Below, piece after piece: positions 1 through 44,686 of a DNA stretch of 44,686 nucleotides. Position numbers and translations under genes: made by a program. This DNA is from a virus. Under the pieces are notes generated by a model. It had not been told where the DNA came from, searched no databases, and saw nothing but the letters and a program-made list of their open reading frames with translations. The DNA is taken from positions 1 to 44,686 of IMG/VR virus record IMGVR_UViG_3300025620_000012; one strand, 5' to 3'. Each line of letters starts with the position of its first letter. Position 1 is the first letter of the stretch.

Positions 1-386
1 CTTATCTTCTTGATCCTGTTGACCAACGCATAAAACTAAAAGATATCATTCAAACAGAAGGAGAGCTTAAAGGCTCTAAGGTTGATGAGAGGATGGTAAC
101 TAATAAGGGTAAAGCCTATTGCTTAACGGCTAGGTATGCAGGTGCAACATGGTGGAATAGTATAGAGAGAAGCCAACGTACTATGATAAGGATAGAAGAT
201 ACGAGTCAGGGAATTGTAAATGAGAAATATAATTGGAGGAAGCTCACACCAATAGAGTGTGAGAGACTGCAAACAGTGCCAGATAATTATACTGAGGGTG
301 TGTCTAATGCACAAAGGTATAAGATGATTGGTAATGGTTGGACAGTCAAAGTAATCGAGTATATACTTAAAAACATAAAGATATGA
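1..386 (+). CDS. DNA (cytosine-5)-methyltransferase, C-terminal part (cut by window edge)
   Basis: The reading frame is open from base 3 to the stop, so this is the 3' end of a gene that begins outside the window; the ATG at 93 is internal. The visible C-terminus carries the RKLTPIECERLQ block followed by P-x-x-YT and RYKMIGNGWTV, which match conserved motifs IX and X of C5-cytosine methyltransferases. The family methylates C5 of cytosine in double-stranded DNA; in phages this usually protects virion DNA from host restriction. The catalytic PC motif and ENV motif are not in the window, so activity cannot be judged. Its stop overlaps the next start by 4 bases, implying co-transcription with the GP88-like gene. 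The family call is secure; target specificity is unknown. Confidence 0.88.
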   Translation, partial: YLLDPVDQRIKLKDIIQTEGELKGSKVDERMVTNKGKAYCLTARYAGATWWNSIERSQRTMIRIEDTSQGIVNEKYNWRKLTPIECERLQTVPDNYTEGVSNAQRYKMIGNGWTVKVIEYILKNIKI

Positions 387-988
387 ATCTACTAACACAA
401 AACAGTAAGTTAAAGAAAACAAGTAAGGCTCTTAATTTAAGAGTCTTTAACTTTGGAATACCTGCATACAAGTCGGCAAGTGGTAAGCTTACCTGCCCTA
501 TGGCTGACGAGTGTGTTAAGTTCTGTTACGCAAAGAAGGGTGCTTATGTATGGAGTAATGTAAAGCCCGCCTTTGAAAAGAGATACCAACTTAGTAAGAC
601 TGTAGAGTTTATTGATGCTATGAATGCAGAGATAAAAAAGAAACGTCCTGATTATGTAAGGGTACACGATAGTGGTGACTACTACTCAAGGAGTTACCTA
701 GCTAAGTGGATTACAATAGCTAATCAGAATCCAGATGTAAGATTCTACAGCTACACTAACATGATAGATATGATTTTAAAAACTAACCTACCTGATAACT
801 ACGACATCATATTCAGTGATTCAGGTAAACAAAAACATTTAATAGATGAAGAACTACACAGGCACACAAAGATTTTTAACAATATTGATGTTCTTAATTC
901 CGCTGGCTATATTGATTCTAGCAGCATTGACTTGATGGCTACCAAATGGTTCAGTGATAATAAAAAAGTAGGATTAATCTTTCATTAA
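383..988 (+). CDS. GP88-like phage protein (three-cysteine motif)
   Basis: 201 aa. Residues 18-52 hold FNFGIPAYKSASGKLTCP followed by C38-x5-C44-x3-C48-YA, then P-x6-R. Residues about 91-126 hold VRVHDSGDYYS...KWI...P...FYSYT. This order matches, from memory, the phage family named after mycobacteriophage gene product 88 (GP88), found in many tailed phages with no established function. The three cysteines recall metal or Fe-S ligands, but the spacing is not the CX3CX2C of radical SAM enzymes, so that is only a speculation. It overlaps the methyltransferase by 4 bases, suggesting coupled translation. Family call likely; function unknown. Confidence 0.7.
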   Translation: MNLLTQNSKLKKTSKALNLRVFNFGIPAYKSASGKLTCPMADECVKFCYAKKGAYVWSNVKPAFEKRYQLSKTVEFIDAMNAEIKKKRPDYVRVHDSGDYYSRSYLAKWITIANQNPDVRFYSYTNMIDMILKTNLPDNYDIIFSDSGKQKHLIDEELHRHTKIFNNIDVLNSAGYIDSSSIDLMATKWFSDNKKVGLIFH

Positions 989-997
989 TAAAAGCAA

Positions 998-1016
998 ATA
1001 AATAGTTCTTATTTAT
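998..1016. repeat. 7-5-7 inverted repeat overlapping the -33 region of the 1028 promoter
   Basis: ATAAATA at 998-1004 and TATTTAT at 1010-1016 are perfect inverse complements separated by 5 bases. The repeat lies about 12 bases upstream of the TATATTTG box at 1028-1035, covering where the -33 contact would be. That is a typical operator position, but the repeat is pure A/T and could arise by chance. Confidence 0.35.
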
Positions 1017-1027
1017 AAAATAAAATG

Positions 1028-1035
1028 TATATTTG
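1028..1035 (+). promoter_or_regulatory. Bacteroidota-type -7 promoter box TATATTTG
   Basis: TATATTTG is an exact match to TAnnTTTG, the -7 box of Bacteroidota primary sigma factor promoters. It lies 28 bases upstream of the ATG at 1064, in the only sizeable gap of the first 2.1 kb. The -33 element is not a good TTG; GTTC at 1005-1008 is the nearest candidate at suitable spacing. It would drive the operon starting with the 45-aa ORF. Confidence 0.6.
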
Positions 1036-1063
1036 TAAAAAATAATAATTAAATTCTATACTG

Positions 1064-1201
1064 ATGGGAAGATCAAGTGAAGAGTTCATTAAACAAAGAG
1101 AGGGAGAGTTGAACTCACTCCCCATTATTCAAGCACCATTTTCTTGGGGCTTTATTTCTAACGATACTAATACTGAAAAAAATGAAGAACAGAATATTTA
1201 A
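1064..1201 (+). CDS. Small hypothetical protein (45 aa)
   Basis: ATG at 1064, stop TAA at 1199-1201, 45 aa, beginning MGRSSEEFIKQREGEL. It is the first ORF after the predicted promoter at 1028 and overlaps the next start (1182) by 20 bases. The sequence is hydrophilic, with an acidic and asparagine-rich end (NDTNTEKNEEQNI). I recognise no domain. Its position as first gene after the promoter and the tight overlap favour a real gene, but it is short enough to be chance. Confidence 0.5.
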   Translation: MGRSSEEFIKQREGELNSLPIIQAPFSWGFISNDTNTEKNEEQNI

Positions 1202-1478
1202 TCTGTATGCCAACTTCGTATGTGAGGAGTGTGGCATTACAAGAGAGGAATTATTTTCCAATACCAGAGAGATAAGATTCTCTATTCCAAGGTACATACT
1301 GTACTACATATGTACCAAGAGACCAATGAAGATAGTAGACATTAGAAACCTAATGAAAAGCAATGGCTTTGATGTTACTAGACAGAACATTGACTATGGT
1401 ATTGAAAAGATAAACAAGTCTACAGACAAAGATGTGTGGGACTTAATTGAAAAATGCATAGAAAAATTTAATGACTAA
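1182..1478 (+). CDS. DnaA domain IV-like DNA-binding protein (98 aa)
   Basis: Residues 11-77 follow the pattern of the C-terminal DnaA-box-binding domain: FVCEECGITREELFSNTR (helix before the basic loop), IRFSIPRYILYYIC (the R-x-x-LYL-type helix), then a degenerate helix-turn-helix over IVDIRNLMKS...VTRQNIDYGI. The usual RDH[ST]T signature is replaced by VTRQNIDYG, so DnaA-box specificity may be altered. There is no AAA+ ATPase domain. It is one of two such proteins here (the other is at 10275-10679). Possible roles are binding the phage origin or interfering with host DnaA. It overlaps both neighbours by 8-20 bases. Fold assignment is moderately confident; role is inferred. Confidence 0.55.
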   Translation: MKNRIFNLYANFVCEECGITREELFSNTREIRFSIPRYILYYICTKRPMKIVDIRNLMKSNGFDVTRQNIDYGIEKINKSTDKDVWDLIEKCIEKFND

Positions 1479-1869
1479 AAAGTATACCCTTTTAGATATA
1501 TGGCAACAGGCCATTGAAGATAATGTCTCTGTAGACATGTCTTATGGAAACAAACAAGCATACATTTATAAAGGTATTAAAGTTGTTAAGGTACGTGATG
1601 AAATAAAAATACTCAACACTAGAACCTTTGGATTAGAGTATGAAGAGATAGAGGAATATCTATACGACTCATTTCTAAACAATGGATTTAGGCCAGGGGT
1701 TGTAGATGTCTTAAAGAAATCCTACTTAGATAGGATAGAAGCTTTAAATAAAAGCATAAAGAAAGAGATCAACAGCAGGAACAATAAAAAACATTACAAG
1801 TCTATGAAGATTAAAAGAAGTGAATTAATAAATAAGTACAGTAAAATTTCTAAAACCAAACGATTATGA
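1471..1869 (+). CDS. Hypothetical protein (132 aa), lysine-rich C-terminus
   Basis: I do not recognise this family. The N-terminal part (1-80) looks like a small alpha/beta domain with TLLDIWQQAIEDN, then IYKGIKVVKVRDEIKILN, then an acidic helix YEEIEEYLYDSFL. Residues 90-132 form a strongly basic helix rich in K, R, N and S, suggesting nucleic-acid contact. The start overlaps the preceding DnaA-like gene by 8 bases and the stop overlaps the TM2-like gene by 4 bases, so the three are likely translated from one message. Confidence 0.72.
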   Translation: MTKKYTLLDIWQQAIEDNVSVDMSYGNKQAYIYKGIKVVKVRDEIKILNTRTFGLEYEEIEEYLYDSFLNNGFRPGVVDVLKKSYLDRIEALNKSIKKEINSRNNKKHYKSMKIKRSELINKYSKISKTKRL

Positions 1870-2126
1870 CAAATTATGACGCGTATAACGCACAAGCAGT
1901 AGACAAGGGTAACATATGGATTTTATTCCTATTATTAGGATGGTCTTATGGAAGTATGAACAAGATGGGTAAACAAATATTCTATTACCTAACATTAGGT
2001 GGCTGTGGTCTATGGACATTGTATAGGCTATTTACACTTAGTGGTGCTATTAAGAAGCACAATAAGAAGGTAGCTGTAAAGTGTGGGCTATCTACAGAGG
2101 ACATGTTAAAACTAGAACTAATATAA
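1866..2126 (+). CDS. TM2-like small membrane protein (possible superinfection immunity)
   Basis: 86 aa with two hydrophobic segments, about residues 17-28 (IWILFLLLGWSYG) and 38-57 (IFYYLTLGGCGLWTLYRLF), joined by a short polar turn (SMNKMGKQ), then a basic cytoplasmic tail (KKHNKK). The Gly-rich turn and the LGG-x-GLW-x-LYR end of helix two resemble the TM2 domain and phage superinfection immunity proteins. The acidic residue usual after the tryptophan in TM2 proteins is not present. It lies in an early operon, fitting an exclusion role at the inner membrane, but that is inference. Overlaps the upstream gene by 4 bases. Confidence 0.6.
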   Translation: MTNYDAYNAQAVDKGNIWILFLLLGWSYGSMNKMGKQIFYYLTLGGCGLWTLYRLFTLSGAIKKHNKKVAVKCGLSTEDMLKLELI

Positions 2127-2137
2127 TTTAAAACAAA

Positions 2138-2743
2138 ATGGCAACAAAAACAACAACGGGAAAAAAGACAACATTCAAAACATTAGCAGCACTTAATGTT
2201 AAGGATAGATTAGAAAAGAAAGGAAGGTTTGATTACTTATCTTGGGCATATGCCTGGGCTATGGTAAAAGACCAATACCCTGATGCAAACCGAAAGGTAT
2301 ATGAGTCAGAGGCAACTGAGTTGAACTTCTTTACAGATGGCAATACAGGTTATGTAAAGGTTGGTGTAACAATAGAAGGTGTAGAGCATATCGACTACCT
2401 ACCTATAATGGGACACAACAACCAATCACTTAGTGTGGATAAGATCACATCATTTGCAGTAAACAAGACCATACAACGTAGTACGGTTAAGGCTATTGCT
2501 ATGCATGGATTGGGATTATCTTTATGGGCAGGCGAAGATTTAGTAGACATTAGTGAGGCAGCACCTGCTGTTAAGCAAGAGTCTAAGCCTACACTTAAGA
2601 AGACCAGTGATAAGTGGAATGATGTAGTAAACTATGTTAAGGCAAACAACACTAAGTCGTTGTCTTCAATAGTTAAGACACTAGAAACTAAATACATTAT
2701 ACCTACAGCAATCAAAAAAGAATTATCAGCCTATGTCAAGTAA
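2138..2743 (+). CDS. DUF1071-type single-strand annealing protein (recombinase)
   Basis: Residues 13-130 match the DUF1071/SSAP pattern: FKTLAALNVKDRLEKK, then FDYLSWAYAWAMVKDQYPDA, a strand pair ending YLPIMGHNNQSL, and NKTIQRSTVKAIAMHGLGL with the closing LWAGEDL. The family anneals complementary single strands during phage recombination, like Red-beta or RecT. The tail (145-201) is lysine-rich, probably for nucleic-acid or partner contact. The next gene, which overlaps by 11 bases, encodes the expected partner exonuclease. Length (about 200 aa) is normal for the family. High confidence. Confidence 0.85.
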   Translation: MATKTTTGKKTTFKTLAALNVKDRLEKKGRFDYLSWAYAWAMVKDQYPDANRKVYESEATELNFFTDGNTGYVKVGVTIEGVEHIDYLPIMGHNNQSLSVDKITSFAVNKTIQRSTVKAIAMHGLGLSLWAGEDLVDISEAAPAVKQESKPTLKKTSDKWNDVVNYVKANNTKSLSSIVKTLETKYIIPTAIKKELSAYVK

Positions 2744-3470
2744 TATAATAGAACAGTTAAGAGACGATTCTAAATACTACGGAGACTTTGGTAAACAATA
2801 TCTATCTAACTCAGATATATATAACCTACTAAAAAACCCTAGACAATTTAGAAAGAACGATAAAAGCCTTCCATTAATAATGGGGGGTTACTTTCACACG
2901 GCAATGTTAGAGCCTGAGAAGCTTTCTAACTACAAAATAGTAGAGGCTTCAACAAGATCAACCAAAGTATTTAAAGAGTACATTACAGCTAACGATTTGC
3001 ATCCATACGATGTGTTGTTAAGTAAAGAGGTGGACACTATTAATACTTGGGTAGACTCAATGAAGTCTAACTTTGTAATGCATACAGATATCTATGAGTC
3101 AACTAACATATATGAGCAGCCTGCTGTTACTGAGTTGTTTGGTTTGACCTGGAAGGGTAAGGCTGATATTGTAACAAAGGACAAGGTGATTGACATCAAG
3201 ACCTCTGGAGACATCAACAAGTTTAAGTGGAGTGCTAATGACTACAACTATGATAGTCAGGCATACATATACCAACAACTATTTGGTAAGCCTGTTGAGT
3301 TCTATATAGTGGATAAGAAGACCTTAATGCTTAAGATAGCAAAGCCAAGTGAAGAAACCTTACTAAGAGGTAGAGACAAGGTTATAAGAGCTGTAGAGAT
3401 GTATAAGAAGTTCTTTGCTGAAGATGCAGAGAAAGACCTCACACAGTTTGTTGAGTACGAACAGTTTTAA
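2733..3470 (+). CDS. PD-(D/E)XK exonuclease (DUF3799/RecE-YqaJ-like)
   Basis: 245 aa. Residues 24-60 (LSNSDIYNLLKNPRQFR...MGGYFHTAMLEPE) form the N-terminal part typical of RecE/Cas4-like nucleases, with H55 and E60 well placed. The catalytic core is WKGKADIV (D145), VIDIKTS (D154, K156) and the downstream QAYIYQ motif (Q176, Y178). Such enzymes resect double-stranded DNA 5'-3' and hand the 3' strand to the annealing protein, which is the immediately upstream gene. All expected catalytic residues are visible, so it is probably active. Confidence 0.85.
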   Translation: MSSNIIEQLRDDSKYYGDFGKQYLSNSDIYNLLKNPRQFRKNDKSLPLIMGGYFHTAMLEPEKLSNYKIVEASTRSTKVFKEYITANDLHPYDVLLSKEVDTINTWVDSMKSNFVMHTDIYESTNIYEQPAVTELFGLTWKGKADIVTKDKVIDIKTSGDINKFKWSANDYNYDSQAYIYQQLFGKPVEFYIVDKKTLMLKIAKPSEETLLRGRDKVIRAVEMYKKFFAEDAEKDLTQFVEYEQF

Positions 3471-3504
3471 TTCTTTTCACACTCATAATAATAAAGGAGT
3501 CAGA

Positions 3505-3526
3505 GTAGCTTCTCCAACTAAGCTAC
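3505..3526 (+). promoter_or_regulatory. Hairpin in the leader of the SSB-like gene
   Basis: GTAGCTT (3505-3511) and AAGCTAC (3520-3526) form a perfect 7-bp stem with an 8-base loop, 19 bases before the SSB-like ATG. There is no U-tract, so it is not an intrinsic terminator. It might be a leader structure or a protein-binding site controlling SSB level; chance cannot be excluded. Confidence 0.4.
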
Positions 3527-3545
3527 CAAATAAATACCATTAAAT

Positions 3546-3824
3546 ATGTCACAAGACAAAATTTTTGCAGACGGTTTCATCTTCAAGAGAAGAGAGAACG
3601 CACCCGATTTCGTAATAGGTAACATCAGCGTAAAAGTTGAGAGCGCTATTGAGTTTTTAAAAGCCCATGATAAGAATGGATGGGTTAATCTAAATGTTCT
3701 TAACAGCAAGGGAGGTACAGCTTATATTGAGCTTGACCAGTTTGTTCCTAAGAAAAGTCAGGATAAAGCTCCTGCTCCTGCTCCTGTAAAGGAAGAGGAA
3801 GAAGATGATGGATTACCATTCTAA
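3546..3824 (+). CDS. Minimal SSB-like protein with acidic tail
   Basis: 92 aa. Residues 5-70 read as a small beta-rich domain (IFADGFIFKRR, FVIGNISVKVESAIEFL, GWVNLNVLNSKGGTAYIELDQFVP). The rest is a proline/alanine linker followed by EEEEDDGLPF. The terminal DDGLPF is nearly the same as the canonical bacterial SSB tip DDDIPF that recruits primase, helicases and exonucleases. It lies directly after the annealing protein and exonuclease and before the primase-helicase. The domain is shorter than the usual ~105-aa SSB OB fold, so it may be a divergent or compact binder. It is followed by a strong terminator. Confidence 0.7.
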   Translation: MSQDKIFADGFIFKRRENAPDFVIGNISVKVESAIEFLKAHDKNGWVNLNVLNSKGGTAYIELDQFVPKKSQDKAPAPAPVKEEEEDDGLPF

Positions 3825-3845
3825 TACACTCTAATAGAATAGATT

Positions 3846-3875
3846 AGGGGCTATTTGCCCCTTTTCTTTTCTTTT
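3846..3875 (+). terminator. Intrinsic terminator after the SSB-like gene
   Basis: AGGGGC (3846-3851) and GCCCCT (3857-3862) form a 6-bp, GC-rich stem with a 5-base loop, followed by TTTCTTTTCTTTT. It ends the 1064-3824 transcription unit. A new promoter for the primase gene should lie in 3876-3975, but no clear TAnnTTTG box is visible there. Confidence 0.85.
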
Positions 3876-3941
3876 ATCTATGTTAAGAATGCTTAGTTTT
3901 TCCCTTAGATATACAAATTAAAAAAAATAATATTAATAAAA

Positions 3942-3960
3942 CTATATAAAGAGTATATAG
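3942..3960. repeat. 7-5-7 inverted repeat upstream of the primase gene
   Basis: CTATATA (3942-3948) and TATATAG (3954-3960) are perfect inverse complements with a 5-base spacer, ending 15 bases before the primase ATG. The geometry (7-5-7, 19 bp overall) is the same as at 998-1016, although the sequences differ. It could be an operator near the primase transcription start; the A/T content makes chance a real alternative. Confidence 0.35.
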
Positions 3961-3975
3961 AAAAAAAGTCAGCAT

Positions 3976-6405
3976 ATGCAACATAACAATGTTACTATAT
4001 TTAGAAATATAAGGGACACCTCCACTCCCTTCTTCAGAGACTTGAACTCTATCCTTGAAAGAATAAAGGAAGGTAAGTCAAAAGATTTGATTAAACAGAT
4101 TAGATCAGAGAAGAACAAAGAGGTTAGGCAAGAACTTAAAAAGAGTTTACCTGCTATATGTTTTTCAGGAACATTCAATAAGAGAAGTGATGATAGCTTG
4201 ATTGAGCATAGTGGTTTTATATGTTTGGATTTCGATGGTTATAAAACCAAGAAAGATATGACATCTGAAAAAGAAAGGCTATCAAAAGATAGATACGTTT
4301 ACTCTGTATTTGTATCGCCTAGCGGTAATGGTCTAAAAGCTATTGTTAAGATACCTAAAGAACCAGAGAACCATAAGAACTATTTCATATCACTAGAAAG
4401 ATATTTTAATTCTGATTACTTTGATAAGACTAGTAAGAATATATCAAGAGTTTGCTATGAGTCGTATGACCCATTAGTTCATGTAAACGAAAACTCAAAC
4501 ACCTGGACTAAGATAGAGGAGCAGGAGTACAAGGTTGTAGATAAGTATTCATCTAGGCCTACGATACCTGTCACTAATGAGAAAAAGATAGTGGATATAC
4601 TTATGAAGTGGTGGACTAAGAAGTATGGTATAGTTGATGGCGAGAGAAACAATAACGTATACATATTGGCTGCGGCCTTTAATGACTACGGAGTTACTAA
4701 GTCACTAACAGAATATATCATGTCTCAGTTTCAGAGTAGTGATTTTACAATGAATGAAATACAGACCACTATAAACTCTGCATACTCACAAACTCAAAAC
4801 CATGGCTCTAAGTATTATGAGGATGAGGATAAGGTTAATCAGGTTAGGGTTAAATTAAAACGAGGAGTATCAAAAAAAGAAATTCGTCTTCAATTAGTTG
4901 AGTCAGGTATTGAAGATGCTATAGCGGTTTCTACTATAAGATCAATAGAAGAAGAAGATAATGACAAAAGGTTTTGGACCAAGAGCGATAAGGGTGTTAT
5001 AACACTAATACATTATTTGTTTAGGCAGTTTCTTGAGGACAATGGATTCTGGAAGTATTCTCCTGAAGGTACTAAGAGTTTTATATTTGTTAAAGTAACC
5101 AACTACAAAATAGACCATACTACTGAGGAAGAAATCAAGGACTTTGTGTTAGGGCATTTGGAAAAACTTGATGATATGTCTATCTATAATTACTTTGCAG
5201 ATAAGACAAGGTACTTTAAGGAAGAGTTCTTGTCCCTGTTAGGAACTGTTAATGTTTACTTTATTGAAGACGATAAGAATACAGCATACCTGTATTATAA
5301 TAACTGCGCTGTAAAGGTCACGAAGAATAGCAAGACCACGATAGACTACCTAGACTTGGGTGGATATGTTTGGAAGGACCAGGTTATAGATAGAGACTTT
5401 GAGTTGTGTGAGTCACACGAATGTGATTACAAAACATTCGTATCAAACGTAGCAGGATCTGATAAGAAAACTATTAAGTCAATGGAGAGTACGATAGGCT
5501 ATATGCTTCATGCTTATAAGAATCTATCTTACTGCCCTGCTGTTATATTGAATGATGAGATTATATCAGACAATCCAGAGGGTGGTACAGGTAAGGGTTT
5601 ATTTATCAATGCCATATCCAAGATGAAGAAGTTGGTAGTTATTGATGGTAAAGGTTTTAATTTTGAGAAGAGTTTTGCCTACCAGTTGGTTAGTGCAGAT
5701 ACTCAGATACTTTGTTTTGATGATGTCAAGAAACATTTTGACTTTGAAAGATTGTTTAGTGTTGTTACCGAGGGGTTAACACTAGAGAAGAAGAACAAGG
5801 ATGCAATCAAGATACCATTCCATAAGTCACCAAAGGTTGCTATAACAACTAACTATGCGATTAAGGGTAAGGGTAATTCATTTGAGAGAAGAAAGTGGGA
5901 GTTAGAGTTTAAGCAATTCTATACAAAAGAATTTACTCCATTGGTAGAATTTCAAAAGCTTTTATTTTCTGACTGGAATGAAGATGAGTGGTGTGCATTT
6001 GATAACTATATGATAGAGAACCTTATGTACTATCTTAATCATGGATTAGTTAAATCTGAATTCAAGAACCTATCTATTAGAAAACTATCTGCTGCTACCT
6101 CACATGAGTTCATTGAGTTCTGTGGATTGATACTAGGAAGCAATCCAAATGAGTTACTTAGAATGAATGAAAAGATATACACTAAAGATTTGTTTACAGA
6201 ATTTATAAGTGAGAATCAGGATTATGCGCCAAGGGCTAAAAGAAGTATTTCTAACATTGCTTTTAATAAATGGCTAAAAGACTATGGAGAGTTTAGGAAA
6301 GATGTAGTTAATGTAGTTCTAGACAGAGACTTAAACGGTAAGTTTATTATTTACTCAACAAAGAAAACTAACCCAAAACAAAAAGAAGATGAGTTTGAAT
6401 TCTGA
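3976..6405 (+). CDS. Primase-helicase fusion (BT4734/VirE-like primase domain + SF3/D5-like helicase)
   Basis: 809 aa. The N-terminal ~170 residues resemble the BT4734/VirE-N primase family: CFSGTFNKR...HSGFICLDFDGY with metal-binding D85 and D87, then FVSPSGNGLKAIVKIP (113-127). A helical middle (195-265) resembles a primase C-terminal domain. The helicase half has Walker A EGGTGKG (535-541), Walker B TQILCFDDV (576-584) and a sensor-like strand KVAITTNYAI, typical of SF3/D5 ATPases. This should be the replicative primase and helicase in one chain, unwinding and priming at the fork. It follows a terminator, so it probably starts its own transcription unit, and overlaps the next gene by 17 bases. 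Confidence 0.82.
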   Translation: MQHNNVTIFRNIRDTSTPFFRDLNSILERIKEGKSKDLIKQIRSEKNKEVRQELKKSLPAICFSGTFNKRSDDSLIEHSGFICLDFDGYKTKKDMTSEKERLSKDRYVYSVFVSPSGNGLKAIVKIPKEPENHKNYFISLERYFNSDYFDKTSKNISRVCYESYDPLVHVNENSNTWTKIEEQEYKVVDKYSSRPTIPVTNEKKIVDILMKWWTKKYGIVDGERNNNVYILAAAFNDYGVTKSLTEYIMSQFQSSDFTMNEIQTTINSAYSQTQNHGSKYYEDEDKVNQVRVKLKRGVSKKEIRLQLVESGIEDAIAVSTIRSIEEEDNDKRFWTKSDKGVITLIHYLFRQFLEDNGFWKYSPEGTKSFIFVKVTNYKIDHTTEEEIKDFVLGHLEKLDDMSIYNYFADKTRYFKEEFLSLLGTVNVYFIEDDKNTAYLYYNNCAVKVTKNSKTTIDYLDLGGYVWKDQVIDRDFELCESHECDYKTFVSNVAGSDKKTIKSMESTIGYMLHAYKNLSYCPAVILNDEIISDNPEGGTGKGLFINAISKMKKLVVIDGKGFNFEKSFAYQLVSADTQILCFDDVKKHFDFERLFSVVTEGLTLEKKNKDAIKIPFHKSPKVAITTNYAIKGKGNSFERRKWELEFKQFYTKEFTPLVEFQKLLFSDWNEDEWCAFDNYMIENLMYYLNHGLVKSEFKNLSIRKLSAATSHEFIEFCGLILGSNPNELLRMNEKIYTKDLFTEFISENQDYAPRAKRSISNIAFNKWLKDYGEFRKDVVNVVLDRDLNGKFIIYSTKKTNPKQKEDEFEF

Positions 6406-6661
6406 TCTACAATGGTGTATCGACAATGACTTTCAGGTTTATATAAAGAAGATGGACCATAGCGGTTATTTTAAAGTTGCTATAAGAAAAGGAGGTATAT
6501 CATCTAATGGTAAGGATATTTTCTTTTGTAAGAAAACTCAGATGAATTTGTATAGTGTAGAGAAGCTTGGTAAAATAGATTATAAGAATCAAGAGAAAGC
6601 TAATAAGGTTTTACCAGGTGTCTACAAGTATTTAAAAGAAACATACCAAAAAAAGCTATGA
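6389..6661 (+). CDS. Hypothetical protein (90 aa)
   Basis: Not recognised. Basic, with aromatic-rich beta-like strands near the N-terminus (FQVYIKKMDHSGYFKVAIRKGG), a Lys-rich middle and a C-terminal helix VYKYLKETYQKKL. The start lies 17 bases inside the primase-helicase gene and the stop forms an ATGA overlap with the next ORF, so it is part of the same message. Confidence 0.65.
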   Translation: MSLNSDLQWCIDNDFQVYIKKMDHSGYFKVAIRKGGISSNGKDIFFCKKTQMNLYSVEKLGKIDYKNQEKANKVLPGVYKYLKETYQKKL

Positions 6662-6894
6662 AGAAAAAAGAATGGTTGTTCATGCAAACACCAAAAGAAA
6701 AAGCATACGAGATATATAAGAAGTTTTACAATGTAGATGGTCAAGACTTTCACAATACGGTTAGTAGTAAGATATCAAAGCAATGTGCTAAACTACACGT
6801 AAGACTTATACTTGAAAACGAAATAATAAAACCATCTAACAACCAAGCAATAGAATACTATCATTTGGTTGAAGAAGAAATACATAAGATATGA
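6658..6894 (+). CDS. Small TPKEKA-type phage protein (78 aa)
   Basis: From residue 10 the sequence QTPKEKAYEIYKKFYN...AKLHVRLILENEI follows a pattern common to small helical phage proteins (TPKEKA-x-EL-x-x-KF ... KC-A-x-x-x-x-x-EI), whose function is unknown. The ATG at 6658 overlaps the upstream stop (ATGA). An alternative start at M9 (6682) would place the family motif right at the N-terminus and may be the true start. Overlaps the next ORF by 4 bases. Confidence 0.65.
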   Translation: MKKKEWLFMQTPKEKAYEIYKKFYNVDGQDFHNTVSSKISKQCAKLHVRLILENEIIKPSNNQAIEYYHLVEEEIHKI

Positions 6895-7115
6895 AAGAAA
6901 TTATAGTTTTTAGTTACCAGGGTTCAGATCCTATTTTATACAAGGAAGTTGATTATAAATTTTCAATTGGCGATACTGTATATTGTGAATTAACAAAAGA
7001 GGAATTAGAAATTCTGAAAGATTTTTACCCTCATTCAGATTGTGAAGGGGTTATAACTAAAAAATGGATTAATATAGTAGATATGAAAATATTATGGACT
7101 GTTGATATTTCCTAA
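6891..7115 (+). CDS. Hypothetical protein (74 aa)
   Basis: Not recognised. Beta-rich, acidic sequence (IIVFSYQGSDPILYKEVDYKF, then FSIGDTVYCELTKEELEIL), with a GVITKKWINIVD strand near the end, perhaps a small SH3- or OB-like barrel. Start overlaps the previous stop by 4 bases. It closes the cluster that follows the primase; a 57-base gap follows. Confidence 0.6.
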   Translation: MKEIIVFSYQGSDPILYKEVDYKFSIGDTVYCELTKEELEILKDFYPHSDCEGVITKKWINIVDMKILWTVDIS

Positions 7116-7122
7116 TGCACCC

Positions 7123-7136
7123 TAACGTAATACAGA
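7123..7136 (+). repeat. Left copy of an imperfect inverted repeat flanking the 7173-7445 gene
   Basis: TAACGTAATACAGA here resembles the reverse complement of 7457-7471 (TAACGTTATACGGAG): 12 of 14 positions agree. The two copies bracket exactly one gene. They might mark a small cassette, or hairpin signals with other functions, but at this length the match is weak. Confidence 0.3.
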
Positions 7137-7172
7137 TAAGAATAGTTGTGAATTAAATAAAAAATAAAACAA

Positions 7173-7445
7173 ATGATAAGTAGAGAAGAATATAATAAAG
7201 CATTAGACACAGTAGAAGCCTACCATAAACAATTATTTTTATGCGATGTTGGTAGTAGTTTAATAACCAAAAAAACGCCAATAGATAAATGGAGCGAATA
7301 CGCTAAATTGCCGACAAAAATAAAAAATGTCTTTTTCAGAACAGGGACTGAATTTATGGAGGATATGACTTATGAATTAATGATGAGGCAGCCATATTTA
7401 GGACAAAGTCATTGGAGTACTTTTATAGCACTTAGAGGTTATTAA
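7173..7445 (+). CDS. Hypothetical protein (90 aa)
   Basis: Not recognised. Helical N-terminus (REEYNKALDTVEAYHKQLFLCDVG), then a basic middle and an aromatic C-terminus (GTEFMEDMTYELMMRQPYLGQSHW). Unlike most neighbours it is separated by gaps on both sides (57 and 39 bases), and the gaps carry imperfect inverted repeats, so it may be a later insertion. Confidence 0.6.
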   Translation: MISREEYNKALDTVEAYHKQLFLCDVGSSLITKKTPIDKWSEYAKLPTKIKNVFFRTGTEFMEDMTYELMMRQPYLGQSHWSTFIALRGY

Positions 7446-7456
7446 ATTACTACCAA

Positions 7457-7471
7457 CTCCGTATAACGTTA
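7457..7471 (-). repeat. Right copy of the imperfect inverted repeat flanking the 7173-7445 gene
   Basis: CTCCGTATAACGTTA on the + strand; its reverse complement matches the left copy at 7123-7136. It contains the 8-bp palindrome TAACGTTA. It lies 13 bases before the helicase ATG, so it could also be a regulatory site of that gene. Confidence 0.3.
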
Positions 7472-7484
7472 ACTAAAATAAACT

Positions 7485-8723
7485 ATGATAAAATTTAGAG
7501 ACTATCAGAAGGATATTATAACCAAAGGGGTTAAGTGTTTGCTTGATTACAGTTTTGTATACTTGTCTATGGAAGTAAGAACAGGTAAGACGCTTACATC
7601 ACTAGGAATCTTAAATAAGATTATGAGTGTGAACAGAGTATTATTCATTACAAAGAAGAAGGCAATAAGCAGTATTGAATCTGATTATAAGCTACTGAGT
7701 CCAGACTATGAGATATTCGTTATAAACTACGAATCCTTGCATAAGGTTGATCTTAAAGGTTGGGATGCGATTGTGTGTGATGAGGCTCATAGTATGGGGG
7801 CTTTTCCAAAGCCAAGTAAAAGAGCAAAGCAGGTTAAAGAGTTTGTAATTAAAAACAACCCATACGTAATACTGCTATCAGGTACACCTACTCCAGAGTC
7901 ATTTAGTCAAATGTATCATCAGGTATATAGTATAGCAGGTAATCCTTTCAGAGAACATACAAACTTCTATAAGTTTGCTAGAGAACATGTTGTCGCTAAG
8001 ACAAAACGTATAGGTTCTTTTATGGTTAATGATTACTCAGATGGAAAACAAACTATACTTGATAAAATGAATCAGTATATGATTTCATACACTCAAAAAG
8101 AAGCAGGGTTTAATTCTTCTATAAAAGAAACCATACTTACAGTTGATGCTCCAGAATCTATTCACAGCCTCTGTAAGCTACTTAAAAAAGATTTAGTTGT
8201 GCAAGGTAAGGATGATGTTATATTGGCTGATACAGGCGTTAAACTAATGCAGAAGCTTCATCAGATGTATAGCGGAACTGTTAAGTTTGAAAGTGGCAAC
8301 TCTATGGTCTTAAATAATTTCAAAGGGGAGTTTATTTACAACAACTTTTGTGCTAATAAGATAGGAATATTTTATAAATTTAAAGAAGAATTGAATTGCC
8401 TTAAAGAAGTGTATGGAGATCAATTATGCACAGACTTAGAGACGTTTGAAAGTACAAACAAATCTATTGCATTGCAGATTGTTAGCGGTAGAGAAGGCAT
8501 TAGTTTAAGACAAGCAGAGTACCTAGTCTATTATAACATAGACTTTAGTGCTACTAGTTATTGGCAGAGTCGTGATAGAATGACTACGAAGGATAGACCT
8601 GAGAACGAAGTCTTTTGGATATTCACTAAGGGAGGAATAGAGAAACAAATATATAGAACAGTAAGCAAGAAAAAAGATTATACGTTAAAACATTTCAAAA
8701 GAGATTTATTAACTTTAAATTAA
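7485..8723 (+). CDS. SNF2-type SF2 DNA helicase/translocase
   Basis: 412 aa. It starts with a Q-motif-like FRDYQKD; Walker A is VRTGKT (R32-T36), motif II is DEAH (99-102) and motif III is LSGTPTPES (131-139). In the C-terminal RecA-like lobe, motif V is IVSGREGISL and motif VI is YWQSRDR with Q361, R363 and R365. The order and spacing are those of compact phage SNF2/DEAD-like helicases (around 400-450 aa). Likely roles are branch migration, replication restart or recombination alongside the annealing protein and exonuclease. Not in an overlap with its neighbours. Confidence 0.85.
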   Translation: MIKFRDYQKDIITKGVKCLLDYSFVYLSMEVRTGKTLTSLGILNKIMSVNRVLFITKKKAISSIESDYKLLSPDYEIFVINYESLHKVDLKGWDAIVCDEAHSMGAFPKPSKRAKQVKEFVIKNNPYVILLSGTPTPESFSQMYHQVYSIAGNPFREHTNFYKFAREHVVAKTKRIGSFMVNDYSDGKQTILDKMNQYMISYTQKEAGFNSSIKETILTVDAPESIHSLCKLLKKDLVVQGKDDVILADTGVKLMQKLHQMYSGTVKFESGNSMVLNNFKGEFIYNNFCANKIGIFYKFKEELNCLKEVYGDQLCTDLETFESTNKSIALQIVSGREGISLRQAEYLVYYNIDFSATSYWQSRDRMTTKDRPENEVFWIFTKGGIEKQIYRTVSKKKDYTLKHFKRDLLTLN

Positions 8724-8728
8724 ATACA

Positions 8729-9064
8729 ATGAACGAAAGAAAAAATTATAATAAACTAACTTATGTATGCGACAATTGGTCGTATGAAAACTCATACAAT
8801 GATGTAAAAGTAAAACAGTTGGTAAAATGGATACATGAAGAAGGAAGGCCTCTTGAGAGAAAAGAGATTTTAGAGAAATCTAAATCCATGTTTATAAAAG
8901 AACGAACTTTAGCTGATATATTAAAGAAATTAGTTTTAACTAAAAAAATAAAAAGGTTATCTCATGGTGTGTATCTAGGTAAGTGTAAAGTTTTTTATAC
9001 TTATGACAACTTTGGTGAGTCAAGATGGTGTGTAAACTGTGGTCAACCTGAATCAGAACATTAA
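8729..9064 (+). CDS. Winged-helix protein with C-terminal zinc-knuckle-like end
   Basis: 111 aa. Residues 25-83 read as a winged helix: VKQLVKWIHEEGRPLERKEIL, then ERTLADILKKLVLTKKIKRL and the wing HGVYLGK. The C-terminus is W100-C101-x2-C104-x6-H111, which could bind a metal if completed by another ligand (for example C86). This suggests a DNA-binding accessory or transcription factor. It starts 5 bases after the helicase stop, so is co-transcribed. Confidence 0.6.
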   Translation: MNERKNYNKLTYVCDNWSYENSYNDVKVKQLVKWIHEEGRPLERKEILEKSKSMFIKERTLADILKKLVLTKKIKRLSHGVYLGKCKVFYTYDNFGESRWCVNCGQPESEH

Positions 9065-9080
9065 CTTTAAATTAAATATA

Positions 9081-9185
9081 ATGGTAGAAGCAATAGGTTG
9101 GCTAACTATAGCCTGGATAGTAATGGTAGTAGGAAAAGCAATAGGTAGAAGAATATGGCCTGAAGACTGGAGAGATGATAGTTAA
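9081..9185 (+). CDS. Small membrane protein (34 aa)
   Basis: ATG 9081 to TAA 9183-9185: one hydrophobic stretch (IGWLTIAWIVMVVGKAIG, residues 5-22) followed by a basic then acidic tail (RRIWPEDWRDDS). This is the pattern of a single-pass phage membrane peptide. It overlaps the next gene by 11 bases. Function unknown; it is too short for homology by eye. Confidence 0.55.
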   Translation: MVEAIGWLTIAWIVMVVGKAIGRRIWPEDWRDDS

Positions 9186-9636
9186 ATTAGACGAATTAGA
9201 GATAGAGCTATGCGAATATATTGGGAAGCTTAGATCTAGTATAGCTAGAAGTAATAATGTTTTTGATGCCAAAATAGGAGACCAAAACGGAGTAGAAGCA
9301 GATATTCAAGGATTTAAAGCAGAATATGCTTTTGCTAAAAAAAATAATTTATTTCCAGATTTTGGATTGTCACCAAGAAGTGGTAGTGCTGATGGAGTAA
9401 CAAAAGAAAATAATAGATACGACATAAAATCTACTAACTATAAAACTGGTAACTTACTTTCTACTTTAAAAGTAAATCAAGATGTAGACGTTTATGTTTT
9501 AGCTTACGTAAACAAAAACATAGTGGATTTTGTAGGTTGGGCTACTAAAGATGAATTAATAAGAAAAGAAAATATAAAAAGCTTAGGGCATGGCTCTGGA
9601 TATTTTTTAAGCAGACATAAGCTACATAAATTTTAA
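9175..9636 (+). CDS. Putative PD-(D/E)XK-type nuclease
   Basis: 153 aa. GFKAEYAFAK (E50), a loop with D62 and D73, and RYDIKST (D83, K85) reproduce the E...D...DxK layout of restriction-endonuclease-like folds. They are followed by strand pairs VDVYVLAYV and IVDFVGWATKDELI, as in many small phage endonucleases. It lies next to a VRR-NUC protein. The substrate is unknown; junction resolution or host DNA degradation are possible. Moderately confident of the fold, not of activity. Confidence 0.55.
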   Translation: MIVKLDELEIELCEYIGKLRSSIARSNNVFDAKIGDQNGVEADIQGFKAEYAFAKKNNLFPDFGLSPRSGSADGVTKENNRYDIKSTNYKTGNLLSTLKVNQDVDVYVLAYVNKNIVDFVGWATKDELIRKENIKSLGHGSGYFLSRHKLHKF

Positions 9637-9637
9637 T

Positions 9638-9790
9638 ATGACAAAAGAAACTTTAGGAGAAACAAGAAAAACTATTTGGGTATTTGGAAAACCACAAAGT
9701 ATGTGGATTCCAATGATGAATCCAAAATATTTAACCGAGAATAATCTTTGGGACAATGACGGAACAACAGATACAAGCGAAAAGGATTAA
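9638..9790 (+). CDS. Small hypothetical protein (50 aa)
   Basis: ATG 9638 to TAA 9788-9790. Begins MTKETLGETRKTIWVFGKPQ and has an aromatic/methionine-rich middle (SMWIPMMNPKYL) and an acidic end. It begins one base after the previous stop and overlaps the VRR-NUC gene by 35 bases. No family recognised. The tight fit between genes supports it as coding. Confidence 0.5.
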   Translation: MTKETLGETRKTIWVFGKPQSMWIPMMNPKYLTENNLWDNDGTTDTSEKD

Positions 9791-9995
9791 ACAGCTAGAG
9801 GCTGAAGGGTACTATGTTATCAAGCTTATTAAGACTAATAAGAATGGCATACCTGATGTTGTAGCTATACCACCTAACTGTGGTGTCCTATTCTCTGAAA
9901 TAAAAAAGCCAAAGGGCAGGGTGTCTGCCTTACAAGAATATAGACTAAAAGAATTAGAAAAGCATGGAGTCAGAACAGAAGTATATAGAGGATGA
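9756..9995 (+). CDS. VRR-NUC domain nuclease
   Basis: 79 aa, nearly all one VRR-NUC domain: KRIKQLEAEGYYVIKLIKTNKNGIPDVVAIPP (GIPD 31-34, catalytic D34), then GVLFSEIKKPKGRVSALQ with E48, K50 and Q60. Stand-alone VRR-NUC proteins of phages are Holliday-junction-type or structure-specific nucleases. All key residues are present. It overlaps both neighbours (35 and 32 bases). Confidence 0.85.
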   Translation: MTEQQIQAKRIKQLEAEGYYVIKLIKTNKNGIPDVVAIPPNCGVLFSEIKKPKGRVSALQEYRLKELEKHGVRTEVYRG

Positions 9996-10278
9996 GTTTG
10001 AATTGGATGAAAACTTCCTATATCAAATACACACATTTAACCCTAGTGTAAAGAATAAGATAGCAGCGCAAATAGATACCTTAATAGGTCTGCCTACAAC
10101 AAAGGGTTTAGACAAGTTAAAGTCTGGAGTAGTACACGATAAAGATGGAACACCAACTTTCTTTACTCTTTCCTATTCCAAAAGAAATAAGAACTCACCA
10201 TCTATACTGTTAGATATATTTGAAATAACACTAGACCAATACCTAAACGATATTAATTTAAACATTCATATAAAATGA
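9964..10278 (+). CDS. Hypothetical protein (104 aa)
   Basis: Not recognised. Acidic N-terminus (QKYIEDEFELDENF) then a mixed alpha/beta region (FNPSVKNKIAAQIDTLIGLPTTKGLDKL, FFTLSYSKRNKNSPSILLDIFEI). The start lies 32 bases inside the VRR-NUC gene, and the stop overlaps the DnaA-like gene by 4 bases, so translation is probably coupled in both directions. Confidence 0.65.
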   Translation: MESEQKYIEDEFELDENFLYQIHTFNPSVKNKIAAQIDTLIGLPTTKGLDKLKSGVVHDKDGTPTFFTLSYSKRNKNSPSILLDIFEITLDQYLNDINLNIHIK

Positions 10279-10679
10279 AATTCGAATCATCACCTGAAAT
10301 CAAATTAAAAAATAAAGTAGAAGCCGAGTCAATTAAGGTATTAATTGAACAAGAAATGGAAATTGAAAATATATTTAAAAACACTAGAAGACGAGAGTAT
10401 GTGGACGCAAGAAGAATACTATTCTACATTCTTAGAAACAACTTTCTTCTAACCTATTTTGAAATAGGAAGGATTTCTAAAAGAGATCACGCAACTATTA
10501 TACATGCAATTAAAGATTTTGATTATATAATTAAGGCTGACCCAATATTAAATGGTGTATATCAAAAAGCGCTAGAAAGAGCTGAGTTTATTACAACGTA
10601 CTCTCCAGAGGCAAGAAAAGAAGAGATAATCAAAAAGATAGAACAGCTTAACGAAGAGTTACTTACTTTATCTAATTAA
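10275..10679 (+). CDS. DnaA domain IV-like protein with C-terminal coiled coil
   Basis: 134 aa. Residues 30-85 match the DnaA box-binding domain: ENIFKNTRRREYVDARRILFYIL (basic loop and long helix), then EIGRISKRDHATIIHAIKDF, where RDHATIIHA (70-78) is the DnaA family signature. There is no ATPase domain. The end (115-134) is a leucine-patterned helix (IIKKIEQLNEELLTL), likely for dimerisation. It retains the DnaA signature better than the paralogue at 1182-1478. Possible origin-recognition or host-replication-modulating factor. Confidence 0.78.
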   Translation: MKFESSPEIKLKNKVEAESIKVLIEQEMEIENIFKNTRRREYVDARRILFYILRNNFLLTYFEIGRISKRDHATIIHAIKDFDYIIKADPILNGVYQKALERAEFITTYSPEARKEEIIKKIEQLNEELLTLSN

Positions 10680-10699
10680 AATAATTAACTTTTATTTTG

Positions 10700-10707
10700 T
10701 ATCTTTA
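10700..10707 (+). promoter_or_regulatory. Weak -7 box TATCTTTA before the phosphoesterase gene
   Basis: TATCTTTA differs from TAnnTTTG only at the last base and is 5 bases from the ATG at 10713, the same distance as two exact boxes on the other strand (23125 and 42705). The 33-base gap is otherwise A/T-rich. A transcript from here would have almost no leader. Confidence 0.35.
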
Positions 10708-10712
10708 TTGAC

Positions 10713-11744
10713 ATGGAAAACAATAATGTAGGTTACAGACCAAGACTTACTGATGAGGAAAGTGTGATGATAAGTAATCACAGAGCATTAAAAGTAGAAT
10801 GCGAAACTAACGGAATACCAATGAGTGATGTAAATCATTACTGGTATAAAGGCAAAAGCTTTTCTCTTCATGTAAAAAACAACGGTGTCTCTTTAGACAA
10901 AGTAAGAGAGGATATTATAAAGGAAATGAATAAACATTCTCCTTCATATCCTAAGATTAAAAGAACAAAACAGAAAGACCCTCACCTACTAGTAATTGAT
11001 CCTGCTGACATACACATAGGTAAGCTAGCATCATCATTTGAAACAGGTGAGGATTATAACTCACAGATAGCTGTCAAGAGAGTAAAGGAAGGAATACAAG
11101 GAATACTTGAAAAGTCTAATGGCTTTAAAATAGATAAGATATTATTTGTAGGTGGTAACGATATACTTCATATCGATGAGCCACACCGAAAAACAACAGC
11201 AGGTACACCACAAGATACTGATGGGATGTGGTACGAAAACTTCCTTACAGCAAAAAAACTTTACATAGATGTATTAGAAACATTAATCGCAGTGGCAGAT
11301 GTTCACTTTGTTTACAACCCAAGTAACCACGATTACATATCAGGATTCATGTTATCGGACTCTATACAGTCTTGGTTTAGGAAAAGCAAGAACATTACAT
11401 TCGATTGCTCAATAGCCCATAGGAAAGGTTTTAAGTACGGAAATAACTTAATTGGAACAACACATGGAGATGGAGCGAAACAAGCTGATTTACCCCTTAT
11501 AATGGCTAATGAGTTCTCTCAGTGGTGGGCAGACACAAAGCATCGTTATGTTTACACACACCATATACATCACAAGTCTAGTAAAGACTATCATGGCATT
11601 ACAGTTGAGTCGTTAAGGTCACCAAGCGGATCTGATTCCTGGCATCATAGAAAAGGTTATGGTGTTGGTGGAATAAAAGCTGTCGAAGGATTTATACACT
11701 CAATGGAACATGGACAAGTAGCAAGATTAACACACATATTTTAA
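10713..11744 (+). CDS. Calcineurin-like metallophosphoesterase
   Basis: 343 aa. All metal-binding motifs are visible: D99-x-H101 (PADIHIGK), GGND 147-150, NHD 205-207, H251-G-D-G254 and H283-H-I-H286. The N-terminal ~60 residues are a separate domain with an HTH-like look (TDEESVMISNHRALKVECE) that may bind DNA. Phage proteins of this kind are thought to be SbcD/Mre11-related phosphodiesterases acting on DNA or nucleotides. It is probably active, with substrate unknown. It starts after a short gap with a possible promoter. Confidence 0.85.
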   Translation: MENNNVGYRPRLTDEESVMISNHRALKVECETNGIPMSDVNHYWYKGKSFSLHVKNNGVSLDKVREDIIKEMNKHSPSYPKIKRTKQKDPHLLVIDPADIHIGKLASSFETGEDYNSQIAVKRVKEGIQGILEKSNGFKIDKILFVGGNDILHIDEPHRKTTAGTPQDTDGMWYENFLTAKKLYIDVLETLIAVADVHFVYNPSNHDYISGFMLSDSIQSWFRKSKNITFDCSIAHRKGFKYGNNLIGTTHGDGAKQADLPLIMANEFSQWWADTKHRYVYTHHIHHKSSKDYHGITVESLRSPSGSDSWHHRKGYGVGGIKAVEGFIHSMEHGQVARLTHIF

Positions 11745-11747
11745 AAG

Positions 11748-11876
11748 ATGGAAAACACAAAATGTATTGAAGTAAGAAAAGATTATTACCTATTAATAGT
11801 TAATGACGTTTCACTAGGCGAGTTTGAAAAAAGTGACTTAAGACACGTAATAGAAGTTATAGACAATGCAATATAA
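11748..11876 (+). CDS. Small hypothetical protein (42 aa)
   Basis: ATG 11748 to TAA 11874-11876. Sequence pattern is two beta strands (CIEVRKDYYLLIVNDVSLGEF) and a helix (DLRHVIEVIDNA), a complete-looking mini-domain. It begins 3 bases after the phosphoesterase stop and overlaps the DUF3310 gene by 11 bases. Function unknown. Confidence 0.55.
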   Translation: MENTKCIEVRKDYYLLIVNDVSLGEFEKSDLRHVIEVIDNAI

Positions 11877-12093
11877 ACAAGACACAACTCTTCTAGAGGA
11901 ACGATATTCTTCTAGAAAGATTAATGGATTAGATGTCATTGATTTAATTAAGCACTGGGATTTAAATTTTAACGAAGGGAATATTCTTAAATACCTACTA
12001 AGAAAAAAAGGAGACGATATATCTGACATGAAAAAAATAGCTGACTATGCAAATAGAGAAGCAGAACACTTACAAAATGATGGAACAAATTAA
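11866..12093 (+). CDS. DUF3310 family protein
   Basis: 75 aa. GLDVIDLIKHWDLNFNEGNILKYLLRKKGD...DMKKIADYANREAEHL matches DUF3310, a small helical family frequent in tailed phages and related to part of the T7 gp1.7 nucleotide kinase. The key pattern is D-x-I...GN-x-x-KY-x-x-R...K-x-x-DY. A nucleotide-metabolism role is suggested by the T7 relation but not shown here. It overlaps the next small ORF by 17 bases. Confidence 0.75.
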   Translation: MQYKQDTTLLEERYSSRKINGLDVIDLIKHWDLNFNEGNILKYLLRKKGDDISDMKKIADYANREAEHLQNDGTN

Positions 12094-12184
12094 AGAGCAA
12101 ATACTAAAAGAGAAGTTGAAAGATAAACCCAACTTCTCTTTGATTAGAAAATTACAACAGTTAATTGATAAGGTTAAAAATTAA
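12077..12184 (+). CDS. Small hypothetical protein (35 aa), last gene of the left arm
   Basis: ATG 12077 (a second ATG follows at 12080) to TAA 12182-12184. Basic helical sequence MEQIKEQILKEKLKDKP then FSLIRKLQQLIDKVKN. It overlaps the DUF3310 gene by 17 bases, and its stop codon overlaps by 3 bases the stop of the opposing 2500-aa gene. Function unknown. Confidence 0.5.
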   Translation: MMEQIKEQILKEKLKDKPNFSLIRKLQQLIDKVKN

Positions 12185-15100
12185 AAAGATTTAGGATTAA
12201 ACGATTTTCCACTTTTCTTTTTTCCTTTCTCATTACCAAAAGAAGCTGGTGAAAAAGATTTATCATTTTTACTTTTGCTATTTGTTTTTTCAACTTTACG
12301 ATCCTTACCTTGATCTATTCTTTTTAGTTGCTTTGCTTCATTATCTATCATTTTTTGAGAAGGATTTTTAATACCTCTCTGATTTAGTACAGCTTCAGCT
12401 TCTACAATATAATCAACTTTCTCTTCTATTTCTCTTGATTTACCTATATCCTTAAAAGCTCTTTCAGCAATATATCCTACTTCACTTGAATTTAAAACAG
12501 GGACACCAATTAAATGCATAGCATAAGCCATAGTCGTCATTTTCAAGGCGTTTAATTTTTCAGGGTCTATTTCAGCTTTACTTTCTCTACCCATAAAAAC
12601 AGTGGTCTTTTCTCCTGTAACAATTGTTTTAATCATATCAGCAAGTATTACTGCTTTTTTTGCACCGATTCCTAATGTACCTAGTTGGTCAATTATTTTT
12701 TTATCTGTCTTTGCAAAGAACTGAAATGGATTATCCTCATCGTCTTGAAACATAGACATCAATCCGTTTATTTTATTTAAACTTTCGTCATTTAAAATAG
12801 GTATTGGAACAAGAATATCTGCTAATGCATTTCCAGTTCTACCTATTAACCTTTGATTAAACTCTTTCTCTCTTTTTTCTTCTCTTGCTCTTTTATTAGC
12901 ATATCTGTTTAAATTCGGGTCTTCTTCTTCTCCTGATATTAATCTTGCGGCAGCAGCTAATGTTTGAGTTATTCCTAAACCAATAGCATTAAACATTGCT
13001 GTTTCTACACCTAAACCTCCCAATGACCTAAGCGCTCTAGTCTTATCACCTGGAAGAGCAGTTGGGTTATTAGTTAAAGTATTTATATCTGAATACATTC
13101 TTGTTTTTTGATTTAACAAAAAGTTTGCAAAAGGAAATAATGTTTTACGAACCATTTGAGAACCAAAGTTTTGATTAGTAAACAAGTCTCCTTGAAGGTC
13201 TTGGTCAGATGTATTTTGTTGCCTATCCACTTGTTGCTGTGCATACTGTGCAGCTTTTTTGTCTAATGGTTTAGACCAATCAATATTAGTAGTATCTCCT
13301 CCATCTTTTTTTACTTGCTGAATATAATAAGCAATAAAAGAAGCTCTTGCTGTCTGAACATCTGGATACACCAAGAAAGCTTCAAGTGTCTTTTTATTTA
13401 TTTTATCAGCAGCATCAATTACTCTACCTCCTTTTGTCTGTGCTTTCTTTTTAATTCTACTATCAGCATTTTCAATATCTGATTGAGATTGTATTCCCCT
13501 GTTAGCAATAGGTAAGCCTGAATTGTCTATAGCCTTTTGAACCTCAGCATCAAAAATTAACTTAGATCCTTTTAATGTATTGCTGAGACCTGCATTAAAC
13601 ATTGTGTTAAAAATAGGAACTATTTGTTTTACAAACTGAGTTGGCCCACCTAAAACTCTAGACACACCTAATGTAGCAACCTTATTCAAACGATTTAAAG
13701 CTCTTTTTGTTGAACCATCAACATATTTTTTACCTCGTTTAGAATCTACATAGCTATTTATTCTTTCATTAATTATTTCTTTTGCTGATTCATTTGTAAA
13801 AACTTCGTTAAAAGCTTTTGACTCTCTAGCTCCTTTCACTTGTTGTATAGAAGGGGCTGTATATATATCAGTTAAAGCAGCTTTATAATTACTCATATTC
13901 TGAGCATCAAAACTTAAGTTTAATACATCTCCTGTCTCAAGAGAACCAGGTTTAGTAGCTTCTTTTAAAACACCTGTTTTTTTGTCGTAAGCGCTTTTTC
14001 TTTTATTTCCTTCAGGATTAAAAACAGGTTGTGTTATATCTACATCTTCTGCTTTTGGTTGCTTTACTTTTTGAATGTTTCTAGGAGTATAGTTAGTATC
14101 TTTTCCTAAATTCTTGTTATATACATTCAAGGACGTATCAGCTAATTCATTATATTTTTTAGCCCAGATTTCCGTAACATATTTTACTCCATCTAAATTT
14201 GCAGGGTCTGCTTTACTTTCAACGTCCTCTATAGAGTTAGAGTCTTTCAAAAGCTTATCATATTGAGCTTTAACAATCTCACCTTTTTTAACTTTTAACT
14301 TGTCTCCTGAAGCCATAAGTCTCTCATAAGTTTGCTGAATAAGTTTCTTACTCTTTTCAAATTCCTTTTGTTCTTTCCCTGGTGTAAACCTCCTTACATC
14401 TGCTAATATACCTCTTTGAGTATCATTGGATTCGTCAAAGTATATACCATCTTGCATTTTCTTTTTTGCAAATTTATCTGCATAATCTTTCTCTGTATTA
14501 GCTGCTTCTTTTTGAGCTTTTGCGCTACCGTTTATTATTCCATCAAGCCCTAAAGCCTCCATAACCATTCTCGCCTTCTGTTGAGACTTAAATGTAAGTT
14601 CAAAGACATTAGGTAAAGTGGATATTTGTTTATTCCAAAACTTACCTAAGCCAAATAATGATTTGTTTTCAGTATTTTTAATTCCTTTATTTTTTAAACG
14701 AGTTATTTTAGTATTACCAACTTGCTGCATTAGAGAAGCCTCCATTCCACCCGTAGATTGGTTAAGCTCAAAATTAACTATCGAATCTAATGCTTCCAAT
14801 TTTTGCTTGGTAGTCATTAGACTTAAGTCCATGTTTAAAAAATTATTGATTAAAGTTTTTTGAGTCTTGGTAACCTTTATGTCTCCAGACTCTATAGCTC
14901 CTTTTATATTTATCTTAGTGTTTTTAAAAGCGTTATTTGCTGCTTTATCAATTGCGTTCTTTTTATCCTTAAGAATCTGTGCATCTGTTTCAGAAGTATT
15001 TGTTGAACCATCTACCTCATACAGTATCTCTTTCATTTGGTCAAGAGTTAAGTCCCCTGGTTCTAGCCCTGTCAATTCTTGAAATGACTCTTTGGCTAAC

Positions 15101-18100
15101 TCATAGTTTCTTTCTGATTCTAATTCAGTTTCTTTTTTTGAATACTCCTCAATTTTTTTAATATCAAAAGGCTTACTTACTTTAAGTTCCCCCTTAGATG
15201 GTTTCTTAGTTGGTGTAAGACCATTACTAATTTCAGATGCTTTTTCTAAATATGTATCAATATCGTTTACATTGCTTGGATTTACTTGAGTAAATTTCTT
15301 TGCAGCGTCAGACAGTCCAGCTTCTTTACCTTTTAATTTATTCTTAATAGATTTTTGAAGTTTTTTAGCCTTATCTAGCTTATTAGAATACTCAGCATCA
15401 TTCATTGCTCTTGTAGTAAAATCTATTACGTCTTGAACTTTCTTGGCGTTATATAAATTTACATTAGAAACTTTTTTAAGTAATGAGTTTGCTTTTTTAG
15501 TTGTAATATTACCTGCTTTCAGAACTAAATCTATAGCCCCCTGTAATCCTTTTCTTCTTTTGTTTACATCGTTTTTAGCATTTCTAGCAACCCTAGCTTC
15601 CTTCTGAAGATCTTTCTTCATTGCCGAATAGTCGCTCTTTACTTTAATAGTCTTAGGCTTTCCTTTTATTTTTGTAGAGGCTATTATAGATTTATAAGTA
15701 TTAGCTGTTACTGTCTGACTGTTTGTCTTTCCTATAGCATCTACTTCAGCTTTAACTGCTCCTTCAGATTTAGCGTACAAGTCTATTTCTGCATTTGAAA
15801 ATTCCGTATCACCCCTAGCTATTTTTAAAGCTAAGGCTCTTTCTTTAGATTGTGTTTTGGGTTGTTGTTTTTTCTTTTGAGCAACCGCATTATCTATTGC
15901 TTCTTTATTTTCTGCGTAAAACTGAATAGCATCTTCAGAAAAAGATTCTTGATTTCCTCCTTCAACAATACGATTTGCAAATGACTCTATTTTATTGTTC
16001 ACACTCATATCTCCCTCTGTTGAGGTAGGTTCTGTTAACTGTTCAACATCTGTCTGCGTAGTCGTGTCGCTAGGCTTATCGGTTTGCGTTTCACCTTCTT
16101 CGATTTGCGTGTCGGTAGTGACTTGCTCAACGTCTCCTTCTCCCACTTGTTGCAATTCCACTTCGGAGTCTTTCCCTCCTTCTGTGCTTGTTGGAGCATC
16201 TGGTAGCACTTGCTCCTCTGTGCTTGGCTTTGAAATGGCATCTTTTCCTTTTTTAATTAATACTGGCAACTCTACATCAATAGTGTATGTTTTTTTTCCT
16301 CTCTTAGTTCCTTGTCTTTTTATTTTTACCTCAATACCTGGATAAGCTTTTTTTATTTTTTCAACTTCAGCTTCAGCTTTAGCTTTATCATCAGTCTTAA
16401 AAGGATCATAAGCAGCTTGACCTTTCTCTTCTACAGATTGTTTTGTTGCATCACTATATTTTGTGGTATTAGTAACAACGTTACCATCGGCATCGGTCTC
16501 TACATCTAAATTAGATTTATTGAAAGTCCTAAGTCCACCCTCAGAAATAGTAGTCGTTTCAACAACTCTTGCGCCATCAGGTAATGTAGCATCAGCAGAT
16601 GTAATCATATTCTTAAACGCACCACCTGTAGACTCCATTTTTGCTGAAAACTTATTTGTTGGCCTTCCGTTTTCATAAACCCTAACATATCCGACAAAGT
16701 TTTCTTTGTTTTTAGAAGTTATAATAACATCTAAAATACCTGTCTCTGGATTTACATAAGTTGCTGTTGATACCCCTTCTTTATCAAGACTTGTAACGTT
16801 TGATATGTTTGCTTCTCCTTTAGGATTAGAGGGAGTTACTAACCTTTTGTCTGTATGATATTCTCTAAGTCGGTCTTTTGGAACTTGCTTTTCTGTGCTT
16901 GGCTTTGAAATGGCATCTTCTTTTTGTTTTGTTAATTCTTCTTGAACTTGTAATTCGTCTTTTTTATATAGAGCATCTAGTTGCTGGTCAACAGCCGCTA
17001 TCTGTTTATCAATTCTAGCTTTACCTGGGCCTTCTAGTCCCTGTTTTTTGTTTATTAAATTCTGTCTTTGAGTTAATAAATCAGATGCAGGTTGTAAGTT
17101 TTCAGAAACTTTTATAGTCCCTTGAGTTTTTAACTCAGCTGACTGCATATTGTAAATTTCTGTATATGCATTTGAAGCCTCTTTTTCAGTCAAAGAACCT
17201 TCTTTAACTAAAACATCTAATGTAGATTGTAAATCTTTAACATTTGCTGCTGCAAGCCTAACTAAGTTAGACCTTCTATTTCCTGACAATAAATTTTTAG
17301 CACCCAAACCAGAGGTAGCTCCTACGGTCATTACTACAGTTTCCATTATACCTGCCTTTGTAATTTTGTCACTTAAAACTTCGTTTCCAATATGTCTATT
17401 CACCAAATGGTTTATACCCTTTTCAGAAAAATAAACTGGAAGCTCTTCTATAAAAAGTTCTTTAGCGTTTTCTTTTAACAAACCCTTGCCCTTATCTACA
17501 AGTTGTTTTACTGTGAATTTTTTACCTTCTTTTAATGCTAGGTTTTTAATCTGGTCTTTAATTCCTGTAAAACCTGTTAGTAATTTTTGATTACCACCTG
17601 CTAATCCAGAGAATATACCATCTAAAGTAGATATTGCCTGACCTGCATTAACAGCTATATTCATAGCTTCTTTTTCAGACATACCTGAAGCTACTAGCTG
17701 AGACCTTACGTCCTCCACGTTCCCTGTAATACCACTTGCAAAAGAAGTAATTCCCATTCCTAGACCAGCTCCTTTAGGGCCTTTAAATCCTAGTTTCTTT
17801 GTTACTTTTCCTGATGTTCTAATTAAGCCGTATAAGTGTACAAGCATGCCTACTCCTCCTTGAGTTACAGATCCTGCTGTCCAATTAGTTACAGTCTCTG
17901 TAACATCTTTAGATAGTGTTTGTATTTCTTTTATTTTTTCAGGAGAAATAATCCCATCCATTCTTATGTTCGTATTTGCATCATATACTGTTCCATTTTC
18001 ATCAACAATATATTGTTTACCCATACTTAAAACTGGCTTTCCGTCTAAAAAAGCAGATCTTTTTACTGCGCCAGTTGTGATATCAAGAGTCTCCTTACTT

Positions 18101-19683
18101 TGGGTAAACATTTCTTCAAGGCTTTTTAAAACACCTTTATTATCAAATTTATCATCTCCCTTCCCTATAGTTGCAATCCTTTGGTCAAAAAAAGCAGGTA
18201 TAGAAGCGAAAAAATCAAGACCAAAACCAGCCAAACTATTTCCTGCAACAGCAAGTAACTCAACTAATCCTTGACCTCCTTCAGCTGCTCCACCTTCCTG
18301 AGCGGCCTCATACATTGCTTTTCTTCTTCTTAAGTCAGTATCCTCTGTGTATTTTGTAAGCACAGGAAAATCTTTAATAGTAGTAGAAATGCTTTCAACT
18401 TTTGCGTAAAATTCTTTGGTTAATTCTTTTCCCTCATTTTTTAATTCTTTTATCTGTTTAGGGTCAGAGGTTAAATCTATTTTCGCTTGAATTTGATTTA
18501 ATCTCTTACTAATTTGATTAAGTTGTGCCGTCTTGTATGATTGAACTTTTTCATAATAATTTTTTTGTTCAAAGTACTCATCACCTTCATCATCTGTAAG
18601 AAGTTTCTTCATCCACTTGTATACACCAGTTTCGTTCCTAGTGTTTTTCTTTTCCCACTTTAAATAATCTGTTACATCACCACCATCATTTTTAATAAGG
18701 CTTGTTAAAAATGCGTTAGCATTTCCAACCTCTCCTTCATCAAGATCAACATCTGAGTAATTTGGAGTTTGAACATCTTGAGTTGCAATTTCGTATGTTT
18801 CAACGGCTTCTAATAATTCTGGGCTAAGTTCTGATTCTTTCTTAAATTCTTTTTGACCTGTTTCTGGATTAATAAATCCATATTCTTTTTCTGGTGTGAC
18901 ATTTACGTTTATACCTTCTTTATCAAAATCAATAGTGTTTAAAACATTTCCTGAGTTCTCTTCTTTATAAGCCAAATATCCTGAATCTAATAGCAGCTTG
19001 TTTTTTTTATTAGAATCATATGAAGGCTTCCAGCTTCCTTTTCCATATGCTAATGCTGATTTTTCATCTTTACCAAACTCTATAACTTCACCTCTTTTCT
19101 TAGCTTCTTCATATACAGGCTCCCAGTTTTGTTTTGCCTCTTCAGACATGTCAACAAAACTTCCATCTTCATTTTGAAATACTGTAGGGAATGAAAACCA
19201 ATTACCTTGACCATCTGTTTCGGTCTTCATTTTATGAGTAGACACACTTCCGTCTTCATTTTTAAGTGTACCTGACCTAGACGGTGCTTCAGGAATTAAA
19301 GTTTCAATCTCTTCTTCTACGACAGGAAATTCAACAAATGGTGCTAAGTCACCATTATCATCTTGCACTAAAGGTATTACAGCTACTTCATCTTGCTCTT
19401 CTAAAGAATCCGAAGAGCCAGGAGTTGTTTCCGTTTCTGTAATGGATTCCGTAACTTCCTCTTGACCATCTGAAGGAGTATCGACTTGATTTTTTTTTTC
19501 AGCCCAAGCAGATGTAAATACATCAAGAGTGGTTTCTGAGCTTATTATTTTTTCGTCAACACCTTGCTTATATAGGGCTTCCTGTATAGAAGAGTCTGAT
19601 TGAGAAAATTGCTCAAAGCTAGTTTCTTTACTTAACAATCCCTGTTCAATATAACTTTCGTATAGAGCTTTTAATTTATCCAT
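12181..19683 (-). CDS. Giant internal virion / DNA ejection protein (2500 aa)
   Basis: Last gene of the late arm. Residues 136-219 carry a module common in podophage ejection proteins (SRSGTLKNEDGSVSTHKMK, then NWFSFPTVFQ, ending RGEVIEFG...GSWK). Hydrophobic stretches near 470-500 (VELLAVAGNSLAGFGLDFFASI) and 608-623 could contact the host membrane. An acidic disordered region (about 1140-1240) separates the N- and C-terminal halves; the C-terminal half is long, charged and helical and ends in a basic tail (KKSGKSFNPKSF). No lytic transglycosylase motif is obvious. By position and size it is the analogue of T7 gp16: carried inside the capsid and ejected ahead of the DNA. It contains the repeat pair at 16892/16217 and the +1-frame ORF at 16035-16241. 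Confidence 0.75.
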   Translation of the reverse strand: MDKLKALYESYIEQGLLSKETSFEQFSQSDSSIQEALYKQGVDEKIISSETTLDVFTSAWAEKKNQVDTPSDGQEEVTESITETETTPGSSDSLEEQDEVAVIPLVQDDNGDLAPFVEFPVVEEEIETLIPEAPSRSGTLKNEDGSVSTHKMKTETDGQGNWFSFPTVFQNEDGSFVDMSEEAKQNWEPVYEEAKKRGEVIEFGKDEKSALAYGKGSWKPSYDSNKKNKLLLDSGYLAYKEENSGNVLNTIDFDKEGINVNVTPEKEYGFINPETGQKEFKKESELSPELLEAVETYEIATQDVQTPNYSDVDLDEGEVGNANAFLTSLIKNDGGDVTDYLKWEKKNTRNETGVYKWMKKLLTDDEGDEYFEQKNYYEKVQSYKTAQLNQISKRLNQIQAKIDLTSDPKQIKELKNEGKELTKEFYAKVESISTTIKDFPVLTKYTEDTDLRRRKAMYEAAQEGGAAEGGQGLVELLAVAGNSLAGFGLDFFASIPAFFDQRIATIGKGDDKFDNKGVLKSLEEMFTQSKETLDITTGAVKRSAFLDGKPVLSMGKQYIVDENGTVYDANTNIRMDGIISPEKIKEIQTLSKDVTETVTNWTAGSVTQGGVGMLVHLYGLIRTSGKVTKKLGFKGPKGAGLGMGITSFASGITGNVEDVRSQLVASGMSEKEAMNIAVNAGQAISTLDGIFSGLAGGNQKLLTGFTGIKDQIKNLALKEGKKFTVKQLVDKGKGLLKENAKELFIEELPVYFSEKGINHLVNRHIGNEVLSDKITKAGIMETVVMTVGATSGLGAKNLLSGNRRSNLVRLAAANVKDLQSTLDVLVKEGSLTEKEASNAYTEIYNMQSAELKTQGTIKVSENLQPASDLLTQRQNLINKKQGLEGPGKARIDKQIAAVDQQLDALYKKDELQVQEELTKQKEDAISKPSTEKQVPKDRLREYHTDKRLVTPSNPKGEANISNVTSLDKEGVSTATYVNPETGILDVIITSKNKENFVGYVRVYENGRPTNKFSAKMESTGGAFKNMITSADATLPDGARVVETTTISEGGLRTFNKSNLDVETDADGNVVTNTTKYSDATKQSVEEKGQAAYDPFKTDDKAKAEAEVEKIKKAYPGIEVKIKRQGTKRGKKTYTIDVELPVLIKKGKDAISKPSTEEQVLPDAPTSTEGGKDSEVELQQVGEGDVEQVTTDTQIEEGETQTDKPSDTTTQTDVEQLTEPTSTEGDMSVNNKIESFANRIVEGGNQESFSEDAIQFYAENKEAIDNAVAQKKKQQPKTQSKERALALKIARGDTEFSNAEIDLYAKSEGAVKAEVDAIGKTNSQTVTANTYKSIIASTKIKGKPKTIKVKSDYSAMKKDLQKEARVARNAKNDVNKRRKGLQGAIDLVLKAGNITTKKANSLLKKVSNVNLYNAKKVQDVIDFTTRAMNDAEYSNKLDKAKKLQKSIKNKLKGKEAGLSDAAKKFTQVNPSNVNDIDTYLEKASEISNGLTPTKKPSKGELKVSKPFDIKKIEEYSKKETELESERNYELAKESFQELTGLEPGDLTLDQMKEILYEVDGSTNTSETDAQILKDKKNAIDKAANNAFKNTKINIKGAIESGDIKVTKTQKTLINNFLNMDLSLMTTKQKLEALDSIVNFELNQSTGGMEASLMQQVGNTKITRLKNKGIKNTENKSLFGLGKFWNKQISTLPNVFELTFKSQQKARMVMEALGLDGIINGSAKAQKEAANTEKDYADKFAKKKMQDGIYFDESNDTQRGILADVRRFTPGKEQKEFEKSKKLIQQTYERLMASGDKLKVKKGEIVKAQYDKLLKDSNSIEDVESKADPANLDGVKYVTEIWAKKYNELADTSLNVYNKNLGKDTNYTPRNIQKVKQPKAEDVDITQPVFNPEGNKRKSAYDKKTGVLKEATKPGSLETGDVLNLSFDAQNMSNYKAALTDIYTAPSIQQVKGARESKAFNEVFTNESAKEIINERINSYVDSKRGKKYVDGSTKRALNRLNKVATLGVSRVLGGPTQFVKQIVPIFNTMFNAGLSNTLKGSKLIFDAEVQKAIDNSGLPIANRGIQSQSDIENADSRIKKKAQTKGGRVIDAADKINKKTLEAFLVYPDVQTARASFIAYYIQQVKKDGGDTTNIDWSKPLDKKAAQYAQQQVDRQQNTSDQDLQGDLFTNQNFGSQMVRKTLFPFANFLLNQKTRMYSDINTLTNNPTALPGDKTRALRSLGGLGVETAMFNAIGLGITQTLAAAARLISGEEEDPNLNRYANKRAREEKREKEFNQRLIGRTGNALADILVPIPILNDESLNKINGLMSMFQDDEDNPFQFFAKTDKKIIDQLGTLGIGAKKAVILADMIKTIVTGEKTTVFMGRESKAEIDPEKLNALKMTTMAYAMHLIGVPVLNSSEVGYIAERAFKDIGKSREIEEKVDYIVEAEAVLNQRGIKNPSQKMIDNEAKQLKRIDQGKDRKVEKTNSKSKNDKSFSPASFGNEKGKKKSGKSFNPKSF
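16035..16241 (-). CDS. Candidate overprinted gene inside the ejection protein gene (68 aa, +1 frame)
   Basis: Within the 2500-aa gene the +1 frame is open for 68 codons from an ATG at 16241. The product starts MPFQSQAQRSKCYQ, then WNC (28-30), KWEKET (32-37), LP (42-43) and a basic end. This follows, from memory, a small phage protein type of the form MPF[KQ]S[KQ]AQR-x-x-CY...W-x-C-x-x-W...T...LP. An AAAGGA stretch lies just upstream of the ATG. The region is GC-richer than its surroundings, and the main frame here is low-complexity and acidic with unusual ACG/GAC/AGC codons. Either it is translated, or it is a captured small gene now read out of frame as linker. Expression is unproven. Confidence 0.4.
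   Translation of the reverse strand: MPFQSQAQRSKCYQMLQQAQKEGKTPKWNCNKWEKETLSKSLPTRKSKKVKRKPISLATRLRRQMLNS
16217..16244 (-). repeat. 28-bp direct repeat, copy 2
   Basis: Identical to 16892-16919. In the main frame both copies encode DAISKPSTE; in the +1 frame both encode MPFQSQAQ. The copies are 675 bases apart (225 codons), keeping the frame. Beyond the 28 bases, a few more positions agree, so the original duplicated unit was slightly longer. Confidence 0.9.
16892..16919 (-). repeat. 28-bp direct repeat, copy 1
   Basis: First copy in transcription order. The +1 frame from its ATG (16916) closes after 25 codons, unlike copy 2, which stays open for 68. Both copies fall at edges of disordered linkers of the ejection protein. 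Confidence 0.9.
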
Positions 19684-19686
19684 TTA

Positions 19687-21780
19687 TTATTTTATTATAT
19701 TTCCGAATGCATCTTTTTTTACCTCAGCACTACCACTACCACCAGGGTTATAGTCTTTATCTGAACCTAAGTTTTGAAAGAATTCATTAAGAATTGCATC
19801 TATCTCAACCTTCATTGCATCTGGCTCAGTTGACGATTGGTTACCTGTAACGGTTATTGTTTTTCCTTTAGAATTTACACCTGTTATAGTAAAATTGTTA
19901 CTGCCGTTATAAGTTACAGTAAGACCATCAACCTTTTGCTCAGACTTAATTAAAGCCTGATTAAGCGCACCCTCAATACCTTTAGCTAATAAATCTTCAT
20001 CAACTCCACGCATTGTGGCGTCATCCGCTGTTTTAATAACATCTGTTATCACATCGTTTAATGTAATAGCCTTATTCCCTTTACCTTCAACAATTGTCTC
20101 CATACTTAACGAAGTTTTTGGGCCAGTGCTTACAGTAATTTCTTTAAATTTTGCTGGATTATACGTTTCATTAAAGTCATTTCCTGCACCTGTATATACA
20201 TTAAATAAATCTTGAGTCTCTATTGGATTTGTTGCAATAAGACTTAAAGTTTGTTGTGTTCTATCCTGTAAGGAAGTTACTGAGCCATCTTCATTTGTGT
20301 GGTAAACAGTTCTTGGTTCTACTCCCCTTGAAGTATAAACTTGATAAATCTCACCCTTCCTTGGATTACCTTTGCTATCTTTTTCTTCTAAATCTATTAA
20401 GCCACTTTTGGATAAAATCTCATTAAAGTCCTCTTTATCAGTATACAACCCACTCGCCTTCATTTCCTCAAGTACTCTAGGGTCACCAGAAGCCATTCTC
20501 TTAGCAAATTCAACTCTACCAATCTTCTTTGTTTCAAGTTCTTTTGCGGTTGTTCTAGAAGCTCTGTTAGGATCAAAAGCTGTACCTCCACTCTTAATAC
20601 TTTTTTCTAATGAGTTATATATGGAGTATTCGGATAGATTAGTAGAAGCTTTCTTATCTATATTCTTAAATTTTGGAACATATTGATTATTAGCGCCCAT
20701 CACAAGAGGTATGTACTTGGTCTTTTCTCCCTTGTCCATTAAGCCTGTTTCAAAATTAAAGTAATCGTATTCAATTGTTTCGGCTTTTTGTTTTGCTGTT
20801 AACCTAGCATACATGGCTGGATTCATTGCTTGTGATTGTTTATCCTTCGGGCCATTATCAGTCAACACGCTAAGTTGTTGATCTACCCCTATAATCATTG
20901 TAGCAGCAGTACTTTTTATTAAGTCGGGTAATCCGTCTTTTTTGTTTGCTTTAATGTCATCCGTTATGACTCCCATCAAACCCTTTGTGTTTATTATATC
21001 CTGATAGTCTCTATCAAAAACAGTTCCTTCACCAGTTAGTTGAGCAGTTACTTTAGGTAAATTTATAATGCCCATCACCTGATTGTTACCCCCATCAAAT
21101 GCCATTGCTTTTATGTTTGGAACTGGGTTTCCATTTTCATCTCTAACTGGAATTCTGTCTCCGTTTTCATCTCTTTTGGCAACCATTATATTGTTTGGAC
21201 CAACCTCAGTTTCATACATTATAACTTCAGGAGAGCCTTTTTCATTAAAAGTAAGGCTATATAAATCAGGGTTATTGAGCTGTACATGGATATCATTTAA
21301 AGCTGCTGCTCCTGACCCATATACAGGAGGTACAAACTCACCTTTATCATTGGTATATCCTCTAGCTCCTTTTAAATAATCTTCCTGTATTTTAGCGTAG
21401 TTTTTTTGCATATCTGAAACTACACCAATGCCTTGAGTGGCATTCTCACGAAATATAAGATTGTCATTAGCGCTTACCACACCTCTTTGAACTAACTTCA
21501 TGTTAGTATACAGTCTTTCTTTGTACGAATCTAAACCCTCTAAAATATTGCTTTTAAAAGTTTTATCGGTAGGCATATTCTCATATGCTTTCTTCTCTGC
21601 TTCTAAGTACTGGTCAGCGGTATCTTTCTTTAGCTTTTCTTTAGCTTCGTCTCTTTTTGTTTTCCAATCAGAAATAGTTTTAATACCTTCAGTAATTGCT
21701 GACAATGAGGCCGTAGGGTCACTTACCCCTGTTAATCCTTGTGATGCTGAAAACTTAGCTGCGTCTAATGCGTTACCCAT
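19687..21780 (-). CDS. Internal virion protein (697 aa), gp15-like by position
   Basis: No strong domain match by eye. Begins MGNALDAAKFSASQGLTG, then a charged coiled-coil-like stretch (ISDWKTKRDEAKEKLKK...YLEAEKKAYENM). A beta-containing middle has DENGD-type repeats (KRDENGDRIPVRDENGNPVP, about 205-225). The end has a Gly/Ser linker. It lies between the 306-aa membrane-type protein and the 2500-aa protein with gaps of only 3-6 bases, the same order as T7 gp14-gp15-gp16, so it is probably the middle ejection protein. Function assigned from synteny, not from sequence. Confidence 0.6.
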   Translation of the reverse strand: MGNALDAAKFSASQGLTGVSDPTASLSAITEGIKTISDWKTKRDEAKEKLKKDTADQYLEAEKKAYENMPTDKTFKSNILEGLDSYKERLYTNMKLVQRGVVSANDNLIFRENATQGIGVVSDMQKNYAKIQEDYLKGARGYTNDKGEFVPPVYGSGAAALNDIHVQLNNPDLYSLTFNEKGSPEVIMYETEVGPNNIMVAKRDENGDRIPVRDENGNPVPNIKAMAFDGGNNQVMGIINLPKVTAQLTGEGTVFDRDYQDIINTKGLMGVITDDIKANKKDGLPDLIKSTAATMIIGVDQQLSVLTDNGPKDKQSQAMNPAMYARLTAKQKAETIEYDYFNFETGLMDKGEKTKYIPLVMGANNQYVPKFKNIDKKASTNLSEYSIYNSLEKSIKSGGTAFDPNRASRTTAKELETKKIGRVEFAKRMASGDPRVLEEMKASGLYTDKEDFNEILSKSGLIDLEEKDSKGNPRKGEIYQVYTSRGVEPRTVYHTNEDGSVTSLQDRTQQTLSLIATNPIETQDLFNVYTGAGNDFNETYNPAKFKEITVSTGPKTSLSMETIVEGKGNKAITLNDVITDVIKTADDATMRGVDEDLLAKGIEGALNQALIKSEQKVDGLTVTYNGSNNFTITGVNSKGKTITVTGNQSSTEPDAMKVEIDAILNEFFQNLGSDKDYNPGGSGSAEVKKDAFGNIIK

Positions 21781-21786
21781 ATCTTG

Positions 21787-22707
21787 TTAATTGTTAAAGT
21801 TTAAAGGGTCGTATTCACCTTCAAAAAGACTTAAATCTTGCTTACCACCTAAAGCACTAAAATCCGTAGCAAACAACCCCTGAAACATAGTGGAAAATTG
21901 ATTGTTCATAAAAGGATTAACTATAGGCTGTGTTTTAATCCCTGTCTGTTGAAGCTGAGGTTGAGGAGTGATTGGTTGTTGGGTTATTTTATTTCCTGTA
22001 AAAGCCGCTATGTCCATATCCCCTCTGTTAAATATTCTCGTGTTTTTTTGAGACTGATCGGCTACAGTTTTTTGAGCGTCAACAATACTCATTCCTCCTG
22101 CAACTAACTTATCTATAGCTCCTTGCGCTTTAGCTCCTGAAATCTCACCAGCTATTCCAACACCTTGCATGATTGCTTCAGTTCCTGCTGTAACATAATT
22201 AGCCGTAGCTTGTCCTCTTAATGTATCTGATTGCTTCATTAAAGTGTCTGCTCTAACTCCTGCTGCTGCTGCTCTATCGTCTTGCATGGCCGCTATTTCA
22301 GCAGCTGACAATTCCTGAGCCTTGGCTCTAGCTAAATCTATGTTTGTTTTGTCTTGAGAAAATTTATCAGAAAGAGCGCTTAACCCAGCTTGTTCTATTT
22401 CCTTTACTTTTCCTGCTGTTGCAGCAACACCTCTTTGGTCTCCTTCTTGAGCAGCCTGAACAAGTTCAGCACCCTTTACATTGGACATCTCTAAAGCTTT
22501 GTCGTATATATCTGTATTAACTCTAACCGCTTCGTAAAAGTCTTGGTCTAAACGAGCTATAGCTTCTTTTTCTAGTTCTGCTTGTTGTAGTCTTAAGTCG
22601 CCTGCTTCTCTAGCAGCTACGGTTGCAGCATCACCTGCTAATACTCCCTTTGTAATTGCGCCCCCTACTGCCACTGTGGCCATTGCTATTGATGTTACTA
22701 CGCCCAT
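21787..22707 (-). CDS. Internal virion protein (306 aa), gp14-like
   Basis: Starts with a hydrophobic segment (VVTSIAMATVAVGGAITKGVLA, residues 3-24), then a long Ala/Gln/Glu-rich helix (about 25-160) and a second Gly/Ala-rich hydrophobic region (VTAGTEAIMQGVGIAGEI). It ends in a Gln/Pro-rich disordered part (QQPITPQPQLQQTG). This composition is characteristic of T7 gp14-type core proteins that form the outer-membrane part of the ejection channel. It is the first of three ejection genes. Confidence 0.65.
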   Translation of the reverse strand: MGVVTSIAMATVAVGGAITKGVLAGDAATVAAREAGDLRLQQAELEKEAIARLDQDFYEAVRVNTDIYDKALEMSNVKGAELVQAAQEGDQRGVAATAGKVKEIEQAGLSALSDKFSQDKTNIDLARAKAQELSAAEIAAMQDDRAAAAGVRADTLMKQSDTLRGQATANYVTAGTEAIMQGVGIAGEISGAKAQGAIDKLVAGGMSIVDAQKTVADQSQKNTRIFNRGDMDIAAFTGNKITQQPITPQPQLQQTGIKTQPIVNPFMNNQFSTMFQGLFATDFSALGGKQDLSLFEGEYDPLNFNN

Positions 22708-22708
22708 A

Positions 22709-23119
22709 TTATAATTTTTTAATCATTTCTTTTGTATACTTATCCCCTTCGCTATATCCAACATCTTTATATATTGACATAAGTGACTTTGAATTTATTA
22801 GAGCGTAAGAATATTTACATCCATGTATAGTCAAAGCCTTTGTTAGTGTTGAAACCAATTCTGTTAATGCTTCGCGTCTTTTTTCTTTATCTTTATATTT
22901 AAAATTAGAAATAACCCAATCACACCAACCTACTTTAGAGTTTGTTAAATAAATATATCCTGCACATACAGGAATATCTCCATCATAAACAATAAAACCT
23001 CCTGCACCATTTTCTGGTAAAAAATCTTTTGCTGGTGGTGTCCATCTCCAATCTTTCCACCAATCAACTAAAATAGAATCGTAATCTTCTTGATTTAATT
23101 TTCTTATTTCAAATTTCAT
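22709..23119 (-). CDS. GNAT-like acetyltransferase domain protein
   Basis: 136 aa. MKFEIRKLNQEDYDSILVDWWKDW, then GGFIVYDGDIPVCAGYIYLTN, a WV-strand, and a C-terminal helix with SLMSIYKDVGYSEGDKY reproduce the GNAT layout (beta-alpha, central strands, N-x-x-S-x-x-x-Y-x-x-x-GF-like end). The acetyl-CoA loop is poorly preserved (K-x-K-x-K-R-R-E-A). Similar small proteins are common among structural genes of podophages. It starts 5 bases after an exact -7 box, so it heads the ejection operon. Enzymatic activity is uncertain. Confidence 0.6.
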   Translation of the reverse strand: MKFEIRKLNQEDYDSILVDWWKDWRWTPPAKDFLPENGAGGFIVYDGDIPVCAGYIYLTNSKVGWCDWVISNFKYKDKEKRREALTELVSTLTKALTIHGCKYSYALINSKSLMSIYKDVGYSEGDKYTKEMIKKL

Positions 23120-23124
23120 TAAAA

Positions 23125-23132
23125 CAAAGATA
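23125..23132 (-). promoter_or_regulatory. -7 promoter box TATCTTTG for the GNAT/ejection operon
   Basis: On the - strand TATCTTTG is an exact TAnnTTTG match. Only 5 bases separate it from the ATG at 23119, so transcription would begin at or next to the start codon and the message would be leaderless. Lies in the only gap (20 bases) between 23119 and 23140. Confidence 0.65.
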
Positions 23133-23139
23133 CAAAAAA

Positions 23140-23892
23140 CTAAGGATTACTTTTGAATGCATCTGAATCAACAGTAAAAAGTTCAACGGCACTAGTATTT
23201 GAATTACTAAGTTTAAACTGCAAGAAGTAACCCAACGTCCCATAAGACTCAGCAACGCTATTTTTAACATATAATATATATGATACAGGAACAGTACCTG
23301 CATATGTTGGAGCTGCTATTGTAATTGTTTTTCTATCTTGACTTATGCCTGTTATTGTTCCTATTTCTACAGGTCCGATAATTGAGTTTGTATATGCAAC
23401 ATCACCTATACTCATTATTGAATTAATAGCAAAAGAAAAAGTTAATGTTATAGGTGCTGGACCTACACCTGTTGTACTTAAAAGCGTACCTAATCCTTGA
23501 GCTGACCTTAACGCTAAATTATCAACCCCATCTAGTCTTCTTATAAAGGCAAAGAAAGCCCCTTCTTTTTCAACAAAATAACTATCTGGCATATACCCTG
23601 CTCCAAGATCAGATACTAGCTCACAATTCCAGGCATCATCACTTTCTAGTTCAATGGTCTTAAATACTTTAGTAGCTGTTGGCTGTTCATTAAAAACACC
23701 AGTTATTGTAGAGTCATAATTAACTCCGTAATAATTATTTCTTGTTTCATTGGTATTATGCCTATAAAGATTTCCACCTTTAAAAGAATATAAATATTGA
23801 TTCATTCCCAAAGCAAAATCTGGAAAATAGCTGTAAAATGAAGGCCATCCATTTACAGACTCACTATATGTTAAGGTATAATTTTCTCTCAT
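23140..23892 (-). CDS. Minor virion/tail protein (250 aa)
   Basis: Beta-rich. The N-terminus (YTLTYSESVNGWPSFYSYFPDFALGMNQYLYSFKGGNLYRHN) resembles proteins encoded after the nozzle gene in Bacteroidota podophages, possibly part of the tail-knob or a nozzle extension. A strand-rich middle (PITLTFSFAINSIMSIGDVAY...TITGISQDRKTITI) looks like an inserted Ig-like or barrel domain. Six bases separate it from the gene upstream, within the ring-nozzle operon. No catalytic motif seen. Confidence 0.55.
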   Translation of the reverse strand: MRENYTLTYSESVNGWPSFYSYFPDFALGMNQYLYSFKGGNLYRHNTNETRNNYYGVNYDSTITGVFNEQPTATKVFKTIELESDDAWNCELVSDLGAGYMPDSYFVEKEGAFFAFIRRLDGVDNLALRSAQGLGTLLSTTGVGPAPITLTFSFAINSIMSIGDVAYTNSIIGPVEIGTITGISQDRKTITIAAPTYAGTVPVSYILYVKNSVAESYGTLGYFLQFKLSNSNTSAVELFTVDSDAFKSNP

Positions 23893-23898
23893 TGTTTT

Positions 23899-24363
23899 TT
23901 ATAAATCTTGACACTGCGTAGCTCCGCATTCACTAATGTTAGTTATTACATTGTTTTGTATTTTTAATATTTTCCATAAACCCTTATCAGCACCTGTAGT
24001 TGCTATATATGGAGAAACAGCGTAGAAACCGTCAAACGATAGTCCACCTACAATTACATCACCATTTGTTAAATTTTCATAATCTCTTGCAGGATTTGTT
24101 GTGAACTCAATGTCCATATCATAAGCTGAACTAGTGCAATAGTTGTCACAAACACTCGTTTCCTCATCTGTTCTATACAATGACCTAGTACTACAATCAT
24201 CACAAATTACAGAAGAACTTAAAACACCTGACAATTGCCGTCTATAATTTCCTCCAAACTGATAATAACCATCTGGAGATAGTATTGTTAAATCCACATC
24301 ATCATAAACAGCAGTTGCAGTTAAAAAATTATCTGAATTAATATATTTATTTACTAAACTCAT
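23899..24363 (-). CDS. Cysteine-rich minor virion protein (154 aa)
   Basis: Seen: four CX2-4C-like pairs (VICDDCS, VCDNYC, ECGATQC), giving seven or eight cysteines in 154 aa, far above the neighbouring proteins. The start (NFLTATAVYDDVDLTILSPDGYYQFGGNYRR) is typical of small structural proteins next to nozzle genes in Bacteroidota phages. The paired cysteines may bind a metal or form disulfides in the extracellular virion. It is sandwiched between the 1466-aa nozzle and the 250-aa protein with 6- and 13-base gaps. Confidence 0.5.
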   Translation of the reverse strand: MSLVNKYINSDNFLTATAVYDDVDLTILSPDGYYQFGGNYRRQLSGVLSSSVICDDCSTRSLYRTDEETSVCDNYCTSSAYDMDIEFTTNPARDYENLTNGDVIVGGLSFDGFYAVSPYIATTGADKGLWKILKIQNNVITNISECGATQCQDL

Positions 24364-24376
24364 TTTTTTTTAAATT

Positions 24377-27300
24377 TTAAGGTGCGCAATCACAGCAAGC
24401 ATCTATCGGGTTTGTTTGGTCGTAACATAATTCAATTGCTATTGGAGACCTAAAATCCCATACAAGATATAAATAATCATTATTAGATGGGTTGTTGTAA
24501 GTAAAAGAAGCTTGTTTATCTAGTGTAATAGCCGTATTTAACAGTGGTAATAAAGTATTTATAGTTGCCTCAGTATACTGAACATTAGAAACTAAGTATT
24601 TAAATTTATCTCTAGTAGGATCAAAAACAAACGTTTGCCCTGAACCCTGTATGCTTTGCATTACAACAGTAGCCCCCTCCGTAGGTATTGAGCCAAATGA
24701 TTCTTGGTTTGTTTGCGACTCAAAAAGTGAAATACCATCATTTTCAAAAACTACAGTGTTGGTGTTATATGGACTAGAGTCTCCTGCTAATTCCCATTTG
24801 TATCTTGTAGTGGTTGTTAAACCAACATCCCCTTCAAAATTAACTAGAATCTGAGTGACCGTTAGCTGCTCTCCTTGAGGGCATCCAAATGTCATTTCGT
24901 AAGTAGCTGTTAAAATAGGAGTTATTGTAACCTGAGCTATAATAGGATTTGTTTGTGACTTTGTAAAAGAAACAGAACCTGAATTTGATACATTAGTATT
25001 TAATACATTAACTCCATTATAAACAACAGATATATTTGCACCGCCTATTGAAAAGTCATAATCAATAGATATATCTCCAATTAAGTTTGTGCAATCTAAA
25101 TCAAAAGTGACAACAGATGTAGAATTATTTTGCAATAAAGTATATCCACAATTCCTAATTACAGGAACTTGAGGTATTAATACTTCATTAGAATTTAATA
25201 CGTACTCATTCATGTATGGGTCAAAAGCACCTAATTTTTGAGTGTCAAAAGAATCAATGAATAAATCTCTAAACCAACTTCTCATTCCTACTTGAGAAAT
25301 AACAGAAAGCTTATCTGAACGACCTCCTTCAGATTGACCTTTTAAATTTATTACACTACTTCTTTTTGCGTCTGTAAAATAAACATCAGGACCATATGAG
25401 GAAAAACTCTCAGGGTTATTACTAATACCATACTCTTCAGACCTAGCAACTTGCAGGCCTAAAACTTCTGGTACAGACGTTAATGCTCCACCTCCTGACG
25501 CATCAGAAAGCAAGTTCTTTCCAACTAAAATATAAGATATTCTGTCTTCTTGAAGTATAAGTATGTCTGTCTGCCTTGCGTGCATTTTTCTAATAGGACC
25601 ATAAGAAGTTTCTAGTGTCTTAAAATTTGCTAAAGCCAAATTAAATTGGTTCAACTTATTTAGGTTTGTTTCTTGATTAAAGTTACCGCTATAGGTTATA
25701 TCAGAAAAACGATGAACCTCTCTGTATTGCTCTTCAGCTACCGAAGTAACTTTTTCTCCTAATGATAGAGATGGCTTTACTAAGGCATCTAGCACCCTGT
25801 CGCTTTCTACACCATTACCAAATGTGTAGCAATTAAAAAATGTTAAATCTATTATCGCAGGCAAAGAAGCTGTTTGGTCTTGGTCAGCATCAGCATCTCC
25901 TGATAAATGAAAACCATTAACAATATCGAATGTCTGCTCATTTTCGTAATAAAGCTCATCATTAGCAGGTATTGGCTCAGTCTCAAATACCATTAAAGTT
26001 GATGCTCTAGTAACTATTGTTTCAATTTGCGTAAATGATTCTCTTTTATCAATACCACCGCACGTGGGAGTACCTGTCTGAATAGACATATATTGTTTTC
26101 CGTCAAGCACACCTGGAGAGATAAATCCTTGTTGAAAAAATATAACGGTTTGACCATCGCCTCCAGGCCCAAAGCTAGGTGATTGAGGATAGTCATATAT
26201 AAATTCGTCAAAAGAAACTGTATTTTGATTATCATCTGAACCACTTGTAACACCATTTGTGAAGTCTATATTATCCCCTACTGCCCAATCATATAGGCTA
26301 TTATAGTCGTTACTAGAGGTAAAAGTTTTATCGTATTTATAAATACGACCACCACATTTACTACCTCTTTTATTTCTTCTTGTATCTAATTTTATCTGAA
26401 TAATACTTCCAGCAGGAATATCGTAAGGAGCAAACACTGAAGGATCAACCTCTGTATCTTCAAGACTAGTAGATACTGTTGCTATTCCAAAACTACCTCT
26501 ATCCGCATTTTCTCTTTGTATAAAAGAGTTTTCTGGCGCACTCGCATTAAACCCTGACGGTCTTAATTTCATATATGTTCCAGCTGGTTGACCACAAGTA
26601 CCACTTGTAACCACTCCATCTTGTTTAACACATAAAAAGTCTTCTATTTGACTTTCAAAAGCTAAAACTTTTGTAGTAGCACAATTTAAAACAGCACCTG
26701 TAGTATCTCTTTTTGGATACAGGATGCTATTGTTTTTTATTTTGTCTCTGTTGTCTCCTTCAATTTTAAACCATACATCGCCTGTTTCTTCTTCTTGAAA
26801 AAATATTTGAGAGTAAACAGTTCTGTATTCGCCTTCAGATTCTTTTATAACAAATTTATATTTTGTTGCCCAATAAGGAGGTAAATTATTTAGTTGAACC
26901 CTAATATTATTTTGGTCAATTGAGTTTTCACATGGTATAAAAACAGTATTATCAGTGTCTACTAATGCCGTACTACTACGCCCATACTCATCCATATAAA
27001 CAATAGCAATCTCATAATCTCTATTACTATGTAATGATTGTTTAGAAGCGTTTTTAGAATATAACCCCACTCCATCTATAGCTGAAATATACTCATATGC
27101 TAACACTGGGGGGTTAAAAAATACAGGGTTTGCAGGATCAGCAAGGTTTAGCTTATTAAATCTTAAAGCAGGTATAGTAAAGCTTATGCTGTCGCTGCCT
27201 ACAGAAGTACCAATTCCAAATCCTTGATTTGTTTGTGTTATACCAAACTTATCAAAAACCCATTCATTTTTACTAACTATTTGACAGTTGTAAATATCAG

Positions 27301-28777
27301 TTAATGAAGAACCTCTTATTCCACTTACTAAAGAAGAATCAAAACAACTTGAACCACTAGGTGGCACAAACTCACTTACTGCGGCTTCAAACTCTGCGCT
27401 ACTTGCTAAATCATTAACATCTAAGTAGTCTCTTTGTAAATTAAATAAAAATGTAAAAACAAATTCATTTTCAGGTTGAGTTCCATCATCATAAGATGCA
27501 TCTCCATTAAAAAAACTCCCTTTGTAATTAAACTCCACACCTATCTGAGCGCCTTGGATAAGTTCTAATCCTCCAAAGTCTATTGTTATTGTAGCGTCAT
27601 CAACAGGTGTAGATATTCCTATATTGTAATTTGTAATAGGGACAATATCTGCCTCTATCTCTTCATTGCTTAAGCTATTCGATATAAGTTCTAAATCATA
27701 GTCTATGTCTATTTGTTTTCCAACACTATTAGCAACATCATATCCATCAACATAATTACCATACATTAATCTATTACCCATTAATGTTTGTGCCTGTGCT
27801 ACTCTTGGTACATTATCAAATAACCTAAGTAATTGCTCCGCAGGTAATGCAGTAAATATTTTTTTATTAGTAAACGTAATGTTTTCAGAATCATTATCTG
27901 ACCAACCCTCATCTGATTTGTTAAACCTTTCTATTACATTTACATTTTGACTTGTAGAAAACTTAAAAAGAACATCAACTGAAACTACATTTCTTCCACC
28001 TGTTTCAAAAGTTATTTTTACACTATTAAAAGTGTTAACCATTGCAGCATTGTCAAAAGTACTGTAATCCAATCTAAAAGGACCAGGGCTAAATGCTGTT
28101 TGTGAAAATGGAGATATAGCAGAATATTCCCCATCTTCATATTGCCATCTATAAGCAAAACTCAGGAATAACTCTTCCATATAGTTTTCTCCACCACCTA
28201 AATTAAACTGCTCTATAATAGGTGAGTTTAATGGAGGTGCTAATATAACGCCAATGTCTTGTTCGGTAATATTATCTACTCCAGATACAGGAGATAAATA
28301 AGTTTTGTTTACATTTATTTTTCTAGGAGGATTTAGATTATCAGTAAAAAACAATAAACCATCAATTAGGTTTATGCCATTCATTATATAATCTTTATCA
28401 AAATTTAATACTGAAGTAGATATTACATGATAAAAAACTAAATTTAATTTAGTATTATATGATACTATTAAATCAACTTTCCCTGTTACAATAGAATTAG
28501 TATTACTAGGATCACTAATAAACCAGTAGATAGTTTCATTTGCACCATCATCATAAGCGCCAATACATCTAGCGTCATCACTCAACACCTGTCCATTAAA
28601 CTTTACCTGTACTAGTAGCTCATTTCCCTTTGAGTTTTCTACAGCTCCAATTTCATTTCCTTCACTTGAACCTAGTCTTATATTTAAAGCATCAATGTAT
28701 TCACCTTGAGGAACTAATCGTTCATCAACGCTTTTATTCATTCGCCCTTTTATGAAATTCTTTTGAATCTTAGCCAT
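24377..28777 (-). CDS. Tail nozzle/muzzle-type protein (1466 aa)
   Basis: Begins KIQKNFIKGRMNKSVDERLVPQ then EYIDALNIRLGSSEGNEIGAVENSKGN. This N-terminal pattern (few-residue arm, DERL-x-P-x-G-EY, ALN, ENSKGN) is the start of T7 gp12/P22 gp10-type nozzle and crAss-like muzzle proteins. The remainder is beta-rich, with repeated S-x-G and D-N segments. Its size is nearly twice T7 gp12 and closer to crAss-like muzzles. It should form the distal tail tube or closing muzzle. Follows the ring proteins in the same operon and ends with a cysteine-rich C-terminus (CYDQTNPIDACCDCAP). Confidence 0.75.
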   Translation of the reverse strand: MAKIQKNFIKGRMNKSVDERLVPQGEYIDALNIRLGSSEGNEIGAVENSKGNELLVQVKFNGQVLSDDARCIGAYDDGANETIYWFISDPSNTNSIVTGKVDLIVSYNTKLNLVFYHVISTSVLNFDKDYIMNGINLIDGLLFFTDNLNPPRKINVNKTYLSPVSGVDNITEQDIGVILAPPLNSPIIEQFNLGGGENYMEELFLSFAYRWQYEDGEYSAISPFSQTAFSPGPFRLDYSTFDNAAMVNTFNSVKITFETGGRNVVSVDVLFKFSTSQNVNVIERFNKSDEGWSDNDSENITFTNKKIFTALPAEQLLRLFDNVPRVAQAQTLMGNRLMYGNYVDGYDVANSVGKQIDIDYDLELISNSLSNEEIEADIVPITNYNIGISTPVDDATITIDFGGLELIQGAQIGVEFNYKGSFFNGDASYDDGTQPENEFVFTFLFNLQRDYLDVNDLASSAEFEAAVSEFVPPSGSSCFDSSLVSGIRGSSLTDIYNCQIVSKNEWVFDKFGITQTNQGFGIGTSVGSDSISFTIPALRFNKLNLADPANPVFFNPPVLAYEYISAIDGVGLYSKNASKQSLHSNRDYEIAIVYMDEYGRSSTALVDTDNTVFIPCENSIDQNNIRVQLNNLPPYWATKYKFVIKESEGEYRTVYSQIFFQEEETGDVWFKIEGDNRDKIKNNSILYPKRDTTGAVLNCATTKVLAFESQIEDFLCVKQDGVVTSGTCGQPAGTYMKLRPSGFNASAPENSFIQRENADRGSFGIATVSTSLEDTEVDPSVFAPYDIPAGSIIQIKLDTRRNKRGSKCGGRIYKYDKTFTSSNDYNSLYDWAVGDNIDFTNGVTSGSDDNQNTVSFDEFIYDYPQSPSFGPGGDGQTVIFFQQGFISPGVLDGKQYMSIQTGTPTCGGIDKRESFTQIETIVTRASTLMVFETEPIPANDELYYENEQTFDIVNGFHLSGDADADQDQTASLPAIIDLTFFNCYTFGNGVESDRVLDALVKPSLSLGEKVTSVAEEQYREVHRFSDITYSGNFNQETNLNKLNQFNLALANFKTLETSYGPIRKMHARQTDILILQEDRISYILVGKNLLSDASGGGALTSVPEVLGLQVARSEEYGISNNPESFSSYGPDVYFTDAKRSSVINLKGQSEGGRSDKLSVISQVGMRSWFRDLFIDSFDTQKLGAFDPYMNEYVLNSNEVLIPQVPVIRNCGYTLLQNNSTSVVTFDLDCTNLIGDISIDYDFSIGGANISVVYNGVNVLNTNVSNSGSVSFTKSQTNPIIAQVTITPILTATYEMTFGCPQGEQLTVTQILVNFEGDVGLTTTTRYKWELAGDSSPYNTNTVVFENDGISLFESQTNQESFGSIPTEGATVVMQSIQGSGQTFVFDPTRDKFKYLVSNVQYTEATINTLLPLLNTAITLDKQASFTYNNPSNNDYLYLVWDFRSPIAIELCYDQTNPIDACCDCAP

Positions 28778-28778
28778 A

Positions 28779-29702
28779 TTATTTTATCCACTTGTTTTGA
28801 CCTCTTAGATTCATTAATAATCTTCCTGGGTGCATATTGCTTATTCTAAGTTTTGCGTTCCTTAGAAGCGCTGATTTCTCTTTTCTAGACCTGTTTATGA
28901 TGTATTCCTGCACACCATATTTACTTGATAGTATTACATACTTCATGTAAGAGTATACAAACTCTTCAAATAGTTTGTTTACGCTTATCTCAGAGTCGTC
29001 TCCATTCTCCATTCCATCAGATACATATTCAAGAACTATTAACTCTCCTGCAACATCTGAACTAAAATTAATTACACCACCTTTTTTGTTTATCTTAAAT
29101 GTAGGGTTAGCATTTGCTGTCTCTGTATTTAAACCATATCTAGCTCCAACAGGATATTCAAAATACCATAGGCCATTATAAAAATAACCCTCTTGTCCAT
29201 TGTACGGGCTTTGTTGGTTTAGGTATATAGTTTTATTACTTCCTGTTATTCTATCAAGATCTAATGTAGAGTTTTCAGGCTTTAAAACATTACCATCTTG
29301 GTCAAATAAAATCCTGCAATTATTGTCTTGCAAGTATGCATCACTCCAATTAGTTTGAATATTCTCAGTCAATGGAAACAATGTTCCATCTCTATACATT
29401 GATATTCTAACCCAATTAACATAGTCTTGTGGCAATACAAATCTTAATGTATCACAAACTTCTAATTCAAGTATCTTAATTTCTTTTAAAGAGTCATAGT
29501 TTAATTCCTGTATAGCTCTCTTTGCGTGAAACACAATGTTATACCTCTCAACATTATTAATTAGTTTGTCGTTTCCAACATACATAACCATAAAGTTATT
29601 TACTATATCATTTAAAGATATGTATTGATACGAACCCCAATTAGCATCTTCGGGTTGGTTTCCGTTATTTTCGTAGTACTGATAATCTGTTATATATGCC
29701 AT
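28779..29702 (-). CDS. Ring/adaptor protein (tail tubular A-like), 307 aa
   Basis: YQYISLNDIVNNFMVMYVG, then ERYNIVFHAKRAIQELNYDSLKEI, and FVLPQDYVNWVRISMY match the ring/adaptor proteins of crAss-like and related phages, functionally comparable to T7 gp11. The C-terminal part (EEFVYSYMKYVILSSKYGVQEY) is the helical end typical for these adaptors. It should form a ring under the portal. It lies one base from the nozzle gene and 3 from the next ring gene. Confidence 0.75.
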   Translation of the reverse strand: MAYITDYQYYENNGNQPEDANWGSYQYISLNDIVNNFMVMYVGNDKLINNVERYNIVFHAKRAIQELNYDSLKEIKILELEVCDTLRFVLPQDYVNWVRISMYRDGTLFPLTENIQTNWSDAYLQDNNCRILFDQDGNVLKPENSTLDLDRITGSNKTIYLNQQSPYNGQEGYFYNGLWYFEYPVGARYGLNTETANANPTFKINKKGGVINFSSDVAGELIVLEYVSDGMENGDDSEISVNKLFEEFVYSYMKYVILSSKYGVQEYIINRSRKEKSALLRNAKLRISNMHPGRLLMNLRGQNKWIK

Positions 29703-29705
29703 ATC

Positions 29706-30707
29706 TTATGATGTTAGATTGGGTGATTGTTGGGTATCATCCATCTGTTCCTGTGCTTGACCAAATTGAGTTAGTGATATTTCTCGTATTGACATACCTG
29801 CGTATTGCAATATTTTGTTTATAAGATTAACTTGATCTGATAAAGGTAATTCAAAGTCTTGATAATCAGATGCTGACTCATCAAACAAAGGTTCTCCTGC
29901 TGCTAATGTAGCATACGTCCAATTAGGGTCTTTAGGATATCTAATATACTGAGAAACAACTGTTCCTGCTGTAACAATAGATTCAGGATAAACTGTAATT
30001 GTATTGCCTGTATTAACATTGTTTGCCCCTCCTAAAACATACGCAGGGAATGAAAGCCCTGGAGTAGTAAGTGGTGAAGAGTTTAAATAAAATATTTTGT
30101 TTTGAGATACTCTCTCTATTTCTGTTATTCCTTTTGTACTTAAAATTGAATAAGATGTGCCTTCAAAAGTTCCTGTAAAAAAATCATTAGTCGATATTGT
30201 TAATTGAGTTTCGCTATCTACACTTACAACAAATGCGCTTCCTCCAGAATATATTCCTCCTCCTGTAGTATTGACTATTAACTGACCTGCCACTACTTGA
30301 CCTCCTGTAACAAAAGTTGCTGCTGAATCTATTAATGTATTTCCTGTTGAACCAAAAGTTAAAGTACCTGTAGCTGTAAGGTTTGGATAGTAATTAATTT
30401 TATCTATTAAATAATAATCATCAGGTAAATCAAACAAGTTTATACCTGTGTTAATTAGTCCTTTAGTAGAAGAAAAACTATCTATTACTTCCACTAACCC
30501 TTTTATAATATCAGCATAATCACTTCCAGATACTCTTGCATTTTGCTTTACAATCCAACTATTATACTGATAAAAATAATCTTCAAATATATCTAATTGA
30601 GCTTGCTTTGCATATAAATTAAAATCATTAGGAGTTATGTACCCATAATTATTTTTGTTTGCAATTGAAAGAACAGTAGCTCTTACTGTATTTATTATTG
30701 ATGCCAT
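29706..30707 (-). CDS. Head-tail connector/ring protein (333 aa)
   Basis: INTVRATVLSIANKNNYGYITPNDFNLYAKQAQLDIFEDYF is the helical N-terminal motif of adaptor proteins that attach to podovirus portals. A beta insertion (TLTFGSTGNTLIDSAATF...VVSVDSETQLTI) follows, then PKDPNWTYATLAAGEPLFDES, DFELP and a closing helix (DQVNLINKILQYAGMSIRE). It begins an operon after a terminator and promoter pair, followed by ring and nozzle genes. Assignment to connector is by motif and position. Confidence 0.7.
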   Translation of the reverse strand: MASIINTVRATVLSIANKNNYGYITPNDFNLYAKQAQLDIFEDYFYQYNSWIVKQNARVSGSDYADIIKGLVEVIDSFSSTKGLINTGINLFDLPDDYYLIDKINYYPNLTATGTLTFGSTGNTLIDSAATFVTGGQVVAGQLIVNTTGGGIYSGGSAFVVSVDSETQLTISTNDFFTGTFEGTSYSILSTKGITEIERVSQNKIFYLNSSPLTTPGLSFPAYVLGGANNVNTGNTITVYPESIVTAGTVVSQYIRYPKDPNWTYATLAAGEPLFDESASDYQDFELPLSDQVNLINKILQYAGMSIREISLTQFGQAQEQMDDTQQSPNLTS

Positions 30708-30724
30708 TTATAAACTTATTTTCA

Positions 30725-30732
30725 CAAAGATA
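30725..30732 (-). promoter_or_regulatory. -7 promoter box TATCTTTG for the ring-nozzle operon
   Basis: Exact TAnnTTTG on the - strand, 17 bases before the ATG at 30707 and immediately after a strong terminator (30734-30767). The arrangement resets transcription between the head and tail genes. Confidence 0.7.
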
Positions 30733-30733
30733 C

Positions 30734-30767
30734 AAAAAAAGAGGCTTCATATTTTGAAGCCTCTTTT
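30734..30767 (-). terminator. Intrinsic terminator after the 249-aa head gene
   Basis: A 13-bp perfect stem (30737-30749 with 30755-30767), 5-base loop, and on the - strand a run of T right after the stem. It is nearly symmetric and would also have a short T-tract on the + side. Together with the promoter at 30725 it separates two late units. Confidence 0.9.
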
Positions 30768-30776
30768 GTATAGTTA

Positions 30777-31526
30777 TTATTTCATTTTAGAATCTAATAT
30801 TTTTAAAACTTCTAACCCTTCATCACTCTGTAAAAATGATGCTAGTATAAATAATGGGTCTTCACCATAAGGAACAGTAAGTAGTTTCTTCTTGTTTCCT
30901 TTTAGATTATAGTAAACATCTTTTTTGTTTTTTAATGTTAAAAGATTTTCACTAAAGAAATTAGCACATTTGTTTTGAAGCTTTAATAAAGGATCATTCA
31001 TAGCCTCCATAAAGTCATTTGGATATCTCTTAGCAAATAATCTAACATCTCTTTTTAATTCAGAAGAAGTTAAATTCTCAACTCTTAATCCTATTACAAC
31101 TCTAGCTATAGTTTCAAGCATTTCAATACCTAAATCTTTTGCTATAAGCTGAGACTCTAAAGCTAAGTCTAAAGATTCTACATCTTCACTTGCGTCTCTT
31201 TCTTTGTCAACCTCTACAAACATTTGTCCGTTTGATGGATGATAAGCTAAAAACTTTTGTAATATCTGATTTTGTTTTGATACAAACAACATACCATCTT
31301 CAAAGACGATAGGTTCTAAAATAACATTCTTGTCTTGCTCATCTTCAAAAATACTTTTTGAATTTCTAGCATAACGTAATGCTTTATTTACTCCAGTTTC
31401 CTCATCAAACCATAGTAATGACCTTCTCTTTGTGTTTCTTGAAGGGATACTGTAGCTTAAGGGCGCTCTGTTTTGTGTTAATTTGTAAACCTTGTCTACA
31501 AATACTGGTTTGTTTTTTAATGCCAT
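30777..31526 (-). CDS. Auxiliary head or virion protein (249 aa)
   Basis: Found just after the major capsid gene. Features: SYSIPSRNTKRRSLLWFDEETGVNKALRYARN, an acidic middle, helices (ESQLIAKDLGIEMLETIARVV), and a C-terminal segment LLTVPYGEDPLFILASFLQSDEGLEV that I associate with conserved unannotated structural proteins of Bacteroidota phages. No known fold recognised. Expression probably depends on read-through of the 31552 terminator, or on an unseen promoter. A strong terminator follows. Confidence 0.6.
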   Translation of the reverse strand: MALKNKPVFVDKVYKLTQNRAPLSYSIPSRNTKRRSLLWFDEETGVNKALRYARNSKSIFEDEQDKNVILEPIVFEDGMLFVSKQNQILQKFLAYHPSNGQMFVEVDKERDASEDVESLDLALESQLIAKDLGIEMLETIARVVIGLRVENLTSSELKRDVRLFAKRYPNDFMEAMNDPLLKLQNKCANFFSENLLTLKNKKDVYYNLKGNKKKLLTVPYGEDPLFILASFLQSDEGLEVLKILDSKMK

Positions 31527-31551
31527 ATTGATTTAATTTTGATTTAATTTA

Positions 31552-31590
31552 TAATAAAAAAAAGGGAGCTACTTTAATTCACTCCCCTTT
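31552..31590 (-). terminator. Intrinsic terminator after the major capsid gene
   Basis: GGGAG (31564-31568) pairs with CTCCC (31582-31586), extended by AAA/TTT with one bulged C, with a T-run on the - strand side (A-run 31555-31563 on +). Loop of 13 bases. It is weaker than the terminator at 30734, allowing partial read-through to the auxiliary head gene, as expected after a very highly expressed capsid gene. Confidence 0.75.
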
Positions 31591-31602
31591 GATAATTTAC
31601 TT

Positions 31603-33024
31603 CTAGTTTGTAAAGATAAAGAAGTTATTAGCACCTAAAGTACATAAAGCTCTCTCTGATAAGAAGTTTACTTCCATCGCATCTAAATCCGATGTAGCAG
31701 CTCCACCAGCTGAACCTGTAATCCAAGTTTTATAACGTCTGTCTTCAGTTTCTGAAGCTCTGTAACGAACGTGTAAGAATGGACGCTTTGCGTTCTTTCC
31801 TAATACTTGGTCATATACAGTAGTTGAACCTGCTGGTACTAAAACACCATTAATTGCTCCACCTACGATATCTCCACGCATTGTCGGATCGTTTAGGTAT
31901 TTCCAGTCTGTCTTGTAGAAATCATAACCTCTACGGAATCCTGTAAATCCTAAGTTCAAAGCCATCTCTTTGTCATTGTCAAAAAGACCATATGAAGTAC
32001 CACCTGCTCCGTAAGAGTTTTGTGATGCTAACATATCATCAATATCAAATCCAAATTCTCTGTTTAAGAAAATAACATTCTCTTCGATTGAACCTTGCTT
32101 ATCTAAACGAGAGATAATAGCATCAAAATCTGCTAATGCAGCAGGGTTTCCACCTGACCATACATTTCCTCTGTTTTCGATAACATAAAACATTCCTTCA
32201 GAACCTTTGTTACCAACTCCAGTTGCTACACCTTCAACGATTGCCGCTGCTCCACCATTCGCTTCAGCAGGAACTGCTTCAACCATTGCTGTTTCTAGGT
32301 AATCCTCAAAACGTAAACGAGTTTCGTGTTCTGATTTCATGTACCACAAGAATCCAGTTGCACCGTTTTCTGTAGTTACTTCAATCCATCCAATTTGAGC
32401 CATGTCAGAACCTGATACTGCGTAACGGTCTTTAATGATAATTGGAGAATTTTCAAAGATAGAATCATCAGCTTCTAGCTGTCCTTGCATACCAACAGAT
32501 CCTTTCTGAAATTCAGAACCATAGATAAATAAAGAACATACAACTCCTGCTGCCATTGTCTGACCTCCAGCTGCATAGTAAGCTACATCAATTGTACCTG
32601 CCGCTGTATCAACTGCTGTTACAATAGCTTTGTTGCTATTTGTAGAAGCCGCTGTGCTGTCAGATAACATAATTGTTTGTCCAACACGAATTGCGATAGA
32701 ACCAGAACCTGGTACTAAAACATCTCCAATTGTTAATGTTGCTGTGTCAGCTGCTGCCGCTGCTCCTGAAGTTACGTTTGTATACTTCGTGTGTAGTCTT
32801 CCTTGTTCTGCCCATTTGATAAGGTCAGAGTTAGAAGGCATTTCAGCGCCTACCATTCTTAAGAATGATGCTACTGTTCTGTTTCCATAACGTTCAAATT
32901 CTTTCTCATAAGTATCTGGAAGATACTGATTTAAGAAATCAAAGTTAGTAATATAATTTGTCTGTAATAAGACTTGTTCTGAGCTTGGCTGTAAGTCAAA
33001 CCCTGGTACTGCATCTACTGCCAT
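31603..33024 (-). CDS. Major capsid protein (crAss-like/HK97-fold type)
   Basis: 473 aa. Several segments match crAss-like and related Bacteroidota phage capsid proteins: QYLPDTYEKEFERYGNR near the N-terminus, FEDYLETAMVEAVP, an ENVIFLNREFGFDIDDML block, NLGFTGFRRGYDFYKTDW, and the C-terminal TSDLDAMEVNFLSERALC then NNFFIF. An inserted Ala/Gly/Thr-rich beta domain (about 85-165) is typical of capsid insertions. Codons are more GC-rich than in neighbours, as expected for the most expressed gene. It is preceded by a scaffold-like gene and followed by a terminator. Confidence 0.85.
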   Translation of the reverse strand: MAVDAVPGFDLQPSSEQVLLQTNYITNFDFLNQYLPDTYEKEFERYGNRTVASFLRMVGAEMPSNSDLIKWAEQGRLHTKYTNVTSGAAAAADTATLTIGDVLVPGSGSIAIRVGQTIMLSDSTAASTNSNKAIVTAVDTAAGTIDVAYYAAGGQTMAAGVVCSLFIYGSEFQKGSVGMQGQLEADDSIFENSPIIIKDRYAVSGSDMAQIGWIEVTTENGATGFLWYMKSEHETRLRFEDYLETAMVEAVPAEANGGAAAIVEGVATGVGNKGSEGMFYVIENRGNVWSGGNPAALADFDAIISRLDKQGSIEENVIFLNREFGFDIDDMLASQNSYGAGGTSYGLFDNDKEMALNLGFTGFRRGYDFYKTDWKYLNDPTMRGDIVGGAINGVLVPAGSTTVYDQVLGKNAKRPFLHVRYRASETEDRRYKTWITGSAGGAATSDLDAMEVNFLSERALCTLGANNFFIFTN

Positions 33025-33046
33025 TTTTTTAGTTTTTTAAAATTAT

Positions 33047-34141
33047 TTATTTATTTTTACTTCTTATTCTCAAACCTTTTCTACTTCCAGTATCAACCTG
33101 TCTTGCTTTAAATCCTGTGTCGCCTATTGATTGCGGAGTACTTCTTATGTTCATGTTAACATTTTTACTTTTTTTAGAAATATCTCCAACACTATCGGCT
33201 TTACCTTGCTCATAAAAATATTTTGCAAAGCGGTCAGGATCCATCGCAGCACTAATTGCTTTATGCCAACCTTTAGCATCTTTAATCAATCCATCATCTC
33301 CTAGGTATTTACCTATGAAATTATTTAGATCCATTTGTTTTGCCTTCATTTCCTGTGCATCTCCATAAGAATAACCTATCTTTTTATCTCCTATCTCGAA
33401 CTCAAAACCTTTGAATTCAGAATTAAAAACATCGTTAGTTCGTTTCTCGAAATACTCATTCTTTTTAAGATTAGCTTCTTGAACTGTCTTAGATTCTTGA
33501 ATATAACTTTTATAAGCATCAAGTTCTTTTTTCATTTCTTCAGAAACAGCTTTCCCACTTGACTCAAGAGGAACACTATATTTTTCTTTAAAATCATTAA
33601 GATACTTTTTTGCCTTAGAAAGTTCTCTTTTTTTAGCTATATTTTTCTTTTTAATCTCACCTTCATCATCTAAATCCTCATCATATGAAAATTTATCTTC
33701 AATTAAATAATGAATGTCATCATTATCTAAATCAGTTTCTGTTAAAGAATAATACTCTGCTAACACTTGGTCTTCGTTTAAATTATCGTAATCCCTATTA
33801 GCTTTTACGAAGTCATTAAATCCACGACCAGTTTCTTTTTTAAAATTTAAATATTTAGAAACATCTTCTGGTAATTCTTCGTTCATCTCTTTTTGAGTAA
33901 ACAAATCATCTACAGATGATATATCCTTATTATATCTATTGTTAATATATGAAAGAACGTCTTCGTCCTTTATAGTTGGACCAACTTCAGCCTCTTCAGC
34001 TTGTGACACTTCTTCAACAGGTTCTTTATCTACTGACTCTTCAGCATTTAATTGTTGCTCATGTTTTTCTAAAAGTTGACTCTCTACTTCTTGAACCGAT
34101 TTTGATTCTAAAGGATTTACTTCAGATACTTTAATTTCCAT
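33047..34141 (-). CDS. Scaffold-like protein (364 aa)
   Basis: Highly charged, acidic N-terminal half (E/D clusters: EEVSQAEEAEVGPTIKDEDVL, TDLDNDDIHYLIEDKF) and a helical, lysine-rich middle (KKNIAKKRELSKAKKYLNDFKEKY). The basic C-terminus (TGSRKGLRIRSKNK) would dock on capsid protein. Position directly upstream of the major capsid gene and after the portal, and composition, are those of a scaffolding protein. No protease motif visible. It begins after a clear promoter. Confidence 0.65.
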   Translation of the reverse strand: MEIKVSEVNPLESKSVQEVESQLLEKHEQQLNAEESVDKEPVEEVSQAEEAEVGPTIKDEDVLSYINNRYNKDISSVDDLFTQKEMNEELPEDVSKYLNFKKETGRGFNDFVKANRDYDNLNEDQVLAEYYSLTETDLDNDDIHYLIEDKFSYDEDLDDEGEIKKKNIAKKRELSKAKKYLNDFKEKYSVPLESSGKAVSEEMKKELDAYKSYIQESKTVQEANLKKNEYFEKRTNDVFNSEFKGFEFEIGDKKIGYSYGDAQEMKAKQMDLNNFIGKYLGDDGLIKDAKGWHKAISAAMDPDRFAKYFYEQGKADSVGDISKKSKNVNMNIRSTPQSIGDTGFKARQVDTGSRKGLRIRSKNK

Positions 34142-34157
34142 TTGATTTGATTTTTTA

Positions 34158-34165
34158 CAAAGTTA
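34158..34165 (-). promoter_or_regulatory. -7 promoter box TAACTTTG for the scaffold-capsid unit
   Basis: Exact TAnnTTTG on the - strand, 16 bases before the scaffold ATG (34141), within a 54-base A/T-rich gap. It drives scaffold and capsid up to the terminator at 31552. Confidence 0.7.
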
Positions 34166-34195
34166 TATATATAATTTAAATTTAATTCTAATAAA

Positions 34196-36631
34196 TCACC
34201 TTGGCTCGAATTGAGCTAGGTCAAATCCATCTAAACTATCTTCAGAAGATTCAAAAGTAACAGGCGGTAAGTTATTTTTTCTTTGCTCTATTAGTTTTGA
34301 TTGCTCTGTATTAGCTTGAGTTATTCTTTCTGACTTGGCTTTTTCGCGTTGTGTTTCTCTAGTTTTTAAACCTTCAACCTCAACACCTTTTAATTTCATG
34401 TTAAGATCAAACTCTAAGTTCATCAACTCAGCTTTTATTGCTGCCTCACCTTGCATTCTTTTAACAGAGAATTGAGCCTTGGCCTCTTCTATTTGCATAG
34501 TGGCTTGAGTCTCCATCTGTATTTTTTGCATTGCAGTTTGCGCGGCCATTTGTTGAGACTGCATATTTATCTGTCCCTGTTGTTCAGCTGCTGCTGATTT
34601 TTGTTGCTGTTCTAAATCTTGTTTAGCTTTACGTTTAAGCTTTAATACTTGATTAGCTAATTTTATATTTCTTATTTCTCTAATATCAATAGCGTCCTCT
34701 AAGTTTATAGAATCTCTTTGAAGAGCCATTTGAATATTAGCTTCCAACATTCTTTTTTCTTCTTCGTCTGGAACTATTTCTATAAAGATTCCAAAATCAC
34801 TTAAGTATAAATCTTTAATCTCCTCTATTAGACCAACATTAAATTTACCTATTTGATTTACAAATTCTTCTTTAAAGTCAGAATACTGAAGCATATCTGC
34901 AATTCTACTAGACAATGCTGTACATAGTCTTTGTGACATATGAAGACTCGCATCTAATATATGTCTTGTTGCAGTGTTACTGCTTAAAGCTGCTAACTTT
35001 TGTAATCCAACTAATGCATAAGAATCTGGAGTAGCTCCATCTCTAGCTTCATTTAGACCAGTTACATCTCTAAGCATTGATAAGTAGTGATTGTAACTAC
35101 CTATAAGACTTTGAATTTTTGCTTGACCAGAATTACTATTTAATTGTTGAATAGGAATTTTAGCTTGATTGTAATCTCCATCTTGAGTGTAACTTCTACC
35201 AATAACACTACCCGTTTGAAAAAACATTCTTAATGCATCTTCAGGATTATATGCTTGACCTGTTCCAAGATCTACTTCACTTAATCCATCAGCATCAATA
35301 TATACACCATCTGGTACGACTCTAGATATTACTTGCTGTAACTTTAAGTGTGTAATCTGTATTAAATCAGCAAAGGTTATCATTCTTCTAACCAAAGATT
35401 CTAAAGCTCCTTTATACATTCTTGGAGCAGAAGCTACAAACTCTGGATATACTTCTTGAGATGCTGATTGTGGTCTAGCCATGTTTTCTGACATTTCCCA
35501 TTTAAGCAAAATGTTAGTACCCATAACCATAACACCCTCATACCAAACATCAATAGTTTTAGAAATTTTTTCAAAGTTCCCTTCATCCATCATTTCTTCT
35601 GTAGGATTAAAAGTATCATCTTTTTCAATTACTCTTTCAGCTCCTGCTGCATTCACTTTCTTTTTGTAGGTAAATGTTTTGGTGGTTTTATAGTTAAAAA
35701 ACAAAACAGTACAACTGTCTTTGCTAAACAAACTATTATTATAATATTGAGCTGTATTGTTGTAGTCATACCAGCTTTGTGAATAATTAGATATCTCTTC
35801 CATATCAGCCCTAGTTAAGCTAGGGTCAATCTTCATCAACTCAATAATTGGTAGTGTTTTAATTTCACCCCAGTAGAAACAATCTTGAAAATTAGGGTCT
35901 TCAGTATAACTGTAAACTACACTAGCAGGGTCAACATACTCTACTTTTATTCCAGCTCCAGGCTGAAAACTATTTTTACATATTTGTATTCCTAAAACAG
36001 TTTGATCGTAATATAATCTTTTTTGTATTTCATTATATCTATTTTCTGCCAATACAGTATTAACAGCTTCTTCTTCAGCTATTTCTATTGAAGGCTTATA
36101 TTTCATTTGCATATGAAGCGCCAGTTCTTCTGAAGTATTTGGAACTTCTTCTTCAGACATAGCAAAAGTGTTTACACCAAACTGCTCTTGAACCTGCTTC
36201 ATCATGTCTTTAGCAAGCATATCTTTTTCTAGATTTACTTGATACTTACTTCTTTTATCCAAAGACATTCCGTCCTGAGCATACGCGTTTACAGTAAACA
36301 CCCTGTCTGCCATACCGTTAACTACAATATCAACAAACTTAGGAATAATAGGTACAGGTGTCCAGTCTAAGTTAAGATAACTTAAATCTCCATCTACAGC
36401 TAGTTCATTCTTGTACTTTTGAATAGACTGTTCTCCTCTAGCATAAAGTCTTAATCTATGGAAATCAGCCCATTGATTATAGAACCTACTTTGACCACCA
36501 TCTTTTCTAAACCATTCGTATTGAATAGCTTGACCTATTTGTAATCCAAATTCAAAAGACTTTTTTTCTGCGTCAGAAACAAATTGACTAGGGAATCCTG
36601 TAGGATTAATATTTACTTTTACGTCCTTCAT
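34196..36631 (-). CDS. Portal protein (crAss-like type)
   Basis: 811 aa, the usual size for crAss-like portals. Core motifs: WADFHRLRLYARGEQSIQKYKNEL, then YLNLDWTPVPIIPKFVDIVVNGMADR, a clip region with YVDPASVVYSYTEDPNF, and later AKIQSLIGSYNHYLSMLRDVTGLNEARDG...YALVGLQKLA. The C-terminal ~180 residues are a long Gln/Ala/Met-rich helix (barrel) followed by a disordered acidic end. The dodecameric ring would sit at the packaging vertex. One base separates it from the terminase gene. Confidence 0.85.
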   Translation of the reverse strand: MKDVKVNINPTGFPSQFVSDAEKKSFEFGLQIGQAIQYEWFRKDGGQSRFYNQWADFHRLRLYARGEQSIQKYKNELAVDGDLSYLNLDWTPVPIIPKFVDIVVNGMADRVFTVNAYAQDGMSLDKRSKYQVNLEKDMLAKDMMKQVQEQFGVNTFAMSEEEVPNTSEELALHMQMKYKPSIEIAEEEAVNTVLAENRYNEIQKRLYYDQTVLGIQICKNSFQPGAGIKVEYVDPASVVYSYTEDPNFQDCFYWGEIKTLPIIELMKIDPSLTRADMEEISNYSQSWYDYNNTAQYYNNSLFSKDSCTVLFFNYKTTKTFTYKKKVNAAGAERVIEKDDTFNPTEEMMDEGNFEKISKTIDVWYEGVMVMGTNILLKWEMSENMARPQSASQEVYPEFVASAPRMYKGALESLVRRMITFADLIQITHLKLQQVISRVVPDGVYIDADGLSEVDLGTGQAYNPEDALRMFFQTGSVIGRSYTQDGDYNQAKIPIQQLNSNSGQAKIQSLIGSYNHYLSMLRDVTGLNEARDGATPDSYALVGLQKLAALSSNTATRHILDASLHMSQRLCTALSSRIADMLQYSDFKEEFVNQIGKFNVGLIEEIKDLYLSDFGIFIEIVPDEEEKRMLEANIQMALQRDSINLEDAIDIREIRNIKLANQVLKLKRKAKQDLEQQQKSAAAEQQGQINMQSQQMAAQTAMQKIQMETQATMQIEEAKAQFSVKRMQGEAAIKAELMNLEFDLNMKLKGVEVEGLKTRETQREKAKSERITQANTEQSKLIEQRKNNLPPVTFESSEDSLDGFDLAQFEPR

Positions 36632-38878
36632 TTATCTTAAAATTTGGCTGTAACTTCCATTATTATCATATTTAGCAAAGTTAAGTTTTATTTTTGATTT
36701 CTTTTTTAAAGGTTGATATAGTGTTTTTTGACAAGCCATTATAGCTAATCCAGAGCTAATTGAAGCATCAAACTTAGTTCTATTGTTTATATTGAATCTA
36801 GCCCAGTCTTCTAGAGTCCTTGTGAAATACATAGAGCCTATTGCATCAGGATCTCTGTAAGTTCCTTGCATATCAAATCCTACATGCTTTTCTATGTAAG
36901 ACTCTATTGCTGCTGCGTGAGCCTGCTTTATGTCTTCAGAACTGTTAGGCATCCCACCTAATTCCTTTTCTGTTACAGATAGTTTATTATATGGTTTATC
37001 AGGTCTATTAATACTATATTTTCTATACCCTCTATTTTTAAAATGATATAATAACCTAGGTTTGTTATTTTCTATAAGTATGGGCATTCCATAAAAAACA
37101 CAAGCCATTAATACATCTTCAAAAAACATTTCTGCCGTTTGAGGTCTAGCCACATATTCTAGAAAAAACTCGTTAACAGGCCCTTCATCCATATGAAACT
37201 TTGTTAGTCCATGTAACGCCCCATTAGAAGCGCCACCACCAACAGTACCTGATATATCGTAACTATCACAACCAAAAGCCCCCATGTGTTCATTACCAGG
37301 AAGTTTTAGTCCGTTTCTTGTATTGTAATTATTCTGTAGCTGTTTGTTTGGAGTCCAAGATATTAAAAACCTTCCTTTTTGATTAGGGCTAAATATAACC
37401 TGAGTATCTTTTACACCATCTTTCCATGAAAAAGAACCTCTTGTTAAAAACCTGTCTTTTATTAAAGAATCGTTATAATCTATTTGCTGATATATCTTAG
37501 TTAAATTAAATAATGATTGCTTACTCTCATCTCTAAACGCATGAGATTCAGTTCTTGGAAACTGTCTATAAAATTCGTTTAATGCATCAGGGTCATTTTT
37601 TAAACTATCTACTTCAGCCTCCCAATAATCAACTGCACCTTGTGTTATATATTCTCCATCTATTCCTATTATTGGATTTTTTGGAGTTCTAAATACAGGC
37701 ATTCCATATCTATCTATAAAACCTTCCATGTTATATTCCATTGGAATAAACAAACTATACAAACCACTCTTAGTTTGTCCATTACGGTTTCTGTTATTGA
37801 CTTTAGAATCAAAGTATAATTTCTTACCATTGTCCCCACCTTTTTCTAATGCATTAGCAGTAGAACCCATCATACATTTTCCAATAACTTTGCTACCTAA
37901 ACGCAAACACGTTTTTGTAACCCTCCAGTTATTTAAAATATTATTTGGCTTCTCCCATTTCTTAGATTCATCATGAATCAATAGCTTTAATTTTTCCCCA
38001 TCATAACTGTTATCCCCTGTATTTTTCCAGTCAATAGAAGTGTCTAGTCCCTCAACAATGGTTTCGTCTTCCTCATACATATTTTTTTTAGTAATCTTAG
38101 AAGCAGGAACTCTAAACGCTAGTTCTGTCTTAGGCTTATCCATACCGTCTTGTACGGGTTTAAAAAAGAAAGGGTAATTATTTACAATTGGAACAACTTT
38201 ATCTGTAAACATTTTTTTAGCATCAGCTCCTGTCTTAGACAAAATACCTATCCTAGCATCTTTACTTATTGTTCCTATGTTACTAGCCTCTTCACTAGCC
38301 ATATAAGAAAATCCTGAACGCCTTATCTTTAAATAGTCTTGACCAAAACTTCGTTTATCTGCTTTGCATGCTTCCCAGTGTAAATAAAATACTCTGTTAG
38401 CATCTCTGTATTCTGGAAGCCCAACATCTATTTTAGTCCATTGAATATACATATAATGAGATCCTGTGATATATGTAGGAACACCATTATTCATGAACCA
38501 AAATCCATCTTCTCTTCTGTCGAATTCCTGTTCAATGTAATCTACCCATTCATTCTTAAAAGATAATGATGTGTTATGCCATTGAAATATAGATTTAATT
38601 TTATGCAATACTTTGGGGTAGTCAAAAGGTTCCCAGTATTGTTCTTTCTTTTCTTTGCTTCTTGAATGTATTTTTTCAGGAGGCTTTGGCAGTCCTATTT
38701 TTAAGCCTTCAATTTCAACTATGTCTTGAATCTGACCAGTCTTTGATATAACTATAAAGTCATACTTTTCATTATAACCATAAACCCAGGCCTTACCTTT
38801 GTTTTTAGTGGTTATAACACTTTTAGGAATAAAATTATTTAATTCCTTAATTAAGCTATGTTGCTCTTCCTTCTGCAA
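36632..38878 (-). CDS. Terminase large subunit
   Basis: 748 aa. N-terminal ATPase domain: YITGSHYMYIQWTKID, then YLKIRRSGFSYMASEEAS where the Walker A is a deviant KIRRSGFS as in crAss-like terminases; ARIGILSKTGADAKKMFTD; and Walker B KLLIHDESKKWE with adjacent D-E. The C-terminal nuclease domain has GCDSYDISG (metal-binding D) and a matching acidic residue in MPILIENNKP. It packages DNA into procapsids and cuts it. The start overlaps the small upstream gene by 23 bases, in line with coupled translation. Confidence 0.85.
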   Translation of the reverse strand: MQKEEQHSLIKELNNFIPKSVITTKNKGKAWVYGYNEKYDFIVISKTGQIQDIVEIEGLKIGLPKPPEKIHSRSKEKKEQYWEPFDYPKVLHKIKSIFQWHNTSLSFKNEWVDYIEQEFDRREDGFWFMNNGVPTYITGSHYMYIQWTKIDVGLPEYRDANRVFYLHWEACKADKRSFGQDYLKIRRSGFSYMASEEASNIGTISKDARIGILSKTGADAKKMFTDKVVPIVNNYPFFFKPVQDGMDKPKTELAFRVPASKITKKNMYEEDETIVEGLDTSIDWKNTGDNSYDGEKLKLLIHDESKKWEKPNNILNNWRVTKTCLRLGSKVIGKCMMGSTANALEKGGDNGKKLYFDSKVNNRNRNGQTKSGLYSLFIPMEYNMEGFIDRYGMPVFRTPKNPIIGIDGEYITQGAVDYWEAEVDSLKNDPDALNEFYRQFPRTESHAFRDESKQSLFNLTKIYQQIDYNDSLIKDRFLTRGSFSWKDGVKDTQVIFSPNQKGRFLISWTPNKQLQNNYNTRNGLKLPGNEHMGAFGCDSYDISGTVGGGASNGALHGLTKFHMDEGPVNEFFLEYVARPQTAEMFFEDVLMACVFYGMPILIENNKPRLLYHFKNRGYRKYSINRPDKPYNKLSVTEKELGGMPNSSEDIKQAHAAAIESYIEKHVGFDMQGTYRDPDAIGSMYFTRTLEDWARFNINNRTKFDASISSGLAIMACQKTLYQPLKKKSKIKLNFAKYDNNGSYSQILR

Positions 38879-39131
38879 ATCCTCTTTTTGGTTTTTTTAC
38901 TTCTTTACTAACTCCCTCAATTTCATTCTTTTCCAATTCTATTCTGCTCAGTATTTCAAAAGCATCAAATATAGCCAGTTTTTTTGTAGCCGCTGCATTC
39001 TTTAGCTTGTCTGCCGCTAACTCATCATCTTCCCCGTATTTTATAATATCTTCTCCAGCAACCTTTATTAATTCATTAACTGCTTTTTCACCTGCTTTTA
39101 TAATCTTTAACTTAATCTTATTTACATCCAT
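38856..39131 (-). CDS. Candidate small terminase subunit (91 aa)
   Basis: Helical sequence: NKIKLKIIKAGEKAVNELIKVAGED, then ELAADKLKNAAATKKLAIFDAFEILSRIE, and a basic C-terminus. It directly precedes and overlaps (23 bases) the large terminase, where the small terminase is normally encoded. The segment KLKNAAATKKLAIFDAFEIL recurs, in my memory, in small proteins next to terminases of Bacteroidota phages. The size is small for a full HTH-plus-oligomerisation TerS. Name assigned from position mainly. Confidence 0.5.
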   Translation of the reverse strand: MDVNKIKLKIIKAGEKAVNELIKVAGEDIIKYGEDDELAADKLKNAAATKKLAIFDAFEILSRIELEKNEIEGVSKEVKKPKRGFAEGRAT

Positions 39132-39132
39132 A

Positions 39133-39696
39133 TTATATAGCTAAAGTTATTTGATGGTCAAACATTCTATACAGTTTTTCTCCATCTACCATAAACTCAT
39201 ATTCGCTTTCAGGCTTAAAAGAAACTTTGTCTCCATTGTTAACACCCTTACTAACTAGGTATTTGTTTGAGTATTTAACTAGACCCATTAACGGTTCTTC
39301 TTCTTCGTGGCTTTTTAGGTAGTAGTCTTCTTTTTTTACAGGCTTAATCATACAATATTTAGAATGTGAATTCCAAGTATCATTATTTTTGTACATAAAA
39401 AATTGATCGTTGTCTATAAAAAATAAATCATCTTTAAAAAAACTTTTTCCGCTTTTCTCTCTACCCTTCATGTCATTATAATATTTAAAAACATTATGAT
39501 GAACTAAAAGAGTATCTCCTATTTGAACAGGACCATTATAGTTTATTGGAGTCTCAATGACTATTGCGTATCTGTTAGATGCAGTGTGGTCTTCTTTTGA
39601 AGTGCTGGTAATAAAGTCTATGTTACCAATCTTTTTTGTGTTGTCGTATCTCCTATCGTCTTTAGGTTTTACTATAAAATAAAAAGGTGATTTCAT
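39133..39696 (-). CDS. GroES-like (Cpn10-fold) protein
   Basis: 187 aa. The beta-barrel pattern of Cpn10 is visible: YFIVKPKDDRRY (N-terminal strand), RYAIVIETPINYNGPVQIGDTLLVHHNVF (the V-x-x-GD-x-V core), and later YLVSKGVNNGDKVSFKPESEYEFMVDGEKLYRMFDHQI as the final strands. A large insertion (about 80-140) lies in the middle. A phage cochaperonin-like protein could assist the host GroEL in folding capsid or tail proteins (as T4 gp31). It lies in the packaging operon. Confidence 0.55.
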   Translation of the reverse strand: MKSPFYFIVKPKDDRRYDNTKKIGNIDFITSTSKEDHTASNRYAIVIETPINYNGPVQIGDTLLVHHNVFKYYNDMKGREKSGKSFFKDDLFFIDNDQFFMYKNNDTWNSHSKYCMIKPVKKEDYYLKSHEEEEPLMGLVKYSNKYLVSKGVNNGDKVSFKPESEYEFMVDGEKLYRMFDHQITLAI

Positions 39697-39926
39697 TCAA
39701 AATATATATTGTACTCAATTGAAACAGGCATAGAAGAATTAAATTCTTTCCAAAGAAATATTTCTCCTTTTTTGTTTTCAATAAAAATAGTTAGTGATTG
39801 ATTTGATTCATTTTTCTTAATTAAATGAATCATATGAGTACCACCAAATATCTCTTGATCTACAATATAATGCATAGCTCCTGACTTATAATCAGCACCT
39901 ATTGATATTTTTCTAATTTGTTCCAT
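39693..39926 (-). CDS. Conserved small phage protein (77 aa)
   Basis: Start KISIGADYKSGAMHYIVDQEIFGGTHMIHLI resembles a small conserved protein found beside terminase genes in Bacteroidota phages (function unknown). Mixed beta strands, no catalytic residues apparent. It is the first gene after the 39943 promoter and overlaps the GroES-like gene by 4 bases. Confidence 0.6.
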   Translation of the reverse strand: MEQIRKISIGADYKSGAMHYIVDQEIFGGTHMIHLIKKNESNQSLTIFIENKKGEIFLWKEFNSSMPVSIEYNIYFE

Positions 39927-39942
39927 TTAATTTAATTTACAA

Positions 39943-39950
39943 CAAATATA
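39943..39950 (-). promoter_or_regulatory. -7 promoter box TATATTTG for the packaging operon
   Basis: Exact TAnnTTTG on the - strand, 16 bases before the ATG at 39926, immediately after the terminator at 39954-39984. It would express the packaging and portal genes. Confidence 0.7.
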
Positions 39951-39953
39951 AAC

Positions 39954-39984
39954 AAAAAAAAATACCTCCGAATCAACAGAGGTA
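39954..39984 (-). terminator. Intrinsic terminator after the receptor-binding genes and RNA element
   Basis: Stem TACCTC (39963-39968) with GAGGTA (39979-39984), a 10-base loop, and nine A on the + strand (39954-39962), i.e. a T9-run for the - strand. It ends the 41585-promoted unit, and the RNA element at 39996-40074 lies directly upstream. Confidence 0.85.
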
Positions 39985-39995
39985 CTTTGTTAGAA

Positions 39996-40074
39996 GCAAG
40001 CAGCAAACCATCCCTTGGACTATCCAAGGAGCGAACCACGCCTTAGACTAGCTAAGGCTCAAACCACTGCTTGC
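39996..40074 (-). ncRNA. Structured RNA element: three-way junction with two duplicated hairpins
   Basis: On the - strand: outer stem GCAAGCAG (40067-40074) pairs with CTGCTTGC (39996-40003), 8 bp perfect. Inside, hairpin 1 pairs 40052-40058 with 40040-40046 (7 bp, 5-base loop); hairpin 2 pairs 40023-40029 with 40013-40019 (7 bp, 3-base loop). The three linkers (40059-40066, 40030-40039, 40004-40012) share the core TGGTT[TC]G. The two hairpins are tandem copies of a 28-base unit in which a G-C pair has become A-T on both sides, a compensatory change within one molecule. It lies between the 331-aa gene (stop 40082) and the terminator. It may be a 3'-UTR-derived RNA, or a packaging-type recognition site. 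Confidence 0.7.
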
Positions 40075-40081
40075 ACTTATG

Positions 40082-41077
40082 TTAACTTACAGTTCTTGAA
40101 ATCATAGAACTATGTCCCTGAGCTATTTGATAGGCCTGTATTTCTGATGTCCCACTCAGGTCGCTCTGGTATTGAAATGTAATTGCGTCTGATAAATCCC
40201 CCATTATGTATGGAGTTTGTTTATTTGTATTTGTCCAAGTAGGGTTCGGTATTCCTATAGCAAACTTAAAATATGCTTTTCTCGACTTGCTTGTGCTATC
40301 CCAAGGAGTATTTGTATTAAACCTATTTTGTGCAGTCCCTGATTTTAACAAGCACCTAAAACCTAGGTCGTTATTAATAGTTACAGGAAACGAAGTAAAC
40401 GGCGTTAAAAGGTCACCTTTATCAAATAGAAATTGCAGGGGATTTATAGGCACTTCTACATAAGCCGTGCTGTTTACAGTTTTAAAGTCTGTAATAGTTA
40501 CCCCTGGAGTGACCACTGGGTTTTGAAATTTTTGCACGTAGTTCAAATCCCCGTTAAAATTCCATTCTGTAGTTATTGGGAATAATTCACTGGGATTGCC
40601 TTGATCGTCAACATAGTTTTGAGGTGATGAACACCAATTACTTCCTGGAAAATTTGTTTGTATATATTGGCCATTCAAGTGGGAGGGGTGAACATAATTT
40701 CCGCGCTTAAACGGGGTTCCACCATCGGACGTATTTGATGGTCTATATCTAAATAAGAAAAGCCTCGGGTTATTATCTAACCATCTTTTGTCGAACTGGG
40801 TAGGGACACTAATACACAACGCCCTTTGTTTTAATGATGGGCCAGAGGCTTGATATGGATTTGGACTACCTGACTTATACACCCACATTTGAGGTGTAGG
40901 TATTTGTATACCGCCAACATAAGAAGAATTTCCAATAAACTCTGCTATATCATCAAATTTAAATGTTTTTGTTTGCAAAGGGGTTGGAGATGAACTTCCA
41001 TGTGTTCCAATAACATAATCATCTCCATTTACTGGATTTTGATTAGGGTAACTATTTGTGTTACTTATTTTTGCCAT
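40082..41077 (-). CDS. Receptor-binding/tail spike-type protein (331 aa)
   Basis: The first ~50 residues (MAKISNTNSYPNQN then DDYVIGTHG, LQTKTFKFDDIAEF) are homologous to those of the upstream neighbour (28 of 50 identical by eye), so they are likely a virion-attachment domain. The remaining ~280 residues are aromatic-, Asn- and Pro-rich beta sequence with no recognised family, presumably the receptor-binding region. The start is one base after the upstream stop. Base composition of the distal part appears more GC-rich and less A/T-biased in codons, consistent with exchange of receptor modules. Confidence 0.6.
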   Translation of the reverse strand: MAKISNTNSYPNQNPVNGDDYVIGTHGSSSPTPLQTKTFKFDDIAEFIGNSSYVGGIQIPTPQMWVYKSGSPNPYQASGPSLKQRALCISVPTQFDKRWLDNNPRLFLFRYRPSNTSDGGTPFKRGNYVHPSHLNGQYIQTNFPGSNWCSSPQNYVDDQGNPSELFPITTEWNFNGDLNYVQKFQNPVVTPGVTITDFKTVNSTAYVEVPINPLQFLFDKGDLLTPFTSFPVTINNDLGFRCLLKSGTAQNRFNTNTPWDSTSKSRKAYFKFAIGIPNPTWTNTNKQTPYIMGDLSDAITFQYQSDLSGTSEIQAYQIAQGHSSMISRTVS

Positions 41078-41078
41078 A

Positions 41079-41561
41079 CTATGATACTGCTTGTATTACA
41101 ATCCAATTTGAACCATCAGACCAAAATTGCGCTCCGTTGTAAGGTTTGTTTACATTATAAAAACTAGCACCATTTACAGTTTCTGCTCCAGGTCCTAATA
41201 CATGTATTTTATCACTTGCATTTAGAGTTCCATCTGTTACAAGTCTTATTATTCTATAAGGAGTACTTGTTGCTGATGGTAGTGTTAATTCGTAAGTTCC
41301 ATTACTACCTGTCCAAGTGGCGTATATTGTGTTTTTGCTTGAAGAGTAAGAGGAAGAACCTCCTGAACTAGCGGTTACTAAAAAAGGATTAGAAGTATCT
41401 ACAGTTGTTTGATTTTGAACAAACTCAGCAATATCAGCGAGCGTAAATACTTTTGTTTGTAAAGAAGGGTTAGTAGCTACACCATCTGTACCAATTAAAT
41501 AATCTTTAGCATTAACATCTGTTTTTACAGGATATGATGAAATGTTACTAATCTTTGCCAT
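41079..41561 (-). CDS. Tail fibre/appendage protein (160 aa), paralogue of the 331-aa protein
   Basis: N-terminal ~50 residues share MAKISN, SYP, DY-x-IGT, LQTK and DIAEF with the downstream gene. After a Ser/Gly/Thr linker, residues 65-160 form a small beta domain (TIYATWTGSNGTYELTLPS...RIIRLVTDGTLNASDKIHVLG...GAQFWSDGSNWIVIQ), as in phage fibre tip or head-fibre repeats. The two proteins probably bind the same virion site but present different tips. Promoter at 41585. Confidence 0.6.
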   Translation of the reverse strand: MAKISNISSYPVKTDVNAKDYLIGTDGVATNPSLQTKVFTLADIAEFVQNQTTVDTSNPFLVTASSGGSSSYSSSKNTIYATWTGSNGTYELTLPSATSTPYRIIRLVTDGTLNASDKIHVLGPGAETVNGASFYNVNKPYNGAQFWSDGSNWIVIQAVS

Positions 41562-41584
41562 TTTTTTTATTTTAATTCTTTTAA

Positions 41585-41592
41585 CAAAGATA
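41585..41592 (-). promoter_or_regulatory. -7 promoter box TATCTTTG for the receptor-binding pair
   Basis: Exact TAnnTTTG on the - strand, 23 bases before the ATG at 41561. The unit driven is 41561 to the terminator at 39954, including the structured RNA. Confidence 0.68.
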
Positions 41593-41606
41593 CATATTAT
41601 TCTTTT

Positions 41607-42083
41607 CTATTTTTTAAATGTCTTCATTACCTTTTCTATTCCTCTTGAACCAAAGTAAAATATAGTCATTGTACCAAACAACGACTGTATTACAGGAACG
41701 TATGCCTTGTCTATTGTAAACTCACCTAGGTTTCCATCAAAGAATACACAGGCTAAAAACATAATAAACATAGCACCAGTAAGTACAGGCCTAATTAACC
41801 TTGTTACGGCATGCTCGTTATCCATGGAAAGTCTTTTGGTAACCTCAACCATTTCAATCATGTCGTTCTCCATTTCCTGTAGGAGAATACTCTTGTCTGG
41901 CTCACTAAGGTTCTTGTCGCCTCGTATAGCTGTCCCTAATGAGTTTAATTGCTTTATCCCTGTTATGTTACCAGCTAGGTCTAAAAGTTCAGGAGAAACG
42001 CTCTTACCCTGTTTAACTAGCCAACGAAGTGCATTCCCTACGTTAGTTCCCTTACCGCCATTTTTTCTTTTATTGTCTTCCAT
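41607..42083 (-). CDS. Holin-like protein of the 3TM (GTA-type) family
   Basis: 158 aa. C-terminal half has HAVTRLIRPVLTGAMFIMFLACVFFDG (membrane segment ~100-116) and YVPVIQSLFGTMTIFYFGSRGIEKV (~127-145), the pattern of 3TM holins of gene-transfer agents and Bacteroidota phages: R-x-x-RP before the first segment and FYFGSRG after the last. The N-terminal part is soluble and basic. It follows the endolysin gene by one base, so it is in the lysis cassette. It would permit murein access for the endolysin. Confidence 0.72.
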   Translation of the reverse strand: MEDNKRKNGGKGTNVGNALRWLVKQGKSVSPELLDLAGNITGIKQLNSLGTAIRGDKNLSEPDKSILLQEMENDMIEMVEVTKRLSMDNEHAVTRLIRPVLTGAMFIMFLACVFFDGNLGEFTIDKAYVPVIQSLFGTMTIFYFGSRGIEKVMKTFKK

Positions 42084-42084
42084 G

Positions 42085-42456
42085 TTAGTATGTCCACATT
42101 ACTGATTGAGCCTTATCAAAGTCTATGTCTACGTGAATAAACGTACTTCCTACCCCTATTCTTTGAAATCCTGTCTCCTGTAATAAGAATATTAGGTTAT
42201 ACCTGTCCGTAGAGTTTGTGCATGATAGATCTGCTGCCAGTCCATACATATGGCTTGAACCCTTAGACGTCTCTGTCTTTGGCTTACCGCCAACTTTAGC
42301 GTTATGCTCTTCTGTTCGATATCCGCTGTTTATTTTTATAGGACTCCCTAGCTTATCCCTAACCTCGTCTAGCATTTCAAGTAGGGTTTTACTCATTAAA
42401 GATCCGCTACCAGGTTTATCTGGGGAGTCAAACTCTGATGTTGTAAAATATTTCAT
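42085..42456 (-). CDS. Endolysin, peptidase M15-type (D-Ala-D-Ala/L-Ala-D-Glu peptidase)
   Basis: 123 aa, one catalytic domain. Motifs: SGYRTEEHN (44-52), SSHMYGLAADL with zinc ligands H69 and D76, and FIHVDI with H108 and D110. This is the H-x6-D...HVD signature of M15 (VanY-like) peptidases, which cut peptidoglycan cross-bridges or stems. No signal peptide is visible, so it depends on the holin for release. The start overlaps the 51-aa membrane protein stop (ATGA). Confidence 0.87.
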   Translation of the reverse strand: MKYFTTSEFDSPDKPGSGSLMSKTLLEMLDEVRDKLGSPIKINSGYRTEEHNAKVGGKPKTETSKGSSHMYGLAADLSCTNSTDRYNLIFLLQETGFQRIGVGSTFIHVDIDFDKAQSVMWTY

Positions 42457-42608
42457 TTGTTTTCTTTATAATTCACATATATCCTTTGTGCGGTATAAAC
42501 TATTGATCCTATTAATAGTATTAATTTTAATACGGCTTCTATTTTACTAAAAGATACAGCTAATGTAATGCTGTTAAGCAGGTATATTTTCAAGTCTGAT
42601 ATGGTCAT
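42453..42608 (-). CDS. Small membrane protein in the lysis cassette (51 aa, holin candidate)
   Basis: ATG at 42608 to TGA 42453. One hydrophobic segment (IEAVLKLILLIGSIVYTAQRIYV, about 23-45) after an amphipathic start (TISDLKIYLLNSITLAVSFS), with a basic end (NYKENK). It overlaps the endolysin start (ATGA), the classic arrangement of holin or holin-regulator with endolysin. Small size and single clear segment fit a pinholin-type or spanin-like accessory. Confidence 0.65.
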   Translation of the reverse strand: MTISDLKIYLLNSITLAVSFSKIEAVLKLILLIGSIVYTAQRIYVNYKENK

Positions 42609-42612
42609 TTTA

Positions 42613-42699
42613 TTAAACATTCTTTGGTTTGTAATTCATTTGAACATCAATCAACCAGGAATTGTTTTGAAAAAAATAATATGCAGTTCTTGATTTCAT
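42613..42699 (-). CDS. Very small ORF (28 aa) at the head of the lysis operon
   Basis: ATG at 42699, 28 codons, product MKSRTAYYFFQNNSWLIDVQ followed by MNYKPKNV. It begins 5 bases after an exact -7 box and ends 4 bases before the 51-aa membrane protein. It may be a leader peptide coupling the lysis genes, or a chance ORF under the promoter. A longer version starting inside the 117-aa gene is a frame extension and is less plausible. Confidence 0.35.
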   Translation of the reverse strand: MKSRTAYYFFQNNSWLIDVQMNYKPKNV

Positions 42700-42704
42700 A
42701 TAAA

Positions 42705-42712
42705 CAAAGTTA
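42705..42712 (-). promoter_or_regulatory. -7 promoter box TAACTTTG for the lysis cassette
   Basis: Exact TAnnTTTG on the - strand between the 117-aa gene (stop 42719) and the 28-aa ORF. The spacing to the ATG is 5 bases, giving an essentially leaderless transcript for the 28-aa ORF, with the holin candidate at 42608 following. Confidence 0.6.
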
Positions 42713-42718
42713 CTAAAA

Positions 42719-43072
42719 TTATTCTTCACTATTTGTAGGTGGTACTTCTGCACCTCTTGGCCAACCCATAAAACTATGTGCCGCTGCATCCCCTGGGAAC
42801 ACTTCATACGTTCCGAAATCAAGTAGGTCGCTAGACATTACATCATAAGCCCAACCATCGTAATAAACTGGAGGTGTAAGCTCGTGACCATCAGGACCGT
42901 AAGTCCCAGGTGTCTCAACCACCTTACCAATGTTTACCACTGCGGCTGTTCCGTTTGTAAACTGCATAGTAGTTACACCTTCTTCTGTTACCTCTTCCCA
43001 TACCCCTTTGGATATTAGGATGTCTTTACCTTGTTGTTCTGTATCAAATACAGTCTTATAAATTTGCATCAT
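42719..43072 (-). CDS. Hypothetical phage tail-associated protein (117 aa)
   Basis: Start MQIYKTVFDTEQQGKDILISKGVWEEVTEEG, then FTNGTAAVVNIGKVV and PPVYYDGWAYDVMSS...FGTYEVFP...HSFMGWPRG. This resembles small conserved proteins located after tail fibre genes in Bacteroidota prophages and phages, possibly assembly factors or tips. The sequence gives no enzymatic motif. It overlaps the fibre gene stop (ATGA). A second Met follows the first. Confidence 0.55.
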   Translation of the reverse strand: MMQIYKTVFDTEQQGKDILISKGVWEEVTEEGVTTMQFTNGTAAVVNIGKVVETPGTYGPDGHELTPPVYYDGWAYDVMSSDLLDFGTYEVFPGDAAAHSFMGWPRGAEVPPTNSEE

Positions 43073-44686
43073 GTTGTTAGTTTTATTAGTTCCGCATCCG
43101 ATAGTGCTTTTGTGTAAACTTGTAGGTCTTTTGTGTTTCCAAAGAAAGGGAAGGTACCGTTTCCACTATTAAAATCTATGTTATTAATTGTATTTGCTGC
43201 AAGTACATTTCCAGAATTATCAACCCCAACTTCCACTCCATCAACCCATAATGCAAAATCATTTAGAGAGTACTTAAAAGCAATTTTATGAGAATTTGTT
43301 ATGGTTGTTGCAAAGGCAATGCTGCATTGTGCTACACCACCAATTTGATACCTTGCAACAATTACCCCACTTGCCTCATACCTTAAAACAACAGCATCTA
43401 ATGAAGTTCCGCCGTTTAGTGTTATAAATCTTCTTGCATTATCTACTTCAACCAAAGCTGCTATCTCTGCATACAATACCCCTTCCTCACTGTTTATCTC
43501 TGGTGTTGCGTTTATACAAGTTTCTTGGTTACGTGTAACTGTAGTTCCCGATGTTGGGATATACGATGTTGCGTAGGATTGTTGTTCAAGCATTGCACCC
43601 CAAATGTAAACGCCTTTTGTAATATCTCCCGTTGTTGAATTGGCTGCACCATCGCTTGTGAGCAATTCAACAAAGTTGCCTCCCGCTAAAGTTGATGCAC
43701 CAGTAACGATACAACGATACCAGCCATTGCCGAAATCTTCAATGTCTGCCGTTCCTAAAACCGCATTTGCCGTTCCAGCAGTCAAATTAAACCAAGCCCT
43801 TCCGCCCCATTTATTTGAATTTTGAGTATCAACATACAAGTCTCTTCCGTTTGATTTCGCAAAAATACTAAAGGTATAATCGCTTGAGCCGTCAAATGTT
43901 ACTGATGTAATTAACTTGTGTTGACCCGTTGTAGCCGCCTCTAAAAAAGATGTTGCGTTTGTTAGCCCTTCGGGACTTGTTGTGGCGTTTGCTTCATCCG
44001 TTGAATTGCTATTGGAATAGCCTCCAAAATCCTCTGAATAAGTTATTAAATTCGTACTCTGCGGTTCTAGTAAAAATGCCTCTGCTCCCGTTGAGTAATC
44101 TAATCTGGGAGTGTTAGTTGCAGTTATGTATTCTTTTACAGATACGCTGTCTATTGAGCCAGTTGAACCAGAAAGACCTAAGGGTGTTACTTGGTAGCTT
44201 GAAGATGTAACTGTTCTGTAAAAAACATTTTCCCCTACATTTAAACCATAAGCAATAACACCATTATTATCATATAATCTAAAACCCGATGATTTAGAAA
44301 TAACATTTACTACAACTTTATAAGTTTTTCCCGGTGTTACGGACATAGCAGTTGAGCCAAGACCAGAACTACCACCATACCTTACATCAAGTGTAGCAAT
44401 ACCGCCACTAATAGACCAACCCGGGCCTTTTAACCAATCAGTATCGCTACTGAAATTTCCATTAGTAACCAACTCTGGTCCTAGTTCATTAGTACTTTGT
44501 ATTAACCCTTGAGCATCTACGTATGTAGCCTCCGAGCCTCTAGCAAATGTGAAATCAGTTGCTATCGTATCAAAGTCTAAAGCAAACGTTGGATCAGTTG
44601 GTGTTGGGTATGTAAGGTCAGCAAGTTCTTGGTCGCTTAAAGCCTCTTTCCAAACTGCAAGTGCTTTTGTTTTGCCTCTGAATGGA
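43069..44686 (-). CDS. Tail fibre with carbohydrate-binding and LamG-type domains (5' end beyond window)
   Basis: The frame is open up to base 44685, so the start lies outside; the TTG at 44472 is internal. Two LamG/ConA-like ends are visible (FRGKTKALAVWKEALSDQEL at the edge and FPFFGNTKDLQVYTKALSDAEL at the C-terminus), flanking FTFARGSEATYVDAQGLI, a CBM-like ELVTNGNFSSDTDW, TNTPRLDYSTG, LLEPQSTNLITYSEDF and WGAMLEQQSYATSYIPTSG. These modules are typical of Bacteroidota phage fibres that bind surface polysaccharide. Gene size is unknown. It overlaps the next gene by 4 bases. Confidence 0.78.
   Translation of the reverse strand, partial: PFRGKTKALAVWKEALSDQELADLTYPTPTDPTFALDFDTIATDFTFARGSEATYVDAQGLIQSTNELGPELVTNGNFSSDTDWLKGPGWSISGGIATLDVRYGGSSGLGSTAMSVTPGKTYKVVVNVISKSSGFRLYDNNGVIAYGLNVGENVFYRTVTSSSYQVTPLGLSGSTGSIDSVSVKEYITATNTPRLDYSTGAEAFLLEPQSTNLITYSEDFGGYSNSNSTDEANATTSPEGLTNATSFLEAATTGQHKLITSVTFDGSSDYTFSIFAKSNGRDLYVDTQNSNKWGGRAWFNLTAGTANAVLGTADIEDFGNGWYRCIVTGASTLAGGNFVELLTSDGAANSTTGDITKGVYIWGAMLEQQSYATSYIPTSGTTVTRNQETCINATPEINSEEGVLYAEIAALVEVDNARRFITLNGGTSLDAVVLRYEASGVIVARYQIGGVAQCSIAFATTITNSHKIAFKYSLNDFALWVDGVEVGVDNSGNVLAANTINNIDFNSGNGTFPFFGNTKDLQVYTKALSDAELIKLTT

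Follow-up and report, generated by a model that had tools for sequence, protein, structure and literature searches.

What is a folded RNA doing between the stop codon of a phage tail gene and the terminator that directly follows it? The locus lies on the minus strand of a 44.7-kb virus record, the whole of which is the window analysed here. TerL, portal and GroES-like proteins of the window match PHROG families, and the known phages related to it have Flavobacterium, Cellulophaga, Tenacibaculum and Maribacter as hosts. An earlier note had pointed to a duplicated hairpin within an outer stem and had suggested several roles, from a 3′-UTR RNA to a packaging signal. The features of the locus are as follows.

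40082-41077, minus strand: rbp331, a 331-aa putative receptor-binding/tail gene in tail-cluster position, whose 3′ UTR holds the element
40074-39996, minus strand: the complete RNA element of 79 nt, a three-way junction whose 5′ end is at 40074, as defined by sequence, folding, relatives and covariation
40066-40074, minus strand: arm P1, 5′ strand, GCAAGCAGT, pairing with 40004-39996
40061-40065, minus strand: linker 1, GGTTT
40038-40060, minus strand: arm P2, GAGCCTTAG, loop CTAGT, CTAAGGCGT, 8 of 9 positions paired
40033-40037, minus strand: linker 2, GGTTC
40010-40032, minus strand: arm P3, GCTCCTTGG, loop ATAGT, CCAAGGGAT, 8 of 9 positions paired
40005-40009, minus strand: linker 3, GGTTT
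39996-40004, minus strand: arm P1, 3′ strand, GCTGCTTGC
39959-39988, minus strand: intrinsic terminator directly 3′ of the element
39943-39950, minus strand: TATATTTG, which lies between the terminator and p77 and resembles the Bacteroidota -7 box (TAnnTTTG)
39693-39926, minus strand: p77, a 77-aa gene downstream, first gene of the GroES-like/TerL/portal side and unlinked to the element

The element has three arms of nine positions each; its hairpin loops and its three linkers are all 5 nt long. The outer stem is formed by GCAAGCAG and CTGCTTGC and has the 8 bp first described, or nine if the T.G pair at the junction is counted; this last pair of P1 is C-G in the relative L408. The two enclosed hairpins are tandem 28-nt copies, as is seen in the sequence, and the internal compensation claimed for them is present: hairpin 1 has A-T (40053/40045) where hairpin 2 has G-C (40025/40017). 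TGGTT[TC]G does occur three times, with the linkers proper now refined to 5 nt, and each linker of the window element has a closing pair, Y-G or G-Y, beside it. The terminator has its own stem at 39988-39959 and is distinct from the element, as the earlier note held; a terminator is found at the same site in relatives that have no element (L140, L202). The earlier observation is confirmed, and it is stronger than first claimed.

Folding of the window sequence against shuffles gives z = -3.1 for the element alone and -3.8 with the terminator. A sequence-blind descriptor has its sole match in the window at the element locus, and no match in 30 dinucleotide-shuffled windows. Elements of the same architecture but very different sequence are present in about 57 viral contigs. 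Structure was assessed on a sample termed A3, the elements of 23 distinct relatives in a 27-pair junction; MAFFT misaligns the two clades when they are aligned together, and the register was taken from the junction anatomy. Standard pairs make up 94.3% of the junction in A3 (71.8 in shuffles), 22 of the 27 pairs have changed on both sides (13.6 in shuffles), and the covariation score is 0.584, compared with 0.154 (sd 0.017) in shuffles. None of 500 shuffles matches A3 on any structure measure, a count that is not a probability; the contigs are partly near-duplicates. Slid controls reach at most 51% paired, and RNAalifold recovers the three-way junction unaided.

It should be pointed out that minimum-energy prediction often favours an extended rod, which is a point against the junction. 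On A3, however, the rod has fewer pairs (90.5%) and a lower covariation score (0.505), and the junction equals or exceeds it in each individual sequence. Two other folds are weaker, i.e. mini-hairpins that close over the linkers (78.9%) and tandem hairpins with the linkers as loops (74.9%). The element was also considered as the coding sequence of a short peptide; the start codon is absent in L409, and the covariation speaks against this.

The changes between close relatives can be followed pair by pair. One P3 pair is C-G in the window and in L050, an A.G mismatch in L406 and A-T in L113, and a P1 pair that is A-T in the window is G-C in L408. The element was said to stand or fall with homologues whose stems vary in a compensated way; homologues were found, and they show compensatory changes. 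Other phages have the same architecture at the same site, with AATTA or AGTTA linkers and YTNGN loops. In both clades each of the three arms has nine pair positions. Every arm of the AATTA/AGTTA clade has, at one and the same position, an additional 1-nt bulge (A3 columns 20, 49 and 78), and thus the pseudo-symmetry is threefold throughout. Kinship between the clades is suggested by position, architecture and a homologous flanking gene. Model R1, from the CARTTAG clade, the larger one, gives the window element a weak score (13.4 bits, E = 0.0016 in 171 bp with filters off) that is below detection in larger searches, with the correct register.

The linkers evolve in a particular way. Among relatives they are AATTA, AGTTA, TGTAT or GGTTC; they differ between clades and are mostly uniform inside an element. 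Three identical linkers are found in 19 of 23 elements, where 7.3 are expected if linkers are shuffled between elements. Exceptions to strict identity include L154, which came from a sequence-blind scan of loci (TGTAT/TGTAT/TGTAA), and L493 (GGTTC/GGTTC/GGTTA); L487 and L488 fit the junction more poorly. Linker bases 1, 4 and 5 are nearly invariant in the 23 sequences, while the stems there vary strongly. The tandem unit is 28-29 nt, and the repeat copies are more alike inside one element than between phages.

The element acts as RNA. Non-Watson-Crick cells in the alignment comprise 44 G.U and 2 A.C, compared with 56.5 and 28.3 in shuffles. Retention of G.U together with purging of A.C points to an RNA on the tail-gene strand, since neither a DNA function nor the opposite strand would give that pattern. 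Selection is strand-specific and at the RNA level, and on this alignment evidence the element is taken to function as RNA in tail-gene orientation and not as DNA.

The gene upstream is assigned from position and a shared domain. The neighbours of rbp331 are tail, holin and M15-peptidase genes, and its N-terminal ~54 aa are common to the product of 41079-41561 (minus strand), which matches the baseplate protein of PHROG 20556; a receptor-binding or tail protein is therefore the putative assignment. The AlphaFold model is of low confidence (pLDDT 48) and gave no fold match, and no homologue of the tail gene was found in cultured phages. Beyond the ~54-aa domain 40082-41077 and 41079-41561 are unlike, as in exchangeable tail-fibre cassettes, and other relatives have the same tail-gene N-terminus with other C-terminal parts. 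Elsewhere in the window, 2138-2743 (plus strand) encodes a single-strand annealing protein of the Sak type (PF06378), which might mediate the exchange of tail cassettes, and 12181-19683 (minus strand) is an open reading frame of 2500 aa, possibly a large virion protein.

Directly downstream of the terminator, all 28 element loci that came from the first search carry the TATATTTG box. From its place before p77, a promoter of its own is probable for the packaging side, and the p77/GroES-like/TerL unit is probably a separate transcription unit. In the cultured phage MW202828, only 4 nt precede the p77 homologue. Near relatives have also kept the GroES-like gene (PHROG 13932; 39133-39696, minus strand) between p77 and the terminase gene.

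The linkage of the element is to the tail gene. It follows the stop codon of the putative receptor-binding gene at a distance of a few bases up to some tens, and precedes the terminator. A tail-gene alignment search yielded 48 loci, and the element is directly 3′ of the gene in all 47 that have the 3′ flank; the remaining locus ends early. The gene upstream of the L154 element is a homologue of 37% identity that this search had missed, and a final search added nine contigs with distant homologues, all nine with the element, which makes ten contigs beyond the 47 loci. With one uniform descriptor applied to distinct regions upstream of p77, the element is found in 34/34 that have a full-length tail-gene homologue (scores of at least 25.3), and in 1/109 contexts without the tail gene. 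The exception, L113 (29.3; next best 24.7), has kept the element though rbp331 is lost. In the same contig, at 1442-2313, the element is directly behind a 160-aa tail gene.

Searches that did not depend on the tail gene add little elsewhere. A pattern scan found 34 viral stretches, of which the only one outside the tail-gene loci already known (L453) is a chance match. Seven pattern matches in bacterial genome contigs gave no score with the covariance model, and a scan for triple TGGTTYG found chiefly coding repeats and only a handful of real loci.

Element and tail gene also diverge together. Element distances correlate with those of the tail gene (Mantel r = 0.81) and far less with those of p77 on the packaging side (r = 0.23); partial Mantel values are 0.80 and 0.14. 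The element is a module that is co-inherited and co-diverges with the tail gene. In L318 (1-400), an L206-type element is joined to an L307-type p77, i.e. there has been recombination between element/terminator and p77.

The 3′-UTR option of the earlier note is supported by the RNA-level structure between stop codon and terminator on the same strand. We give an even chance to the explanation that the element is a 3′-UTR RNA module of the putative receptor-binding gene, most likely cis-acting, which protects or tunes its mRNA. The RNA directly past the stop codon would fold into the pseudo-threefold junction, the tail-gene transcript would end at the adjacent terminator, and the module would be inherited with the gene. 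Co-transcription with the tail gene is presumed here, as is cis action after transcription with protection or tuning of the message as its effect. The three repeated junction strands may be the surface that is recognised. It can be held against this that a terminator hairpin should be enough to protect the 3′ end, and the presence of another conserved structure then calls for an added explanation. L113 is an exception to strict linkage.

This raises the question of whether the threefold symmetry has a threefold partner. A threefold protein, which may be the tail protein itself, might bind the element, with three subunits on the three junction strands; the effect would possibly be translational feedback, or trimer assembly nucleated on its own mRNA. 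Symmetry not only of the linkers and loops but also of the length of the arms and of the bulge favours such a ligand, as do the clade-specific yet internally identical linkers and the linkage and co-divergence with the tail gene. However, the trimeric state of the tail protein is an assumption, with a structural model of low confidence, no RNA-binding domain was recognised in the tail protein, and L113 has the element without the gene. In addition, homogenisation of tandem repeats accounts for identical linkers with no need of a ligand. A threefold ligand is a live idea, given that the linkers change together as the gene diverges, and homogenisation is the plain alternative; we regard the ligand as unlikely. 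The further proposal, that the symmetry itself is selected, with linkers drifting in concert with the tail gene and a threefold protein, possibly the gene's own trimer, binding the 3′ UTR to control or seed assembly, is speculative and somewhat less likely.

Homogenisation leads to a simpler stabiliser of the mRNA 3′ end that binds no ligand. Repeat slippage or gene conversion could keep the copies alike and the linkers identical, and the linkers would be spacers. The tandem 28-29-nt unit, the greater likeness of copies within an element and the strong folding are in keeping with this. Near-invariance of linker bases 1, 4 and 5 despite strongly varying stems is not what spacers would lead one to expect, one hairpin would suffice for the purpose, and this reading does not explain why the element is strictly linked to a single gene family. 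A ligand-free stabiliser seems improbable to us.

More doubtful is a small RNA that is derived from the 3′ UTR by cleavage upstream of the junction and acts in trans, as a regulator, a protein sponge or an antitoxin-like decoy. A stable structure with a terminator is the usual shape of 3′-UTR small RNAs, the single-stranded motif is repeated, and phages can have repeat RNAs that imitate type III antitoxins (PMC3475682). The pseudo-ToxI of phi-TE resembles the element as phage-encoded, homogenised tandem repeats, but its units are 36-nt pseudoknots in variable number (PMC3475682), whereas those of the element are 28-29 nt, always three and paired as a three-way junction. A ToxI-like antitoxin RNA was rejected on the fixed three units, the nested covarying junction and the lack of an Rfam match. 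Against a small RNA in general, no conserved promoter box was found directly upstream, the linkers vary between clades, unlike an antisense seed, the unit number is always exactly three, and no Rfam family matches.

A site in the DNA at which tail-gene cassettes are exchanged, such as a cruciform or attC-like recombination site, is very unlikely. The site does border a variable tail gene, and neighbouring genes are shuffled in L113, L202 and L318, but a DNA function would not predict 44 G.U against 2 A.C, and the element is single-copy with no linked recombinase. The asymmetry disfavours a cruciform or recombination site generally.

To the pRNA-like packaging RNA or terminase-read pac/cos site put forward in the earlier note we give practically no credence: the element is ~1 kb from TerL, but the site is without it in L202, L203, L140 and L123, in which TerL is 88-99.6% identical over the available part, element divergence does not follow the packaging-side gene, and G.U greatly exceeds A.C (44:2). 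In L202, a TerL part of 268 residues is 99.6% identical to that of the window, yet the site has no element; this absence and a divergence that follows the tail gene, not p77, exclude a general packaging role. The phi29-type pRNA is likewise phage-encoded with a three-way junction, but the element is ~80-90 nt, has a pseudo-threefold tandem repeat and is unlinked to packaging genes.

The statement that the element belongs to no known RNA class is borne out. Rfam 15 gave no family at the gathering threshold in the window, nothing relevant with an E-value threshold, and no family match for 10 loci of the other clade; no matching description was found in the literature on phage 3′-UTR three-way junctions. 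Structured 3′-UTR RNAs that precede intrinsic terminators are similar in position, sense strand and RNA-level structure. The element differs from such mRNA stabilisers and 3′-UTR sRNAs in its pseudo-threefold junction, its three near-identical 5-nt linkers and its obligate linkage to one phage gene family, and no known family matches it. GOLLD RNAs are associated with phages and prophages. These RNAs and ROOL, both ornate RNAs, are hundreds of nucleotides long and owe their symmetry to several molecules, whereas the symmetry of the element is inside one 80-90-nt RNA. GOLLD and ROOL are described as structured RNAs of bacteria, large in size, which assemble into symmetric homo-oligomers (PMC12286853).

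The element represents a phage family of structured RNA that is both new and well supported; to our knowledge, few 3′-UTR RNAs of phages are known. The tie of the family to one putative host-recognition gene family has no exception in the gene-bearing contexts examined, and the element is a metagenome marker for the tail-gene module of uncultured Bacteroidota viruses. Its sequence has changed greatly while the internal threefold symmetry has persisted, which makes one question open to direct test: is the message recognised by the very tail protein that it encodes, acting as a trimer, or by some other threefold partner?
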